Source: Methanosphaera sp. BMS
Lineage (GTDB): Archaea; Methanobacteriota; Methanobacteria; Methanobacteriales; Methanobacteriaceae
Direction: 5' to 3'
DNA: 64,000 bases
NCBI RefSeq assembly: GCF_003268005.1
Contig: NZ_CP014213.1
Location: 1 to 64,000, forward strand
Made by a program: the position numbers and the translations under genes. Below are positions 1 to 64,000 of the stretch, one piece after another. The notes below the pieces were generated by a model. The model was not told where the DNA came from. It was given only the letters and a program-made list of their open reading frames with translations, and ran no database searches. Positions within the stretch are counted from its first letter, which is position 1. Every line of letters starts with the position of its first letter.

Positions 1-20
1 AAAAATAAGGAGCTGTAATA

Positions 21-959
21 ATGGACAAAAAAATTATAGGAATTATTGCAGCAGTCATTATACTGATAGCTGCAATAGTGGCATTTGGATCTTTTGGTGG
101 AAGTACAGATAAAGTATCAATAGGATACCTGCCTTCAGACCATGATTCAGCATTATTTGTTGCCAATGCATCTGGAATGTATAAGGATGCTGGAATAGAA
201 GTAGAACTACACGAATATAATAACGGTGGAGACCTGATGAGTGCAATGGCAAGTGGTAAAGTGGATGTAGGATATGTTGGAATAACACCGGTACTGTCCT
301 CAATACAAAAAGGAGTACCGGTAAAAATAGTGGCCGGAGCTCAGACAGAAGGAAGTGGATTGATAGCATCAAACAGTAACATACATTCAATAACCGACTT
401 AAAAGGTAAAAAGGTAGCAACACCAGGTGAAGCATCCATACAAAATATGCTACTAAAATATGAAATGAAAAATAATGGAATGGACGCATCCAGCATTGAA
501 AGTCCTGGAATGAAAGTGGCATCAATGAACGATGCAATAAAAACCGGAAGTTTGGATGCAGCATTAACCTATGAACCGTTCGTATCAATAGCTACTGAAT
601 TAAACAATGCAACGCTGGTTAAAAAATCAGGAGACATCTATCCAAACCATCCATGTTGTGTAGTTGCAGTAAGCGATAAATTCATAAAGGAAAAACCTGA
701 TACAGTAGCAAAAATAGTGGATATCCATAAACAGGCTACAGAAAAACTAAGAAACAACCCTGAAGAGTGTGTACAATACCTGCCGGATAATATCGTGCCG
801 GATAAGGAAGTAGAAAAAGGAGTACTCGAGGAATTAAATTGGGTATCCGACTTAAATGACACATACAAACAGGATATAAGAGACTTCATATCTGTTGAAA
901 AAGATTTAGGTTTAATCAACACAACGTTTACCGATGAACAATTGTTCTACAGTAAATAA
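21..959 (+). CDS. ABC transporter substrate-binding protein, NitT/TauT (SsuA-like) family
   Basis: Extracytoplasmic binding component of an ABC importer of the nitrate/sulfonate/taurine class. Residues 1-25 are Lys-start then strongly hydrophobic (IIGIIAAVIILIAAIVAFG). No lipobox cysteine follows, so an uncleaved N-terminal membrane anchor or an ordinary signal peptide is likely. The mature part opens with VSIGYLPSDHDSALFVA and has the family pattern YKDAGIEVEL...GGDLMSAMASGKVDVGYVGITP, the usual NMT1/THI5-like fold signature. A Cys-Cys pair (HPCCVV, near residue 212) is unusual. AAGGAG lies 7 bases before the ATG. Permease and ATPase genes follow on the same strand after a 250-base gap. The ligand cannot be told from sequence: sulfonate, nitrate, a thiamine precursor or another small anion are all possible. 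Confidence 0.9.
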   Translation: MDKKIIGIIAAVIILIAAIVAFGSFGGSTDKVSIGYLPSDHDSALFVANASGMYKDAGIEVELHEYNNGGDLMSAMASGKVDVGYVGITPVLSSIQKGVPVKIVAGAQTEGSGLIASNSNIHSITDLKGKKVATPGEASIQNMLLKYEMKNNGMDASSIESPGMKVASMNDAIKTGSLDAALTYEPFVSIATELNNATLVKKSGDIYPNHPCCVVAVSDKFIKEKPDTVAKIVDIHKQATEKLRNNPEECVQYLPDNIVPDKEVEKGVLEELNWVSDLNDTYKQDIRDFISVEKDLGLINTTFTDEQLFYSK

Positions 960-1212
960 TCCTCCTTCTTTTTTTTCCATTTTTTTAAAAACCCATTTTA
1001 ACAAGTAATATTCAGACATATTCTCCAATAATCAATTTTCACAGGCAAGTAACCGTCATTAAAAGACGTTCTAACAGTTTATTAATGAATCATGCAGGTA
1101 AGTTAACCTCCATTTTAAATTCATAGTCGTATGATAAACAAAATAATTATTAATTAAATCAAATAAAACTATCATTATTAGAAAGCTAAAAAAAATCTTA
1201 AGAGATGAATCA

Positions 1213-1304
1213 ATGAATAACATAAAAAATAAAACATCAGTTATAGATTTATTTATTTACCTGTAATACTGTTAATCATTTGGTACATTGTATGTGACGT
1301 ATTC
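1213..1304 (+). other. Out-of-frame N-terminal coding remnant of the ABC permease
   Basis: The permease reading frame stays open upstream of its first in-frame ATG and encodes a hydrophobic stretch (PVILLIIWYIVCDVF), the expected first membrane helix, but has no start codon there. An ATG at 1213 opens the neighbouring frame (MNNIKNKTSVIDLF...) and ends at a TAA at 1264. One extra A in the run at 1231-1234 would join them into a normal 251-residue permease. No canonical -1 slippery heptamer is visible, so a true deletion or a homopolymer error is more likely than programmed frameshifting. Confidence 0.7.
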
Positions 1305-1967
1305 ATGATGGTTCCATCATATATGTTTCCGGGACCAATAGAGGTATTCAATGCATTTGTAAAATTACTGCTTTCAGGTAAACTATTTAAAGATATAATT
1401 GCAACATTATATAAAGTGCTGGTAGGTTTACTGCTGGCTGCTATAGTGGGAATTACGTTAGGACTTATATTGGGATGGTCTAAGAGATTGGAAAGGATAT
1501 CCACATTAATCGTAAGTATATTGAGGCCTATCCCTCCAATAGCATGGATACCCTTTTCAATATTATGGTTTGGAATAGGATCAAAACCGGCAATATTCAT
1601 CATATTCATAGGTTGTGTATTTCCAATACTTGTTTCAACAATAGATGGTGTACACAGAACAAAAGGAGTCCTAATAGAGGCGGCCAAATCATTCGGGGCA
1701 TCAAATACACAGATTCTAACGGAAGTTATACTGCCTGCGACAATACCTTACATAGTAACTGGATTAAAGGTAGGTATAGGCATAGCATTAATGTGTACGA
1801 TTGCCGGTGAAATGATTGGATCAAGTTCAGGTATAGGATATATGATATTAACGTCAACAAATCTTTTCGATACTGGTTCAACCGTTGTTGGAATGCTGGT
1901 AATAGGAGTATTGGGAATAATATTTGATTATATCTTTACAAAAATACAGGAGAGAATATTCTGGTAA
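1305..1967 (+). CDS. ABC transporter permease, NitT/TauT (SsuC/TauC) family, N-terminus frameshifted
   Basis: Membrane subunit of the same importer. After the first helix, residues 1-15 (MMVPSYMFPGPIEVF) match the family's segment between helix 1 and the core. Several hydrophobic helices follow, and the EAA loop is visible as EAAKSFGASNTQILTEVILPATIPYI, which docks on the ATPase. From this ATG the protein has 220 residues, about 30 short of the usual 250, and lacks helix 1. There is also no Shine-Dalgarno sequence before it. The missing part lies just upstream in another frame. The ATPase gene follows after 9 bases, so the two are co-transcribed. As it stands the gene may be inactive, unless the frameshift is a sequencing error. 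Confidence 0.85.
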   Translation: MMVPSYMFPGPIEVFNAFVKLLLSGKLFKDIIATLYKVLVGLLLAAIVGITLGLILGWSKRLERISTLIVSILRPIPPIAWIPFSILWFGIGSKPAIFIIFIGCVFPILVSTIDGVHRTKGVLIEAAKSFGASNTQILTEVILPATIPYIVTGLKVGIGIALMCTIAGEMIGSSSGIGYMILTSTNLFDTGSTVVGMLVIGVLGIIFDYIFTKIQERIFW

Positions 1968-1976
1968 GGTGACAAA

Positions 1977-2729
1977 ATGGCATTTAAAGTAGAGAATGTA
2001 TCAAAAAAATATATGTCCAAGGACAATGTGGAAGTATTGGCATTGGATAATATTAATTTATACATAGAATCTGGAAAATTCGTATGTTTTGTAGGGCCAT
2101 CCGGTTGTGGAAAGACAACACTTCTACGTTTGATTGAAGGATTTGAAACACCAACCGAAGGTCAAATCTATGATGATGATGAACTGGTAACCCAGCCGTC
2201 ACGAGAACGTGGATTCATATTCCAGGATTACTCCCTATTTCCATGGCTTAACGTAATAGAAAATGTAACATTTGGATTGAAGATAGCGGGAAAACCTGAA
2301 GAAGAAAATAGACAAAGGGCATTGACCTATCTTGAAGCGGTAGGCTTAGAAGATTTTGCCGAAAAATATCCTCATGAACTGTCCGGTGGTATGAAGCAAA
2401 GAGTTGCAATAATCAGATCAGTTATTAATCAATCTAAATCATTGCTTATGGATGAACCATTCAGTGCATTGGATGTTCAAACACGTCATTCACTACAAAA
2501 ACAATTTATAGGTACGTGGGCCGATAAGAAAAGAACAACACTGTTTGTTACGCATGATGTGGATGAAGCAGTATTTTTGGCTGATGAGATTGTTGTATTT
2601 ACACGCAGGCCCGGTAGAATAAAACAAGTATATGAAAATAATCTTCCTCGACCACGAGAACGTGACAGTCAGGAGTTTAGGGATCTGGTAAATCAAATAA
2701 CCGAAGAAATAGATGAAACAGATGAATAA
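1977..2729 (+). CDS. ABC transporter ATP-binding protein, NitT/TauT (SsuB/TauB) family
   Basis: Cytoplasmic ATPase that powers the importer. Visible in order: Walker A GPSGCGKTT (about residues 41-49), Q-loop in FIFQDYSLFPWLNV, ABC signature LSGGMKQR, Walker B LLMDEPFSALD, D-loop and the switch His in TLFVTHDVDEA. The RDYSLFPWL-like Q-loop region (here QDYSLFPWL) is typical of SsuB/TauB/NrtD proteins. The length of 250 residues is normal. AAGGTGA sits 5 bases before the ATG, right behind the permease stop. All catalytic motifs look intact, so this gene shows no decay even though the permease does. Confidence 0.95.
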   Translation: MAFKVENVSKKYMSKDNVEVLALDNINLYIESGKFVCFVGPSGCGKTTLLRLIEGFETPTEGQIYDDDELVTQPSRERGFIFQDYSLFPWLNVIENVTFGLKIAGKPEEENRQRALTYLEAVGLEDFAEKYPHELSGGMKQRVAIIRSVINQSKSLLMDEPFSALDVQTRHSLQKQFIGTWADKKRTTLFVTHDVDEAVFLADEIVVFTRRPGRIKQVYENNLPRPRERDSQEFRDLVNQITEEIDETDE

Positions 2730-2798
2730 TCTGATTCACATACTCATTTTTTTTAAATTTTTTATTGAATTATGTGGTATAATTCAGACTAATTGTAA

Positions 2799-3299
2799 TC
2801 AATCGTCTACGCTGCTTATTAATTGCATTATCTGTGCTGATTGCATACCTGATATCTTTAATGTCTTCAAGGCCTTAACGACTGACATCTTCAGATTTAA
2901 GTTTGACACTACCAATCCTTCTGTTGTGTATTTTCTAAACTGATTGTACTGTTCGGTATCATCAAACCATTGGATTAACTGTGATTCGACAGGCTTTAGT
3001 TTCTCATCAAGAACATCAGCCAGTTCCTCTATTGCTTTATCATTTTCCCGTACCATTTCCGTCTGCAATGCTCGTCCTATATCGTTTTGTGTAAATGTCT
3101 TTTCCAGTTCTTCAAGAATCAGTTCATCAATAACTTCATTGTCCTTTTGATTATCCTTTAATTTTTTGTTACGCTTGTTTTCCTTGACAAACTCTTTGTA
3201 AAAAGTATCAATGGCTGCTTTATTATGGTCAAATAAGTTTTCTACAGTACTTACTAAAACGGTACTTGCATATTTTTTTATTTTATCTTCAGTAATCAT
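2799..3299 (-). CDS. Hypothetical charged helical protein
   Basis: A 166-residue soluble protein that I do not recognise. It is rich in Lys, Glu and Asp with predicted long helices: a basic patch (KENKRNKKLKDNQKDNE, about residues 39-55) followed by acidic helices (ELILEELEKTF) and a C-terminal half rich in Leu, Lys and Ser. No signal peptide, membrane segment, Cys pair or catalytic motif is visible. It converges on the ABC operon and ends about 70 bases from it. The start has CAGGAGAAT upstream at good spacing. A cytoplasmic role is inferred from composition only. Confidence 0.75.
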   Translation of the reverse strand: MITEDKIKKYASTVLVSTVENLFDHNKAAIDTFYKEFVKENKRNKKLKDNQKDNEVIDELILEELEKTFTQNDIGRALQTEMVRENDKAIEELADVLDEKLKPVESQLIQWFDDTEQYNQFRKYTTEGLVVSNLNLKMSVVKALKTLKISGMQSAQIMQLISSVDD

Positions 3300-3388
3300 T
3301 AAAATATTCTCCTGTGAGAGATTTCTATTATATTATATTAAATCCTTAGTATTTAATTATATTTTGTAAAAATCAGTATGGAAAAACT

Positions 3389-3464
<76 letters not shown>

Positions 3465-3491
3465 ATTGTATATATAATTCTATGTTTTTTT

Positions 3492-3503
3492 CTTATTTAT
3501 ATG
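3492..3503 (-). promoter_or_regulatory. Probable TATA box for tRNA-Ala
   Basis: On the minus strand this reads CATATAAATAAG, a good archaeal box A. It lies about 30-39 bases before the mature tRNA 5' end, placing transcription start a few bases upstream of the tRNA. Confidence 0.5.
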
Positions 3504-3628
3504 TTATGTCGTAGGTTATAATCTTATTTTTAGTATTGGGCAAGTTTTCTTTAAGTGTTGAGGGGCTAATAAAATTATTGTTTAAATAATAACTTTTTAT
3601 ATTAATTTAATACAAAGCTTTCATAAAA

Positions 3629-3672
3629 AAAGTGTTGTTTAAACATACATTATCTGTATGTATAAACACTTT
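3629..3672 (-). terminator. Hairpin plus T-run terminator behind the aquaporin gene
   Basis: Reading on the aquaporin strand, a long hairpin begins 10 bases after the stop. The outer stem is AAAGTGTT/AACACTTT, there is a small bulge, and the inner stem TGTATGT/ACATACA encloses a 5-base loop. TTTTTTT follows directly. This is the best formed terminator in the left part of the window. Confidence 0.8.
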
Positions 3673-3682
3673 CCTTATTTTC

Positions 3683-4399
3683 TTATTCTTCTGAAACAGC
3701 TAAGAAATCATATAAGTATACAGCTACTATTGCTCCGAGAATAGGTGCAATTAAGTATACTGGGAATAAGTTCCAAGGTGCTGCGGTACCTACTAAGGTG
3801 TTCATTAACATAGGTGCAAATACCCTTGAAGGGTTAATTCCACAACCACTGAAACCACCAATAGCTACTATAATACCAGCAAGTACTAAACCGATACTTA
3901 ATGCTGCATCTTTAGCTTTACCGTCTACAGCTGCTGCCATAATACAGTACATTAATAATGCGGTACCTAAGAATTCTGCAATGAAAATTCCTACCATACC
4001 AATACCGCCAACGTCACCAACGCTACCTAAAGCACCGGTAGTTGATGCAATTTGTGTACCTGCCATGAATAATAATGCTGCAGATGCAATAATTGATCCA
4101 ACAAACTGTGCAATTAAGTAAACTGGTACGTCAGAAGTTGGGAATTTTTTACCAGCCCATAAACCTATAGTTACAGCTGGGTTAAAGTGTGCACCGGATA
4201 TAGGAGCCAGTGCATAAATTGCAACGGTTAATGCTAAACCAAATGCTAATCCGATTGCTACCCAATCAGCCATGGTTATAGCTGCAATATCTAGACCACC
4301 GTTTACTAGTAATACTAATACAACTGATGCTGTACCGAAGAATACTAATATAAATGATCCAATTAATTCTGCTAAAAATTTTTGCATTGTGCTTGCCAT
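3683..4399 (-). CDS. aqpM: Aquaporin / MIP family channel (AqpM-like)
   Basis: Six-helix channel of the major intrinsic protein family, carrying water and possibly small neutral solutes across the cell membrane. The length of 238 residues fits AqpM of methanogens. The first half-helix motif is intact (SGAHFNPAVTIGLW). The second reads GCGINPSRVFAPML, so the second NPA is NPS. The residue before it is Ile where many aquaporins have a pore-lining His or Gly context, which suggests an altered selectivity filter. GGAGG lies 9 bases before the ATG. The gene stands alone, with an inverted repeat about 65 bases upstream and a strong terminator. Water versus glycerol or gas transport cannot be decided here. 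Confidence 0.92.
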   Translation of the reverse strand: MASTMQKFLAELIGSFILVFFGTASVVLVLLVNGGLDIAAITMADWVAIGLAFGLALTVAIYALAPISGAHFNPAVTIGLWAGKKFPTSDVPVYLIAQFVGSIIASAALLFMAGTQIASTTGALGSVGDVGGIGMVGIFIAEFLGTALLMYCIMAAAVDGKAKDAALSIGLVLAGIIVAIGGFSGCGINPSRVFAPMLMNTLVGTAAPWNLFPVYLIAPILGAIVAVYLYDFLAVSEE

Positions 4400-4463
4400 T
4401 TAATTAGCCTCCAAATTTATAGAATTGTCGACGACATAAATTTATTCGAAATGTTTAAAAAAA

Positions 4464-4480
4464 AACATGTAAAACATGTT
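4464..4480. promoter_or_regulatory. Perfect inverted repeat upstream of the aquaporin gene
   Basis: AACATGT and ACATGTT separated by AAA form a perfect 7-base dyad about 65-80 bases before the aquaporin start. A TATA-like stretch (AATAAATTTATG on the minus strand) lies between it and the gene. It could be an operator, though AT-rich sequence produces some chance dyads. Confidence 0.4.
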
Positions 4481-5004
4481 CTTTTATTTGTTGGTTACAT
4501 TATCAAAAATAATTTATTTTGTATTACTTTAATTAGTCTTACTTTCAAAATCATTTATGTTATGTATACAATTTAATACATTTGACTATATTCACATCAT
4601 CTAATTAGATTTTTATAGTTATTAATATTTAAACTTGTTAGCTTAATATCTATTTTAATTGATAAAAAAATTTTAAATTTTAGTAATTACATCCTTTTTT
4701 TAATTTTACTTGACTTTTCATTCATATAATCATAATTTTTTCCAAATGGATTATTTTTTTTTAGGTTCACCTAATTTCATAAATAAAAAGATATATATAT
4801 TAAAAAATAGGAATAGATTATTAATATAAACTATTTTTAAAATAATCATATTTTTATAATGTTAATTTTCAACTTACTATAAATTTTCAGTATATTGTCT
4901 CAATATAAAATTTCCCCTCTGATAAAAAAATTGTATAAATAAGCAATGATATAAATAATAATCATATTTAATCAAAAAAGTATAATTATTCAATGGTGTA
5001 TCTA
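4481..5004. other. AT-rich divergent intergenic region
   Basis: This stretch separates the divergent aquaporin and egsA genes. It holds only homopolymer-rich AT sequence and no convincing ORF. A TATA-like ATATAAATAA near 4950 probably serves egsA, giving a leader of about 25 bases. I see no structured RNA. Confidence 0.6.
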
Positions 5005-6051
5005 ATGGATTTTCGAAATGTTCAATTGCCACGTGAAATACATACTGGTCCTGGAATATTGGATGAGATAGGAGAAGTATGTGATACATTACTGTCAAAA
5101 AAGAAGGTAACAATAGTCACAGGAAACACAACAAAAAAAATAGCTGGAAATCATGTAATCGAAGTGCTTGAAGATGATGATTATGAAATAGAAGAAATGA
5201 TAATCAATCAGGCAACGGATGAAACTGTAAATCAAGTATACGAATCATCAAATGATTCCTCGGCAATACTTGGAGTAGGTGGGGGAAAAGTAATAGATGT
5301 AGCAAAAATAGCATCTACAAGAAATAACATCCCCTTTATAAGCATACCCACAACAGCGGCACATGATGGGATAGCATCTCCCCGGGCATCAATAAAGAAT
5401 AATACCGGCAGTGCCTCATTGGAAGCAAATGCACCCTTTGCAATCATAGCGGATACTCAGATAATATCACAGGCACCATATAAATTCACTGCATCAGGAT
5501 TTGCAGATATCATATCAAATCTAACGGCTGTAGAAGATTGGAAATTAGCTCATAAATTGATAAATGAGCCCTTCAGTGATTCAGCCGCGGCCTTATCCGT
5601 TATGACTGCAAAATTATTAATTCAGGAAGCCGACAATATCCAACCACGGCATCCTGAAAGTACTGCTATTGTAGTTAAAGGATTGATAAGTAGTGGAATG
5701 GCCATGAGCATAGCAGGTACAAGCAGGCCTGCAAGTGGATCAGAACATAAATTCAGTCATGCACTGGATAAAATAGCACCAAAACCTGCACTGCATGGTG
5801 AACAATGTGGTGTGGGAACAATAATGATGATGTATCTTCAGGGAGGAGATTGGAAACATATTCAATCAGTCCTTAAAAAAGTGAATGCTCCAACAACAGC
5901 TAAAGAATTAGGTATTGAAGATGAATATATTATAGAAGCGTTAACACAAGCACATAATATTCGAAAAAACAGGTATACCATATTGGGAGATAGAGGTCTT
6001 ACAAGACAAGCAGCAGAAAATATTGCAATTCAAACAAAGGTAATAGAATAA
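5005..6051 (+). CDS. egsA: sn-Glycerol-1-phosphate dehydrogenase [NAD(P)+]
   Basis: Reduces dihydroxyacetone phosphate to sn-glycerol-1-phosphate, the backbone of archaeal ether lipids. It is therefore diagnostic for an archaeon. Family features: [15 protein letters not shown] at the N-terminus, the dinucleotide-binding [12 protein letters not shown], and [21 protein letters not shown]. Metal-binding His residues follow in the C-terminal half ([22 protein letters not shown]). The protein has 348 residues, normal for the family. An ATG 12 bases upstream is in frame. I chose this start because GGTG sits 6 bases before it and homologs begin with MD-x-R-x-x-x-LPRE. It leads a tight run with the UPF0179, rpiA and csoR-like genes. 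Confidence 0.95.
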
Positions 6052-6070
6052 AAAAGTGGAGGTCAAGAAC

Positions 6071-6493
6071 TTGATAACATTAATCGGAGAAAGTCTAGCA
6101 AAAAAAGGATTGGTATTCACATTCTATGGAGGAAGCGTAAAATGTGAAAACTGTCGCTTTAAAAGAACTTGTTTAAACCTTGAAAAAGGAAGAAAATATA
6201 TGATTACTGAAGTAAAAAAAGTAACACATAAATGTCCATTACATAAGGATGGAACCGTCAGAACAATAGAGGTGGAACCAGCTACAATCAGAACGGTCAT
6301 CGAATCAAAAAAAGCATATAAGGGTTCAACCGTAATATTTAGAAATCCAACATGCGATCATGAATGTGAAAATTGGGACATATGTCATCCTGAAGGATTA
6401 TATAATGATGATAAATGCAGAATAGAAGAGATAGGACCTGCATTATCATGTAAATGTGGAAATAATTTAACTGAAGTAATATTAAGTCACTAG
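6071..6493 (+). CDS. UPF0179 family protein (cysteine-rich, archaeal)
   Basis: Archaeal conserved protein of unknown function. About 140 residues with ten Cys in short pairs (CENCRFKRTC, CDHECENWDIC, CKCG), suggesting bound zinc or an Fe-S cluster. The start is chosen as TTG at 6071. GGAGGT lies 8 bases upstream, and the product then begins ITLIGESLAKKGL, as homologs do. A GTG 15 bases earlier is also in frame but would bury this ribosome binding site. It lies between egsA (19-base gap) and rpiA (9-base gap), so co-expression with lipid-backbone and pentose genes is likely. Confidence 0.88.
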   Translation: MITLIGESLAKKGLVFTFYGGSVKCENCRFKRTCLNLEKGRKYMITEVKKVTHKCPLHKDGTVRTIEVEPATIRTVIESKKAYKGSTVIFRNPTCDHECENWDICHPEGLYNDDKCRIEEIGPALSCKCGNNLTEVILSH

Positions 6494-6502
6494 GTGAATA
6501 AA

Positions 6503-7192
6503 ATGGATATGGATTTATTAAAACAAAACGTTGGAAAACAGGCAGCAGCACTAATTGAGGATGGACAGGTAGTTGGATTGGGAACAGGTTCAACCACAGT
6601 ACATTTTATCAAATTCTTAGGTCAACGGGTACAGGATGAACAATTGGATATTATGGGAATACCTACCTCATTCCAGTCCCTGATTCTTGCAAGAGAACTT
6701 GGAATAGAAGTAACCAGTATAGATGAACATGATATAGACATTGCAGTAGACGGGGCCGATGAGGTCAGTTCCAATTTGGATTTAATAAAAGGTGGGGGAG
6801 CAGCACACACCAAGGAAAAAATCATAGATGCAAGTGCAGATAAGTTTGTAGTGATAGTTGATGAAAGTAAAATGGTAGATAAGTTAGGGGCATTCCCACT
6901 ACCAATAGAAATCATACCCGAATCATTACGGCTTGTTAAAAACGCATTATTGGATATGAATGTCGAATCACAACTAAGAATGGGTATACAAAAGGATGGA
7001 CCTGTAATAACCGATAATGGAAACTTCATTTTAGATGCCAGTTTTAATGTTATAGAAAATCCAAGTCAGTTGGAAGTTGAATTAAACTCCATACCGGGAG
7101 TAGTTGAAAATGGAATATTTTCCAATGTAGTGGATAAGGTAATTGTTGGGCGAGAAAGCGGTATAGAAGTAATAAACAAAGAAGATATATGA
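6503..7192 (+). CDS. rpiA: Ribose-5-phosphate isomerase A
   Basis: Interconverts ribose 5-phosphate and ribulose 5-phosphate, supplying pentoses for nucleotides. In methanogens these come through the ribulose monophosphate or related route. Clear motifs: GLGTGSTTVHFI (phosphate-binding loop), IAVDGADEV with the catalytic Asp, and LIKGGGAAHTKEKI with the active-site Lys-Gly-rich loop. The length of 229 residues is standard. I prefer the ATG over an in-frame GTG 9 bases earlier, because AGGTG overlapping the previous stop sits 6 bases before the ATG. It is followed 13 bases later by the CsoR-like gene. Confidence 0.96.
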   Translation: MDMDLLKQNVGKQAAALIEDGQVVGLGTGSTTVHFIKFLGQRVQDEQLDIMGIPTSFQSLILARELGIEVTSIDEHDIDIAVDGADEVSSNLDLIKGGGAAHTKEKIIDASADKFVVIVDESKMVDKLGAFPLPIEIIPESLRLVKNALLDMNVESQLRMGIQKDGPVITDNGNFILDASFNVIENPSQLEVELNSIPGVVENGIFSNVVDKVIVGRESGIEVINKEDI

Positions 7193-7205
7193 TGAAGGTG
7201 GAAAT

Positions 7206-7478
7206 ATGAAACAATGTATGGATTCAGATAACTTACACAGAAGATTACGTAAAATAGAAGGACAGGTAAAGGCTATAGACAGGATGATAGAAGAGGACAT
7301 TCCATGTGAAGATGTTTTAATGCAGGTTAACGCAGCAAAATCAGCATTAAACAAAGTCGGCAGTATCATATTGGAGGGACATATGAATCACTGCGTTAAG
7401 GATGCCATCGACAAGGGAGATAGTAGTGAAGCTATCCAGGATTTATCCAAGATAATCGATTACTATTCAAGGATATAA
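7206..7478 (+). CDS. CsoR/RcnR-family metal- or thiol-sensing transcriptional repressor
   Basis: A 90-residue all-helical DNA-binding repressor (DUF156). The ligand residues Cys34, His59 and Cys63 have the exact Cys-25-His-4-Cys spacing of copper-sensing CsoR. The DNA-facing RRLRKIEGQVKAIDRM motif is also intact. An extra Cys4 near the N-terminus is not part of the usual set. CstR and FrmR relatives lack part of this triad, so a Cu(I)-type sensor is the best guess, but the regulated gene is not evident. No copper ATPase or chaperone is nearby. AAGGTGG precedes the start at normal spacing. It sits last in the egsA-UPF0179-rpiA run, so it may be carried by that operon. Confidence 0.9.
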   Translation: MKQCMDSDNLHRRLRKIEGQVKAIDRMIEEDIPCEDVLMQVNAAKSALNKVGSIILEGHMNHCVKDAIDKGDSSEAIQDLSKIIDYYSRI

Positions 7479-7667
7479 CTTATGGATTTATCCAATGTTT
7501 TCACCACCTTTTGATTTTTTTTTAAACGTTTTATTTTGTTGAATTTTTTTTTAGATATGAGTGTTGTTGTTTACGTATCATTTATTATTTTTTTACATTA
7601 ATCACATTTGTTTTATTATTGTCCTAGTTATTATTTTATTCATGTTGCTTTACCATTTCAAATTAAA

Positions 7668-7687
7668 GATTATTTGTCCAAATAATC
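7668..7687. repeat. Perfect 9-base palindrome
   Basis: GATTATTTG and CAAATAATC are separated by TC. The near-continuous dyad looks more like a protein-binding site than an RNA hairpin. It lies 190 bases past the CsoR-like gene with no promoter clearly attached. Confidence 0.5.
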
Positions 7688-8153
7688 CAGTAAATATGTT
7701 TAAATAGCATTATGTGCAATCATTAATTATACTTATAGGGGGTATAGGTATAGTTTTATTTAATTCTTATGATTAAATAAATTTTGTATCAAATAAGATT
7801 ATATTTATAATTTTATAAACAATAATTGATTTCGTGTGATTGATTATTATACAAAAAAAATGCTTTGATGAAAAAAAATCTAAAAATAATTATATGTATT
7901 GTCAAATGGGGTATAATACAATAAGGGATATGTTTTTGTTTGTTAAATACCATATTGAATCTAGTTATCGGTTCAAAAATTATTTTCACAAAAAACGTAT
8001 ATTGGGATAAAAATAATTATTCGCCAATATAAAATCACCGTGACATATTGTTATTATAAGTTATTCTCCCAAAAAAACAAAATCTGTTTGAATTACTTTA
8101 CCATAAAAACATTCAAGTGTTCCAAGAATACATGATTGGTATACGCTAAATTT

Positions 8154-8210
8154 AATCTACAACCCCCAAAAGCAAAAAAAAATAAGGGATGATAAACGCT
8201 TTTGTAGATT
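8154..8210. other. Bulged hairpin, possible structured RNA
   Basis: Stem AATCTAC/GTAGATT continues into AAAAGC/GCTTTT with a one-sided bulge AACCCCC. The apical loop contains AAGGGAT, whose GGG could pair with the bulge to form a pseudoknot. No known family is recognised and transcription is not shown. Confidence 0.3.
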
Positions 8211-8468
8211 ATTGGTACAATTGGAATAATGATTATTGCATTAATGGAGTATAATTCAGTACTTTTAAATCTCAATGATTTTTTTCATCTTTCTCCTTTT
8301 TTATTCCGGGCATGTTCTATCATTTTTTTTATAAATGTACAGTTAAGACTTTTAAATATATTTCTTTATATGATTTATATATCAAAACAGATAATAATTC
8401 TTTAATATATTATATTTTTACAAATAACTTTTTATCAAGTTGTTTTTTTATAAGGTGGTATGTTTCAA

Positions 8469-9251
8469 ATGTCCCGAACACAGATTGTACTAAAATGTAA
8501 TGATAGAAGTAACACTTCACAAATCATCGAACGGATATTGGATTCTAAACGATATGATCATATTCAGAATAATAATGAAGATTACTGGAAACAAGGATTG
8601 GGGGTTACTGAGTCACCGAAGTTTATACGATATTATTTCGAAGAGGATAATGTAATACTTGAAGGATGGGTAAGTAATTTCGGTAAAGAAAGTAATCTGG
8701 ATGGTTTTGTTGGTGCTCTTCCAAAAAAATCCTGTAAAAAGGTGTTAAATGAAATCAAGGAGAATATTGAAAATCCGAATAGTCAAAAGATTAATGATAA
8801 CAATTTCAGTGACATGAATGCTAATGTTGTGAATGCTAATGTCGAAAGTTCGGCCAATCAGCAATTAACCAATCAGGAATCTGCTCAACTTCAAGGTAGA
8901 ATGATGATTAAATGTGAATCTGGTGGTGATGATATTAAAAATAATATAAATCCATCAGCAAACGATTCTAATATGCAATCAGGTAATGTGGATGCATACA
9001 TTAACAATCTATCTGATGATAATGTTGGTCAAAATAAGTCAAATAAGAACAGCATCATTCCTAGAAGGTATAGGGGAAGTATACTGACAAACATTCTTGA
9101 AATATTGATTGCATTATTCTACCTGTATGGTGCATCTACCGGTTATATGGTACTTAGATTTACAGATAGTAGCGAGGCCTTGATGCTTGTGGCAATAGTG
9201 ATTCTGATTCATGGTGTTATTTCATTGATTTTGAATTTATCCGAGAAATGA
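8469..9251 (+). CDS. Hypothetical membrane-anchored protein with Asn-rich linker
   Basis: About 260 residues in three parts. The N-terminal domain of roughly 110 residues (TQIVLKCNDRSNTSQIIERIL...YYFEEDNVILEGWVSNFGKES) has mixed strands and helices. An Asn/Ser/Asp-rich, repeat-like linker (NANVVNANVESS) follows. The C-terminus has two membrane segments (ILEILIALFYLYGASTGYMV, LMLVAIVILIHGVISLILNL). A basic stretch (IIPRRYRGS) precedes the first membrane helix, so the large domain should face the cytoplasm. AAGGTGG lies just before the first in-frame ATG at 8460. The ATG used here is better spaced. Similar architecture, a small soluble domain tethered by a long linker, occurs in other hypothetical methanogen proteins. 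Function unknown. Confidence 0.8.
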   Translation: MSRTQIVLKCNDRSNTSQIIERILDSKRYDHIQNNNEDYWKQGLGVTESPKFIRYYFEEDNVILEGWVSNFGKESNLDGFVGALPKKSCKKVLNEIKENIENPNSQKINDNNFSDMNANVVNANVESSANQQLTNQESAQLQGRMMIKCESGGDDIKNNINPSANDSNMQSGNVDAYINNLSDDNVGQNKSNKNSIIPRRYRGSILTNILEILIALFYLYGASTGYMVLRFTDSSEALMLVAIVILIHGVISLILNLSEK

Positions 9252-9443
9252 CTTTTCTTTCCAAAATTTTTTTTAAATTATTATTTTTTTATCATTACAT
9301 GTATATATCCACTAAGTAACTATCGATAAATTCTATTTGATATGTGAATATTTATTTTATAACCAATAATTATACTAGTTAATATAATGACCATATATTT
9401 AATTGGAGCTATTTTTCAAATAATTAAAAAAGAAAGTGGGGGA

Positions 9444-10277
9444 TTAATCTTCATATAATTCTCTAAGTAACTTTATCTCATCTTTGTATCCTTCAATATC
9501 ATTAGGAGTTTCCAAAAAGAATGGCAGTTTTCTTAGTTTTTCATGGTTGATGATGGATGTAATGGCATCCAAACCGATTTTACCGTCACCGATTTTTTCA
9601 TGTCTATCCTTATGGCTGGATAATCCATACATGCTGTCATTAAGGTGGATTGCCTTAAGCCTATCAAGTCCAATGATGCTGTCAAATTCATCAAGAACTC
9701 CGTCCAAGTCATTTACAATATCATATCCTGCATCATAGACGTGGCATGTATCAAGACATACGCATAGTTTTTCATCCATCTCAACAGCTTCTATGATGGA
9801 TTGCAGTTCTTCAAAGCTTCTTCCAATCTCAGTACCCTTACCAGCCATGGTTTCAAGCAGTATTGTGGTTTTTAATTCCTCTGTAATTAATTTATTCAAC
9901 GAATCGCTAATAAACTCAATACCCTTATCCACTCCCTGGCCTACATGACTTCCCGGATGAAAGTTATACATGTTTTTTGGCAGGTGGCTTAGCCTTCTTA
10001 AGTCATCCTCAAATAATTCGTAGGCATTTTGTCTGGTTTTTTCCGATTTGCTGGCAAGATTTATCACATATGGTGCATGGGCAAGTATCACGTCAATGTC
10101 GCTGTTGTTTCTAACGTCCTCAAACCTGGCTATGTCATCAAAATCCAATTCTTTGGCCTTGCCGCCACGTGGACTTCTGGGAAAGAACTGGAAGGTGTTG
10201 GCATCAATACTTATAGCTTCCAATCCTATATTTTCAAAACCTTTATTAATTGATAAGTGTGGACCTATTGTAAACAT
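9444..10277 (-). CDS. nfo: Endonuclease IV (AP endonuclease)
   Basis: Zinc-dependent apurinic/apyrimidinic endonuclease of base-excision repair, TIM-barrel fold. Metal-ligand motifs appear in order: ILAHAPYVINLAS, NFHPGSHVGQG, LLETMAGKGTEIG, CLDTCHVYDAGYDI, HLNDS...GSSHKDRHEKIGDG-like (here LSSHKDRHEKIGDGKIG) and FFLETPND. The length of 277 residues is normal for the family. The three metal sites look complete. The gene is transcribed alone and toward the membrane protein gene. A T-rich stretch beyond its stop (TTTCTTTTTT) is a simple archaeal terminator. Confidence 0.96.
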   Translation of the reverse strand: MFTIGPHLSINKGFENIGLEAISIDANTFQFFPRSPRGGKAKELDFDDIARFEDVRNNSDIDVILAHAPYVINLASKSEKTRQNAYELFEDDLRRLSHLPKNMYNFHPGSHVGQGVDKGIEFISDSLNKLITEELKTTILLETMAGKGTEIGRSFEELQSIIEAVEMDEKLCVCLDTCHVYDAGYDIVNDLDGVLDEFDSIIGLDRLKAIHLNDSMYGLSSHKDRHEKIGDGKIGLDAITSIINHEKLRKLPFFLETPNDIEGYKDEIKLLRELYED

Positions 10278-10392
10278 ATCTAATTATCTCCATTAATTCT
10301 TTCTATTTGATTATTCTCTACTATTTATTTTAAACTCTTCTTGTTAAATATTATTGCCTTTGAAAAATTTTAATAATAAAAAATGATAAACT

Positions 10393-10406
10393 TTTATGTA
10401 TATATA
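10393..10406 (+). promoter_or_regulatory. Probable TATA box for the SDR epimerase gene
   Basis: TTTATGTATATATA fits an archaeal box A. Transcription start would fall near 10425, just before the ATG at 10434. This argues against the upstream in-frame ATGs at 10383 and 10422. Confidence 0.45.
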
Positions 10407-10433
10407 CTTAACAAATTTTTTATGAGGGAGTTT

Positions 10434-11375
10434 ATGGAAACAAGCAGAATACTGGTAACAGGTGGAGCAGGATTTATAGGTACAAATCTTGTAAACGAAT
10501 TAAGAAGCCGGGGGCATGAAGTCATAGCGGCTGACTTATTGAACAATGAACGTGACGATTATGTACGTACGGATGTGAGATATTACAGGCAGTTGGAAAG
10601 AACCTTTGAAGAGGAAGGTCCATTTGACTACGTTTATCATTTGGCAGCAGAGTATGGTAGATGGAATGGGGAAGCATACTATGAAAACCTATGGCAGACA
10701 AATGTTATAGGTACCAAGAACATGCTCAGATTGCAGGAAAAAAACAAGTTCAGAATGATATTCTTTTCATCAGCAGAGGTATATGGGGATTATGATGGTA
10801 TCATGACAGAGGATGTTATGGAAAACAACCCAATAAGCGATACATATCAAATGAATGACTATGCTATAAGCAAATGGGCAGGTGAACTGATGTGCATGAA
10901 TTCAGCTACAATGCACGGTACCGAAACGGTACGCGTTAGGCCGGTTAACTGTTATGGTCCCGGTGAACACTATACTCCATATAGGGGATTCATACCAAAA
11001 TTCATCTACCTGTCATTACATGATAAGCCATATACTGTATATAAGGGTCATAAAAGAATAATTGATTATGTGGGAGATACCGCCAGGACATTTGCCAACA
11101 TAGTGGATAACTTCAGGGCAGGTGAAGCATATAACATAGGTGGAAATCAGGAATGGGAGATGGATATTAAGGATTATTCTGATTTGGTGCTTAAGGCAAC
11201 TGGTCGGGATGATTCACTGGTCACATATGAAGAAGCAGAGGCATTTACGACCAAGGTAAAAACCATAGACTTCTCCAAATCAATCAAAGACTTAAAACAT
11301 GATCCTAAAGTAAAACCTGAAGAGGGAATTAAAAAAACAGCTGATTGGATGAAATGGTATTACAGGTTGGATTAA
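10434..11375 (+). CDS. NAD-dependent epimerase/dehydratase (extended SDR)
   Basis: Nucleotide-sugar-modifying enzyme of the extended short-chain dehydrogenase class, 313 residues. The Rossmann motif TGGAGFIG is at residues 9-16. The active site is Ser112/113 (FFSSAEVYG) with Tyr143 and Lys147 (YAISK). The YHLAAEYGRW and RPVNCYGPGEHYTPYRGFIPKFI segments are typical of UDP- or dTDP-sugar epimerases and dehydratases. The exact sugar is not identifiable. The start is chosen from the position of the TATA box and the GGGAG just before it, with a spacing of only 3 bases. It faces two convergent glycan genes, so a role in surface polysaccharide or glycoprotein sugar supply is inferred. Confidence 0.9.
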   Translation: METSRILVTGGAGFIGTNLVNELRSRGHEVIAADLLNNERDDYVRTDVRYYRQLERTFEEEGPFDYVYHLAAEYGRWNGEAYYENLWQTNVIGTKNMLRLQEKNKFRMIFFSSAEVYGDYDGIMTEDVMENNPISDTYQMNDYAISKWAGELMCMNSATMHGTETVRVRPVNCYGPGEHYTPYRGFIPKFIYLSLHDKPYTVYKGHKRIIDYVGDTARTFANIVDNFRAGEAYNIGGNQEWEMDIKDYSDLVLKATGRDDSLVTYEEAEAFTTKVKTIDFSKSIKDLKHDPKVKPEEGIKKTADWMKWYYRLD

Positions 11376-11486
11376 TACCATTATCTTTTTTTGAAAAACT
11401 TTATTTGAATTTCCTAATTTTCTTTTCTTATTCTAAAAACAATAAACTTATTAAAATTTGCAGAAAATCTTTTTTATATTAGTCTA

Positions 11487-12614
11487 TTATTTTTCTATAG
11501 AGTTTATGGCATCGTTTATCTTTTTACCAATAACCTCCTTTGTATAATTTTTGGATTGGGCGTATCCTTCCTCTTGCAGGTTTTCATATAACTCTTTGTC
11601 ACCTAAAAGCTTAAGGATACATTCACTTAAACCAACATAATCCTTTGGCTTGAAAAACAATCCTCCCTTTCTGCCACTGGCCTCTACAACCGGCGGAATC
11701 TCAGCGGCAACAAATGGGGTCTTCAGTGATAACGCTTCTATTACAACGATACCGAATCCTTCAACAATACTTGGAAGACAGAATATCTGTGATGAATTAA
11801 CCACCTTCATTACATCCTCATGCTTTTGGACAAAACCCAGAAATTCAATGTTGTCCTCAAGATTTAACTCATGAACCAGTGCTTTCAAATCACCTTCAAG
11901 TGGCCCGGTACCTATAATTTTGCATTGAATATCAGGGATGCTTTCTTTGACAATTGAAACTGCCCGTATCAAATCTTCAACACGTTTATATTCAACAAGT
12001 CTTGCAACACAGCTTATGGTTGGTTTTTCATAACTTTCAGATTCCACAACCGGAAAATCAACTATGTTGTGTATTGTCGTTATCTTCTCTTCGTCAACAT
12101 ATTTTTTTAAGTTATCCCTTGTAAAATCACTGACTGGCAAAAACAAGTCAACATCCTGTTTCAGGAAATTTCGTTCAATCACTTCACCGAACAATCCCGT
12201 AATGCCCATATTTTTAACCCAATTGCCAATCCAAACATCATGATAACGTGCAACAATAGGTACTTTGAGTTTTTTTGCAATTTTATTTGCTATGGGATAA
12301 GTGATGAAGTTATATCCAATAACCAGGTCGATATCATCCAATTTTTTACCGGTATCTAATGCATCCTTCATGAAGTTTAGCCTATTTGTAAAGGATCCCT
12401 TCTGTACATAGCCACGCTTTTTACCGCAGCAGATAACATGGATATCGTCTATGTAGAAGTCATCATTATCATTATCTTCATTTGATGTTAAAACCGTTAC
12501 ATTATTGTACTTTGATAGCTGCTGTGCTTCATTAAAGGCACATACCTCAACGCCGCCCTTAATGTCTAAGTCCTTGCTGTGTGGAAAGTACTCTGTTACT
12601 ATGCATATGTCCAT
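11487..12614 (-). CDS. Glycosyltransferase family 4 (GT-B)
   Basis: Cytoplasmic glycosyltransferase that adds a sugar from a nucleotide donor, 375 residues. The N-terminus has the GT-B first strand and loop (ICIVTEYFPHSKDLDIKGGVE). The C-terminal domain has the donor-site pattern SCVARLVEYKRVEDLIRA...IIGTGPLEGDL...FLGFVQ...FCLPSIVEGFGIVVIEAL, with the E-x7-E motif of retaining GT4 enzymes. The ATG is chosen because GGGTG lies 6 bases before it. A GTG 9 bases earlier is less likely. It follows the dehydratase gene after 43 bases on the same strand, so the two probably form one transcript. Confidence 0.92.
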   Translation of the reverse strand: MDICIVTEYFPHSKDLDIKGGVEVCAFNEAQQLSKYNNVTVLTSNEDNDNDDFYIDDIHVICCGKKRGYVQKGSFTNRLNFMKDALDTGKKLDDIDLVIGYNFITYPIANKIAKKLKVPIVARYHDVWIGNWVKNMGITGLFGEVIERNFLKQDVDLFLPVSDFTRDNLKKYVDEEKITTIHNIVDFPVVESESYEKPTISCVARLVEYKRVEDLIRAVSIVKESIPDIQCKIIGTGPLEGDLKALVHELNLEDNIEFLGFVQKHEDVMKVVNSSQIFCLPSIVEGFGIVVIEALSLKTPFVAAEIPPVVEASGRKGGLFFKPKDYVGLSECILKLLGDKELYENLQEEGYAQSKNYTKEVIGKKINDAINSIEK

Positions 12615-12657
12615 ATATTTCACCCTGTAGTTGTATCAATTGTTTTGTCTAATTCAA

Positions 12658-13881
12658 TTATTCCTTTTTTGTGTAGTAGTCTAACTGGTCACGGATTATG
12701 TTATTTATCTCATGTTTCCCTTTATATCCGATACTTTCTATTTTACTGGTATCGGATAGTAGTATCGGCACATCTGATGGTCTGAAACGCTCTGGATTGA
12801 ACACTATTTTAATGTCCCTCTTGTCTGTGCTGACAATTATGCCCTTATCCTTAATAGTATATTCCAACTCGTTATCCAAAATCATGGAGTCAACCATGGT
12901 TTTCTTAAAACGCACATCAAAATATTTGTCCTCATTTATCTCTGTAGGATCAAGTACCTGTTTGTCATTATTGAACGTTTCAATGCTGCTTATTGAGTAT
13001 CCTGCCTCTTGGATACTAAGCAATATATAGGATAGTATTGAATTTGTACGCATGGATCCCTGATTATATACCTCTCCACTCAATGCATGCTCCGCCAGTG
13101 TCATATAGGAATCAATCATATCATCAATGTGTGTCCAGTCACGAAGTGCATTTACATTGCCTATATTGAGGCAATCGGTCTTCTCGGATATGATGTCTGC
13201 CACTTGACTGGTAATGACACTTGTAACAAAGTCTTTTCCGCGGCCGGCACCTTCATGATTGAAGCATCTGGCAACAACACAGTCCAGATTGTATGAATTA
13301 AAGTAATTTCTACTTAAGAATTCACCGTTAACCTTACTGGTGGCATATGGATTCATAGGCCTTAACGGGTTATTCTCATTAATTGCCAGTTCGCTTTCAA
13401 AGTCATCCGCAATTCCCGGGAATATGCTTTTATATTTATTTCGTATATTTTCATACTGTTTTCTGGATGATATTACCAGTCCATATTCATCACCTGAACC
13501 GGCAAAGATCATACGGCCATCACATTCATCTTGACGCATGGATTCCAATAAATTCAATGTGCCAGTAGTATTAACGTCATATGTAAGTTTGGGATTTTTG
13601 AATGATACGGGTACAAATGATTGGGCTGCCAGGTGAAAAATATAATCCGGTTGTGACTCACTCAAAGCAGCGGATATTGATGATATGTCATTTAAATTTC
13701 CAATCAGTGGATTGAATTTGTCATGAATATTCTTGTTTACCAGGTTTGGTGAATCAACCTTTGACTCATCTCTTATCAATCCATAAACATTAACATCCAA
13801 GTCAATTAATTTTTTGGCTAGATATGAACCTACAAAACCATTAATACCTGTTATCAATACATTTTTGTTCTTCCAATTCAT
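12658..13881 (-). CDS. GDP-mannose 4,6-dehydratase-like SDR with C-terminal extension
   Basis: Extended SDR of 407 residues. NAD-binding motif ITGINGFVGSYL, FHLAAQSFVPVSFKNP, a GDEYG active-site segment and the YATSK pair are all seen. The PVSFKNPKLTYDVNTTGTLNLLE and FNHEGAGRGKDFVTS (compare FNHESPRRG) segments point to GDP-mannose dehydratase relatives rather than UDP-glucose epimerases. At 407 residues it is longer than the usual 320-370. The extra part lies in the C-terminal third, with segments such as LEYTIKDKGIIVSTDKRDI. It likely supplies a deoxyhexose or keto-sugar to the adjacent glycosyltransferase. The substrate is unproven. Confidence 0.85.
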   Translation of the reverse strand: MNWKNKNVLITGINGFVGSYLAKKLIDLDVNVYGLIRDESKVDSPNLVNKNIHDKFNPLIGNLNDISSISAALSESQPDYIFHLAAQSFVPVSFKNPKLTYDVNTTGTLNLLESMRQDECDGRMIFAGSGDEYGLVISSRKQYENIRNKYKSIFPGIADDFESELAINENNPLRPMNPYATSKVNGEFLSRNYFNSYNLDCVVARCFNHEGAGRGKDFVTSVITSQVADIISEKTDCLNIGNVNALRDWTHIDDMIDSYMTLAEHALSGEVYNQGSMRTNSILSYILLSIQEAGYSISSIETFNNDKQVLDPTEINEDKYFDVRFKKTMVDSMILDNELEYTIKDKGIIVSTDKRDIKIVFNPERFRPSDVPILLSDTSKIESIGYKGKHEINNIIRDQLDYYTKKE

Positions 13882-14033
13882 ATATATTCCTAAGGTGTAT
13901 TCGATTAATTAATAATTATATAAGTAATATTTTTTATTCTTAACTATGTCTTTTAAAAATATAATAATTTAAACAACTAAATATATTCATAACATAGAAT
14001 TATATTTTTTTATTTTCAAGGAGTTGTAAATCA

Positions 14034-14894
14034 ATGAGTAGTGTTGCTGTATTATTGCCGGCATATAATGAGGAGGTAGCCATAGGCAGTATGGTTATAT
14101 TATCATTAAAATATGCTGATGAAGTCATAGTAATAGATGATGGTAGTACTGATAGAACAGCCAAAATATCTAAGCTTGCAGGTGCAACAGTATTACAACA
14201 CCAATCAAACAAGGGAAAGGGTGTTGCATTAAAAACAGGCTTTGATTACGCTTCAAACTATGATATCATAGTAACAATAGATGCTGATGGACAACATAAT
14301 CCTTCAGAAATCCCTTGTTTAATAAAGCCAATAGAAGATAATGCTGCCGATATTGTAAACGGCAGCAGATACCTGAATGGACATGATAATGACACTCCCA
14401 CATACCGTAGAGTTGGACAGACCGTTCTTGATACAGCAACAAATGTGGCGGCGGGTGTAAAGTTAACGGATTCACAGAGTGGTTTCAGGGCATTCTCATC
14501 CGATTCAATAAAGTACTTCGAATTCAACCCTGATGGCTTTGGAATAGAAAGTGACATGCTGATAGAGGCATCACAAAACAATTTGAGAATATTGGAAGTA
14601 CCTATATCCGTCAGGTATGATGTGCAGACAACAAGGGAAAATCCGGTAGTACAGGGTTTAAGTGTACTGATGAGAATACTTGAAATAATGAGATTCAATC
14701 GTCCATTATATTTCTATGGAATATCCGGTTCAATAATACTGTTTTTTGGAATACTCATAGTATCCTCTTTAAAAATGAGCATATTTGAGTTTAACATCTA
14801 TTATCAGGCAATTGGATGGGCCATTATTGCCATAGGAGTAATATTGATTTTGTCTGGAATAATGACCGATACATTAAATCGCTTTAAAAAATAG
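14034..14894 (+). CDS. Glycosyltransferase family 2 with two C-terminal membrane helices (DPM/GtrB-like)
   Basis: Polyprenyl- or dolichyl-phosphate sugar transferase type, 286 residues. GT-A motifs: LLPAYNEEVAIGSMV at the start, DDGS at 35-38, and DADGQHNP with the metal-binding DAD at 83-85. A later acceptor-site block (SGFRAFSSDSIKYF) follows. Two hydrophobic helices at the C-terminus (YGISGSIILFFGILIVSSL, AIGWAIIAIGVILILSG) anchor it to the cytoplasmic face of the membrane. AAGGAG precedes the ATG. Together with the divergent GT4 and dehydratase genes it suggests lipid-linked sugar synthesis for glycoproteins or surface polymers. Confidence 0.92.
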   Translation: MSSVAVLLPAYNEEVAIGSMVILSLKYADEVIVIDDGSTDRTAKISKLAGATVLQHQSNKGKGVALKTGFDYASNYDIIVTIDADGQHNPSEIPCLIKPIEDNAADIVNGSRYLNGHDNDTPTYRRVGQTVLDTATNVAAGVKLTDSQSGFRAFSSDSIKYFEFNPDGFGIESDMLIEASQNNLRILEVPISVRYDVQTTRENPVVQGLSVLMRILEIMRFNRPLYFYGISGSIILFFGILIVSSLKMSIFEFNIYYQAIGWAIIAIGVILILSGIMTDTLNRFKK

Positions 14895-15052
14895 TTTACA
14901 ATGGATAATTAAAAGTTTATGCCAGGTATTTAACAGGATTGTATTTAAAAAATGATTAATATAATATCAATTACTATTAAAACAAAGTATATAATTAATG
15001 AAAATTAAATTAATACTAAGTAAAAAAATATTTGAAATAAAGGTAGATATGA

Positions 15053-15832
15053 ATGAACTTTGAAGATTATAAAGGAAAAGTAATATTTGTCGGAGCAGGA
15101 CCGGGAGATCCTGAACTCATCACAGTCAAAGGGGCAGAAGCAATAAAGAATTCTGATGTAATAATCTATGCCGGCAGTCTGGTCAACCCGGCAGTGCTTG
15201 ACATAGCAAAAGATGATGCAAAAATATATGATAGTGCAGAGATGGACCTGGATGAAATACTTGACGTAATCAAAAAGGCACATGATGAAAATAAGGTTAT
15301 TGCAAGAGTACACACCGGAGATCCTGCAATATATGGTGCTATAGCAGAACAGATAAATCAATTAAGACCATTAGGTATAGAATTTACAATCATACCTGGT
15401 GTAAGCAGCTTATTTGGAACGGCAGCAGCACTTGAATCACAGTTAACACTTCCTGAAGTATCACAGACAATCATCATCACAAGACCTGAAGGAAGAACAC
15501 CAAAACCATCCAAAGAAGCACTTGCAAGTCTGGCACAACACAATGCAACAATGTGCATATTCCTTGGAATACACATGATAGATGATGTGGTAAATGAATT
15601 GCTCAAGGAATATGATGAAAAAACTCCAGTGGCAGTAGTTAAAAAGGCAACATGGCCTGACCAGGAAATTGTCCGTGGGGATCTGACAAATATTGCACAA
15701 AAAGTACATGATGCAGGATTTACAAAAACAGCAATGATAGTAGTTGGAGATGTACTTGACCAGCAAAGTGGGGAACAATCCAAACTATACGACCCTAAAT
15801 TCGCACACATGTACAGGGATGCTAAAGATTAG
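15053..15832 (+). CDS. cbiF: Cobalt-precorrin-4 C11-methyltransferase
   Basis: SAM-dependent methylation at C11 in cobalamin ring synthesis (CbiF/CobM). It is needed for the corrinoids of methanogenesis. Family motifs: VIFVGAGPGDPELITVKGAEAI, YAGSLVNPAVLD, ARVHTGDPAIYGAIAEQ, IPGVSSLFGTAAAL and KATWPDQEIVRGDL. The 259-residue length is standard. AAGGT is 7 bases before the chosen ATG. An overlapping ATG 4 bases earlier gives only a short dead-end frame. No other cobalamin gene is adjacent in this window. The gene converges on a radical SAM gene 19 bases away. Confidence 0.95.
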   Translation: MNFEDYKGKVIFVGAGPGDPELITVKGAEAIKNSDVIIYAGSLVNPAVLDIAKDDAKIYDSAEMDLDEILDVIKKAHDENKVIARVHTGDPAIYGAIAEQINQLRPLGIEFTIIPGVSSLFGTAAALESQLTLPEVSQTIIITRPEGRTPKPSKEALASLAQHNATMCIFLGIHMIDDVVNELLKEYDEKTPVAVVKKATWPDQEIVRGDLTNIAQKVHDAGFTKTAMIVVGDVLDQQSGEQSKLYDPKFAHMYRDAKD

Positions 15833-15851
15833 TATCTTCTTATTCTTTTTT

Positions 15852-16685
15852 TTATTTAAATCTTTTTATTTCATCGTTCAATTTATCAAGGATATTCTCT
15901 TTGTTTGTTGTTTTTCCAAAGAAGGGGATAATGTTTGTATTGTTTGTTGCATCGATGAATGTATCTATTTCTAATTTATCAATAAAAGCCATTAATTCAC
16001 GGATACACTCCTTTTCTGTTGGCATCTCAAAGATGTTGTTTTCTACTTTTGAATATAATGGCGTATTTTCCCATATTGTCAACCTGTTAATCATGATTCT
16101 TTCGGGATTCAGTTTATTGAATACTTTCGCTGATTGGATTGCATGATTCAATCCATAGTCATGGCCGCCCATACCATTCAGGAAAGTAAAGGTGTATCCC
16201 ATATTGGATTCATCCATTTTTCTAATTTGTTCTATAACATCATCAGAGCAATAACCTTTATTCATATAATCCAAAAGATTATCATCACATGACTCAACTC
16301 CAAAAACGATGGAGTTATATCCTAGCTTTTTAAGCTCTTTTAACTGTCGGATGCTTTTGTCTTTTAAACTATCCACTCTGGCATAACATCCAATGCTATT
16401 GGCGTATGGTAAATGTTTTCTAATAAGCTCCGCTATAGAACATAATCTCTCATAGTCCAGGCCAAACGGATCTGCTGACAGAAGCCATACCCGATTATGG
16501 GTTACTTTCCTGTCATGTAGTTCTTTAAGGTCACTTATAACTTCCTCTTCGGATGATATTTTGAAGGCGGTAGTTTTGTAATAATCACAGAACTTGCATG
16601 AATTATGGCTACATCCACTTGTCACTTGGAGGAATATGCTTCTTGCCTCAAATGGTGGTCTGATTATTCTATCGGAAAAATTCAT
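15852..16685 (-). CDS. Radical SAM protein (COG1032-like)
   Basis: Iron-sulfur enzyme using S-adenosylmethionine. The cluster motif is near the N-terminus as TSGCSHNSCKFCDYY, a Cys-x4-Cys-x2-Cys variant typical of a subgroup with GCSHNxCxFC. A TIM-barrel core follows with VWLLSADPFGLDYERL and YNSIVFGVESCDDNLLDYMNKG. The protein has 277 residues. No B12-binding domain is visible, and a second cluster is not evident. Related proteins are often annotated only as radical SAM, and no substrate can be assigned. Neighbouring cobM suggests corrinoid metabolism, but the two genes are convergent, so this link is weak. Confidence 0.88.
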   Translation of the reverse strand: MNFSDRIIRPPFEARSIFLQVTSGCSHNSCKFCDYYKTTAFKISSEEEVISDLKELHDRKVTHNRVWLLSADPFGLDYERLCSIAELIRKHLPYANSIGCYARVDSLKDKSIRQLKELKKLGYNSIVFGVESCDDNLLDYMNKGYCSDDVIEQIRKMDESNMGYTFTFLNGMGGHDYGLNHAIQSAKVFNKLNPERIMINRLTIWENTPLYSKVENNIFEMPTEKECIRELMAFIDKLEIDTFIDATNNTNIIPFFGKTTNKENILDKLNDEIKRFK

Positions 16686-16857
16686 GATATCACGAGCGTA
16701 TTTATCTATATTTCTTAATTTTTAATAAGGGTAATGGTGAACATTAAAAAAAGTTTAAAAATAGTATTAATTTATGCCAAAACTCCATAATGATTTCTTT
16801 TATTCTTTGCATATGAAACAGAAGACTAGTTTAAAAAGAAGGATGGGAGGTTAGGAA

Positions 16858-19800
16858 TTATACTGTTATAGTTTCAGTATATGTGTTTGTTTTTCCTTCA
16901 TTGTCTGTGAACTCTACTTTTATTTCATGGTTTCCGGATAATAATTTTAAAAGGTCATATATTATCTGTGATAGGTCGTCGGTTGTTGTATCATTGAATA
17001 CTAATTTTCCATCAATGTATACCGCCAAATGTCCATTTGTAAAGTTTAAACCGAAAATGTTGTTTAAGGTGGCTAATGTTAATTGATTGTTGTTTATTTT
17101 TATTACTTTATTGTTTTTCTTTACTGTGATTTTGGCAATATTATTGACGTTATGGGTTGTTTTTTGATTGTTTACCGTTTTTTTGTTTTCTTGGTATGAC
17201 GGTGTGTTTTTGTCATCGTCTTCTGCATTTCCTCCATAGTCTGCTGCATGATTGTTTATGTATGTGTTGTTTATATCATTTACGTATAATTGATTTGTAG
17301 TGTATACTGCATAGTTAGGTCCGTTCTTTGCTTCATTGTCTTGGAATATGTTATTTTCTAGGGTTGTATTATTTGCTGATACGTAGATTGCTCCACCATA
17401 TGCTGCTGAATTATATTTGAAATTGTTGTTTGTCATGGTGTTGTTTTCTTTTTTTAGGTATATTGCCCCGCCCCTAGGTGCGAAGTTGTTTTCGATTATG
17501 GAGTTTTCTAGTTTACCATTGGATGCATCCCATATGATTGCTCCTCCTCGTTCATCGTTAATTCCGTTTATTAGTTTTACATTTGTCAGTGTCACATTAT
17601 TGCTTGTTATATCGAATATTCTTGCTTCTTTGTTTCCATCAATTATTTGTTTATCTCCAGTGCTGGTCATTGTTTTTTTACCGTCAATTGTTATTGCTTT
17701 TGTTATTTTTATTCCATTTTTTAATGATGTATCTGCTATTGGATGGTATTTATATCCTTGTGTTAGTGTTAGTGTACCGTTTGCGGAATTGATTAATTCC
17801 TGTAGTTCTGTGAATGATCCGATTTTTGTTTCAAATGTGAATTGTGTGTTGTTTATGTAGACGTTGTTTGTGAATGGTTTTAAATATTTTTTATCATAGA
17901 AATTTACTGCCTTATTATATCCTGATGCATTATTGTTTGTAAAGAGGTTGTTTGTTATGCTTGTAGGGGATTGAACATGGATTGCTCCACCTTTATTTTT
18001 TGCTGTGTTGTTATTGAAGGTATTTCTGTTTATTTTTGTGTTTGCTTTGTTGATGTATACGGCACCACCCATAACTGCATAATTGTTCTCAAGTTTGGAG
18101 TTTTCCAGTATTCCATTTTTTCCATTCCAATAGATTGCTCCACCTTTACTGTCTGTTTTACCGTTTATCAGACTTATATTTTTTATTGTTACATTATCTG
18201 ATTCTATGTCAAATATTCTTGCAGCATGGTTTCCGTTTATTGTATGTTCAGATCCATCAAGGATTATTGATTTTGTTATTTTTATTCCATTTTTTAGTCC
18301 TTTGTCAATTTCAGAATCATATGTGTAGTCATCATCTAGATAAAAGTCGGGAATTTCTTTGATTCGTTGTTCTAGTATGGTAAATGTTTGATAAACACTA
18401 TTATTTTCATATACTCTGCAGTGATTAAGGTAATTATCTCGTTTTTTGTTTGGTGGTACTCCTACAGGGTATTGATTGTTTTTGATGTTTGAATTTTTTA
18501 TTGTGTTGTTTATTATGCTGATATCATTTCCATTTAGGGCAATTATTCCCTTTTCATTTATTGCTTTGTTGTTGTTGAATGTGTTTGATAGTAGTGTTAC
18601 ATTGTCTTTTTCAATGTATATTACTGAATTTAAACCTCCATAATTATGGGATATGTTGGAATTTTTTAATAATCCGTTTGATCCATCCCAGTATATTGCT
18701 GATGCTTTTGGCCATTTTCCATTTATTAAATTTATATTTTCGAGTGTTACGTTATCTGAGACGATATTGATTAATCTTGATTTATTTAATCCGTTTATTG
18801 TATATCCGTTACCGTTAATTTTTAGTGGAGTACTTATTTTTATTCCGGAGTTATCATCTATGTTGGGAGTGTATGTGTAGTCATGAGTTAGTGTGTATTC
18901 GTTTTTTGCTTTGTTGATTTCCCTTTGTAATTCTGTAAATGAATATATGGGTATGTGTTCAATGTCTTTTGTAAAACTCAGTTCACCCACATATATTGTG
19001 AAGTTACCTTTAGTGTCTTGTATTGGCGTATATTTAATGGTTTTTGTACAATCTAATCTAAATGATGTTGGAGTTACTTTGGCATTGCTTGCTGTTACTT
19101 GTAAACGTCTACCAATATTACCGTTTATTGTTTTATCATCTTTTTTTAACGTAACTCTGATTTCCACTGGATTGTTTAATTTGGCACTGCTTGGATAATC
19201 AATATCAAGATAAATTCTATCTTTTACTGTAATCTCGTCATTAACATAAGTTAAATCTACATTCTTATTTGTTATGGAGTTTGACCACCAGTTGTTATCA
19301 GCATCCATAGTTTTAGTGGAATAAATATTATTATAAATTGTACTTGTTGGATTAATTCCGTTACCTATTCTGTTTAATGCAAATGAATTGTTTTTTATGT
19401 CGACGTTATATTCATTTGAATAAATTGCCGCTCCATTTTCACTAGCTTTATTGTTAATAAAATCACATGTTTCAACAGTAACATAATTACTATTTATGTA
19501 AATGGCTCCTCCTTCCTCTGCTATATTATTATTAAAATAACAATCTTTTATCAGAGTATATTTATCATTTACATAGATTGCTCCACCAGCTTTTGTTAAA
19601 AGAATTCCATCTTGGCTTTTGGCTGCCACTTCATCATAATTATCAGTGAATTCACAGTTTATTATCTTATCTAGTTGATCATCTATATAAATTGCACTTC
19701 CTTCTTTAGATGCAAGATTATGGAAAACACAATCCTTAATGGTTGCATTATAAGATTTTAGATAGATTGCAGAATATGTGGAAGCTTGAATTCCATTTTT

Positions 19801-20250
19801 ATAAACATTCTTAAATGTACAATTTTCTAACAATCCCCTTGATCCTTTCCAGTATATGAAACTACCTTTAGCTAATGGATCTCCATTTATCAATGTGAGG
19901 TTGTATATAAATACGTCTGCACTTTGAATATTAAATATTCTGTCAATATTATTGGCATCTAATGTATGTCCTTGACCATTAATTTTTATAGGATAGGTAA
20001 TATCAATATCTCCCCGACCTAAAAAATTAACAGATGTAGCCTTATAATCTCTTGTTAATTTTAATACATTCCCAATACCGGTTTTATCAATTTCTTCCTG
20101 TAGTTCTTTGAATGTTCCCACATCAGATGAGCTTTTCAAATTGTTTTGACTGTTTTCTTTCTTAATTCTCTTTGATGTTTCGTTTGAATTACTTATTTTA
20201 TTTTCAGATTTTATCGTATTCTGCTTGTTAATGCTTTTGCTTAGTTGCAC
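16858..20250 (-). CDS. Adhesin-like protein with beta-helix repeats, signal peptide out of frame
   Basis: Large Asn/Thr/Lys-rich surface-type protein, 1130 residues from the first in-frame ATG. It contains four blocks. Each opens with a T-x-LQ-x-x-I segment (TFKELQEEI, FTELQREI, FTILEQRI, FTELQELI) and continues into right-handed beta-helix repeats with GGAIYWNG and NNF-x-x-N-x-A patterns. The C-terminal domain (about residues 1040-1130) looks like an Ig-like fold (HLAVYIDGKLVFND...HEIKVEF). No membrane anchor or sortase motif is seen. This start has no signal peptide: a clear one lies just upstream in another frame, and the 5' end is damaged. In its present form the protein would not be exported. 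Confidence 0.8.
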   Translation of the reverse strand: MQLSKSINKQNTIKSENKISNSNETSKRIKKENSQNNLKSSSDVGTFKELQEEIDKTGIGNVLKLTRDYKATSVNFLGRGDIDITYPIKINGQGHTLDANNIDRIFNIQSADVFIYNLTLINGDPLAKGSFIYWKGSRGLLENCTFKNVYKNGIQASTYSAIYLKSYNATIKDCVFHNLASKEGSAIYIDDQLDKIINCEFTDNYDEVAAKSQDGILLTKAGGAIYVNDKYTLIKDCYFNNNIAEEGGAIYINSNYVTVETCDFINNKASENGAAIYSNEYNVDIKNNSFALNRIGNGINPTSTIYNNIYSTKTMDADNNWWSNSITNKNVDLTYVNDEITVKDRIYLDIDYPSSAKLNNPVEIRVTLKKDDKTINGNIGRRLQVTASNAKVTPTSFRLDCTKTIKYTPIQDTKGNFTIYVGELSFTKDIEHIPIYSFTELQREINKAKNEYTLTHDYTYTPNIDDNSGIKISTPLKINGNGYTINGLNKSRLINIVSDNVTLENINLINGKWPKASAIYWDGSNGLLKNSNISHNYGGLNSVIYIEKDNVTLLSNTFNNNKAINEKGIIALNGNDISIINNTIKNSNIKNNQYPVGVPPNKKRDNYLNHCRVYENNSVYQTFTILEQRIKEIPDFYLDDDYTYDSEIDKGLKNGIKITKSIILDGSEHTINGNHAARIFDIESDNVTIKNISLINGKTDSKGGAIYWNGKNGILENSKLENNYAVMGGAVYINKANTKINRNTFNNNTAKNKGGAIHVQSPTSITNNLFTNNNASGYNKAVNFYDKKYLKPFTNNVYINNTQFTFETKIGSFTELQELINSANGTLTLTQGYKYHPIADTSLKNGIKITKAITIDGKKTMTSTGDKQIIDGNKEARIFDITSNNVTLTNVKLINGINDERGGAIIWDASNGKLENSIIENNFAPRGGAIYLKKENNTMTNNNFKYNSAAYGGAIYVSANNTTLENNIFQDNEAKNGPNYAVYTTNQLYVNDINNTYINNHAADYGGNAEDDDKNTPSYQENKKTVNNQKTTHNVNNIAKITVKKNNKVIKINNNQLTLATLNNIFGLNFTNGHLAVYIDGKLVFNDTTTDDLSQIIYDLLKLLSGNHEIKVEFTDNEGKTNTYTETITV

Positions 20251-20405
20251 TTCTTGATACTCATTAGTTGATATTTCCTGATTATCATTAGTGGATATTT
20301 CGGATTATCATCAGTAATTGTAGTATTACCTGCACTAATAGCAGTTAAAGAGCATAATAACAACAGAAATATTGAAAATAATACTATCTTCTTTAAATAT
20401 TTAAT
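20251..20405 (-). pseudogene. Displaced 5' end of the 1130-residue adhesin-like gene
   Basis: On the minus strand a different frame encodes KYLKKIVLFSIFLLLLCSL followed by TAISAGNTTITDDN, a textbook signal peptide. It then runs to a stop inside the adhesin gene. Two adjacent 24-base units encode an EISTNDNQ-like repeat. The outer one is one base short (TTCGG against TTCCTG near 20301), which shifts the frame. GGGGTG at 20411-20416 is a good ribosome binding site, but the codon at the right spacing is ATT, not ATG. So both a start-codon change and a deletion are present. Confidence 0.75.
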
Positions 20406-20765
20406 AATAACACCCCATATTATTTTATTATTAATTATTATATTGTTAATGTAATAATAATTTTATCCATATTTTAGCTTGTCATAAATTAATTCAGATG
20501 GTGTGCGACAATTATTTTGCTAAATGAATTGTATATCTTTTTATATTATATATTAAACATAATATCAATCATGTTTGATAATTATGAACATAATTATAAG
20601 AAAAACTTGCTAAAAAAACCCCTAAAAGGAATTGTTTACGTTCTCGATTATGCTAAAAAAACGGAACAAATTTTAAAATAATAAAGTAGTGTCAAAGAAC
20701 AAGTATATTATATATGCAAAATTGTTGCACATTTTCATATTTTAAAAAAAAAGATAATAAGGAGA
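20406..20765. other. Intergenic region between broken adhesin and purA
   Basis: AT-rich, with the GGGGTG site of the adhesin gene at one end and a T-run serving purA (minus strand) at the other. The only coding candidate is the 36-codon ORF listed separately. Confidence 0.5.
20571..20681 (+). CDS. Possible leaderless 36-residue basic microprotein
   Basis: ATG to TAA encodes 36 residues ending KGIVYVLDYAKKTEQILK. The composition is more protein-like than the surrounding AT-rich sequence, and the product is strongly basic. TTTATATTA at 20540-20548 lies about 25 bases before the ATG, which would give a leaderless message. No Shine-Dalgarno sequence exists. It could equally be the tail of a lost gene or chance. 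Confidence 0.25.
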   Translation: MFDNYEHNYKKNLLKKPLKGIVYVLDYAKKTEQILK

Positions 20766-21791
20766 TTAGTTTAGTTTTTCATCTCTGAGGTCTATTGTAT
20801 CGGCTAAGTCAGGTCCTGTTGATATGATTGTTATAGGTACGCCTATGCTTTCTTCTATGTCTGCAATGTAGTCTTTTGCTTCCTGTGATAGGTCATCATA
20901 TTCGTTTGCTTGGTAGCATTCAGGGTATAGTCTGTCGATACAGGTTAATGCCACTTGTGTTGCACCATTTATCATACATGAACGTTTTGCAAATTCTTTG
21001 TCGAATAGTCCGACTCTTCTTTTACGTCCAGTCACTACTCCAAATTCTTCTATTCCCATAGCTTCTGCTTCTTCTGGGCTTATTTCTGTTGGGAATGGTC
21101 CTTCTCCTACACGGGTTGTGTATGCTTTGAAGATTACAACTACTTCATCTATTCTTGTTGGTCCTACCCCTACGTCTGCAGCTGCCGTACTTGCACATGT
21201 ATCTTTACTTGTAACAAATGGATATGTTCCATAGTATAGGCTTAGCCCGAATCCTTGAGATCCTTCGATGAATACATCTTTTCCTTCATCCAATGCTTTG
21301 TTTACTTCTGTTGGTACGTCGGTAATGTATTCTTTTAGGCAGTCTACATCTTTTGCATAGTCTATTGTCCTGTTTATTCTATCTGCGTTTGCAGGTCCGC
21401 ATCCACTGCCGGTTGTTCCTATTTTCTTGGATAGGTATGATGAATCTTTATCTGCCTGTGTGTGTTTGTCTGTTATTATTGCACAGTTTGAATCCATGAA
21501 TGTTCTACCATCGGTGTTGTATTTTTCAAGATATTCTAGTTCATGTTGGAATACTTCCGGATTTACTAGTACGCCAGCACCTATTAATAATCTTGCATCT
21601 TTATTGAAAAAACCAGATGGTGTTAATCTAAGGGCATATTTATCACCATTAAATTCAACGGAATGGCCTGCATTTGGACCTACTCCTGCTCTTGCAATGA
21701 TGTCTGGTTTATCTTTGGTACAAAAGTAAGTGATACATTTTCCTTTACCTTCGTCTCCCCATTGGCCACCAACTAAAATGGTACATGTCAT
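20766..21791 (-). CDS. purA: Adenylosuccinate synthetase, short archaeal form
   Basis: Joins IMP and aspartate using GTP, the first committed step of AMP synthesis. The GTP-binding loop [11 protein letters not shown] is at residues 8-18. Substrate residues lie in [42 protein letters not shown] and [23 protein letters not shown]. With 341 residues it lacks segments present in the 430-residue bacterial enzyme, which is normal for the short forms of methanogens and Thermococcales. Codon use differs slightly from its neighbours (many GGT and CGT-type codons), as expected for a well-expressed gene. GGAGATAAG lies before the ATG. Confidence 0.97.
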
Positions 21792-22082
21792 AAAAAATCT
21801 TATCTCCTAAATAATTATAAATTCCTGTTTTAATTGTTTATAATAATTTTTTTTTATCAGTCTTATATTTTCTATAAAACCTTATACTTTAATATTTATT
21901 TCTCATATTTAATAAAAACTTTTCGATATTTTATTTTTTTATACAATATCACAATCCATTTTCTGATACATATACTATTATTTTAAAAAAAGGTAATATT
22001 TTTATACAATGTTTAATAAATTATTATATTAACTAAATTAAATTAATGGAGGATAATTTATAATTAAATTATTTACAGGAAA

Positions 22083-22544
22083 ATGTATGAAATAATAGCC
22101 AAAAGCAAAGTATTAAAATTGGATAAATATGACATCATATACGACTATGAATCTTCAGAAAGCATGGAATTCTTTACCAAAACTCATTTTGACAAGTACA
22201 ATAAGGATAGTGAAATATTCATTATCATACATGAAAATAAATTACTGGGCGTATTCACATTAAAGGATGATATTTTTAAATTGAATGATAATAAATATGA
22301 CTGTGTTAAAATTGATTATTTGTATATATGTAAGAAGTACAGGACATATGGTCTGGGAACATTGATTTTGACGGACATATTATGGATTGTCAAAAGATTT
22401 CGTACAAAGACCAATTATATACTGGCAGATTCACTTGTAGACAGCTGCATGTTCTACTTAAAAAAAGGATTCGATTACTACAAATCAAGCAAATCAGAAG
22501 ACGAACAGTTTAATATCATAACGATGTACAAAAAAATCAGATAA
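22083..22544 (+). CDS. GNAT-family N-acetyltransferase-like protein
   Basis: 153 residues with the acetyl-CoA-binding pattern of GNAT enzymes: VKIDYLYICKKYRTYGLGTLILTDIL (strand, then R-x-x-G-x-G/A loop, here RTYGLGT, then helix). A C-terminal strand follows (NYILADSLVDSCMFYLKKGFDYY). The substrate is unknown. The ATG has only a weak AGGA 4 bases before it. A strong GGAGG lies 35 bases upstream, and the frame next to it encodes IKLFTGK, which would join this protein if the A-run at 22081-22083 were one base longer. The true N-terminus may therefore be about 8 residues longer and disrupted or misread. Confidence 0.75.
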   Translation: MYEIIAKSKVLKLDKYDIIYDYESSESMEFFTKTHFDKYNKDSEIFIIIHENKLLGVFTLKDDIFKLNDNKYDCVKIDYLYICKKYRTYGLGTLILTDILWIVKRFRTKTNYILADSLVDSCMFYLKKGFDYYKSSKSEDEQFNIITMYKKIR

Positions 22545-22605
22545 CTATCTAAAAAATAAACAGGGGCATGCTAAAAAAAATAAAAAAGGAAAACGTAAAC
22601 AATAA

Positions 22606-25155
22606 TCACTGTCTTTTCTTCTTTCTTTTTTTCTGACTTTTCAAGTCTTCAAGAACTCTTTTGTTTATGTAGTTTCCCTTATTGAGTTTTGAATATGATA
22701 TCTCCTCAATGCTTTCGGAGTATAACCTGCCGGGATTTTCATCCCTTAGTCGCTGGATGTAAATGTTTATGATCTTGTTGATATAATTGGCGGATGTGAA
22801 TCGGCAGTCAAGTGTAATGTTTTCTATGCCCATTTGTTTAATCTCATCAATTTCATCAATTAGACAGAGCATGTCATTGTTTAAGAAGTGACTTTGTCTG
22901 TTGTAGTCAAAGTATATCTTGTATTTCTTATTGTTCTGTTTATCCTCAAGCACCACATACTCTCCACTTTCTATATCCAGGTCAAATCCACCCTTAAGGT
23001 TACCGAAGTCATCCTTGGATACCATAATCTCCTGATTTCCCTGAACTATCAGTTCCAGTTTGGTATCATACTCATTGGACTTTTTAACAAGATCCGTTAT
23101 TTCCTCTTTGCTCAGTTCACTTGAAATGGTAGCCCCTTTGAAGTTGTTCTTATCAAGCATTGCAACGCTATAGTTGTTCCAAATGTTCAGGTTGTGGGCT
23201 CCATAAACATTCGTATTTGGGAAACTGCGTGTTAAGGAGGGTGAATCTCCCATTATTGAGATATGTATGTTGTTTTCTTCTAATCTTCTGTGAATTTGCT
23301 TTAATTTGTCCAAGTCATCATCCGAGGTGAAAGCCGAGAGTACCAACACGACCTCTTTGTCGGATGCGATAGTGGCGGCCTGCGTTAAGAGATCTTCAAT
23401 ATTTTCAAAGTAGTCCTCCTTATTGTCATAGATGTATGATGCATCGAAGTATATCCTGTTTATCGGATTTCTATTTGCTATGGTCAATAGTTCCAGGTTA
23501 TCCACATATACATTTAATCCCACATAATGTGATTGTTCCATATCAATCTCTTTATTCTTGGATTCCTTTGCAAGCTTTTTGATGGTTTTTCTAATCTGAT
23601 CCTGTTTAATCTCATCCGGAACATAGGATTGTAATAGTTTTTCGCTGGCGATATCCAACACTTCACGTCTTATATTGTTAATCTTGGCAAGTGGCATAAA
23701 CAGGTTATCCGGAAAATCATTAACTCTGATGTTATTTATTAAAAATGGTGTATCACCTGTTTTGGACATTTGGTTAACAATCATCTCCTCGGTTACCGGC
23801 TTATTTATGGCATCATCAAATTTACGTTCTGACTTATATCCAAAGCTAATAATCCTGTCATTTACCTTGAAGCTGGCATTAACGGTCATTTGCCTTTTTT
23901 TGTTGCATGAAATGTCCAGCGATATAGGAATGCTCGGATTTATCCTTTCCTGTGCGTACTGCTTTTGTTTATCATGCAATGTTTTGGAATAACTGATATA
24001 TACCTCAGAACCTACACGAATATCACGTGTTGTATCGATGAGGATATGTTTGTCATCCTGTTGGATAATCTTATCCAAATAGATGCCCCTTATGTGGTTG
24101 TTGTGTTTAAAACCAATACCATCACCCTTAACGAGGGTAGGATGATTTTCATTTTCAAATTCAATATCAACAAGGGTATCCTCGATGGACTTGATTTTAC
24201 CAAGATATAATCCTTGATGGAACGAACTTTCCCTGCCCATGACCTCTCCCGGTGTGTCATGCATTATATAACCGTTGGTATAATAACGATTAAATGTCAA
24301 ATCAAGCTCTTCCTGTAGCGATTTGATAAGTTGGCTGTTGTCCTCATTATTCATATTGTCAATCATTGTCCTATAAGCATGTACAACGCATGCAACATAA
24401 TCCTCAGACTTTAATCTGCCTTCAATCTTAAGGGAAATGATGCCTGCATCAGATATTTCCTTCACGTGTTTGAATGTGGCCAGATCATGTGTGGAGATTA
24501 AACAGCCGTTATTGATTCTGTAATTTTTATATCTTAACTTATACATTGATCTGCACGGCTGTGCACAGGCACCCCTATTGGCACTACGTCCTGATATGAA
24601 CGATGACATATAACAGTCTCCGGATATGCAGTAGCATAATGAGCCATGACCGAAGACTTCCAGGTCCATCTTGATTTTATCCTTTTTTAATCTATTGTTA
24701 ATGCTACTTATTTCATCAATTTCCATCTCACGAGGTAAAATAACCCTTTTGATTCCTTCATCCTTGGCCCATAGTATGCTGTTATAATCACGTAGGGTCA
24801 TCTGTGTAGATGAATGAACCTCCATTTCGGGAATGTACTTGTTTAACAGATATACAAGTCCGATGTCCTGTACAATAACGGCATCGACACCTATTCTATA
24901 TAGGAATTGGACATATTTAAGAACTTCCAGGATTTCTCCACTATTAAATAGTGTATTAACGGTAACATGGATGCTTGCACCATTAAGATGGGCATAACGA
25001 ACAGCCTTTTCAATTTCTTCCGACGTGAAATTTTGAGCAAATGCTCTGGCACCATATCTATGTCCTGCTATGTAAACAGCATCTGCACCAGCATTGATTG
25101 CCACAACCAATATGTCATAACTACCTGCAGGTGCTAATAATTCTCTTAAAACCAT
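22606..25155 (-). CDS. Peptidase U32 family protein (large, with DUF3656-type C-terminus)
   Basis: 849-residue protein. The N-terminal U32 barrel begins LRELLAPAGSYDILVVAINAGADAVYIAG and contains HVTVNTL and EVHSSTQMTLRDYN. The four-Cys cluster region is GHGSLCYCISGDCYMSS followed by RGACAQPCR, which in relatives binds an iron-sulfur cluster. The C-terminal third (QSHYVGLNVYVDNLELLTIAN...) looks like the extra domain of long U32 proteins. Relatives include RlhA, which hydroxylates 23S rRNA C2501, and proteins once called collagenases, so RNA modification is more likely than proteolysis. The basic tail (SQKKRKKKRQ) may contact RNA. Monocistronic; the divergent gene encodes MscS. Confidence 0.9.
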   Translation of the reverse strand: MVLRELLAPAGSYDILVVAINAGADAVYIAGHRYGARAFAQNFTSEEIEKAVRYAHLNGASIHVTVNTLFNSGEILEVLKYVQFLYRIGVDAVIVQDIGLVYLLNKYIPEMEVHSSTQMTLRDYNSILWAKDEGIKRVILPREMEIDEISSINNRLKKDKIKMDLEVFGHGSLCYCISGDCYMSSFISGRSANRGACAQPCRSMYKLRYKNYRINNGCLISTHDLATFKHVKEISDAGIISLKIEGRLKSEDYVACVVHAYRTMIDNMNNEDNSQLIKSLQEELDLTFNRYYTNGYIMHDTPGEVMGRESSFHQGLYLGKIKSIEDTLVDIEFENENHPTLVKGDGIGFKHNNHIRGIYLDKIIQQDDKHILIDTTRDIRVGSEVYISYSKTLHDKQKQYAQERINPSIPISLDISCNKKRQMTVNASFKVNDRIISFGYKSERKFDDAINKPVTEEMIVNQMSKTGDTPFLINNIRVNDFPDNLFMPLAKINNIRREVLDIASEKLLQSYVPDEIKQDQIRKTIKKLAKESKNKEIDMEQSHYVGLNVYVDNLELLTIANRNPINRIYFDASYIYDNKEDYFENIEDLLTQAATIASDKEVVLVLSAFTSDDDLDKLKQIHRRLEENNIHISIMGDSPSLTRSFPNTNVYGAHNLNIWNNYSVAMLDKNNFKGATISSELSKEEITDLVKKSNEYDTKLELIVQGNQEIMVSKDDFGNLKGGFDLDIESGEYVVLEDKQNNKKYKIYFDYNRQSHFLNNDMLCLIDEIDEIKQMGIENITLDCRFTSANYINKIINIYIQRLRDENPGRLYSESIEEISYSKLNKGNYINKRVLEDLKSQKKRKKKRQ

Positions 25156-25291
25156 TTAAATTTTACCCCTTGTCGATTGATTTAGAAAAAAATAAGTATT
25201 ATTCATAAAAAAGTATATATTATAACTATATATGTATCTGATAATTAAAAATAATTATTATTCAACAATTTACTGACAAGGAATAAAAAGA

Positions 25292-26050
25292 ATGATATCA
25301 CAACCGTATGACTTGATAGTGCCATATCTATACACAATATTTGAAATAGTTCTTGCAATAGCCATACCCTTAATAATCATGAAGATTATTGTCAAGGCCC
25401 TATTGAAATATGATGATGCAGACAATAATGAAAAGGTACTGGTTAAAAAAATAATATCCATTATTCATTATCTAACTGTGGTAATAATACTTGTTTCAAT
25501 CTTATCTGTATTGGGTATAGATTTGCAGAGTTTGATTCTTAGTTTAGGACTGGCAAGTGTAGCAGTCAGTCTTGCTGCGAAGGATACATTGTCCAATATT
25601 ATTTCGGGCGTTATAATAATTCTTGAAAAGAAATTCAAGGTTGGCGACTTGATAGAAATAGATGGAAAAGTGGGAAAGGTAACAAGGATAGGCCTTAAAT
25701 CTGTTGAATTGGAATATAAAACCAAGTATATTTCAGTGCCCAATGTGGTATTCAGTACGAAGTCATTTATAAACTTTACAAAGTATGGCGTATACGCCGA
25801 ATCATTCCAGGTAAATCTTAGAAATGACTATGAATTAGAAGAAAAAATACATGAAATCGAAAATATACTTGATAATAATCCGTTAATACTAAAGGAACCG
25901 AAATATCTGATATTGCCTAAGAATATTACGGCGTATGGGGTTGATGTTACCGTTAAATTTTACGTAAATGATCCTATTAAAAACAATATTATTAAAGCCA
26001 AGTTAATCAGGGAAATTAAACAGAAAGTGGTAATCGAGAATATAGACTGA
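25292..26050 (+). CDS. Small-conductance mechanosensitive channel, MscS family
   Basis: Pressure-gated channel releasing solutes on osmotic downshock. Three membrane segments lie in the first 115 residues. The pore-lining helix is LGLASVAVSLAAKDTLSNIISGVIIILEKKF. The beta domain follows with KVGDLIEIDGKVGKVTRIGLKSVEL and a PNVVF motif (compare IPNS). The alpha-beta C-terminal vestibule continues to residue 252. The protein is slightly shorter than E. coli MscS (286). ACAAGGAAT precedes the ATG. It is transcribed alone and ends at a bidirectional hairpin shared with the ABM gene. Confidence 0.93.
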   Translation: MISQPYDLIVPYLYTIFEIVLAIAIPLIIMKIIVKALLKYDDADNNEKVLVKKIISIIHYLTVVIILVSILSVLGIDLQSLILSLGLASVAVSLAAKDTLSNIISGVIIILEKKFKVGDLIEIDGKVGKVTRIGLKSVELEYKTKYISVPNVVFSTKSFINFTKYGVYAESFQVNLRNDYELEEKIHEIENILDNNPLILKEPKYLILPKNITAYGVDVTVKFYVNDPIKNNIIKAKLIREIKQKVVIENID

Positions 26051-26110
26051 CTTTGTAGTTTCAGATTATATATAAAAAAGTAATATCTATTCTATTATAA
26101 AAAAAGTGGG

Positions 26111-26134
26111 TTATTGAAGGTATTCCTTCAATAA
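26111..26134 (-). terminator. Perfect hairpin terminator between convergent genes
   Basis: TTATTGAAGG and CCTTCAATAA (10 perfect pairs) enclose TATT. On the minus strand the hairpin starts one base after the ABM gene stop and is followed shortly by a run of seven T. It may also stop transcripts from the MscS gene. Confidence 0.8.
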
Positions 26135-26135
26135 T

Positions 26136-26432
26136 TTAATTTCCAGTTACAGGTTCTGCAACATAGACTGTAATGTCTAGCTCATCTGTTAGGAATTCTT
26201 TAATATCATTACCGAATGCTATAAATTCATCCGTTTTCATGTGTTTTTCCAAAGCTTCTTTTGACTCCCATTTTTCAACGAAAGTTAGGGAATCATCCAA
26301 AACATCTTTGAATAAGTTATAGGATATGTTTCCTTCATGTTCTCTTGATGCTAGGATTAATTTTTCTGCTTCACTTACAATATCGTCTATTTTGTCTTTT
26401 TTTGCTTTTAATGATGCGTTTACGATTATCAT
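26136..26432 (-). CDS. Antibiotic biosynthesis monooxygenase (ABM) domain protein
   Basis: 98-residue dimeric alpha-beta barrel (ferredoxin-like fold) of the ABM/YgiN class. It has IIVNASLKAKKDKIDDIVSEAEKLILASREHEGNISYNLFKD and FVEKWESKEALEKHMKTDEFIAFGNDIKEFL. Relatives are quinol monooxygenases or small oxidative-stress proteins. In an anaerobe a role in oxygen or quinone-like stress is only a guess. The ATG is chosen because TTGGAG lies 7 bases before it. An upstream in-frame ATG would add 7 residues without a ribosome site. Confidence 0.9.
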   Translation of the reverse strand: MIIVNASLKAKKDKIDDIVSEAEKLILASREHEGNISYNLFKDVLDDSLTFVEKWESKEALEKHMKTDEFIAFGNDIKEFLTDELDITVYVAEPVTGN

Positions 26433-26453
26433 TTTTAAACTCCAATATTTCAT

Positions 26454-26826
26454 TTAAATTTATGTTTATAATTATGGCTTAGATAATATTTAAACTTAAC
26501 AGTTTTTTAACATTTTTAAAGGATTTTTGATGAAATATTTCTCAAAAGTTAAATATTGGAATTATTAATGGAGTTTTGTCTTAATATGTTCTTCCAATAA
26601 TCATTTAATGCACATGGTTTAACTTATTAGATAATTGAAAAAAAGTTCTGATAAAAATCGTGCCGTATATGAAAAAAGGGGAAATCATATACAGCACGGG
26701 GGATTAATAAAATATTTTAATTTTTATTGTAATATTGTTTAGTATAAATCATTATATTATACTAATTGTCCTCCGTTTTTTAATTGAGATATATAATAGG
26801 GGGTTATGTGGGTAAATGCATTGCAT
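26454..26826. other. Intergenic region between ABM gene and 1036-residue adhesin gene
   Basis: No gene seen. It holds the 14-base-stem hairpin at 26659-26698 and most of the palindrome at 26811-26831. The promoter of the ABM gene should lie in the AT-rich part near 26480. Confidence 0.5.
26659..26698 (-). terminator. Long hairpin downstream of the 1036-residue adhesin gene
   Basis: CGTGCCGTATATGA and TCATATACAGCACG pair over 14 positions with one mismatch around a 12-base loop. On the minus strand ATTTTTAT follows. It is GC-rich for this window and lies 130 bases past the adhesin stop. Terminator or 3'-end stabiliser are both possible. Confidence 0.6.
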
Positions 26827-26831
26827 TTACC
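26811..26831. repeat. Palindrome across the stop codon of the adhesin gene
   Basis: GGTAAATGCA and TGCATTTACC form a perfect 10-base dyad around a single T. The TAA stop of the 1036-residue protein lies inside it. Confidence 0.6.
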
Positions 26832-29800
26832 TATAATTAAATTTGTTAATTCCCACGATTTTTCTGCTTCCTAGTAGAATATTATTACCTGAATAGCATA
26901 CGATTATACAATCGATATGGCTGGTAGGAATATTCGGATAGGTGAATGATATTTCACCATTGGAAACATCCAATGCGGGGGATACTGTTTTTCTGTTTAT
27001 TTTTACAATGGCTTTGCCGCCATATGCACTTTCATTATTTGATTTTCTGTAAATTCGAGCATATACCGTAAAGTTTTGTCTTCTGATGAATGTTGTATTG
27101 GTTATATCAATGTCTGATTCTTCTTTTTCAAGTGTAATCGTTGAATAGTTTCTGTTGGAGTGATATAGGTTGTTTTCACCGTATACCAGTGATAGGTTAT
27201 ACTTCGGTCCTCTGTAGTTGGATGGAATAACATAATCTTCAAGTATGGCAACTCCATTTCTTACATGGATGGTCTGTCTGATTGTTATTCCGTTAATCTT
27301 AAACCTGGCGATTCCCATATCAACCTTTTGGTTTCGTTCATCAGTTATTGTTGCTTTTAAAGTTATCCTGTCATTTGGGAAACCTGTTACTTCATACACA
27401 ACAGAGTAAACATTCAATTTAAGGATATTTATTGAGGATGTACCTGATAAAACACTCTCAAGACCCTTCTTGTATAGTTTAACTTCCAGTGTGTAGTTTC
27501 TTTTTTTCCAGTTGGATGGAATTATAAAATCCTTTAAACAAATGTCTGATCCGTCGGTTATTATCTGATAATTGATGATTGTTAGATTATTTACCTTAAA
27601 TATGATGGTTGAATTGTCCAATGAATTCATATTGGTAGTGTGGGCTGTCAGGTTAATGCTATCATTTACGTGTACATAGACCTTATCAACAATCAGTTCT
27701 GGTTTTTTTATATCAAATTCATAACTCTTATGTTTTGTAAGGTTAAATACTTCATCATGTATGGTGAGAGTCATGTTGTATTTACCTGTCTTGTTAATTA
27801 TCGAGTCATAATTAACGTTTATGATTTCATTACTATTTATCGGATTAATGATATTGTTGTAGACAATGATTCCAGCCATGGTGATTGTCACATTAATGTT
27901 TCCACTTTTTCCGCTTCCATTGTTTGCAATGCTAATATTTAATCTCAACTTATCTGCTATGCTTATGTTTTCACAATTGTCTGATACGTTCATGTAGAGT
28001 GCAGGTTTTTGTACCATTATAACCTTTTCATGCATTGAACTTTCATTCGTATTTGAATCATTGACAGTAATATTTAGCAGTATGTCATCGGGGAAAATGC
28101 TTTTTACAGTCAAGGTCAGGTTCTTGCTTTCATTTGACTTAAGACTAGGGATGTACCATGTGTTGTTGTCATAATCCACGTTGTCCGATGAGATATACAC
28201 GAGATTATCTGGAAGTACATTTGTCAATATGATGTTGCTGCCATTTGCCTCTTGGGTATTTCTGATGAGGATTGTGTAATTAAATGGCGTATCGTATTCT
28301 ATGGCTTCTGGTGATATTATTTGAACATCATATTCTGGATATAACATTTCTATTATTATATTTTTGTCACAATTTTTGTAATTGGGGACATCTTCGAATA
28401 TCATTCTAAAATTTGATGAATTATTGATTATTTCAGTAATATGAATATTGTATCCGTTTGAATAAACATTGGAATATGATAAACAAGAGTCATTTAAGTA
28501 TAGGCTTACCTTACCTGTTGTAACGCTTGTATTATATACTTCTTTTGTCTTTATAATTCCTGTTATTTGAATATCCTCATCATAATTGAAGATATAATTA
28601 TCATCACAGATTATTTGTGAAAACAGTCTATTTCCAATATATGTATTGTCTGATGCTTTGATATGTTCAACACTACCCTCATATAATTCTTCACATGTGT
28701 TGTTGACGTATGTGGTATTTTTGATTATTGTGGTTGCAATTATCTCTTTACATATATGATTTGAGGTATTGTTGGTGAATATGGAATCTTGAATGCTTAT
28801 CGTAGCATTTTCATTAATGTTTTCTGTAAGTGTATCGCCTGCATTATTGGACGTTATTGATGAATTTAAGATGAGTGCCTCATGGTTATTCATAACAATA
28901 ATTCCATTATTCTCCTGGATTTGTGAATTTGTTATGTTCAACTGGTTATTGTTATAAAACAGCGATTTGCTCACATTGTTTTCTGATATTGATGAATTTC
29001 CTATTGAAACATTACCGTTGCTGTAGATTAATCCATTGGATAGATGTCTGTATATTTGACATTTTGACAAGTCTATCTGACCGTTTTCAAGCAGATAACA
29101 TATTGGATATTCTCCCTTGTTTGATTCAAAGTGTGTATCTTCAACACTTATATTGGAGTTCAGATTGTATATTGTGGAGCTATTTGCAGTATTGTTTTTA
29201 AACAGACAATTTTGAATTACTGTGCTTTTGCTGTATAAACAATAGATTGCCGATCCATCACTTGAGGTGTTGTTTTCGAATGTTGAATCCGTTATTGTCA
29301 GGTTGTTTGAATTGTATATTGCAGCTCCTCCAAACGTTATGGCATCAAGTGTATTGTTTATGAACTTGCAGTTATTTATATTCATTAAACCCGAGTTGTA
29401 TATTGCTCCACCCGATGAAGAATTGTTGTACTTGGAATATGTGTCTTTTATGGTAATGTCATTAAGTATACAATTTCCAAGATTCCTTATCGCATTTGCC
29501 CTGTTGGATTGGGTGTTGGTTATCGTTAGATTATTGATTATTAGTGTGTTTGATTTTTGGATGGATATGAATGCTTTCTGGTTATTTCCATTTATGATAT
29601 TGTTGTTACCGTTAATGGTTATTGTAATTGCCTTTCTTGTGCCCTTGATATCAATGTCCTGTGTGATGTCGTAGTTTCCATCCTTCAGGTTTATCGTTTT
29701 GTTTTTACTTTGGGAATTTGCCGTTGCGATTGAATCGTATAGTTCTTCATATGAGTTCACGTCAACTGTTTCCTCGTCTTGTTTCAATGATTTTTCCTGA

Positions 29801-29937
29801 ACGTTTATACTTTTTTGAACGTTTTTTTCAATCTCCACATCCTGTGTATCAGTATCGTCATTTGCACTTATTGTACTTGCAGTTATAATTATTGTGATTA
29901 TCATCAGCATTGTAAATATTAATTTTTTATTATTCAT
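26827..29937 (-). CDS. Adhesin-like surface protein with beta-helix and repeat domains
   Basis: 1036 residues. Residues 1-26 form a signal peptide (KKLIFTMLMIITIIITAST then ISANDD). Residues 80-420 are beta-helix repeats with NN-x-x-I/L-x-x-S and SGGAIYNSG patterns. Around 525-610 is a DUF11-like repeat (YDTPFNYTILIRN, ILTNVLPDNLVYISS). A CARDB-like Ig unit and two or three further Ig-like units (LKATITDERNQKVDMGIARFKING) follow. No C-terminal membrane helix or anchor motif is seen, so the mode of attachment is unknown. AGGAG lies 12 bases before the ATG, a long spacing. An inverted repeat lies over the likely transcription start. Probably cell-surface adhesion or glycan binding. Confidence 0.88.
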   Translation of the reverse strand: MNNKKLIFTMLMIITIIITASTISANDDTDTQDVEIEKNVQKSINVQEKSLKQDEETVDVNSYEELYDSIATANSQSKNKTINLKDGNYDITQDIDIKGTRKAITITINGNNNIINGNNQKAFISIQKSNTLIINNLTITNTQSNRANAIRNLGNCILNDITIKDTYSKYNNSSSGGAIYNSGLMNINNCKFINNTLDAITFGGAAIYNSNNLTITDSTFENNTSSDGSAIYCLYSKSTVIQNCLFKNNTANSSTIYNLNSNISVEDTHFESNKGEYPICYLLENGQIDLSKCQIYRHLSNGLIYSNGNVSIGNSSISENNVSKSLFYNNNQLNITNSQIQENNGIIVMNNHEALILNSSITSNNAGDTLTENINENATISIQDSIFTNNTSNHICKEIIATTIIKNTTYVNNTCEELYEGSVEHIKASDNTYIGNRLFSQIICDDNYIFNYDEDIQITGIIKTKEVYNTSVTTGKVSLYLNDSCLSYSNVYSNGYNIHITEIINNSSNFRMIFEDVPNYKNCDKNIIIEMLYPEYDVQIISPEAIEYDTPFNYTILIRNTQEANGSNIILTNVLPDNLVYISSDNVDYDNNTWYIPSLKSNESKNLTLTVKSIFPDDILLNITVNDSNTNESSMHEKVIMVQKPALYMNVSDNCENISIADKLRLNISIANNGSGKSGNINVTITMAGIIVYNNIINPINSNEIINVNYDSIINKTGKYNMTLTIHDEVFNLTKHKSYEFDIKKPELIVDKVYVHVNDSINLTAHTTNMNSLDNSTIIFKVNNLTIINYQIITDGSDICLKDFIIPSNWKKRNYTLEVKLYKKGLESVLSGTSSINILKLNVYSVVYEVTGFPNDRITLKATITDERNQKVDMGIARFKINGITIRQTIHVRNGVAILEDYVIPSNYRGPKYNLSLVYGENNLYHSNRNYSTITLEKEESDIDITNTTFIRRQNFTVYARIYRKSNNESAYGGKAIVKINRKTVSPALDVSNGEISFTYPNIPTSHIDCIIVCYSGNNILLGSRKIVGINKFNYR

Positions 29938-29978
29938 TTTTTTATATCATACTCCTATACAATTAATAGTATTATGTA

Positions 29979-29997
29979 GACAATATTAAACATTGTC
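29979..29997. promoter_or_regulatory. Inverted repeat at the likely transcription start of the adhesin gene
   Basis: GACAAT and ATTGTC are spaced by 7 bases, about 45-60 bases before the ATG on the minus strand. A TATA-like AGTATAAATAGTATAAAA lies just upstream, so the dyad would overlap the start of transcription, where a repressor could act. Confidence 0.4.
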
Positions 29998-30157
29998 CAA
30001 AATTAATTATAATTTTTATACTATTTATACTTTTTCAATAATTCATTTGATAATAGTTATATTTTTTTTATATTTGTATGAAAGTTTTAATAGGATGTAA
30101 TCCATATATACAATATGAGAATTGAAAAATCATATACATAAAACGGGTTTAATTTAC

Positions 30158-30511
30158 ATGACAAAATATGATAAAAGTACATGTGTAAAGGTAAACAAAG
30201 ATAAAATGGATTTAATCAAGAAAAAAGGATTAAATTTACAAGATATCTTGGATAAAGCAATGGATGAAGAATTAAAGCTAAACAAAGATGAAATAACAAA
30301 AGAATCAATCAAAGAAATAAATGAAAAAATCAATAAGTTGACCCACAAAAAAGAAGAGAGAATGGAAGAATATCAGAAAAAGATAGACAGCATAACAAGA
30401 ACAATAAACGAATCAAAAATACATGAAGAAAAAATGTATGATGAGAAAATAGAATATCTGAAGACAAAAAAATACTATTTTGAAAAAACACTAAACAATG
30501 GGGGACTGTAA
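30158..30511 (+). CDS. Small coiled-coil protein with CcdA-like N-terminus
   Basis: 117 residues. The first 45 (STCVKVNKDKMDLIKKKG then LNLQDILDKAMDEEL) resemble the short ribbon-helix segment of CcdA/CopG-like antitoxins, found as a fused DNA-binding or dimer unit in archaeal proteins. The rest is a continuous Lys/Glu coiled coil (EINEKINKLTHKKEERMEEYQKKI...). The stop overlaps the ATG of the acyltransferase gene by one base, so the two are translationally coupled. The ATG is preferred over a TTG 36 bases upstream. No toxin-like partner is seen. Function unknown. Confidence 0.75.
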   Translation: MTKYDKSTCVKVNKDKMDLIKKKGLNLQDILDKAMDEELKLNKDEITKESIKEINEKINKLTHKKEERMEEYQKKIDSITRTINESKIHEEKMYDEKIEYLKTKKYYFEKTLNNGGL

Positions 30512-31143
30512 TGGAAGAAACTCAATGGAGAGTCAAAGGACCACTGGAATTGGATGATGATAAATGGGCTGAAAAATTCTCAAAAGCAGCCAACTTGCAA
30601 TATGAACTAAACCATCTACATCCCTCACAAATTCAACGAAAGAAAGAACTGTTACATGAATTATTCGGTCAAATAGGTGAAAACACGGAAGTACTACTGC
30701 CCTTCTACTGTAACGTGGGAACAAACATAAAAATAGGAAAAGGATCATTTATCAATACAAACAACAACTACCTTGACACGGATTCAATAGAAATCGGTGA
30801 CTACACACTACTGGCACAGGGTGTAAACATAATCTGTGCAAATCATCCCGTGAGTACAAAAGAACGCATAGTGCCCGTAGATGACAAACTGGATGATGGA
30901 AAATATGCCTACATCAACGAAGAGGGAAACTTCGACGACTCGATAGAATACACATTCGTAAACACAAGAAGTCCTGTAAAAATAGGCGACAGATGCTGGA
31001 TAGGTGCAAATGTAATAATCTTGCCTGGTGTAACAATCGGAAACAATGTGGTAATAGGTTCAGGCAGTATAGTAACCAAGGATATTCCTGACAATTCAAT
31101 AGCAGTAGGAAATCCTGCAAAAGTAATAAGACAAAACGATTAG
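30511..31143 (+). CDS. Hexapeptide-repeat acyltransferase (maltose/galactoside O-acetyltransferase-like)
   Basis: 210-residue left-handed beta-helix enzyme that transfers acetyl from acetyl-CoA to a sugar. The N-terminal helices are followed by hexapeptide turns. The active-site block NIICANHPVSTKER contains the catalytic His, and the C-terminal coil repeats are RCWIGANVIILPGVTIGNNVVIGSGSIVTKDIPDNSIAVGNPAKVI. An insert between the catalytic loop and the last coils (VDDKLDDGKYAYINEEGNFDDSIEYTFVN) is longer than in typical LacA/Maa enzymes. GGGGGA lies just before the ATG, which overlaps the preceding stop. The target could be cell-surface sugars. Confidence 0.92.
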   Translation: MEETQWRVKGPLELDDDKWAEKFSKAANLQYELNHLHPSQIQRKKELLHELFGQIGENTEVLLPFYCNVGTNIKIGKGSFINTNNNYLDTDSIEIGDYTLLAQGVNIICANHPVSTKERIVPVDDKLDDGKYAYINEEGNFDDSIEYTFVNTRSPVKIGDRCWIGANVIILPGVTIGNNVVIGSGSIVTKDIPDNSIAVGNPAKVIRQND

Positions 31144-31235
31144 GATAAATTAACTGATAACAAATTGAAAGATGAATTAAGCGATTATTTAAAAAAAATT
31201 ACGTAATAATATAGGAGTAAATGGAGAGATTAATT

Positions 31236-32384
31236 ATGAAAAAGATGGGTTTTGGAATGATGAGATTACCATTAACTGATGAAAACGACTTAAAATCAAT
31301 AAATCAGGAAGAAGTAAATAAGATGGCAGATATATTTATGGAAAACGGATTTAACTACTTTGACACCGCATATCCGTATCATGATGGATTAAGTGAGGTG
31401 GCCCTTAAAAAGGCAGTGGTTGAAAGATATCCACGAGATTCATTTGTCATAGCAGATAAACTGCCACTGTTTTTAATAACAAAAGATGAACAATTGGAAC
31501 AAATATTCAACCAACAACTGGAACGCTGTGGAGTAGATTACTTCGACTATTACCTTTTGCATAATGTAAGCGGATTCTCTGAGGCAGGATTTATAGATGT
31601 TGACTCATTTTCATTCGTAAAGAAATTAAAGGAAGATGGAAAAATAAAAAAGATGGGACTATCGACACACGCCAATGCAGAATACCTGGACAACATACTA
31701 AAAAATCATCCTGAGATAGAATTCGTACAACTGCAGGTAAACTACCTTGACTGGGAAAACGATGGAGTAGAATCAAGAAAATGCGTAGAAGTGGCAAAAA
31801 AATACAATCTGCCTGTAATCGTGATGGAACCGCTAAAAGGCGGATTTCTTGCAAACATACCACCAGAAGCCGAAAAAATAATGAAGGAATACAATCCGGA
31901 TGCATCAGCAGTATCCTGGGCATTAAAATACGTGGCCAGCATGGATGAAGTATTCATGGTATTAAATGGGGTAAGCAGTCTTGAACAAATGGAAGAAAAC
32001 ATAAAAATCATGGATTCCCACGAGAAATTAAACCCTGATGAATATGAAATAATATCCAGTGTAATTGACATAATAAACAGCAAAATAACAGTACCATGTA
32101 CAAAATGCAACTACTGCATAAGCACTTGTCCGGTAAACATCAACATTCCAAAATTATTCGATTTTTACAACAATCAAAAAATAGAAAATATCCAAACATT
32201 TACGGCAGTGGGTAATGCATATGTAAATTACTCAAAAATAGAGTCAAATGGAATAGCATCAGAATGTATACAATGCGGCAAATGCGTAAAGGAATGTCCA
32301 CAACATATAAATATCCCAGAAGTCATGGAAGATGTTAAAAAGACTTTTGAAATACCACTATATGGATTTAAAGAAGAGGAATAA
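31236..32384 (+). CDS. Aldo/keto reductase with C-terminal 2x[4Fe-4S] ferredoxin domain (copy 1)
   Basis: 382 residues. The N-terminal TIM-barrel AKR has the active-site Asp-Tyr (NYFDTAYPYHDG), Lys (VIADKLP) and His (YYLLHNVSG). C-terminal clusters read CTKCNYCISTCP and CIQCGKCVKECP, two [4Fe-4S] sites. The domain order suggests electron exchange between ferredoxin and a carbonyl substrate, but that substrate is unknown. The ATG is chosen because GGAGAG lies 7 bases before it. An in-frame ATG at 31221 lies too close to AGGAG. The next gene is a clear paralog on the same strand 66 bases downstream. Confidence 0.93.
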   Translation: MKKMGFGMMRLPLTDENDLKSINQEEVNKMADIFMENGFNYFDTAYPYHDGLSEVALKKAVVERYPRDSFVIADKLPLFLITKDEQLEQIFNQQLERCGVDYFDYYLLHNVSGFSEAGFIDVDSFSFVKKLKEDGKIKKMGLSTHANAEYLDNILKNHPEIEFVQLQVNYLDWENDGVESRKCVEVAKKYNLPVIVMEPLKGGFLANIPPEAEKIMKEYNPDASAVSWALKYVASMDEVFMVLNGVSSLEQMEENIKIMDSHEKLNPDEYEIISSVIDIINSKITVPCTKCNYCISTCPVNINIPKLFDFYNNQKIENIQTFTAVGNAYVNYSKIESNGIASECIQCGKCVKECPQHINIPEVMEDVKKTFEIPLYGFKEEE

Positions 32385-32450
32385 TCCTCTTCCAATCTTC
32401 TATTTCAGTACAAATAACTTATTTTATAATAATACTTCTCCGGTGATTTA

Positions 32451-33551
32451 ATGAAAAAATTAGGCTTCGGAACCATGAGATTGGAATTGGTCAATCATGA
32501 TACGAAAGAGATTAACATAGATTTATTTAAACAAATGATCGATTGCTTCATGGATGCCGGTTACAACTACTTTGACACGGCATACACCTATCTAAACGGC
32601 AACAGTGAAAAGGCACTAAAAAAAGCTCTGGTTGAACGCCATCGGCGGGAATCATTTTTTCTGGCAGATAAATTGCCGATATTCAATCTAAATAATGCTT
32701 CAGAAATGGAAGAGATATTCAATACCCAACTAAAACGATGTGGGGTCGAATACTTCGATTATTACATGTTGCATAACGTAAGTACAAAACATCAAAGCAA
32801 ATTCACCGATATTGACTCCTTCAAATTTATTTTAAATAAGAAGAAAGAGGGAAAAATCCGGCACATCGGCATATCCTGTCATGATGATGCAAAATTTCTG
32901 GATAACATCCTCAAAAAACATCCGGAAATAGAATTCGTACAACTGCAAATAAATTACCTGGACTGGAATGATGAGATAATCCAATCAAAGGCATGTTATG
33001 AAGTGGCATTAGAACATGATGTCGACATAATCATAATGGAACCGCTTAAAGGGGGGCTGATGTCCTATGAGGATTCTGACATACTTAAGGAATTTGACAA
33101 ACATTCCTCCAGAAAGGCGGTGGACTTGGCATTTTCTTTTTGCAAGCACTTGGATAATGTAATGGTTGTATTAAGTGGTATGAACAATATGAGTAACCTT
33201 TTGGAAAATATCAGAATATTTGAGGATGATAAAAAATTGTCAGAGGATGATTTGGAGTTTCTTGACAGGATAAACCGGTTAATGCATTCATACGATTTAA
33301 TCAAATGCACGGGATGTAATTACTGCATTGACCATTGTCCGAAAGCCATAAAGATACCTGATTTTTTAAAGTTATACAACACCCAAAAAACCAGTAAAAA
33401 TCACTCCGTAGGGATGTATTACAGGAATATGATAACCAGGTATTCCTCCAGTCCAAAAGATTGCATAAACTGTGGAAATTGCACTAAATTCTGTCCGCAG
33501 GATATTGATATTCCAAAATACATGGATGAAATAACCACCCTTTTCAAATAA
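32451..33551 (+). CDS. Aldo/keto reductase with C-terminal 2x[4Fe-4S] ferredoxin domain (copy 2)
   Basis: Tandem paralog of the preceding gene, 366 residues. The same AKR catalytic set is present (NYFDTAYTYLNG, FLADKLP, YYMLHNVST), and the same EFVQLQINYLDWN and IIMEPLKGG blocks are conserved. The clusters are CTGCNYCIDHCP and CINCGNCTKFCP, both complete. The loop after the active-site His and the region before the first cluster differ most between copies, which suggests different substrates rather than a redundant pair. TCCGGTGAT lies 6 bases before the ATG. The copies likely come from a local duplication. Confidence 0.93.
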   Translation: MKKLGFGTMRLELVNHDTKEINIDLFKQMIDCFMDAGYNYFDTAYTYLNGNSEKALKKALVERHRRESFFLADKLPIFNLNNASEMEEIFNTQLKRCGVEYFDYYMLHNVSTKHQSKFTDIDSFKFILNKKKEGKIRHIGISCHDDAKFLDNILKKHPEIEFVQLQINYLDWNDEIIQSKACYEVALEHDVDIIIMEPLKGGLMSYEDSDILKEFDKHSSRKAVDLAFSFCKHLDNVMVVLSGMNNMSNLLENIRIFEDDKKLSEDDLEFLDRINRLMHSYDLIKCTGCNYCIDHCPKAIKIPDFLKLYNTQKTSKNHSVGMYYRNMITRYSSSPKDCINCGNCTKFCPQDIDIPKYMDEITTLFK

Positions 33552-33754
33552 CTCTTTTTAATAAAAACATTGTTTCTAACTATTTTTTCATATTTATACT
33601 TTTACAAAAAAATTATAAAAAATATTTGATATTTTATCATAATAATTTAATATATGAAATTACAAATATATTATTACATATTTTATAGTTGAAAATAATA
33701 GAATATACTGTAGTTTAATAAATTCTAAGGATTTTCTATATTTTCAATAGTTTG

Positions 33755-33763
33755 TATAAAATA
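33755..33763 (+). promoter_or_regulatory. Probable TATA box of the giant adhesin gene
   Basis: TATAAAATA lies about 25 bases before position 33784. That would leave a leader of only some 13 bases before the ATG at 33797. No Shine-Dalgarno sequence is visible, so a near-leaderless message is inferred. Confidence 0.4.
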
Positions 33764-33796
33764 TGTATTATATTAATATAATTAAAGATGTTTAAC

Positions 33797-36700
33797 ATGT
33801 TGAAAAATAAAACAAAAATGTTTTTATTATTTTCATTAGTGTTAATCACTATGATTGGAATGACAGCTATTGCAGCTGCTGATGTAGATGATTCTACAAG
33901 TGATGCACAGATTAGTGATGCTTCCAGTCAAGTAGGCGATACAATTAGTGATTTTACTAGTGACAATAGTAATAAACTAATAGAACAAACTGGTAATACA
34001 AAGACAGTTAAAAATGAAGGAGAAAGTGGAACACTATCTGATTTACAATCGGATATTGGTTCTGCTACAGATAGTATAACTCTTCAAAAAGATTATACTA
34101 GTACAAGTGATGAACAACCATTTGTAATAGCAAAAGATTTGACTATTGAAGGAAATGGAAAAACAATCACAGCGGTAAACGGTGCATTCAACATATCAAG
34201 TGGAAATACAGTATCAATCAAAAACTTAGTTTTCACGGGTAAAAATGGTGTACCTGCCATGATAAAAGTTGACGGTATATTAAACCTAGAAAATGTAACG
34301 TTCCAGGATTGTTTCAGTAGTACCTATGCAAATGCGGCTGTTTTAAATATCACGGCAAATGCAGTTGTTACCATGGATGGATGTAGTATTAATAATACTT
34401 GTTCAACCAAAGCAGCAGTGGGAGTTGCTGCTGAAGCTAAATTAGATGTTAAAAATAGTAATTTTACTGATATTGTAGCACTTAATGCTCCTATAGGTAC
34501 ATATGGTAATGGTGCAAACATTACTGTTGATAACTGTTACTTCTATAATTCCAGCAGAGTAAATTATGGTGCAGCCATATACATGGATAACTCAGGTTAT
34601 TTAACAGTTAACAATACACTTATTGAAAACTGTTCTGCCGGTACGAGGGGGGCCATATATACAAGTGCAGTAACCAATATAGAAAATACTGTTGTAACAG
34701 GATTAAACCTTACAACCTCATCTGCTCAGTATAGCAGAGGTTCTGGTTTATGGATTGAAACAAGTACTGCAAATGTGTATCTTAAAAATAACACTTTTAC
34801 CAATGGTCAAATACTAAAAGATGAGGGTATATACACCAGAAATGGATTTATCAATTCCACAGTTAAAGTGACTGTTGCAGATTATTCATTTGATGAAGGA
34901 GAAACCCCTGTATTTGTAGCATTTGTTACCGATGATAATGGTAATAAGATAGGTGGAGGAAATGTTGTTTTCACCACTGAAGATAAAACATACACGGCAA
35001 CACTTGAAAACGGTACAGCATCTGTAACGGCATCCGACCTTGCATTAGATAATACTTACCGTGTAAAGGCAGTCTATCAAAGAACTCCTGAAGAAGTACA
35101 GGAAATCACTGAAGGTGTAATTACCTATGGTAATGTACTTCCGGCAATGACTGACTACACCTCCATGCAGGAAGTTATAAATTCACAGGAAGCACAAGCA
35201 GTTGTAAAATTAAACAACAACATTACACGTGCTGAAGGTGAAGAAAAAGTTGTCATTGATAAAGATTTAACAATCAATGGTGCAAAACTGGTAATTGATG
35301 CAAGTCAAGGAACAGTATTTGAAATAACCAACGGTGCAACAGTAACCATTAATGATTTAACAATCACCAACGCTGAAAGTGCTAATGTAATAAACATTAC
35401 AAACGGTAACTTGATATTGGAAAATGTTGTAATTAAAGATACTACAGTAACACCTGAATATGCAGTAGGAGCACTTATTGCAGTAAAACCGGGCAGCAGT
35501 TTATTATTAGAAAATTCAATCATTGAAAATATCAGTGGTCCATTGATTGATGCAAACGGAACAACAGGTATTGGAGATACGATTTTCAGAAACATAAACG
35601 GCGGATCAGCCAACGGTGAAATATATGTAAGAAGCAATTTAACCATGAGTGGTTCAACAGTAGAAAACTGTACAGCTTACAGTGGATTCTTATATTCAGC
35701 AGCTTCACTTTCAGCATTCAGGATGAATGGAAAATTAGTTATAAATAACTGTACATTCGTCAACAATGTTATTACAACAGGTAATGCAGTAGTAAGTGTT
35801 GCTAATAACACGGAAATCTACAACTCCAAATTCATTGGAAATAAGGCAACCAGGGATTCTTCCTATGCTTCAGCAATAGGAATAAGCGGTTCATCCGACC
35901 AAACAGTTACAATGAATGTCATCAGCTGTTACTTCGAAAACAACACCTGTGAAGGGGACGAAGGTAACACTGCCATTGCAGGAGCACACTCCATTATGAA
36001 CGTTACTAACTCAGTCTTCCTAAGAAATGATACCAAACCATTCTTCAGTTATTCAACACCAGAATACGGTGCTAAAGCCATATTAAACGGCAACTATTGG
36101 GGTACAAATAACACACTTGAAGATGGTGCAGTTGTCACTGAAGGTAATGAATATGATGAGTGGGAAGATGAATGGGTAACCACACAATATGACGTTACAA
36201 TAGACAATTGGGTAGTAATCAACACTGAAGTTACACAATTTGAAGACAATAACATGAAATATAATGTTGTCACAACAGCATCAAGTATGGATACAAACGG
36301 TCAAACAAGTGAATTAACACAAAGTTTACCTAACTGTATAAATGTAAGTTATCAGGCAACAGCCGGTAGATTCGATAGTAATACTGTAACAATATCCAAT
36401 AATGTTGCAAATAACGTATTTACTAGCGGATTGGAAGCTTCCACAGTAACCGTAAGTGTTCCAAATATTGAACAAACATTCGAATTGGAAGCACCTGAAA
36501 TAGATGAAAGCAATTATTTCGGATTGGAATTAATGATAGATGGTACACCTGACGGCGAAACATTTACCTTTACAAGAGATTGTACAAGAGGGGAATCAGA
36601 AAACAATGTCACCATTGAAAACAGAAATATTGTAATAGATGGTAACGGTCATACTATTGATGAAAACAATGGCAGATTGTTCATGATTCAAAATTCAAAC

Positions 36701-39700
36701 GTAACTCTTAAAAACCTAATCATCAAAAATGCAGGTACAACCTACAACCCATCCGTACTACAGATATGGACCGGTAACCTGGTAATGGAAAACGTCACAA
36801 TCGTAAACAGTACCGCCTCTTCAAGCGGTGGAGCATTAGTATATATCAGTGCAGACTCAAATGCAACAATTAACGGCGTAACATTTGAAAACAACACTGC
36901 TAGATTCATATCAAATGTAGGTACAACCCTAATAAATAACTCTGTAGTAAAAAATACCAATGCAAACACGTCTTCAATGATTTATTGGGCATTCAACAAT
37001 GGTCCGTTAACCATTGAAAACACAGTATTTGATAGTAACACTGGTTATTCTGCAGGATTTGCAGCAAATACGAATTCAGTATTAACTATGAACAACGTAA
37101 CATTTACCAACAATACCATTTCAACAACAGGAAACGGTATTGTATTACATAGTAACGGTACTTTAACCATAAACAATTCCAATTTTGTCGAAAATACCAA
37201 GAATGATAGTGGAGCATTAAAAGGACTGATATATATAAGAGCAGATACAATTATTGACAATACATTATTTGAAGATAATTGTCTATACTCAACAAGTACA
37301 AGTTCATACTCCACAGGTCAAGGTATGGTATACATAGATAAATCAGGAACAAAATTAAACGTTACCAATTCAGCATTCATCAACAACATAGCAAATAATG
37401 GAAGTGCAATATTCAATTATTACGGAATATTCAATATGTCAAATTCAGTGATTATTGGAAGTCCAACTGATAATTTAATATACACGGATTATTCCACATC
37501 TTATGCTAATGATAACTGGTGGGGTGCTAATGAAGTACCTAGAGACCAATTCAGAACTACTTCAAGTTATAAGGTAATTACAGATTCATGGGTAATCATG
37601 GAAGCTGAAGCTAGTGAAGTAGCCGATGATAAAACAACAATTACAACCACATTAAACAAAGTAACCAATGCTGATGGAGTTGTAAGTGACCTGACTGGAT
37701 CACTGCCTGATGGATTAGGAGTAACATATGATGTTATAACGGGTACTTTGATTGATTCAACCAACTTGATAAATGGCGTATCAACAGCAACAGTACAAAC
37801 TGATGATGGTTCATACACAGTCACTGTAACACAAGCTCAGGAATCAATACAATTATCAAATGAAGAAGTTGGGGATATCATCGTAACAGAAGATTCATAC
37901 AGCACATACTTCAATGATGATGGAACAACAACCTCTAAAGTTAAAGCGGGCAGTACAGTATACATCTCAGGTGAATTATCAAATAAATCATTCATTTTTG
38001 ACGTACCTGTAACCGTAACCACATACAACCAAACACAGGCAAACCTTACAAATGCTAAATTCGTATTTAATGAAGGTGCCAGTGGCAGTAACATGACTAA
38101 TATCATCATAAACAACACTGATTATGCAGAAGTGGCTGTATTTATTGATGAAGCAACAGATATGAACATTACAAACAACACGATTACTCAGACAAACAAT
38201 GACGGTACTACAATAGGAATTGCATTTAACCAAACAACAGGAACTACAATTGAAGCAAATAATATCACAATATCCGGTAAAACATATCCAATAACCAGTA
38301 ATGAATTATTATCAAGAACGGCGGCTATCCAAGGATACAACTCAAGTTCAAATTACATACTGGATAATGATGTAAACATGGTTGGATTAGGTAATGGTGC
38401 AAGTGCATCCTCTTCTGATTCAATGATTGGTATTGAAGTAAGAGGAGAATATTGGATAGATTGGACTACTTATGATATGGGTATGGATGAAAGTAATGAT
38501 AATATGGTATCTGATAACCGTATAACCGTTAGTGGAGATGTAAAATATAACTATGGTATAAGGTTCGGTAACAATATTGATGGAACAATCATTAACAACA
38601 ACACCATCGATGTAACTGGTACAGTCTATGCTTGTGGTATAGAAACCAATAAAGGTGATGATATACAGGTATTGTACAATAACATTAAAGCTGCTGCAGA
38701 AAACTATACCTATGGGGTATATGTATCCACAGGTGGTATGGGTAATGTAAATGATGCAACAGTATTTGCTAATGTTATTAACATAACTGGTAAAGATTGT
38801 TATGGTATTGAATTATTCGGCCCTGATGAAACAACAGTAAGTGAAAATATAATCTATGCTACTGGTGATTATGTATTTGGTATAGGTGGATATAACAGTA
38901 ATCAAAACACCCTTACAGAAAACAACATAACAGTTGTTGGTGATTCAAGCAAAGTAAAACAAGTAACAGCGGACAGTCTTGGTCAGGATATTGTAGGTAT
39001 CTCATTTGCTGGACCTGCTAATCCAAAGAACAATGTTGTAACTAACAACAATGTAAACGTCACAGACATAAACGGTAATGAGGTATATGCTGTAACAATC
39101 AACGGTGATGACAACGCTGTAACCGATAACAATTTATACGGTACAAATTGTATGGGTGATGAAGCTGTTAAATCTACTGGTGACAATACAGTTGAAAACA
39201 ACGGTCCTGTAGGTGACATAATAATTACCAACGACACATACAGTAAATACTTCGATGAAAATGGACTATTCAAAGTAACAAAACAACTTCCAGGTTCAAG
39301 TGTATTCTTATCTGGTGAATTCACAGATAAAGACTTCGTATTCAACGTTCCTGTAAATCTCATAACCGCAGAAAATCAGGCAATATTAAATAACTCAATA
39401 ATCACATTCAATTCCGGTGCAGTTGGCAGTAACATATCCAATATCATTATCAACAACAAAGACTACTGTGAGTATGTGATATACTTAGATCATGTTGATG
39501 ATGTAACAATTGAAAACGTAACCATTAACCAAGAAAATACTGTTGCTGATTCAACTCACTCAATAGGTATAATCTATGGTAAAAATATCACAATCAAAGA
39601 CAGTGCAATTACCACTATCGGTAAATGTTTAGATATTGATTATACTTCAAATAGTAAAGTCTTCACATCTTCAATATACTCATTAGCAACCAAAGCTTTA

Positions 39701-41461
39701 GTAATTGATTCAAACACAATTACCACAAAACAAAATGGTGAAGCTACTGATTATGGTACTATTGAATGTTTAGATTTACGTGGAGACATGACATATGATG
39801 AAGATGAGTATGAATATGTCGGAGAAACATTTGAAGATGCACGTATAGTAAACAATGTAATCAATACAGAAAGTGAATGTTATACATATGGATTAGTATT
39901 CAATTATGCGGTAGAAGATTGTGTCGTTGATAACAACACATTCAATTCCTACAGTACTTTCTACAGTAATGGTATTGAAGCATTCAACACTTCAAAAGTA
40001 AACATAACCAATAACAACATAAACGTTAATTCCGCAGATTTCGCATATGGTATATACTTATCAGGAATGGTTGATTGGAATACTTATGAGACAAGGTTAA
40101 CCGATTTCAACTATGTTGCAAACAATACACTCGTCTGTAACAGTAATGTTGCATATGTAGTCGAGTTATACCTAGCTTCAAACAACACATTCATAAACAA
40201 CAACCTAACTGCAAATACCAATTATTCAATCGGATTTGCAGGAAGTGATTCTGGTGATAATACAATATCATACAACAATGTAGTATTAAATAATGACATG
40301 GTTCAAACGGAAGTGCCAAATTATGATTCAATTGACAGCTATCCTGCAGGTGTAAAAGTAGTCTTTGGTTACATGGGATATCCTGGAGGTAACGTGATAA
40401 CATTCAACAATATAACAGTAAATGCAGATACCGATGACATATTATACACGGTAAACCTTACAGATGTTGAATCCAACACAGTAACCGATAACATTTTAAT
40501 TGGTGTAAATACTGTAGGATCTTCTTCTGTAGTATATACTGGAGAAGATAACACTGTTGAAAGAAACTTACCTAAATCTGTTAATGTAACAATGGATGAA
40601 ATTGTCGGATTCATTGGACAGGAAACAATACTTTCCGTATCAGTAATTGATGAAGATGGTGAAGATGTCCAAGACGGTATAGTAACCTTTACTGATGCAA
40701 AAGGTAACCTATTAGGTGTAGCAAATGTTGAAAATGGATTTGCAGCAATCGGTGTAACATACAACAAGACACTTGAAACAACAATCACGGCAGAATATGC
40801 TAACGAATACATGACTGCAACTGCTGAAAACAATTTAACCATCAGAAAAGTAGTAACAATCATTACAATCGATGAATTTACTGCAACTGTAGGTGAAGAA
40901 GTTACCATAACAGCAAGAGTAGTTGATGTAAATGATAATCCGGTAACAAACGGTAAGGTCGTATTCAAAGTAAATGGTAAAACATTGAAAGATGGAAGCG
41001 GCAAGGTAATCTATGCCAAAGTAGTTAACGGTGTAGCAACCATTACATACACTGTTCCTGAAGATTGGACAGATGCTAATATCACTGCTGTTTACTCAGG
41101 TTCAAGCAAATATGAAGAATCTCAAGAAACTGCTGCCATTAACATGACTGCAACAACTCCTGCATTAACAATAGAACCTATCACTGATAGCATAACTATT
41201 GGTACACAAGTAACTCTCAAGGCTAGTGTAACTGGAACATCAAGTCCACTTAATAATGGAAAAGTAGTCTTCAAATTAAATGGTAAAACATTGAAAGATG
41301 AAAGTGGTAAAGTAATCTACGCTAAAGTTGTAAATGGTGTAGCAACACTTGACTACACATTTGCTGACGTAAAAGCAAAAGTTTACACACTTAGTGCAGT
41401 ACTTATAAGCACTGAATATGAAAGACTTGAAGATTCAACTGAAATTTCATTTGTTAATTAA
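33797..41461 (+). CDS. Giant adhesin-like surface protein with NosD-type beta-helix repeats and Ig-like modules
   Basis: About 2554 residues. The signal peptide MLKNKTKMFLLFSLVLITMI matches the start of the giant protein at 58249 (MLRNKTKIFLL), which sets this ATG over one 9 bases upstream. Layout: beta-helix block, one Ig-like unit (FDEGETPVFVAFVTDDNGNK), second beta-helix block, two further homologous blocks of about 445 residues. Each of those opens with GDII-x-T/N-x-x-S and carries NIIINN and N-x-T-I/V-x-N repeats. The C-terminus is three Ig-like units, of which two contain KVNGKTLKD or KLNGKTLKD followed by KVIYAKVVNG. No anchor motif at the end. A perfect hairpin terminator follows 4 bases after the stop. 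Likely a cell-wall-associated or secreted adhesin. Confidence 0.9.
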   Translation: MLKNKTKMFLLFSLVLITMIGMTAIAAADVDDSTSDAQISDASSQVGDTISDFTSDNSNKLIEQTGNTKTVKNEGESGTLSDLQSDIGSATDSITLQKDYTSTSDEQPFVIAKDLTIEGNGKTITAVNGAFNISSGNTVSIKNLVFTGKNGVPAMIKVDGILNLENVTFQDCFSSTYANAAVLNITANAVVTMDGCSINNTCSTKAAVGVAAEAKLDVKNSNFTDIVALNAPIGTYGNGANITVDNCYFYNSSRVNYGAAIYMDNSGYLTVNNTLIENCSAGTRGAIYTSAVTNIENTVVTGLNLTTSSAQYSRGSGLWIETSTANVYLKNNTFTNGQILKDEGIYTRNGFINSTVKVTVADYSFDEGETPVFVAFVTDDNGNKIGGGNVVFTTEDKTYTATLENGTASVTASDLALDNTYRVKAVYQRTPEEVQEITEGVITYGNVLPAMTDYTSMQEVINSQEAQAVVKLNNNITRAEGEEKVVIDKDLTINGAKLVIDASQGTVFEITNGATVTINDLTITNAESANVINITNGNLILENVVIKDTTVTPEYAVGALIAVKPGSSLLLENSIIENISGPLIDANGTTGIGDTIFRNINGGSANGEIYVRSNLTMSGSTVENCTAYSGFLYSAASLSAFRMNGKLVINNCTFVNNVITTGNAVVSVANNTEIYNSKFIGNKATRDSSYASAIGISGSSDQTVTMNVISCYFENNTCEGDEGNTAIAGAHSIMNVTNSVFLRNDTKPFFSYSTPEYGAKAILNGNYWGTNNTLEDGAVVTEGNEYDEWEDEWVTTQYDVTIDNWVVINTEVTQFEDNNMKYNVVTTASSMDTNGQTSELTQSLPNCINVSYQATAGRFDSNTVTISNNVANNVFTSGLEASTVTVSVPNIEQTFELEAPEIDESNYFGLELMIDGTPDGETFTFTRDCTRGESENNVTIENRNIVIDGNGHTIDENNGRLFMIQNSNVTLKNLIIKNAGTTYNPSVLQIWTGNLVMENVTIVNSTASSSGGALVYISADSNATINGVTFENNTARFISNVGTTLINNSVVKNTNANTSSMIYWAFNNGPLTIENTVFDSNTGYSAGFAANTNSVLTMNNVTFTNNTISTTGNGIVLHSNGTLTINNSNFVENTKNDSGALKGLIYIRADTIIDNTLFEDNCLYSTSTSSYSTGQGMVYIDKSGTKLNVTNSAFINNIANNGSAIFNYYGIFNMSNSVIIGSPTDNLIYTDYSTSYANDNWWGANEVPRDQFRTTSSYKVITDSWVIMEAEASEVADDKTTITTTLNKVTNADGVVSDLTGSLPDGLGVTYDVITGTLIDSTNLINGVSTATVQTDDGSYTVTVTQAQESIQLSNEEVGDIIVTEDSYSTYFNDDGTTTSKVKAGSTVYISGELSNKSFIFDVPVTVTTYNQTQANLTNAKFVFNEGASGSNMTNIIINNTDYAEVAVFIDEATDMNITNNTITQTNNDGTTIGIAFNQTTGTTIEANNITISGKTYPITSNELLSRTAAIQGYNSSSNYILDNDVNMVGLGNGASASSSDSMIGIEVRGEYWIDWTTYDMGMDESNDNMVSDNRITVSGDVKYNYGIRFGNNIDGTIINNNTIDVTGTVYACGIETNKGDDIQVLYNNIKAAAENYTYGVYVSTGGMGNVNDATVFANVINITGKDCYGIELFGPDETTVSENIIYATGDYVFGIGGYNSNQNTLTENNITVVGDSSKVKQVTADSLGQDIVGISFAGPANPKNNVVTNNNVNVTDINGNEVYAVTINGDDNAVTDNNLYGTNCMGDEAVKSTGDNTVENNGPVGDIIITNDTYSKYFDENGLFKVTKQLPGSSVFLSGEFTDKDFVFNVPVNLITAENQAILNNSIITFNSGAVGSNISNIIINNKDYCEYVIYLDHVDDVTIENVTINQENTVADSTHSIGIIYGKNITIKDSAITTIGKCLDIDYTSNSKVFTSSIYSLATKALVIDSNTITTKQNGEATDYGTIECLDLRGDMTYDEDEYEYVGETFEDARIVNNVINTESECYTYGLVFNYAVEDCVVDNNTFNSYSTFYSNGIEAFNTSKVNITNNNINVNSADFAYGIYLSGMVDWNTYETRLTDFNYVANNTLVCNSNVAYVVELYLASNNTFINNNLTANTNYSIGFAGSDSGDNTISYNNVVLNNDMVQTEVPNYDSIDSYPAGVKVVFGYMGYPGGNVITFNNITVNADTDDILYTVNLTDVESNTVTDNILIGVNTVGSSSVVYTGEDNTVERNLPKSVNVTMDEIVGFIGQETILSVSVIDEDGEDVQDGIVTFTDAKGNLLGVANVENGFAAIGVTYNKTLETTITAEYANEYMTATAENNLTIRKVVTIITIDEFTATVGEEVTITARVVDVNDNPVTNGKVVFKVNGKTLKDGSGKVIYAKVVNGVATITYTVPEDWTDANITAVYSGSSKYEESQETAAINMTATTPALTIEPITDSITIGTQVTLKASVTGTSSPLNNGKVVFKLNGKTLKDESGKVIYAKVVNGVATLDYTFADVKAKVYTLSAVLISTEYERLEDSTEISFVN
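37873..40560 (+). repeat. Two diverged tandem blocks inside the giant adhesin gene
   Basis: Blocks starting at about 37873 and 39212 encode parallel series: GDIIVTEDSYSTYF and GDIIITNDTYSKYF, then YISGELSNKSFIFDVPV and FLSGEFTDKDFVFNVPV, then SNMTNIIINNTDY and SNISNIIINNKDY. Period about 1.34 kb. Protein similarity is clear while DNA has diverged, so the duplication is old. Confidence 0.75.
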
Positions 41462-41464
41462 ATG

Positions 41465-41502
41465 GTAGAATAATTAACCTTATTCTACTTTATTTTTTTT
41501 TA
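41465..41502 (+). terminator. Hairpin plus T-run terminator of the giant adhesin gene
   Basis: GTAGAATAA and TTATTCTAC pair perfectly over 9 bases around TTAACC, followed by a T-rich run with nine consecutive T. It begins 4 bases after the stop codon. Confidence 0.85.
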
Positions 41503-42027
41503 TAATTATTGTGTTCATGTTTAAGACTTGTTTTAAGGCACATGATTTGATTCTATTTTTAAAGACAATTATGCATATTCTATCTATGAAACTAATTTTA
41601 CAATATTGGATGATATATTCAATAGGATATGCCAAAAATAATCACTAATCTAGTTCTGTAAAAATAATAAATAAGTAAAAAAATCGTCTACATCTATTAA
41701 TATAAGTTTTTTAAAGAGACTTGGCCAAAAGTATTTTAAAACAAAAAAAAGTATTACTTATATAAGTCAAGAAGAAAAAAAAACTTCCATAAACATATAT
41801 TTTATAACAACCATTTTTTCATTTTAAAGCAAGTAAACAATAAACAGCATAACATTTCTTTCTTTTATTATAAAAGATTTAAACCCAGAAATAATCATAC
41901 TGCATGGAATACTCTCTTTTGCCTTTGTTCAAATCAAATAACGACAAACATGTGATAATAACAATAATGGACAATAAGGGATAAACATTTTTTTATATTG
42001 CATCTATTATATATCTGGATGTCTTGG
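41503..42027. other. AT-rich region beyond the TnpB gene
   Basis: No ORF worth listing. It must hold the right end of the TnpB element and, if one exists, most of its guide-like RNA, which in this family overlaps and follows the 3' end of the gene on the minus strand. I could not fix the element boundary, because no diagnostic hairpin or cleavage tetramer stood out. Confidence 0.4.
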
Positions 42028-43395
42028 TTATAATTTGATTTTACTTGGAGTAGTCTGGACCCACTTACACAATAGCTCAAAATTGAACCTATGCTTACAT
42101 TTTCGTATAATATTGGCTGCAGCGTTTACATCTGCGTTAATAATTTTTCCATTTTGTGTTTCGTATAATCCACGTTGGACTCTATTGCCCTTAAATTCAT
42201 ATTTAACTTTATCTTCCTTCTTTTTATCCTTCTTTTTTTTATCCTTCTTCTTTTTATCCCCCTTATTTTCAGCGTCTTTTTTTTCTTGGTATTCTGGTAG
42301 TATGTCTTCATCTAGGAAGCTGCTTTGGCTTGTGTATGATTCTTCCTGTATTATAAGGTCTATTTCGTGTATTTGGCATCGTGTTTCTAGTTTTTGTTTG
42401 AATTGTTTGAATGCTATGTGTGAAAATATTTGGTTTTGTTTTTTTCCCAGATTGGTCTTGTGCTGGAAATTATTGTTGTATCCAAGCACAATTGTACCTA
42501 CATCTTGTTGTTTGCATTTTTTTATGATGAAGTTTACTGTTTGGTTGAGGAAGTTGTCTTGTATGTTTTTGAATTTTTGGTTTATTTTTCGGATTCTATT
42601 GGATGTTTTACGTCCTTGTTTATTAAGTATTGATTGGTAGTGTGCTGTTTTCTTACATTTGAAGTATATTTGATTTTTTAATTTTCTCCCGTCCACAATA
42701 CATGGAGGCCCTTCGGTTGTAACAATTGTTGCAAAATTATTTACACCAGGATCAATACCCATAATTTTATCCTTATCCAAATCCAGTGGCTTTTTTTCAG
42801 CTTCATAAGTGAAATTTGCCTTAAACATCTTTCCATTATTTATAGGAATGATTTCCACTTGAATAATCTTTTTATCTCGTATGTTCTCAGGAATTTTTAT
42901 TCTAGGTCTACAATTCTTTGATTCCAACACTTTCTTATACTCCCTACTTAAGGGTAATTCTATAAAACCCTCTTCCAGCTTCTTTTTAGAAGAAGTAACA
43001 GATTCTTTCGGAATTATAATGTTATGTAATCGATAATTCTCATGTTTTTTAGGCGGATTAACCTTTTGATTATATTTACCATCAATTTTTTTATTTTTCA
43101 ACTCAATATATCCATTGAATGATTCAACATGCTTTTTTATAGTAGTATTAGCTAACTGAGCCTGAAGAAAAGAATATTCCATCTTAAATTCTTCTTTGAC
43201 CTTGTTAATTATTGGTTTAAAATTTATTTTCTTAAAATGCTTTCTGTCAGTAGATTTAACAAATGGCGTCTTTTCCACAGCACAATTTCTCAAATAGTTA
43301 AGTTTCAAGGAAATATCCACTAAAACATTATATTGTTTCTTAGTAAGACCACGAATAAGAATACTTTGAGTTAATAAAACATTTTCATCTGACAT
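42028..43395 (-). CDS. tnpB: TnpB-like RNA-guided nuclease / IS605 OrfB-type protein, zinc-ribbon-less variant
   Basis: 455 residues. RuvC-like active site: Asp in IMGIDPGVNNFATIV, Glu in IIQEESYTSQSSFLDED, Asp in INADVNAAANI. The N-terminal half is basic and helical, as in TnpB. The region between the Glu and the last Asp normally holds a CxxC...CxxC zinc ribbon. Here it has no Cys pair but a lysine-rich insert (KGDKKKKDKKKKDKKKEDK). The EESYTSQSSFLD...RGLYETQNGK...NADVNAAANI series belongs to a known zinc-ribbon-lacking OrfB subgroup. No TnpA transposase is nearby, so movement would need help in trans. GGAGGTG lies 14 bases before the ATG, and GAGAG is closer. Confidence 0.9.
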   Translation of the reverse strand: MSDENVLLTQSILIRGLTKKQYNVLVDISLKLNYLRNCAVEKTPFVKSTDRKHFKKINFKPIINKVKEEFKMEYSFLQAQLANTTIKKHVESFNGYIELKNKKIDGKYNQKVNPPKKHENYRLHNIIIPKESVTSSKKKLEEGFIELPLSREYKKVLESKNCRPRIKIPENIRDKKIIQVEIIPINNGKMFKANFTYEAEKKPLDLDKDKIMGIDPGVNNFATIVTTEGPPCIVDGRKLKNQIYFKCKKTAHYQSILNKQGRKTSNRIRKINQKFKNIQDNFLNQTVNFIIKKCKQQDVGTIVLGYNNNFQHKTNLGKKQNQIFSHIAFKQFKQKLETRCQIHEIDLIIQEESYTSQSSFLDEDILPEYQEKKDAENKGDKKKKDKKKKDKKKEDKVKYEFKGNRVQRGLYETQNGKIINADVNAAANIIRKCKHRFNFELLCKWVQTTPSKIKL

Positions 43396-43814
43396 AATCT
43401 CTCTTAGTTCACCTCCCCTATAATCACTGAATAAACATAATCACATAATATCTAACAAAATGTTCCTCAATAAACATTCATAACAGTCCCCCATATAAAG
43501 ACATAACATATTACATGATTATATTATTATATTATTCATAGATACTATATAAATAAAATGAGAGCGTCTGATAAGTATTCAAAGGGGAGTCATGATAAGT
43601 ATTCAAAGGGGGGTCATGATAAGTAATAATAATATAATTATTTTAAATTTTAACTAAAACAGATGCTAATAAATTAGTAAGTGTATAAAAGTATTACTCA
43701 AGAGTGAAAAAACATAATTTATGCCAACACTCTTAAATAAAAAAAAAAATAATAAATGGGGAATTTAAGTTAACATGCCCGTTAAAATAGCCATACTTTT
43801 TTTTTTCAATGTTT
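43396..43814. other. Upstream region of the TnpB gene and flank of the IS1182 element
   Basis: Contains the probable TnpB promoter (minus-strand TTTATTTATATAG near 43548-43560), with the tandem 24-base repeats just upstream. An AAGAGTG/CACTCTT inverted repeat lies near 43702-43735, and the TGTTT target duplication of the IS1182 element closes it. No gene. A 21-codon frame beginning in the repeats has an AGGGGAG before it but no protein-like character. Confidence 0.45.
43569..43625. repeat. Tandem 24-base direct repeat upstream of tnpB
   Basis: TGATAAGTATTCAAAGGGG plus RGTCA occurs twice in a row with one base difference and then a 9-base partial third copy. On the minus strand it abuts the likely TnpB TATA box, so it may be an operator or part of the element's left end. 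Confidence 0.7.
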
Positions 43815-45917
43815 GAGTATTGGACAAAACTCTTAAATTACTTATTTTATCTTAATTTTCCATATTTATTCTTATTTTAGTTTTTTAATGGTGTATTGTT
43901 CTTTTTTTATTTTAGTTTTATTATTTTTTTAATTATTTTTATTTTTTTATTAATTTTTTTCTGCGTGTATTTTGCTTGTTTTTGATAGTTACAGTTAGTT
44001 TTATATATTATTTTTTATATAAATAATTATAATTATTTAATATTTAATATAAGTAGTTAGTTAGTCTTTAAACTAAGTATTAATGTTTATTTAATTGTAT
44101 TTTTATATTTTGATTATATTTTGTTAGATTTATTAAATATTATATGGTTGGGTGTTTATGTTATGTATTCTGAAGTTTTTGATGAAAAGAAACGTTTGTT
44201 ACGTGAGCGTGGTTTGATTAGTTTTGTTTTGGATGATGATTTGTTGTTTTTTATCAAGTTTTTTGTTGAGAATTATTGTCAGGAAATTTGTGGTTATTTT
44301 GAGCAAAAAGGAACTGGACGTCCTCGTTATCCAATTGAAAACATGCTTGGATTGCTTTTATATGCTTATTGTAATAAAGTATTTTCTCCGAAGGACATAG
44401 AGAGCAATTCACGTACTAATATTCCTTATATGGTGTTGATGGATGGGTTAACACCATCTAGTCGTAGTATTAGTCGTTATCGTTTTGTTTTAGGTTGTTA
44501 TTATAAGTCTATTCTTTCTAGAACATTGCAGTTGGCTGTTGATTTGGGTTTAACAGATTTTGATCATGTAGCAATTGATGGTACAATTATTAAAGCATAT
44601 AACAGTAGTTTTAATGTTATTCGTAAAGTAGATGTTAATCGTTTAATTAAAATACTAGAAAATGATAATCATGATGAAGAGATTATAAATAAGTTAAGAA
44701 AACCTGCTTATAATTTGTTAAATAGTGATATGAAGTTAAAAGAAAAACTTGACTTTTTATATCATTTGAAAGAAGAATTAAAAAGTAGTGGGCAAAAAAC
44801 TGTGGCATTGTATGATAGTGAAGCTCGTTGGATGTTAAACAAAAAAGGAAAAAAAGAAATATCATACAATCTTCAAACAGCAGTAGACTACACAAGCAAA
44901 CTAATATTAGCTATTCATGTTTCCAATCACCCTACTGACCATTATCAACTACCACCAACACTAACCAAAGCCATACAAAATAGTCCAGTACCATTAAATA
45001 AAATAAGTGCCGATACAGGATACCATAACGAAGTAAGCAGCAGCATACTACAAAAATACGAACTAGATGGATATATAGTTAACAGAAAACAAACCAAAGA
45101 CCACAAAAAACAATACAATTCCAACCCATTCCATAAAGATAATATGATAGAAATTGAAGGAACTAATGCATTTTTATGCTTTAATAATGAACTACTAACA
45201 TTCAAATACCAATACGTAGTTAATAACAAAAATAAAAAGAAACAAGAAGACCCATATGAAATAAAAAGAATATTCAACAATCCCGAAGCATGTTACATCT
45301 GCCCATACAAAAAATTATGCTTCACTGACTCACATACACACAGACAAGTAACAGAATATGGATCAGAATACACACAACAGATGAAATACAAACTCGAAAC
45401 CATCGAAGGAAAAGAAGAATACAAAAAAAGATCCAAAACAGTAGAAGCACCATTCGGAACATTCAAACAACAATACCACATCAACAAACTACCATTTATC
45501 AAAACACAAAACATAGAAAACAACATAAACCTATACAGCATAACATACAATATAAAACGAATAATAAACATGATAGAACTAGAATTAGATGTAAATAAAG
45601 AATATCAAACATTTAAAAAAGAAAAAATAAAAGAATATCAATTATAAAAAAAATAGAACATTTACTAACCTCCTCAAAAAACACACCCTCTTTTTTTACA
45701 AACACCTAATAAAACAAATAAAAATATAACAATGTTAATTATTTTAATAAAAAATCTAAATAAACACAAAAAATAAGGAAAAAATGATGAAAAAACTCCA
45801 ATAAAATATCAACATTGATAAAATAATAATATTCAAAAATAGGTTAAAACAAGAAAACAAGAAAATATAAAACGATTAAGCAGAAAATAAAAGAATAAAA
45901 AGTTTTGTCATATACTC
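43815..45917 (+). mobile_element. Complete IS1182-type insertion sequence
   Basis: Terminal inverted repeats: left 43815-43831 GAGTATTGGACAAAACT, right 45901-45917 with reverse complement GAGTATATGACAAAACT, 15 of 17 identical. The 5-base direct repeat TGTTT abuts both ends (43810-43814, 45918-45922). Length 2103 bases with a single intact transposase gene. The right end lies 4 bases past the stop codon of the neighbouring minus-strand gene, which is undamaged. Confidence 0.8.
44163..45647 (+). CDS. IS1182-type DDE transposase
   Basis: 494 residues. The N-terminal DUF772-like segment (GTGRPRYPIENMLGLLLYAYCNKVFSPKDIE) is followed by the DDE core: Asp in HVAIDGTIIKA, Asp in ISADTGYHNEVSSS, Glu in KTVEAPFGTFKQQYH. 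A Cys set before the Glu (ACYICPYKKLCF) is typical of the family. The reading frame is complete, so the element may be active. The start used is the ATG with GGGTG 9 bases before it. An upstream TTG is less likely. Base composition and codon use, with U-ending codons in the first half and A-ending codons later, differ from the host genes and change midway. Confidence 0.92.
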   Translation: MYSEVFDEKKRLLRERGLISFVLDDDLLFFIKFFVENYCQEICGYFEQKGTGRPRYPIENMLGLLLYAYCNKVFSPKDIESNSRTNIPYMVLMDGLTPSSRSISRYRFVLGCYYKSILSRTLQLAVDLGLTDFDHVAIDGTIIKAYNSSFNVIRKVDVNRLIKILENDNHDEEIINKLRKPAYNLLNSDMKLKEKLDFLYHLKEELKSSGQKTVALYDSEARWMLNKKGKKEISYNLQTAVDYTSKLILAIHVSNHPTDHYQLPPTLTKAIQNSPVPLNKISADTGYHNEVSSSILQKYELDGYIVNRKQTKDHKKQYNSNPFHKDNMIEIEGTNAFLCFNNELLTFKYQYVVNNKNKKKQEDPYEIKRIFNNPEACYICPYKKLCFTDSHTHRQVTEYGSEYTQQMKYKLETIEGKEEYKKRSKTVEAPFGTFKQQYHINKLPFIKTQNIENNINLYSITYNIKRIINMIELELDVNKEYQTFKKEKIKEYQL

Positions 45918-45921
45918 TGTT

Positions 45922-46734
45922 TTAATTATCATTGAATGTCACATTATGTGAATATAACAATTCGGTACCGAATGATTCATAAACCTGAATTTCGGCTCTT
46001 GCCGGCTTGTTATCACTTGATTTATAATATGGGATATTCAACTTATAAGTTTGGTTTGCTGTAACATCACTAATGGATCCGGTATCATATGTTTCATCTA
46101 TCTGGGCACCTTTATCGTCATACCATACGGCTTTAACCTGAACGTTTTCCAAGTTACGCTGTGATTTTAAATTTCCTTGAATACCGCCGGTATAATAACC
46201 GTAACTGACTTTTAAATCACTGGAGACATTGCTAATTTCGATTGACTGGGCCTTTGAATTCATATCATTTTCATAACTTAACCCACCGATAACTCCAACC
46301 AATATGATAATTATCACTGATGCTATAGGAACCAACCATAACATCCTATTGTCTTGTTTAGGCATTTGAGGAGCTGTTTGCTGGTTGTCACCAAAGTTAT
46401 GGACATACTCTGGATTTATATTTGCAACATTGCTGACTTTATCCTTTTCCATAAATGCAACAACACCTGCTATCAGATAAAATAGGAATCCGAGAAGACC
46501 AAAGAGGGATGTTCCAATCAATACTCCCAATCCGCATACAATATACTGTGCTGCAGCTATCTTATAGTCCTTATTAAATAACCATATGCCCGCAAGACCA
46601 AGCAGACTTGATATCAATGTTATTGAACCGTTGGTCATTAACTCGGCACTAATTCCTGAAAAACCATAGGCAGCGAAGGCTCCGCCTAATCCAAATATCA
46701 TAGCAATAACTGCTAATATTGGATTTATTTTCAT
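45922..46734 (-). CDS. Membrane protein with DUF4064-like N-terminus and FxLYD-like C-terminal domain
   Basis: 270 residues. Residues 1-95 hold three or four membrane helices (PILAVIAMIFGLGGAFAAYGF, LISSLLGLAGIWLF, YLIAGVVAFM). A cytoplasmic loop with Gln/Asn follows, then another helix (MLWLVPIASVIIIILVGVIGG). The last 110 residues form an extracytoplasmic beta domain (VKAVWYDDKGAQIDETYDTG...NKPARAEIQVYESFG). A similar domain is the whole mature part of the small protein at 57145. AACGAGGTGTA precedes the start. The IS1182 element lies directly beyond its stop codon. Function unknown; perhaps an envelope sensor or assembly factor. Confidence 0.85.
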   Translation of the reverse strand: MKINPILAVIAMIFGLGGAFAAYGFSGISAELMTNGSITLISSLLGLAGIWLFNKDYKIAAAQYIVCGLGVLIGTSLFGLLGFLFYLIAGVVAFMEKDKVSNVANINPEYVHNFGDNQQTAPQMPKQDNRMLWLVPIASVIIIILVGVIGGLSYENDMNSKAQSIEISNVSSDLKVSYGYYTGGIQGNLKSQRNLENVQVKAVWYDDKGAQIDETYDTGSISDVTANQTYKLNIPYYKSSDNKPARAEIQVYESFGTELLYSHNVTFNDN

Positions 46735-47070
46735 TTTTACACCTCGTTGATATTATACATTTTTTAAAAGTAATTAATTATAAATTCATATCTTTAATCA
46801 TCTTGATTTTAAAATAAAATATTATTCTTTCATTATTTTTTGTTAATCCAACTGAAATTTCATATTTTTCAAATTAATTACTATAATTTTATATTTGTAA
46901 TTATTTAATAATATATTTTAATTATTCTAATCTAATTTAATCACATATCATGGGCATATAAAATCTATTTTTTTCATGAGGTGCCATGTTATATAATAGT
47001 AAAGAATAGATATTTAAATAAACAAATATAATAATGAAAATAACAATTATGTTTTAAGGAGATACATATT
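46735..47070. other. Divergent intergenic region
   Basis: Promoter region for the membrane protein (minus) and the flavoprotein (plus). GTTATATAATAG near 46987 is a probable TATA box for the flavoprotein, giving a leader of about 55 bases. Nothing else seen. Confidence 0.45.
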
Positions 47071-47607
47071 ATGAAAGTATTAGGAATCGTAGGAAGTCCA
47101 AGAAAAGATGGAAACTGTGACGTATTAGTAAAAAAATTTTTAGACAATGTAGAAGGAGATACCGAATACATATTTTTAAATGAAAAACAGTTACATGGTT
47201 GTAATGCATGTATGGGATGTGTTGAAGGTGATTGTGTAATTGATGATGATGGAAACAGCATTATCAAGTCATTACTTGACTGTGACATTTTAGTATTTGC
47301 ATCACCTATATACTATGGACAAATCACAGCACAAGCAAAAGCATTCATCGATAGATTCTATCAAATATCCAGAAACCCTGAAAAATCATTGGAATCAAAA
47401 AAAGTGGTTACAATCTTTACACAGGCACAACCTGAAAATGTATTCGGCGATTATATTGACTCATTTAAAGTCATGCCATTTGGATTTATGGGTATGGAAG
47501 TAATAGGTAACATTACCGCTATGGGAACTCAGGACAAAGGTAATGAAGAAGAACTTGAAAAATATATAGAAGAAGTAAAAGACATAGCCAGATCAATTAA
47601 ATTATAA
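47071..47607 (+). CDS. Iron-sulfur flavoprotein / NADPH-dependent FMN reductase-like
   Basis: 178 residues. Flavodoxin-like fold with the FMN phosphate loop GIVGSPRKDGNCD, then the compact cluster motif CNACMGCVEGDC (Cys-x2-Cys-x2-Cys-x4-Cys), as in Isf of methanogens, and VFASPIYYGQITAQAKAFIDRFY. Isf-type proteins pass electrons from ferredoxin and help detoxify oxygen or peroxide. AAGGAGAT lies 8 bases before the ATG. The C-terminal half is shorter than in some Isf homologs. The gene is alone, with a T-run and a hairpin downstream. Confidence 0.93.
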   Translation: MKVLGIVGSPRKDGNCDVLVKKFLDNVEGDTEYIFLNEKQLHGCNACMGCVEGDCVIDDDGNSIIKSLLDCDILVFASPIYYGQITAQAKAFIDRFYQISRNPEKSLESKKVVTIFTQAQPENVFGDYIDSFKVMPFGFMGMEVIGNITAMGTQDKGNEEELEKYIEEVKDIARSIKL

Positions 47608-47764
47608 TCGATCTATTCTTCTTTTTTTTAAGTTTCTTTATGAAACAATACTTATTTTTTTAGCACTACTTTATTTAAATTTTATTTCTGAATTCATTAA
47701 TTTATGTGACTTATATTGATTAGTCTTCTCATTTCAAGGTTTAAAAAAATATAAAAAAAGATTC

Positions 47765-47786
47765 AAGGAGTAAACTCCTTTTTTTT
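47765..47786. terminator. Bidirectional hairpin between flavoprotein and trpB genes
   Basis: AAGGAGT and ACTCCTT pair around AA and are followed by T6 on the plus strand. On the minus strand T-rich sequence follows after GAATC. It lies between two convergent genes. Confidence 0.65.
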
Positions 47787-47827
47787 ATGAATATTATTTG
47801 GTGTTTAAATAAAGTGGTGTAATCAGA

Positions 47828-49126
47828 CTAGCAGTCTTCCATACTGCCGTCCATAAAGCTACCATAACCTTTGAAGTCCATTAATCCATGACCGGAGAAG
47901 TTAACTACAATGGTTTTTTCTTCACCTGTTTGTTTACATTTCTGTGCTTCATCGATAGCTACTTTTATTGCATGGTTTGTTTCAGGTGCCGGGATGACTC
48001 CTTCGCATTTTGCAAACATTTTACCTGCTGCAAATACTTCCGTTTGATGTGCCGTTCTTGGGGTGATGTATCCCTCATTCTTAAGTAATGATACCTGTGT
48101 GTTCATTCCATGGTATCTGAGTCCACCTGCATGTACTGATGGGGCTACAAAGTTATGACCAAGTGTAAACATCTTTAAAAGTGGTGTAAATCCTACTTCG
48201 TCACCGAAGTCGTAAGTGTATTCACCTTCTGATAATGTTGGACAAGCTGATGGTTCAACAGCTAAGAATTCACAGTCGGTGTTTCCTTTGATTTTTTCTT
48301 TAATAAATGGGAATAATGATCCTCCGAAGTTACTTCCTCCACCTACACATGCAATCATGGTATCAGGTTCTTCTTCAGCTATTTCGAGTTGTGTTTGAAT
48401 TTCCTGGCCGATAACAGTCTGGTGTAATATGACGTGGTTTAATACACTACCAAGTGTGTATTTTGTTTTTTCATCACTTAATGCATCTTCTACCGCTTCG
48501 GATATTGCTATACCTAATGAACCAGGATGATCAGGTGTTTCTTCCAATATTTTTCTTCCGACTGCTGTCTGGTTACTTGGGGAGGCATAAACGTTTCCAT
48601 CGTATAGCTGCATAATTGTTTTTCTGAATGGTTTTTGATCAAATGATACTCTTACCATATAAACTGTACAGTCTAAGTCCATGAGAGATGCCGCTAATGA
48701 TAATGCGGTTCCCCATTGACCTGCACCGGTTTCTGTCGTTAGTTTTTCAACACCTTCTTTTTTTGCAAAGTATGCCTGTGCTATTGCACTGTTTAATTTA
48801 TGACTTCCCGTTGGGGATGTATCTTCTCGTTTATAATATATCTTTGCGGGTGTGTTTAGTTTTTCTTCCAATCCTTTTGCTCTGCAGAGTGGAGTTGGTC
48901 TTCCAAGTCTTTGGTATAACTCTCTTACTTCTGTAGGAATTTTTATATATCTTTCTGTTGAAAATTCCTGTGCTAAACATTCATTTACGAATATGTCTGG
49001 TAGTGTGCTTATCTGGTCTTTTCCTTCACTGTTTTTTGGTGCAGGTAATTCAACTGGTAAATCTGCATTTATATTATACCAATTTTTTGCCACATCGTCA
49101 CTTGTTAATTCTATTTTATATTCCAT
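47828..49126 (-). CDS. trpB: Tryptophan synthase beta chain, TrpB2 type
   Basis: PLP enzyme that condenses indole with serine, 432 residues. The length and N-terminus (LPDIFVNECLAQEFSTERYIKIPTEVRELYQRLGRPTPL) identify the TrpB2 group rather than TrpB1. The PLP lysine lies in SPTGSHKLNSA, the PLP phosphate loop is GGGSNFGGSLF, and the catalytic block TETGAGQWGTALSLA is intact. No trpA or other trp gene is adjacent, which is usual for TrpB2, thought to work alone on free indole or serine. The ATG is preferred over a TTG 9 bases upstream. The ribosome site is weak. Confidence 0.95.
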   Translation of the reverse strand: MEYKIELTSDDVAKNWYNINADLPVELPAPKNSEGKDQISTLPDIFVNECLAQEFSTERYIKIPTEVRELYQRLGRPTPLCRAKGLEEKLNTPAKIYYKREDTSPTGSHKLNSAIAQAYFAKKEGVEKLTTETGAGQWGTALSLAASLMDLDCTVYMVRVSFDQKPFRKTIMQLYDGNVYASPSNQTAVGRKILEETPDHPGSLGIAISEAVEDALSDEKTKYTLGSVLNHVILHQTVIGQEIQTQLEIAEEEPDTMIACVGGGSNFGGSLFPFIKEKIKGNTDCEFLAVEPSACPTLSEGEYTYDFGDEVGFTPLLKMFTLGHNFVAPSVHAGGLRYHGMNTQVSLLKNEGYITPRTAHQTEVFAAGKMFAKCEGVIPAPETNHAIKVAIDEAQKCKQTGEEKTIVVNFSGHGLMDFKGYGSFMDGSMEDC

Positions 49127-49362
49127 TTTTTTCAATCCAATTGTTGTTTTTCAAATAATAATATGATAATTTTCATTAAAACTTTTTTTAATTAAAATAT
49201 TTTTATTCTTGAGTAATATATTTGTATATTGTATTATTTATAATTCGTTATCTTTTTTCTATCCCTTGTAATTTATAAAAAAGCTTTACAAATTAAAACT
49301 TTTGCGATAATTCTTTAAATGTTTAAAAACAAATATTCTAATTAATTATTGGGTTGGTTATT

Positions 49363-49713
49363 ATGAATAGTAAACAATTAACACTAAAGGACTTAAATAT
49401 TAAGGATGAGCTAATTTTTATAAAATATTACTATAAATATCTGTTATCATATTGTCAAGAATATGACCTTCAATACAATGGGTTACTTGCTGTTGAAATC
49501 ATTAAGCTTGGGGAGTTTGTTGATCGGATTACTTCCGATGAGAATGCTGTAATAAAGGATAAGGATATGAAATATTTAATTAGAATAGCTGAAGGTAGGG
49601 TATTTAAGGAAATTGATGAATTATCGCCTATGTATAATCGTAAGAATACTCATGACATTCTTAAGATTCCACGATATAAAATGTATCATATTCTTGAAAG
49701 GCATGGTTTCTAA
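49363..49713 (+). CDS. Hypothetical helical protein
   Basis: 116 residues that I do not recognise. Mostly helical with alternating charged and hydrophobic residues (DLNIKDELIFIKYYYKYLLSYCQEY, VEIIKLGEFVDRITSDE, MKYLIRIAEGRVFKEIDEL). It ends in a basic segment (NTHDILKIPRYKMYHILERHGF) that could bind nucleic acid. No membrane segment or metal motif. GGGTTGG lies shortly before the ATG. It lies 230 bases upstream of the tailed Alba gene on the same strand, a possible but unproven link. Confidence 0.7.
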   Translation: MNSKQLTLKDLNIKDELIFIKYYYKYLLSYCQEYDLQYNGLLAVEIIKLGEFVDRITSDENAVIKDKDMKYLIRIAEGRVFKEIDELSPMYNRKNTHDILKIPRYKMYHILERHGF

Positions 49714-49945
49714 AATGGGTAAATATTTATCTTAGTTATTAATTTACCCTGGTATTCATAGCAATCATGTTTATATGTTTAACTGTTTATAATTATTCTA
49801 GCTTTACGTTAAATTATATTCTGTTATAGTCATAATTTATTTAAAGGGGATGTCATTCATTAATATTCACTTGATACAAATGAAAGAATATATTAAAAAA
49901 GTCATATATAAATATATATAGATAATGAAATTTAGAGGTTTTATG

Positions 49946-50641
49946 ATGAGCGAGCAATTATCATTCACACAATTATTACGTAAAAATGATTTTATCGAAG
50001 GCAATAACAGTACCGATGAAGAACCTATTGATATGGAAAATGACTTTGATCCTGATGAAAATATAGAAAATCTTGAAATGAAAACATTTGAAGAAGAAGC
50101 TAAACTTGTTGAAGAGGAAGAAGCCAGAAAAGCAGAGGAAGCCAGAAAAGCTGCTGAAGCTAAAAAAGCAGCAGAGGAAGCTAGAAAAGCAGAGGAAGCA
50201 AGGAAAGCTGAAGAGGCCAGGAAAGCTGAGAAAGCTCGGAAAGCTGAAGAAGCCAGAAAAGCTGCAGAAGCTAGAAAAGCAGAGGAAGCTAAAAGAGCCG
50301 CCGAAATTAAAAAAGCTGCCGAGGCTAGAAGAGCCGAACAAGCCAAAAGAATTGCTGCAATTGAAGAATCTGAAGATACAAGAGTCATATTCATTGGAAA
50401 TAAACCAGTCATGAATTATGTTTTATCAATCGTCACATTAATGAACAAAGATGTTAAAAGAATCAGCATAAAAGCAAGAGGAAAAGCTATTAACAGGGCT
50501 GTAGATGTTGCAGAAGTAGTCAGACACAAATTTGTGACTAAAACCCAAATTGAAGATATTCTAATAAATACCGAGGAACTATTCAGGGAAGATGGTTCTT
50601 CATCAAACGTTTCAACCATAGATATTATACTCAGGGTTTAA
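49946..50641 (+). CDS. Alba-domain nucleic-acid-binding protein with long Ala/Glu/Lys/Arg-rich N-terminal helix
   Basis: 231 residues in three parts. Residues 1-55 are an acidic segment (SEQLSFTQLLRKNDF, then STDEEPIDMENDFDPDEN). Residues about 56-140 are an almost unbroken run of ARKAEE- and AEARKA-type units, a coiled coil or single alpha-helix. Residues 143-231 are a complete Alba domain: VIFIGNKPVMNYVLSIVTLMN, the RISIKARGKAINRAVDVAE signature and TIDIILRV at the C-terminus. The Lys of IGNKPVMNYV is the DNA-binding, acetylatable lysine position of Alba. Typical Alba proteins have about 90 residues and no tail. The ATG has AGAGGT 6 bases before it; an upstream ATG adds 7 residues. A chromatin or RNA-binding role is inferred. 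Confidence 0.9.
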   Translation: MSEQLSFTQLLRKNDFIEGNNSTDEEPIDMENDFDPDENIENLEMKTFEEEAKLVEEEEARKAEEARKAAEAKKAAEEARKAEEARKAEEARKAEKARKAEEARKAAEARKAEEAKRAAEIKKAAEARRAEQAKRIAAIEESEDTRVIFIGNKPVMNYVLSIVTLMNKDVKRISIKARGKAINRAVDVAEVVRHKFVTKTQIEDILINTEELFREDGSSSNVSTIDIILRV

Positions 50642-50745
50642 TTCTTAAAATTTTTTTTAAGAACAATTATCTTTTTTTTCACCTTTTTTTAGTCAATTTT
50701 ATAATTGAATTAATTTAGCAATACTTTATTTGAGAGTTGATAGTG

Positions 50746-51531
50746 ATGGAACTTATAGATATTGGATTAAATTTAATGCATAAATCATATAATAAGGATC
50801 GCGTTGATGTAATAAATCATGCAAGGGATGTTGGAGTAACAAAATCCATTATTACCGGAAGCAGTTTAACATCAAGCAAACTTGCAGTAGACTATGCAAG
50901 CAAACATCCTAATGTATTATACGCTACCTGCGGAGTTCATCCTCATGATGCAAAAACATGCGATGAAAACACTATAGATACATTAAGAAACCTTGCGAGT
51001 AATAGCTGCGTTGTAGCAATAGGCGAATGTGGGCTGGATTATAACAGAAACTTCTCACCCCAAAATGTTCAACGCAAATGGTTTGAAAAACAGGTAATAT
51101 TGGCAGAAGAATTGGACATGCCACTATTTTTACATGACAGGGAATCTTATGATGATTTTAATAAAATAATGAAAAAACATAAAAAGATAGCTGGCAGGTC
51201 CGTTGTGCATTGTTTTACAGGAACAAAATATGAGGCAGAAGATTATCTTGATTTGGGTTGTTACATAGGCGTAACAGGATGGATATGTGATGATAGGCGA
51301 AATGATGAATTGCTCAAAGCAATAAAGGTTATACCACCAGAAAAATTAATGATAGAGACTGATGGTCCATTCTTGACTCCAAGAGACTTTGAACAAAAAC
51401 CAAAGAATAACCGAAATGAACCAAAATATCTTCCCCATATCTTAAAAAGAATTGCTAAAGAAATGGATATTGATTCAGAAGAACTGGGAAAACAGGTAAC
51501 AGTTAATACTAAGGAATTCTTTAATATCTAA
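50746..51531 (+). CDS. tatD: TatD-family metal-dependent hydrolase (nuclease)
   Basis: 261-residue TIM-barrel hydrolase. The N-terminus LIDIGLNLMHKSYNKDRVDV resembles TatD itself, where the usual D-x-H-x-H is replaced, rather than the YcfH/YjjV group. Other metal and active-site motifs are present: CGVHPHDAKT, AIGECGLDYNRNFSP, LFLHDRESYDDF, VVHCFTGTKYEAEDY and METDGPFLTP-like (here IETDGPFLTPRDF). TatD proteins are 3'-5' DNA/RNA exonucleases linked to repair. Length is normal. The ATG is used; a TTG 9 bases upstream is less likely. GAGAG is 8-10 bases before it. Confidence 0.93.
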   Translation: MELIDIGLNLMHKSYNKDRVDVINHARDVGVTKSIITGSSLTSSKLAVDYASKHPNVLYATCGVHPHDAKTCDENTIDTLRNLASNSCVVAIGECGLDYNRNFSPQNVQRKWFEKQVILAEELDMPLFLHDRESYDDFNKIMKKHKKIAGRSVVHCFTGTKYEAEDYLDLGCYIGVTGWICDDRRNDELLKAIKVIPPEKLMIETDGPFLTPRDFEQKPKNNRNEPKYLPHILKRIAKEMDIDSEELGKQVTVNTKEFFNI

Positions 51532-51695
51532 CTTCCCCGTTCATATATTTTTCATGTTTCTTAATTCAACATCCTCAAAAAAAAATCATGATTTTATAAA
51601 TATTTCATCAATTAATTAAATACTGCCTTGTGATATTTTAAATACACTCCTCTTATAATATCGTATTTTAAAATCAAGGCATGAATCATGAGTAG

Positions 51696-51708
51696 TTATA
51701 TAAATATA
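51696..51708 (+). promoter_or_regulatory. Probable TATA box of the ArsR-like gene
   Basis: TTATATAAATATA is a strong archaeal box A. Transcription would start near 51727, past the ATG at 51711, so translation must begin at the ATG at 51762. Confidence 0.5.
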
Positions 51709-51761
51709 AAATGATAAATAAGTACATATCTGTAAACAATCGTAGTAAGAGAAATAAGAAT

Positions 51762-52106
51762 ATGACATGTGAAAATTTAAAAGAAGAACACGTACAAAAA
51801 TTAAAAGAATTAGAAAAAACTTTACCTTCATTTGAGGAATTTGAAGAATATTCTGATAAATTCAAAGCGTTATCTGACCCAACACGATTGAAAATATTGT
51901 ACTTACTATCTGAAGGTTCATGTTGTACATGTTCGATACAGGAAATATTGGATAAACCACAATCAAATATATCCCACCATCTGAAGATATTGAAGAATGC
52001 AGGGTTTATCGATAGTAAAAAAGATGGTATCTGGGTCTACCATAAAGTCAAAGATCCAGAGATAATCAAATTATTGGATGATTTAAGTAATTTAATTACC
52101 AATTAA
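51762..52106 (+). CDS. ArsR/SmtB-family winged-helix transcriptional regulator
   Basis: 114 residues. After an acidic helix, the core is FKALSDPTRLKILYLLSEGSCCTCSIQEILDKPQSNISHHLKILKNAGFIDSKKDGIWVYHKV, a complete winged helix-turn-helix. The CCTC segment matches the position of the Cys-x-Cys metal or arsenic site in the alpha3 region of ArsR (ELCVCDL), so metalloid or soft-metal sensing is plausible. An N-terminal Cys (MTCENL) could serve as third ligand. The start follows from the TATA box. A T-run separates it from the metallopeptidase-like gene 44 bases downstream, so co-transcription is uncertain. No arsenic pump or metal exporter is nearby. Confidence 0.9.
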   Translation: MTCENLKEEHVQKLKELEKTLPSFEEFEEYSDKFKALSDPTRLKILYLLSEGSCCTCSIQEILDKPQSNISHHLKILKNAGFIDSKKDGIWVYHKVKDPEIIKLLDDLSNLITN

Positions 52107-52149
52107 ATCCAAACAATTACTTTTTTTTTTAATTTTATCAAGTGTAAAT

Positions 52150-53100
52150 ATGACATTTAAAATATATTGTTCCATATGTGGTTATGAAAATAATTCAAAC
52201 AATACCCTCTGTCAAAGATGTAATGAATTTCTACATAAGGACAACATACTATCCGACAATAAGCAATTAAACTCAATAGATGAATTATTTGCTAACATAT
52301 ATCATCAGAAGTTAAACGATGCAATCCTAACACTCGACAGCTATGAAGTAATAATACAAAACATCATAGAAAGTGGAGAAAACGGGATTATCTATAGAAA
52401 GAATATGACGCCACTGGAACGGGTCGTAGCCATAGCAAAGGCATATTCAATAGTAATTACCAAAGAGATTGGAAATAACTATGGTGAGTACGCATATAAT
52501 GTGATATGCATAGATAAGACATTTGATTCATCAATTCAAATAGCAACAATCCTACATGAGTTGACACACCACTTATTCAATGAGATACTTAAGCAAATCC
52601 TAATATATGTATGGAATGTAAAGAAATCACCCCTGCTTGATGCCTTTGTACAAACGTTGGTTTCCCTTCCACCTGTACTTTTGGCCTCGGAGTATTGTGC
52701 AAGTAAAACTGAAGAAAGGTATCTTCCAAAAGAATACGTGTCATACTCATCGTTCAATCAGATAGCAGGTGATTTAAACTATGATGGCAAAATACTTTTG
52801 AATACCTTCGTCATAGCAAATGGAATCAGCGAATCCATCATAAGGATATTGTCTAACTTTATTGACAATCAACTGGAAGATAAAATAAGACAGGAGTTTG
52901 AAAGAAACAATACCGAAGAGATAGCTAATCCCATCTGTATAGAAGATAGAATAATAAACAATCCAATTTTAAGAAACGTATATCTCATGAACATGATAAC
53001 TGAAAGTTATGAATTGCTCAATGATGAAAATTACCGTCATCTGATAGAGCGAAACAGGGATTTATTCGAAAAAGCATATGAAAAAATCAAGACAGATTAA
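52150..53100 (+). CDS. Zinc-ribbon protein with HExxH metallopeptidase-like domain
   Basis: 316 residues. An N-terminal zinc ribbon (YCSICGYENNSNNTLCQRCNEFLH, Cys-x2-Cys...Cys-x2-Cys) is followed by a helical region. Residues about 135-145 carry IATILHELTHHLFNEI, whose HELTHH is a thermolysin-type HExxH as in ImmA/IrrE-like or related zincin folds. No signal peptide, so cytoplasmic; one weakly hydrophobic stretch lies after the active site (LDAFVQTLVSLPPVLLASEYCASK). The last third is helical. I do not recognise the family. It follows an ArsR-like gene and converges on another zinc-ribbon gene. Confidence 0.8.
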   Translation: MTFKIYCSICGYENNSNNTLCQRCNEFLHKDNILSDNKQLNSIDELFANIYHQKLNDAILTLDSYEVIIQNIIESGENGIIYRKNMTPLERVVAIAKAYSIVITKEIGNNYGEYAYNVICIDKTFDSSIQIATILHELTHHLFNEILKQILIYVWNVKKSPLLDAFVQTLVSLPPVLLASEYCASKTEERYLPKEYVSYSSFNQIAGDLNYDGKILLNTFVIANGISESIIRILSNFIDNQLEDKIRQEFERNNTEEIANPICIEDRIINNPILRNVYLMNMITESYELLNDENYRHLIERNRDLFEKAYEKIKTD

Positions 53101-53123
53101 CATCTTCCTTTAACAAGTTCTGA

Positions 53124-54488
53124 TTAGTCCACATCTTTTTTATCAGAATAAATCTTAATCAAATCGAAATTTAATTTTTCAAGGGACTCTCCATTCAAAT
53201 ACTTTATGAGAATATTAATCAAATCATTCTCCATAAACATAATTTCATCATCATTCAAGCCAACAAACGATTGATTAAATAGGAATTTGATGGAATCCCA
53301 ATCCAAATTCAATGAATATAAGGTATTTCTCAGATATGACATATAATCATTTTCAAGTGGATTTACTCCCCTTTGAATGTTAAAGCTTGACTTAACAATA
53401 AATTTCTTAAACAGGCTGATTAATCGATTGTTATTATCGCCAAACAATTCATAGATATATGCTTCCATGTCATAAGAGGAATGATATTCTGTATAAAAAC
53501 CTCCGGATATGAATTTATTTCTAAGAATATGAATTAAATTCAAGGTCAAATCTTCAAATGATTGATTTATAGGTCTTGTCTGACACAACCGGTCAAACTC
53601 GACTATGTCATCCACAACACTGTTTTTAATAATCTGATAATAAAAAATTACGTGTGGATTACTGTTTAATAAGTAGACGGCATATTGTGAAAGACTGTAA
53701 TTGTTAGTTAATATCTCGTCAAATGGATTATGATTTTTGTCCCTAAGCAGTGAGATATAATCCTTCACAAGATGCTTAACTGATTTGCTTATCAGTTTTT
53801 CATTCTCTAATTCCTGAACTGTCAATATTATATCTTCAATGTTATAATAGGGGTACTCCTTGCTAAAGAGTTTGAGGTTGCCTTTTCTATGAATATAGTC
53901 AAGCAATATTATTTTAAGGTATCTGTGTTCAATTTCTTTAACACATCTTCCATGGTTGTATACCGATTTGATGCTGTCAGTAACTACTGATTCGTTCAGA
54001 GGTTTATCAGGGCAATATGATGTCTTATCGATGGAATAATCCTCATTGATTTTTATGATGTCGCCCGGTTTAATATACTCCGAGTTAATGCTTGATAAGA
54101 GTTCAACCAATGTTATATGAGGATCCTGTTTTTTACCACAGTTATAGCAGTATTTGTCTATGTATAAAATTTTTTTACCACAAAATTCGCAGATAATCTT
54201 CTTGTCAGCTGTATTGGCCAGATATCTTAAAATTTCATAGTCATAATCAAATTCATGGTTATTATAGGAACGTCTATTTGATAAATGATTAATCAGGCTG
54301 TTTATACGAAATATTACATTATTTTCATTAACTTTTTTGTTAATGACTTCATTATATACTTTAAACTTAATCAGATAACCGTCACTCTCATTAAGATGAT
54401 TTTCGGATAATTTTTCATTAAAATTACTTGAAAATTCCTTCTCTCCAATGTACTCATTGAATGTTGCTAAAGTTTTATCTATTGACAT
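53124..54488 (-). CDS. Hypothetical zinc-ribbon protein
   Basis: 454 residues, not recognised. Residues about 95-120 form a zinc ribbon (KIICEFCGKKILYIDKYCYNCGKKQ) in the same Cys-x2-Cys...Cys-x2-Cys style as the convergent metallopeptidase-like protein. The rest is helical and charged, with no membrane segment and several Tyr/Asn-rich stretches. A small beta segment follows the ribbon (YIKPGDIIKINEDYSIDKTSY). GGAATTG before the ATG is weak. It converges on the preceding gene with a 23-base gap. Function unknown; the pairing of two zinc-ribbon proteins is the only hint. Confidence 0.75.
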   Translation of the reverse strand: MSIDKTLATFNEYIGEKEFSSNFNEKLSENHLNESDGYLIKFKVYNEVINKKVNENNVIFRINSLINHLSNRRSYNNHEFDYDYEILRYLANTADKKIICEFCGKKILYIDKYCYNCGKKQDPHITLVELLSSINSEYIKPGDIIKINEDYSIDKTSYCPDKPLNESVVTDSIKSVYNHGRCVKEIEHRYLKIILLDYIHRKGNLKLFSKEYPYYNIEDIILTVQELENEKLISKSVKHLVKDYISLLRDKNHNPFDEILTNNYSLSQYAVYLLNSNPHVIFYYQIIKNSVVDDIVEFDRLCQTRPINQSFEDLTLNLIHILRNKFISGGFYTEYHSSYDMEAYIYELFGDNNNRLISLFKKFIVKSSFNIQRGVNPLENDYMSYLRNTLYSLNLDWDSIKFLFNQSFVGLNDDEIMFMENDLINILIKYLNGESLEKLNFDLIKIYSDKKDVD

Positions 54489-54630
54489 TCCAATGCAATT
54501 CCTTTTTAATCCAGACAGGATAGATTATAATTTATTATTTGTAGTTAATCGTATAATTTAGTTTTGATAAATTATTGAAATATAAAAATAGTTGGTGATT
54601 AATTGGATTTGAAAGAAAAGTGAAAGATAG

Positions 54631-54645
54631 GTTGGTTTAACCAAC
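54631..54645. repeat. Palindrome across a stop codon
   Basis: GTTGGTT and AACCAAC flank a single base. The TAA stop of the small surface protein gene lies inside. T-rich sequence follows on the minus strand, so it may work as a terminator. Confidence 0.5.
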
Positions 54646-55017
54646 TTTATCTAGGCCTATCGGTCCATCTTTTTCCGTCCATGTTTCAACATATCTTCCA
54701 GGAGCCATTCCCTCATATTGTCCTTTTTCATTATCACTTACTGTAAAGTAGGATTTATGAACATCTGATTGGGAACTTGATGTTTTCTGTGAGCTTGTCT
54801 TTGTTTGGGTCTTTTTGTTTGAGGCAGTTTGTGTTGTAGTGTTGGTTGAGTTTGTCTGATTGCTACTTATGTTTTGTGTATCGTTTGCCGTGGTGTTATT
54901 TGTGTCATTTGTCGTGTTGTTATCCGATAATTTAAACGTATCTGTGGAGAAAAGAACGATTCCCAGCAATATTAAAACAACTGCGGCTATAATGGCAATT
55001 TTCATATTTTCTCTCAA
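54637..55017 (-). CDS. Small membrane-anchored protein with Thr/Asn/Ser linker
   Basis: 126 residues. The N-terminus MKIAIIAAVVLILLGIVLFST is a membrane anchor or signal. About 65 residues of Thr, Asn, Ser, Gln and Lys follow (NNTTNDTNNTTANDTQN and onward), typical of an extended, often glycosylated stalk with many N-x-T sequons. The last 40 residues (KSYFTVSDNEKGQYEGMAPGRYVETWTEKD) form a small domain. Start uncertain: TTG here has AGAGGT 6 bases before it, while an in-frame ATG 12 bases further in has GAGAG. Probably exposed on the cell surface. Confidence 0.75.
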   Translation of the reverse strand: MRENMKIAIIAAVVLILLGIVLFSTDTFKLSDNNTTNDTNNTTANDTQNISSNQTNSTNTTTQTASNKKTQTKTSSQKTSSSQSDVHKSYFTVSDNEKGQYEGMAPGRYVETWTEKDGPIGLDKVG

Positions 55018-55296
55018 TATTATACCTCTTATTTAATTTACATAACTAATATATTTTCTTTTAATATTTAAATATTTTGTACTTTTTAATGCATAATCAA
55101 TTTTCTAAAAAGGTACACGATCAATTATTTTTTCTAAATATTCATTTATAGTCAACCATATTAAAATCAATCGGATTAAAATGGTACTTTTTGAAATAAA
55201 ACAGATAATCATGGAAAAAACTATATTTTTAATCGCTCTGATTTAAGAAATAATTCCATATTGTTACTTATATTAAAAAATAATGCATAATTATAT

Positions 55297-57083
55297 GGCA
55301 GTGTCCAAAATACAGTCTGAGTTTTGATGTCTGTTAACCTTATAACATTATTTAATAAATTGTTTTATTTTTTCATTGATTAAATAAATGTTAAAATACA
55401 ATATAATATTATACAATTAGTTAATCTTCAATTAAATTATATATTAAATATTATTTAATCAACAGACTTATTTTTATCAGTATTTTAATATATGGTTGAT
55501 ATATATGTCGTCGTTAATTTATATCAGTTTAATGAATTTGTTATAATGAGTTTAGAGTTATAAAATAAGTTTATATATGTGTAGGGAGTTATATAATATT
55601 ATGTTAACGAAAATAACCCCTACAGATATATGTATTAATTTTGAAGTAGTTAAATTTTTCGGTGAAGAAGAAAAATTATTGGTCATGTTACCAGATACTG
55701 TTTCACCTGATGTTATACCGTTTTTAGGATTCTTTAACTCCGATATTGATGGTGTTTTGTATTTTAAATCAAATCCTATTTGTCCTGATTGTGGATTGGA
55801 ATTGGTTGAAAGTACTGTTGAAGAATTTTATCCCAATAAATTAGATAATGTTTATAGGATTGTTTATAGGTGTCCTGATAAAAAATGCGGTAAGAAACAC
55901 AGGGCTAAATTAGATAAATTTATTGATGATAGCTCTAATTATACTAATAATATGAAACAATTGGGTTCTAGACTTCAATTTATTGAAAAGATAGCCTATC
56001 GTAAAATGAGTGAAATTTTTCAAGCTATTCTTGGAATAAGAATACCTAAGTCTACCATGTATAATCATCAAGATCAAACTAGTGATGAAATATTAACTGC
56101 CGTTGAAAAAGAAATTGATGCAGAAGTTGAAAGACAAGAAATAGAAGCATCTGGAAACTATAATTATGATGAACAGTTTATGAAAGTATCCAAAAATAAA
56201 AAAGCAAAATTACAATTGCTTGATGCTAACACAAAATATGCATATCCTGCCATGATCCTTAATCAAGATAAATTTGATTCTGATACTATTTTAAATTACT
56301 GGAATACGATTTTATCAAATTTACCAAAAGAATGCATGATTACTGATGGTCATACAATGTATCCATCAATTTGTAAAGAATTTGAAATAGAACAAGCATT
56401 ATGCACTTTTCATGCCATCCATAATGTGCGAGATAAACCATATAAGATAATAAATAGAAACAATACAAAAAGAAAAAATAAATCAAAGAAGATTAAGACT
56501 ATTGAAGAAAATTTAACAGAATTGAATAATCAATACATTCCTAAACGAGGTAGATTTCAAAAAAACGATACTAAACAACGTAAATTGTATGAAAAAATAC
56601 AATCCAAAAACAGACAGATATCTACATTAAATCAAGAAATCCGAACGTTAAATAAGGAAGATAAAGAACTAAATAAATATATGGATAAGATATCCTTAAT
56701 ATTCAAATCAAAAACTCTTAAAACAGCCAAGAATAGATTAAACAGACTAAAAGAAGATAAAAGTAAATTACCTGATTCTATAGTGGATGCCCTTGACAAA
56801 ATAGATAAAAAATTTGATAAACTAACTAAACACATTGGAAATGATGATATACCTAGTACAAATAATTTAGTCGAATTATTTTTCAATGTTACATGTGGTA
56901 ATAAGTTAAAGAAACATTATAGGACCGATAAAGGGGTTGATAGAAGAATGAGGGCTAATAGATCAAGATGGAATTATAGAGTATGCTTGGGAAAAACAGA
57001 TTTTATCTTATCGGTCTTTGTAATACAACCCACTGAAAAAATATTAAATTTATAGGAAGTCAGACTGTATTTTGGACACTACC
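55297..57083 (+). mobile_element. Complete insertion sequence with 24-bp inverted repeats and 9-bp target duplication
   Basis: Left end GGCAGTGTCC...CAGTCTGA (55297-55320) and right end TCAGACTG...GGACACTACC (57060-57083) are inverted repeats, 23 of 24 identical. The direct repeat TAATTATAT abuts both ends (55288-55296, 57084-57092), a 9-base target duplication. Length 1787 bases with one intact transposase. Ends beginning GG and a 9-base duplication fit MULE/IS256-like elements; I do not assign a family. Confidence 0.92.
55577..57055 (+). CDS. DDE-type transposase with zinc finger
   Basis: 492 residues. An N-terminal Cys set (CPDCGLELVE...CPDKKCGKKH) forms a zinc finger for end recognition. 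Candidate catalytic residues: Asp in YNYDEQFMKV, Asp in MITDGHTMYPSI followed by ALCTFHAIHNVRDK (the Cys/His block seen in MULE-type enzymes), and Glu in TNNLVELFFN. A Lys-rich coiled-coil insert of over 100 residues separates the second Asp and the Glu. The frame is intact and fills the element between its inverted repeats, so it may be active. An ATG 24 bases downstream is an alternative start. Confidence 0.88.
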   Translation: MCRELYNIMLTKITPTDICINFEVVKFFGEEEKLLVMLPDTVSPDVIPFLGFFNSDIDGVLYFKSNPICPDCGLELVESTVEEFYPNKLDNVYRIVYRCPDKKCGKKHRAKLDKFIDDSSNYTNNMKQLGSRLQFIEKIAYRKMSEIFQAILGIRIPKSTMYNHQDQTSDEILTAVEKEIDAEVERQEIEASGNYNYDEQFMKVSKNKKAKLQLLDANTKYAYPAMILNQDKFDSDTILNYWNTILSNLPKECMITDGHTMYPSICKEFEIEQALCTFHAIHNVRDKPYKIINRNNTKRKNKSKKIKTIEENLTELNNQYIPKRGRFQKNDTKQRKLYEKIQSKNRQISTLNQEIRTLNKEDKELNKYMDKISLIFKSKTLKTAKNRLNRLKEDKSKLPDSIVDALDKIDKKFDKLTKHIGNDDIPSTNNLVELFFNVTCGNKLKKHYRTDKGVDRRMRANRSRWNYRVCLGKTDFILSVFVIQPTEKILNL

Positions 57084-57144
57084 TAATTATATAAGTTTTA
57101 ATAATGATAGTATTAAGTATAAAAAATAAAGGAGGAAAATCAAA

Positions 57145-57567
57145 ATGGTAAATAAGAAAGTACTGTTTACATTATTTATCATATTGGGTATAATGACTGC
57201 TTCATCAGTAGTATCCGCAGGATTATTTGATTCTTCAGCATCCAATGATTTGAATGTATCTGATATTACAATTACCAGTGAAGGATATTCCATGTACAAG
57301 GTCAACTGTGAAGTTACTCCTAAAAAGGATTTCAGCTACCTTGAAATGCAAGTAATCTTCTATGACAGTGATGATGCTGTTGTTGGTAAAAGTTCACTTG
57401 TATGGAATGTTAATGATCCAGAAAAAGATCAGTTAATGAAAGTGTCCGGTACAGCAATGACAGATGATGCAAGTTCTAGACCAGCACGTGCTGAAGTATA
57501 CTTTGTTGACTCTGCATTTGGAAGTACAAAGGATGATGCGATATATGTTCAAAATGTAACCATGTAA
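57145..57567 (+). CDS. Small secreted protein with single FxLYD-like beta domain
   Basis: 140 residues. The signal peptide KKVLFTLFIILGIMTASSVVSA ends before GLFDSS. The mature part is one beta-rich domain (VSDITITSEGYSMYKVNCEV, LEMQVIFYDSDDAVVGKSSL, SRPARAEVYFVDSAFG). It is recognisably like the C-terminal domain of the membrane protein at 45922-46734, sharing the PARAE-x motif and spacing. AAAGGAGG is ideal for the ATG. The promoter lies next to an IS end, and a decayed copy follows 118 bases downstream. Role unknown, probably in the envelope. Confidence 0.82.
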   Translation: MVNKKVLFTLFIILGIMTASSVVSAGLFDSSASNDLNVSDITITSEGYSMYKVNCEVTPKKDFSYLEMQVIFYDSDDAVVGKSSLVWNVNDPEKDQLMKVSGTAMTDDASSRPARAEVYFVDSAFGSTKDDAIYVQNVTM

Positions 57568-57684
57568 AAATATTTAAATTTTTTATTTTATTTTTTTTTA
57601 TCATATCCGTGAATTGAGTTTATTTTTTGGGAATAACGTAGTTATTTGCTTTATTATGGGATACTATCTAACTTAATTGATTTA

Positions 57685-57832
57685 ATGACTGCTTCATCTA
57701 CTATATGCAGGATTATTTGATTCATCATCGTCTGATGATTTGAACGTATCTGAAATTACAGTTGTTGGTGAAAGTTACTTCATGTATAATGTAAACTTTA
57801 AACTCACTCCTGTAGAGGACGTGGTAGTTTAA
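57685..57832 (+). pseudogene. Decayed partial copy of the small secreted protein gene
   Basis: The DNA matches the intact gene from MTASS onward. A frameshift in the signal region is followed by GLFDSSSSDDLNVSEITV and SYFMYNVNFKLTPVED, against LFDSSASNDLNVSDITI and SYMYKVNCEVTPKKD-type sequence in the intact copy. It then ends early at TAA. The 5' signal part and the last 70 residues are lost. A tandem duplication that decayed. Confidence 0.8.
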
Positions 57833-58248
57833 ATTCCATGCTATCATCGGATTTCTATTTCTTAATAATGCTTATTGCTATAATGAGGGTTATATTTATT
57901 TTATATCTTGGATATTTTACGTGTATTATTATGATTTTTTCCTATTTCAATAATGAATTATCATATTGTTTAATTTTTATTTATTTTCTTTTAAAGTATT
58001 TTAGATTTAATATTTAAGTTTAATTATTATCTTTTACTTGTTGTATTATTTTTCACCTCTAAAAATCAAAAAAAGTAATACTTTTTTTCAAAAGTTTATT
58101 AATAACTTCGGATAAAGATATATTCACATAGTTATATTATAAAATAAAGTTAAAAGTTTGACTTGACTTTTACTTCTTGTGGTTGTATCTTCAAGATTTT
58201 TTTTATTTTATAGTATAGGTATGTAATACTTTATGAGGAATTTATAAT
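57833..58248. other. Upstream region of the second giant surface protein gene
   Basis: AT-rich with no gene. TTTATAGTATAGG near 58208 is a likely TATA region, and GAGGAAT at 58234-58240 is the ribosome site of the giant gene. Further weak similarity to the small secreted protein gene was not seen. Confidence 0.45.
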
Positions 58249-61200
58249 ATGTTAAGAAACAAAACAAAAATATTTTTGTTATGTTCAATATTATTGATTG
58301 CTATTATTGGAATATCAAGCGTATCTGCAACAGATACAAATGATACAAGCGTTGATACGAGTGCTGATACAAGTATTGACACTCAATCAACAGTCACGAC
58401 AGATGTTCCAACAACCAGCAATAATAATGTTGATAATTACATGGCAGAAGATGTACAAAGTACATCCAATGTTGATTCGAACGTAAAAACCGAAACGAAA
58501 GAATCAACAAAGACAGTTGAAAAAGAAGATAAGAACTTGAAAGAATTACAGTATAATGATAATGGCTGGTCATTTTCATTAAATTATCCTCATGAGATTC
58601 AAAGTGGATCTGACATGACAGTTACTTATAATATAGGGCTTGACGAGATAGTACATGCCGAGTTGCAACTATATTTAATGTATACTAATAGTTCAGGTGG
58701 ACAAACAACCTTGAAGACATATTGGAATGGTTGGGAAGGAGAAGCATGTCCAAATGGACTAACTGAAACTGTGAAGTTTACCAACGTAAATCCAGTATCT
58801 GGTGCAAAATCATATTATGTTTACTTAAATTACTATGATGATGAATTAGGTGGATTGGCAACAAATTATAATGAATATCAATTCACATTCAGTGATGTTC
58901 CTGAAGTACCAGTTAATGTAACTGTAGATAGTGTAACATTTGCAAAAATTGATGATAGAATATTGACTAACACCAACACTAATGTAACCGTTACTCTAAG
59001 TAATAATGGTAGGGATTGTGATAGGGCAAATGTAACCTTAACAGTCGACGGTGTAAGTCAGACGAAAACAGTTACTAGCTTGTCAAATACTCCAAAAAGT
59101 CTATCATACAATTACACTTTCGCAACCGAAGGACAAAAGGATGTCAGCGTAATTGTCGATTACTTAAACGGCACATCATTCACAGCCTATACCGGAAGCA
59201 TAACAGTTACAGCACCTACTGAAGAAGACAGATGCAATCTTACTGTAAACAGTGTATCATATACGAAAAAAAGTAATAAGGTAATAACCGAAGCAAACAC
59301 TAATGTAACTGTTGTTATCGGTAATGATGGTACATTAGCATGTGACGAAGCTAAGATTATCCTAACGATTGATGGTGAAAGTCAAAACAAGACAATTACA
59401 AATCTAGAACCAGCAGCTACCCAAAACTTAGTATATACTTATTACTTCAAAGCTCCTGGAACAAAGACTGTGAGTGTAGTGGTAGATTACCTGAACGGTA
59501 CGACAGTTGAAGCATATACAGGAAGTGTCAAGGTAGAAGTATATTATACAACCGTAGCTTCAGAGACACTTACAACCAAAGCTACAGGTACTGTAACAGG
59601 TGGAGTATACCACAATGCCATACAAAACCCTTCATTTGACAGTAGTTTAAATAGGAAATATCAGTCAGATGTGACCTTTACGTTTGCTGATTCATATTCT
59701 AATATAACAACTGCAAGACTATATGCAGTACTCTATGATTCATACCAAGAACATCCTACATATTCATTCAATTTAACAATAGACGGAAACAATGATGGCG
59801 AATATGAAACAGTCCTTGAAAACGAACATTATATTGGACTAGAAAGTGAATCAAGCAGTAGCAAAGTATTCAAAATAAACGACAATATAACAAAAGTCTA
59901 TACTGATTACGTATTATTCTATGACATAACAAATTATGTCAACTCAAACACAATCAATGTAGAACTCAACTCATCATATGGAGCTATAAAATGTATAGGA
60001 TTAATCGTTCCATATAATCAGTTAAACTCTGGAAAAACAGTTGATTACTGGATTAACTTAGGAACAGTATGGACTGCTACAGAAACTTCAACGACATTTG
60101 CAACAAAGAACCATCAGGCAGACAACATCAACCTAACACAATCCATAGCATCAAGTGCAAACCCATCAACCACATTCAACAACAACCAATTAACATACAC
60201 ACAAAGTCCATCAGGATACTTTGGAATCGAATCATGGAACGTAACAGACATATACTCATCTTCATCAAATATGCAATTGAAAAACACCGTAACCGGTCCA
60301 TCACTCAAGACAATGGCAGCAACACTGGAATTAACAACATACCTACCAACCAACATTACAGTTGACAGCGTTACTTTCACCAAGACACAAGATACAGTAC
60401 TTGCCTATAATGATACGAACGTAACAGTTATCATAAGCAATAAAGGACCGGAATATCCTGAAGCTACCGTTACCTTAACAATAGGTGATGAAAGCCAGAC
60501 AAAAACAGTCACTAACATTGGAAGCACGCCACAAAATGTGGTATTTGAAGAATACTTCACCGCTAAAGGCGAAAAAGATGTTAATGTTGTAATTGACTAC
60601 TTGAACGGCACAACTGTAAACGCATACACAGGTACTGTCAATGTTGTTGCTAGTGGTTATATTGGTAAGTCATTCAGTAACGGTACGAATATGACTGTTC
60701 GTCCTACATATGATGGAAACAATACATTAAATGTATTTGGTCACTTCTTCAGTTATAAATCCAATAGTCCAGCAACATTTACCTTTGATGCTGGTGCTAA
60801 TGGTCTAGTTGATCAGGATAAAGTGGTTGACGTTTTATATTACCAGCCATGGGGAACATGGAGTGGTCAAAATGCTCACGTGGACTTGAACTTAAACGGT
60901 AATAATGTCAGTATTCTTTCCAGTTATTCTGATCAGAAAGGATTTGGTTCATGGGATTTCCCATATGGATTAAATGTTTATAACATTACTGGTGTACTTA
61001 ACTATAATGATGTAAACACTTTCACGGTAACTCCTGTACGTGACAGTGGAACAGCTTACATCTATGGTGGATACATCGTGGCAATCTATGCAAACAACAC
61101 TAATCGTACAGTTATCAGCATAGCTGAAGATCAAGATGCACTTAGTGCAGGTACCAGTTCCAGTTATGGTGGTACTGCTGCTACGGCAATAACATATGCT

Positions 61201-64000
61201 AACCACAACGGCATTGATTTGGATGAAGTATCCAGTGCGTATGTGGTTGTTGCAGCAAACAATGCTGCGGGTAGTGATAACAACAGAGTAATAGTCAACA
61301 CACAGGATTATGGTAATTTAGGTACTTATTATAATTATGATAGTCAGGTTGCCATTGGTACATATGACATTACAGACAACCTTGCAGAAAACAATGTTGT
61401 ATCAGTAAATTGTATTAGTGATACATCTGTATATGTATTATCATCAATATTGGTAGTAACCTATGAAGCACCTGCACCTGAAGCAGCTGATATTACAGTT
61501 GACAGCGTTACTTTCACCATGACTCAGGACACTGTTCTAGCTTACAACGATACAAACGTAACAGTTACTATAAGCAATGATGGAGCTGAATGTGCTGAAG
61601 CTAATGTTACATTAACTGTCGGTGATGAAAGCCAGACAAAAACAGTCACCAATATCGGAAGCACACCACAAAATGTGGTATTTGAAGAATATTTCACTTC
61701 TAGTGGTGATAAAGATGTCACAGTTGTAATTGACTACTTGAATGGTACGACCGTAACCGCTTATACTGGCAGTGTCAATGTATTTGCTAGTGGTTATATG
61801 GGTAAGTCATTCAGTAACGGTACGAATATGACTGTTCGTCCTACATATGATGGAAACAATACTTTAAATGTATTTGGTCACTTCTTCAGTTATAAATCCA
61901 ATAGTCCAGCAACATTTACCTTTGATGCTGGTGCTAATGGTCTAGTTGATCAGGATAAAGTGGTTGACGTTTTATACTACCAGCCATGGGGAACATGGAA
62001 CGGACTAAACGCAAGTGTAACTCTTACAATTAACGACAATAATGTACCAATTCTTGCCCAATATGAAGATCAGAAAGGATTCGGTTCATACAACTACCCA
62101 TACGGATTGAACGTTTATAACATTACAGGTGTACTTAATTATAATGATGTAAACACGTTTACGGTAACTCCGGTTCGTGATAGTGGAACGGCTTACATCT
62201 ATGGTGGATACATTGTGGCAATATATGCTAACAATACCAACCGTACAGTTATCAGTATTGCCGAGGATGAGGATGCACTTAGTGCCGGATCCAGTTCCAG
62301 TTATGGTGGTACTGCTGCTACGGCAATAACATATGCTAACCACAATGGTATCGACTTGGATGAAGTATCCAGTGCGTATGTGGTTGTTGCAGCTAACAAT
62401 GCTGCTAGTAGTGATAACAACAGAGTAATAATAAATTCACAGGATTATGGTAACTTAGGAACATACTACAACTCAAGTAGCCAAGTCGCCATTGGAACAT
62501 ATGACATAATAGACAACCTTGCAGAAGACAATGTTGTATCAGTAAATTGTATCCAAGACTCATCCGTGTACGTATTATCATCAATATTGGTAGTAACCTA
62601 TGAAAAACCTACCAATGTCGTAGTAAATGCTGTAGATGTAACTGCATCAAAAGGAGATTTGCTAGTAGAAACAGATAACACCATTACAGTAAGTTTATCC
62701 AATGATGGAAAAGCTACTTCAGGAACATTGAATGTTGTTGTTGATGGTGAAAGCACAAACGTTCCACTCGAAGACTTTGCTGGTGAAACTACCATTGACG
62801 TGACATATAACCCAAGTTCTACAGGTGAAAAATCAGTAAAAGTAGACTTCGTAAGTGAGGATACGACCCAGACATTATATGAGGGAGTACTTAACGCTTT
62901 CTACAACGGTTACAGGGGTAAATCATTCACGAATGGTGAAAACTTCACAACCAAACGTGTATATACTGGTCAAAACACGTTAATACTCGAACAATTCGAT
63001 TATTACAACTGGAATGTTACTTCAAAAGCAGTATACGATGCATCAAATCTAGAAAGTGATAAAATAGTTGATGTATTATACTACCAGGGATACAACTGGG
63101 ACAAATACCTTAACTTCACGTTGATGGTAAACGGTGTTGAATCACCTATCATCGCTAACTACAGTGATGCCAAAGGATTCGGTACATACAACTATCCAAG
63201 TGGAGTTGTCGTATTCAACATCACGGCTCAATTCCTTGCAGGCCAGTCTAATGAGATTGTTCCAACTGCACTGGAAAACAATTCCAACATCCTCTATGGT
63301 GGTATATTAGTAATAATATATGCCAACAATATCGACATGACTACAATCATGATTAATGAGGGATCAGATTTATTAAACCCTGAATCAAGTGGATTAACAA
63401 CAAATGACTATACTATAGCATATGCCAACTATGAAAACGTTGAATCTGGAGAAGCTGTATTATACACAATATCGGCAGCAGCTGATAAGGCAAACGGCAG
63501 CAAAATCATATTCAACGGTGAAGAATATGGATGTCTTGCAGAAAACTATGATTCAATATCAAAACTCAGCATAGTCGAATCAAAAATAACAAACCTTAAC
63601 GAAGGAGATAACCTCGTAGAACTAGCAAGTGTAAATGATAACCTCTTTACAATGGGTACAATACTTCTTGTGTCAAACCCAATAGAACCAACACTTAAGA
63701 TAGATACAATCGAATTTAGCTTAGGCGAAACTACAAGTATTCAAGCAGGTATCTACTATGGTGACGTATTGGCATCTAGCATCAACAAGGGTAAAGTCGT
63801 ATTCAAAGTAAACGGCAAAACACTTAAAGATACAAATGGTAAGGTAATCTATGCAAAAGTAGTTAACGGTCTGGCAATCATAGAAAATTTCACAGTACCT
63901 GAATCATGGGATAACAATACTGTAATAGAAGCAACTTACTCAGGATCATCACAGCTTGAATCAATAAAAAGTGAAAAGGTTAACTTGACAATATCTAAGG
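58249..64000 (+). CDS. Giant surface protein with CARDB and DUF3344-like modules (3' end beyond window)
   Basis: Open through the window edge, at least 1917 residues. Signal peptide MLRNKTKIFLLCSILLIAII, then a Thr/Asp/Ser-rich stalk. A beta domain follows, then alternating units. CARDB-like Ig units (TNVTVTLSNNGRDCDRANVTL) precede large DUF3344-like domains, one divergent (about 59560-60340), two near-identical (60640-61470, 61780-62610) and one diverged (62900-63690). Each has FSYKSNSPATFTFD- and KVVDVLYYQPWG-type blocks and a GG-x-IVAIYANN block. The last visible unit is Ig-like (KVNGKTLKDTNGKVIYAKVVNG), shared with the giant adhesin at 33797. Exported and probably exposed on the cell surface. 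No anchor is visible within the window. Confidence 0.88.
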   Translation, partial: MLRNKTKIFLLCSILLIAIIGISSVSATDTNDTSVDTSADTSIDTQSTVTTDVPTTSNNNVDNYMAEDVQSTSNVDSNVKTETKESTKTVEKEDKNLKELQYNDNGWSFSLNYPHEIQSGSDMTVTYNIGLDEIVHAELQLYLMYTNSSGGQTTLKTYWNGWEGEACPNGLTETVKFTNVNPVSGAKSYYVYLNYYDDELGGLATNYNEYQFTFSDVPEVPVNVTVDSVTFAKIDDRILTNTNTNVTVTLSNNGRDCDRANVTLTVDGVSQTKTVTSLSNTPKSLSYNYTFATEGQKDVSVIVDYLNGTSFTAYTGSITVTAPTEEDRCNLTVNSVSYTKKSNKVITEANTNVTVVIGNDGTLACDEAKIILTIDGESQNKTITNLEPAATQNLVYTYYFKAPGTKTVSVVVDYLNGTTVEAYTGSVKVEVYYTTVASETLTTKATGTVTGGVYHNAIQNPSFDSSLNRKYQSDVTFTFADSYSNITTARLYAVLYDSYQEHPTYSFNLTIDGNNDGEYETVLENEHYIGLESESSSSKVFKINDNITKVYTDYVLFYDITNYVNSNTINVELNSSYGAIKCIGLIVPYNQLNSGKTVDYWINLGTVWTATETSTTFATKNHQADNINLTQSIASSANPSTTFNNNQLTYTQSPSGYFGIESWNVTDIYSSSSNMQLKNTVTGPSLKTMAATLELTTYLPTNITVDSVTFTKTQDTVLAYNDTNVTVIISNKGPEYPEATVTLTIGDESQTKTVTNIGSTPQNVVFEEYFTAKGEKDVNVVIDYLNGTTVNAYTGTVNVVASGYIGKSFSNGTNMTVRPTYDGNNTLNVFGHFFSYKSNSPATFTFDAGANGLVDQDKVVDVLYYQPWGTWSGQNAHVDLNLNGNNVSILSSYSDQKGFGSWDFPYGLNVYNITGVLNYNDVNTFTVTPVRDSGTAYIYGGYIVAIYANNTNRTVISIAEDQDALSAGTSSSYGGTAATAITYANHNGIDLDEVSSAYVVVAANNAAGSDNNRVIVNTQDYGNLGTYYNYDSQVAIGTYDITDNLAENNVVSVNCISDTSVYVLSSILVVTYEAPAPEAADITVDSVTFTMTQDTVLAYNDTNVTVTISNDGAECAEANVTLTVGDESQTKTVTNIGSTPQNVVFEEYFTSSGDKDVTVVIDYLNGTTVTAYTGSVNVFASGYMGKSFSNGTNMTVRPTYDGNNTLNVFGHFFSYKSNSPATFTFDAGANGLVDQDKVVDVLYYQPWGTWNGLNASVTLTINDNNVPILAQYEDQKGFGSYNYPYGLNVYNITGVLNYNDVNTFTVTPVRDSGTAYIYGGYIVAIYANNTNRTVISIAEDEDALSAGSSSSYGGTAATAITYANHNGIDLDEVSSAYVVVAANNAASSDNNRVIINSQDYGNLGTYYNSSSQVAIGTYDIIDNLAEDNVVSVNCIQDSSVYVLSSILVVTYEKPTNVVVNAVDVTASKGDLLVETDNTITVSLSNDGKATSGTLNVVVDGESTNVPLEDFAGETTIDVTYNPSSTGEKSVKVDFVSEDTTQTLYEGVLNAFYNGYRGKSFTNGENFTTKRVYTGQNTLILEQFDYYNWNVTSKAVYDASNLESDKIVDVLYYQGYNWDKYLNFTLMVNGVESPIIANYSDAKGFGTYNYPSGVVVFNITAQFLAGQSNEIVPTALENNSNILYGGILVIIYANNIDMTTIMINEGSDLLNPESSGLTTNDYTIAYANYENVESGEAVLYTISAAADKANGSKIIFNGEEYGCLAENYDSISKLSIVESKITNLNEGDNLVELASVNDNLFTMGTILLVSNPIEPTLKIDTIEFSLGETTSIQAGIYYGDVLASSINKGKVVFKVNGKTLKDTNGKVIYAKVVNGLAIIENFTVPESWDNNTVIEATYSGSSQLESIKSEKVNLTISK
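60358..62631 (+). repeat. Tandem 1137-bp repeat (CARDB plus DUF3344 module)
   Basis: The unit starting at 60358 (ACAGTTGACAGCGTTACTTTC) recurs at 61495, a period of exactly 1137 bases or 379 codons. Long stretches, such as the one starting TAAGTCATTCAGTAACGGTA, are identical between copies. The 5' third and a patch near 61990-62090 differ more, suggesting mosaic exchange. A diverged third unit follows. Confidence 0.88.

Follow-up and report, generated by a model that had tools for sequence, protein, structure and literature searches.

Encapsulins take up cargo by way of cargo-loading peptides, short terminal peptides that route proteins to their destination. Motif-guided scaffold-and-client assembly is documented for bacterial microcompartments, with their encapsulation peptides (PMC12339742). 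In the Chlamydomonas pyrenoid, EPYC1 carries five Rubisco-binding motifs, and further such motifs are found on membrane and polysaccharide (starch)-binding proteins and on others of the same compartment (the system includes RBMP1/2 and SAGA1/2); this motif system is confined to one algal order (PMC10473226).

In the titles and abstracts of the open-access literature we found no description of a motif-guided scaffold-and-client assembly in a methanogen, nor an earlier description of the tag reported below or of a tailed Alba in Methanosphaera. The window analysed here is a stretch of 64,000 nucleotides from the genome of Methanosphaera sp. BMS, which is a single contig of 2.87 Mb. It encodes a 231-residue protein with a C-terminal Alba domain, denoted Alba2 (Table 1).

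Table 1. Features of the Alba2 locus, in window coordinates
Feature	Position	Strand	Basis
Alba2 coding sequence, 231 residues	49946..50641	+	profiles, structure matches, orthologues in about 10 Methanosphaera species
AGAGGT, ribosome-binding-site-like, before the ATG at 49946	49934..49939	+	sequence
N-terminal address tag, residues 1-17 (MSEQLSFTQLLRKNDFI)	49946..49996	+	conserved in all readable Alba2 starts; common to other carriers
Acidic head, low-confidence (probably disordered), residues 18-46	49997..50083	+	AlphaFold2; similar in G112
Predicted continuous charged helix, residues 47-141	50084..50368	+	charge pattern, AlphaFold2; only G000 and G112
Alba domain, residues 145-231	50378..50638	+	profiles, structure matches, AlphaFold2
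X1, 116-residue genus-specific protein, predicted four-helix bundle	49363..49713	+	precedes Alba2 in every neighbourhood read

The initial annotation had described a full Alba domain behind an acidic head, and both were borne out. The protein scored 62.1 bits against Pfam PF01918 (cut-off 25) and 111.6 bits against TIGR00285 (cut-off 88.25), and archaeal Alba crystal structures matched the domain with E-values down to 6e-25. Like other archaeal Alba proteins (Sac10b family), it has the GNKPVMNYVL and IKARGKAINRAVD motifs, and the core and nucleic-acid-contact motifs that we sought (GxKxxMNYV, RG and the F of the dimer-dimer region) are all present. The C-terminal domain is certainly Alba. The second, ordinary Alba whose presence the annotation wanted checked was found as the only other Alba in the genome, a 90-residue form (G000:C1:1730653-1730925). 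In an alignment with Alba1 the usual motifs are kept, with invariant columns at K153, M156-V159, R178-G179 and F196. Whereas the standard archaeal Alba is a stand-alone protein of about 90 residues, the Alba2 domain is preceded by a tag, the acidic head and a long helix.

The 'ARKAEE' stretch comprises 89 residues (31 A, 25 E, 16 K and 12 R). Its attractive i/i+3 charge pairs number 39, whereas shuffled sequences give 15.4, and its hydrophobic moment is 0.02-0.05. AlphaFold2 predicted one unbroken helix over residues 47-141, with pLDDT exceeding 90 for most residues, preceded by a low-confidence stretch at residues 20-51; this agrees with the single rigid helix that had been thought probable. 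At 0.15 nm per residue, its roughly 95 residues would span about 14 nm. Opposite charges at i/i+3 and i/i+4 and the lack of a heptad core mark the stretch as a predicted single alpha-helix. It shares its A/K/R/E composition and charge spacing with ER/K and TolA domain II-like helices, and weak TolA profile matches were obtained, but the likeness is one of composition alone, with no homology shown. Plasmodium HRP, TolA and Borrelia P83 were all rejected as relatives of the helix, their matches being compositional. The claim that the repeat is encoded by varied codons holds for Ala (GCT/GCC/GCA) and Glu (GAA/GAG), and the five ARKAEE units are written in four DNA versions, but Lys is AAA throughout.

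We searched 139 Methanobacteriaceae genomes, several of the relatives being incomplete MAGs, for the same architecture. The N-terminally extended second Alba was found in Methanosphaera only, in about 10 species, which is only about half of those in the genus; the long helix was found in just two of them, the window species (G000) and G112. In the other Alba2 proteins whose linkers could be read, a short stretch of roughly 30-55 residues rich in Asn, Asp and Glu takes the place of the helix. The G112 gene is broken by an assembly gap, which we left as is; its product retains about 92 residues of helix together with the acidic head (IDMxxDFDPDExIENLExKTFEEEA), and some constraint in the branch of G112 and the window species is therefore likely, in line with the selection on the protein pattern suggested in the initial annotation. 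In each of eight further genomes read, X1 precedes Alba2, and seven of the eight also have a TatD-type gene nearby. We rejected misassembly as the origin of the fusion: eight other genomes have Alba2 in a syntenic position, and the architecture recurs in G112, with its assembly gap inside. In a tree the Alba1 and Alba2 domains separate with moderate support (92/89) and several long branches. The Alba1 domain is identical in G117, G121 and G123 (L031, L025 and L024), and Alba2 diverges quickly.

The helix, which had been taken as the defining feature, is thus replaced by short linkers in the other readable proteins, and the conserved part of Alba2 is its N-terminal tag, an element absent from the initial annotation. 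All nine readable Alba2 starts open with MSxxLSFTQxLRxxxh[IT], with G usual at position 11, and AlphaFold2 predicted a short helix at residues 7-13. The same peptide recurs on other proteins (family consensus [ST]F[TIP][QED]x[LI]Rxx[GN]x[IL]), joined to them by flexible, often acidic linkers; the residues F, T, Q, L and R are conserved and the linkers diverge. Carriers within one genome encode the same peptide with different codons, which points to selection on the peptide rather than recent DNA copying and led us to reject a copied DNA repeat.

When 20 Methanosphaera genomes were scanned with a degenerate DNA pattern for LSFTQxLR, 19 gave a match, and the reversed pattern gave none. Longer and looser patterns yielded 79 matches against 0 for the reversed controls and, in a relaxed search, 102 against 1; chance was rejected on these near-zero controls. 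Outside the genus, the pattern matched six times in 119 other Methanobacteriaceae genomes, and none of these matches, read by eye, encodes SFTQxLR. Among about 85,000 species there were 18 matching stretches, 13 of them from Methanosphaera or from rumen isolates titled 'uncultured Methanobacteriaceae' with the same genes; the peptide is not encoded in the remaining five. No viral contig matched the pattern, and a virus-borne motif was rejected. On sequence grounds, Alba2 is a genus-specific Alba paralogue bearing an address tag.

The carriers, listed from pattern scans that may miss variants, are scattered on the chromosome rather than clustered and belong to no one obvious pathway. LonA, a bacterial-type Lon (TIGR00763), has the tag at its N-terminus, ahead of the substrate-binding domain. 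A flavoenzyme resembling CoA-disulfide reductase, which scores below the equivalog cut-offs, carries it C-terminally, behind an acidic linker. Small tail-anchored carriers combine an N-terminal tag with a C-terminal transmembrane segment; we rejected Rifin as a relative of these small membrane proteins, its matches being compositional. In two species the small tagged protein (L062:2746-3033 and L074:4165-4431) has, in place of the transmembrane segment, a C-terminal stretch that may be an amphipathic helix (GFFSKIKKALGL and SFIGKLVETIKNIF). Pattern scans found no tail-anchored carrier in M. stadtmanae (G123), and with Alba2 in about half of the species, neither of these two proteins can be essential to the system.

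These four carriers, Alba2 included, bear a single terminal tag; a fifth, scaffold-like protein bears 3-6. It is charged, probably disordered and roughly 230-590 residues long (at least 811 in G108), and had no match in Pfam. It has a conserved N-terminal block (NPENQKPHNISGKNPRSVQxLHKxQVKPKSQDK), and its C-terminus usually bears the variant tag TFIDLIRSEGLL. Its loci are L051, L078-L087, L047, L057 and L063, and its gene lies between genes that we take, by reading, for ThiC and DUF126 (PMDh small subunit).

Untagged versions of these proteins provide natural controls. Other genera have LonA and the flavoenzyme without the tag, and so does the divergent Methanosphaera G120 (L130 and L145), in which neither scaffold tags nor X were detected; the sole loose-pattern match there, SFIDLFSGIGGF, is a cytosine-methyltransferase-like motif and was rejected as a tag. 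In the LonA tree G120 splits off, on a long branch, before all tagged species. The simplest history would be that proteins already present acquired tags within Methanosphaera, and the system has the look of a recent extension of existing enzymes, restricted to the genus. Bacterial-type LonA was seen in Methanosphaera and two other sampled genera (g15 and g17), and the remaining sampled genera gave partial Lon matches only, probably to LonB (L128-L144).

Within the family, X1 or a paralogue of it was found only in Methanosphaera, where 16 of the 20 genomes have one. X1 had no match in Pfam or in sequence searches, and comparison with the PDB gave nothing at E <= 0.001, the best match being a four-helix bundle (TM 0.59, E 1.9). 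A diverged relative lies within about 2.5 kb of a tail-anchored tagged gene in seven genomes, but X1 does not always have a tagged gene next to it, and X was not found in the tag-bearing genomes G118, G122 and G125 (all less than 88% complete). We regard X as a weak, tentative candidate for the receptor of the tag. One diverged paralogue is at L071:5909-6259, near a tail-anchored tagged gene.

We propose that the tag is probably an address motif for a multivalent assembly consisting of a scaffold, enzyme clients, a membrane tie and, in Alba2, a nucleic-acid tie. The tag would form a short helix and dock on a shared receptor that has at least two binding sites; a multi-tag protein could then cross-link such receptors into clusters or condensates. 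Clients of this assembly would be LonA and the flavoenzyme, the tail-anchored protein would tie it to the membrane, and Alba2 would tie it to DNA or RNA. The odd Alba fusion would then be explained as one client among several. In the window species and one relative, the long charged helix between tag and Alba domain could act as a stiff spacer, which would be its role at most. Of the three functions suggested initially (bridging DNA filaments, spacing nucleoprotein or recruiting partners), the last fits best because the tag is common to unrelated proteins across the genus. A bolder and rather doubtful reading is that the genus, M. stadtmanae included, has its own membraneless compartment, with a multivalent scaffold, X as tag receptor, and LonA and the flavin redox enzyme as tagged clients, joined in some species by a membrane anchor and the nucleic-acid-binding Alba.

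The helix might instead be what is functionally new, acting as a rigid arm to bridge DNA filaments or space nucleoprotein. Its high-confidence prediction, its non-random charge pattern and the similar length in G112 speak for such an arm; yet every readable Alba2 has the tag and the other readable linkers lack the helix, so that bridging or spacing could hold for just two of the species seen, and we consider this reading unlikely. It is somewhat easier to imagine, though still improbable, that the helix arose in one branch by neutral growth of low-complexity sequence, with no particular function, as the freedom of linker length and composition to vary among other Alba2 proteins would allow. 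Neutral growth sits poorly with a charge pattern far from random, a similar length in two diverged species and repeat units that differ synonymously.

The tag, for its part, could be a peripheral membrane-binding amphipathic helix, or could self-associate, with no receptor required. In this short helix at the chain terminus, F, L and I share one side, and in two small carriers the far end is an amphipathic helix, not a transmembrane segment. However, conservation reaches about the same level at the polar T, Q and R as at F and L, which lipid partitioning would not call for; the tag also sits on carriers that already have a transmembrane anchor. We consider direct membrane binding or self-association quite unlikely. 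A regulatory signal, such as a modification site or a proteolysis signal, would fit the invariant Thr-Gln and Ser of the core and LonA being among the carriers, but LonA would then bear its own degradation signal, and assembly better suits a membrane-anchored carrier and a protein with 3-6 tags; we judge a regulatory tag very unlikely. Our preferred reading thus remains the tag as an address motif for assembly. The cell biology and origin of such systems are testable here, since G120 and the sister genera supply untagged controls and the cultured human-gut species M. stadtmanae has the core set.

Two known kinds of terminal peptide were set aside as explanations of the tag. The tag shares its short terminal position with encapsulin cargo-loading peptides, but PF04454 is absent from 20 of 20 Methanosphaera genomes, with control genomes positive, and encapsulin cargo was rejected. 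Mimicry of the FtsZ C-terminal peptide (SepF docking) was rejected as well, the Methanosphaera FtsZ ending in DLEGFIDDVF, unlike the tag. The tag differs in sequence from the encapsulation peptides of bacterial microcompartments, and Methanosphaera adds a multi-copy repeat protein and a membrane-anchored carrier. In layout, the algal pyrenoid is the closest documented case. The motif sequences are unrelated, and in the archaeal Methanosphaera system both the hub and the clustering are predicted; as with EPYC1, many copies sit on a scaffold-like protein and single copies on clients that include a membrane protein. In both, a short, lineage-restricted motif is carried in many copies by a repeat protein and also by membrane and other proteins.
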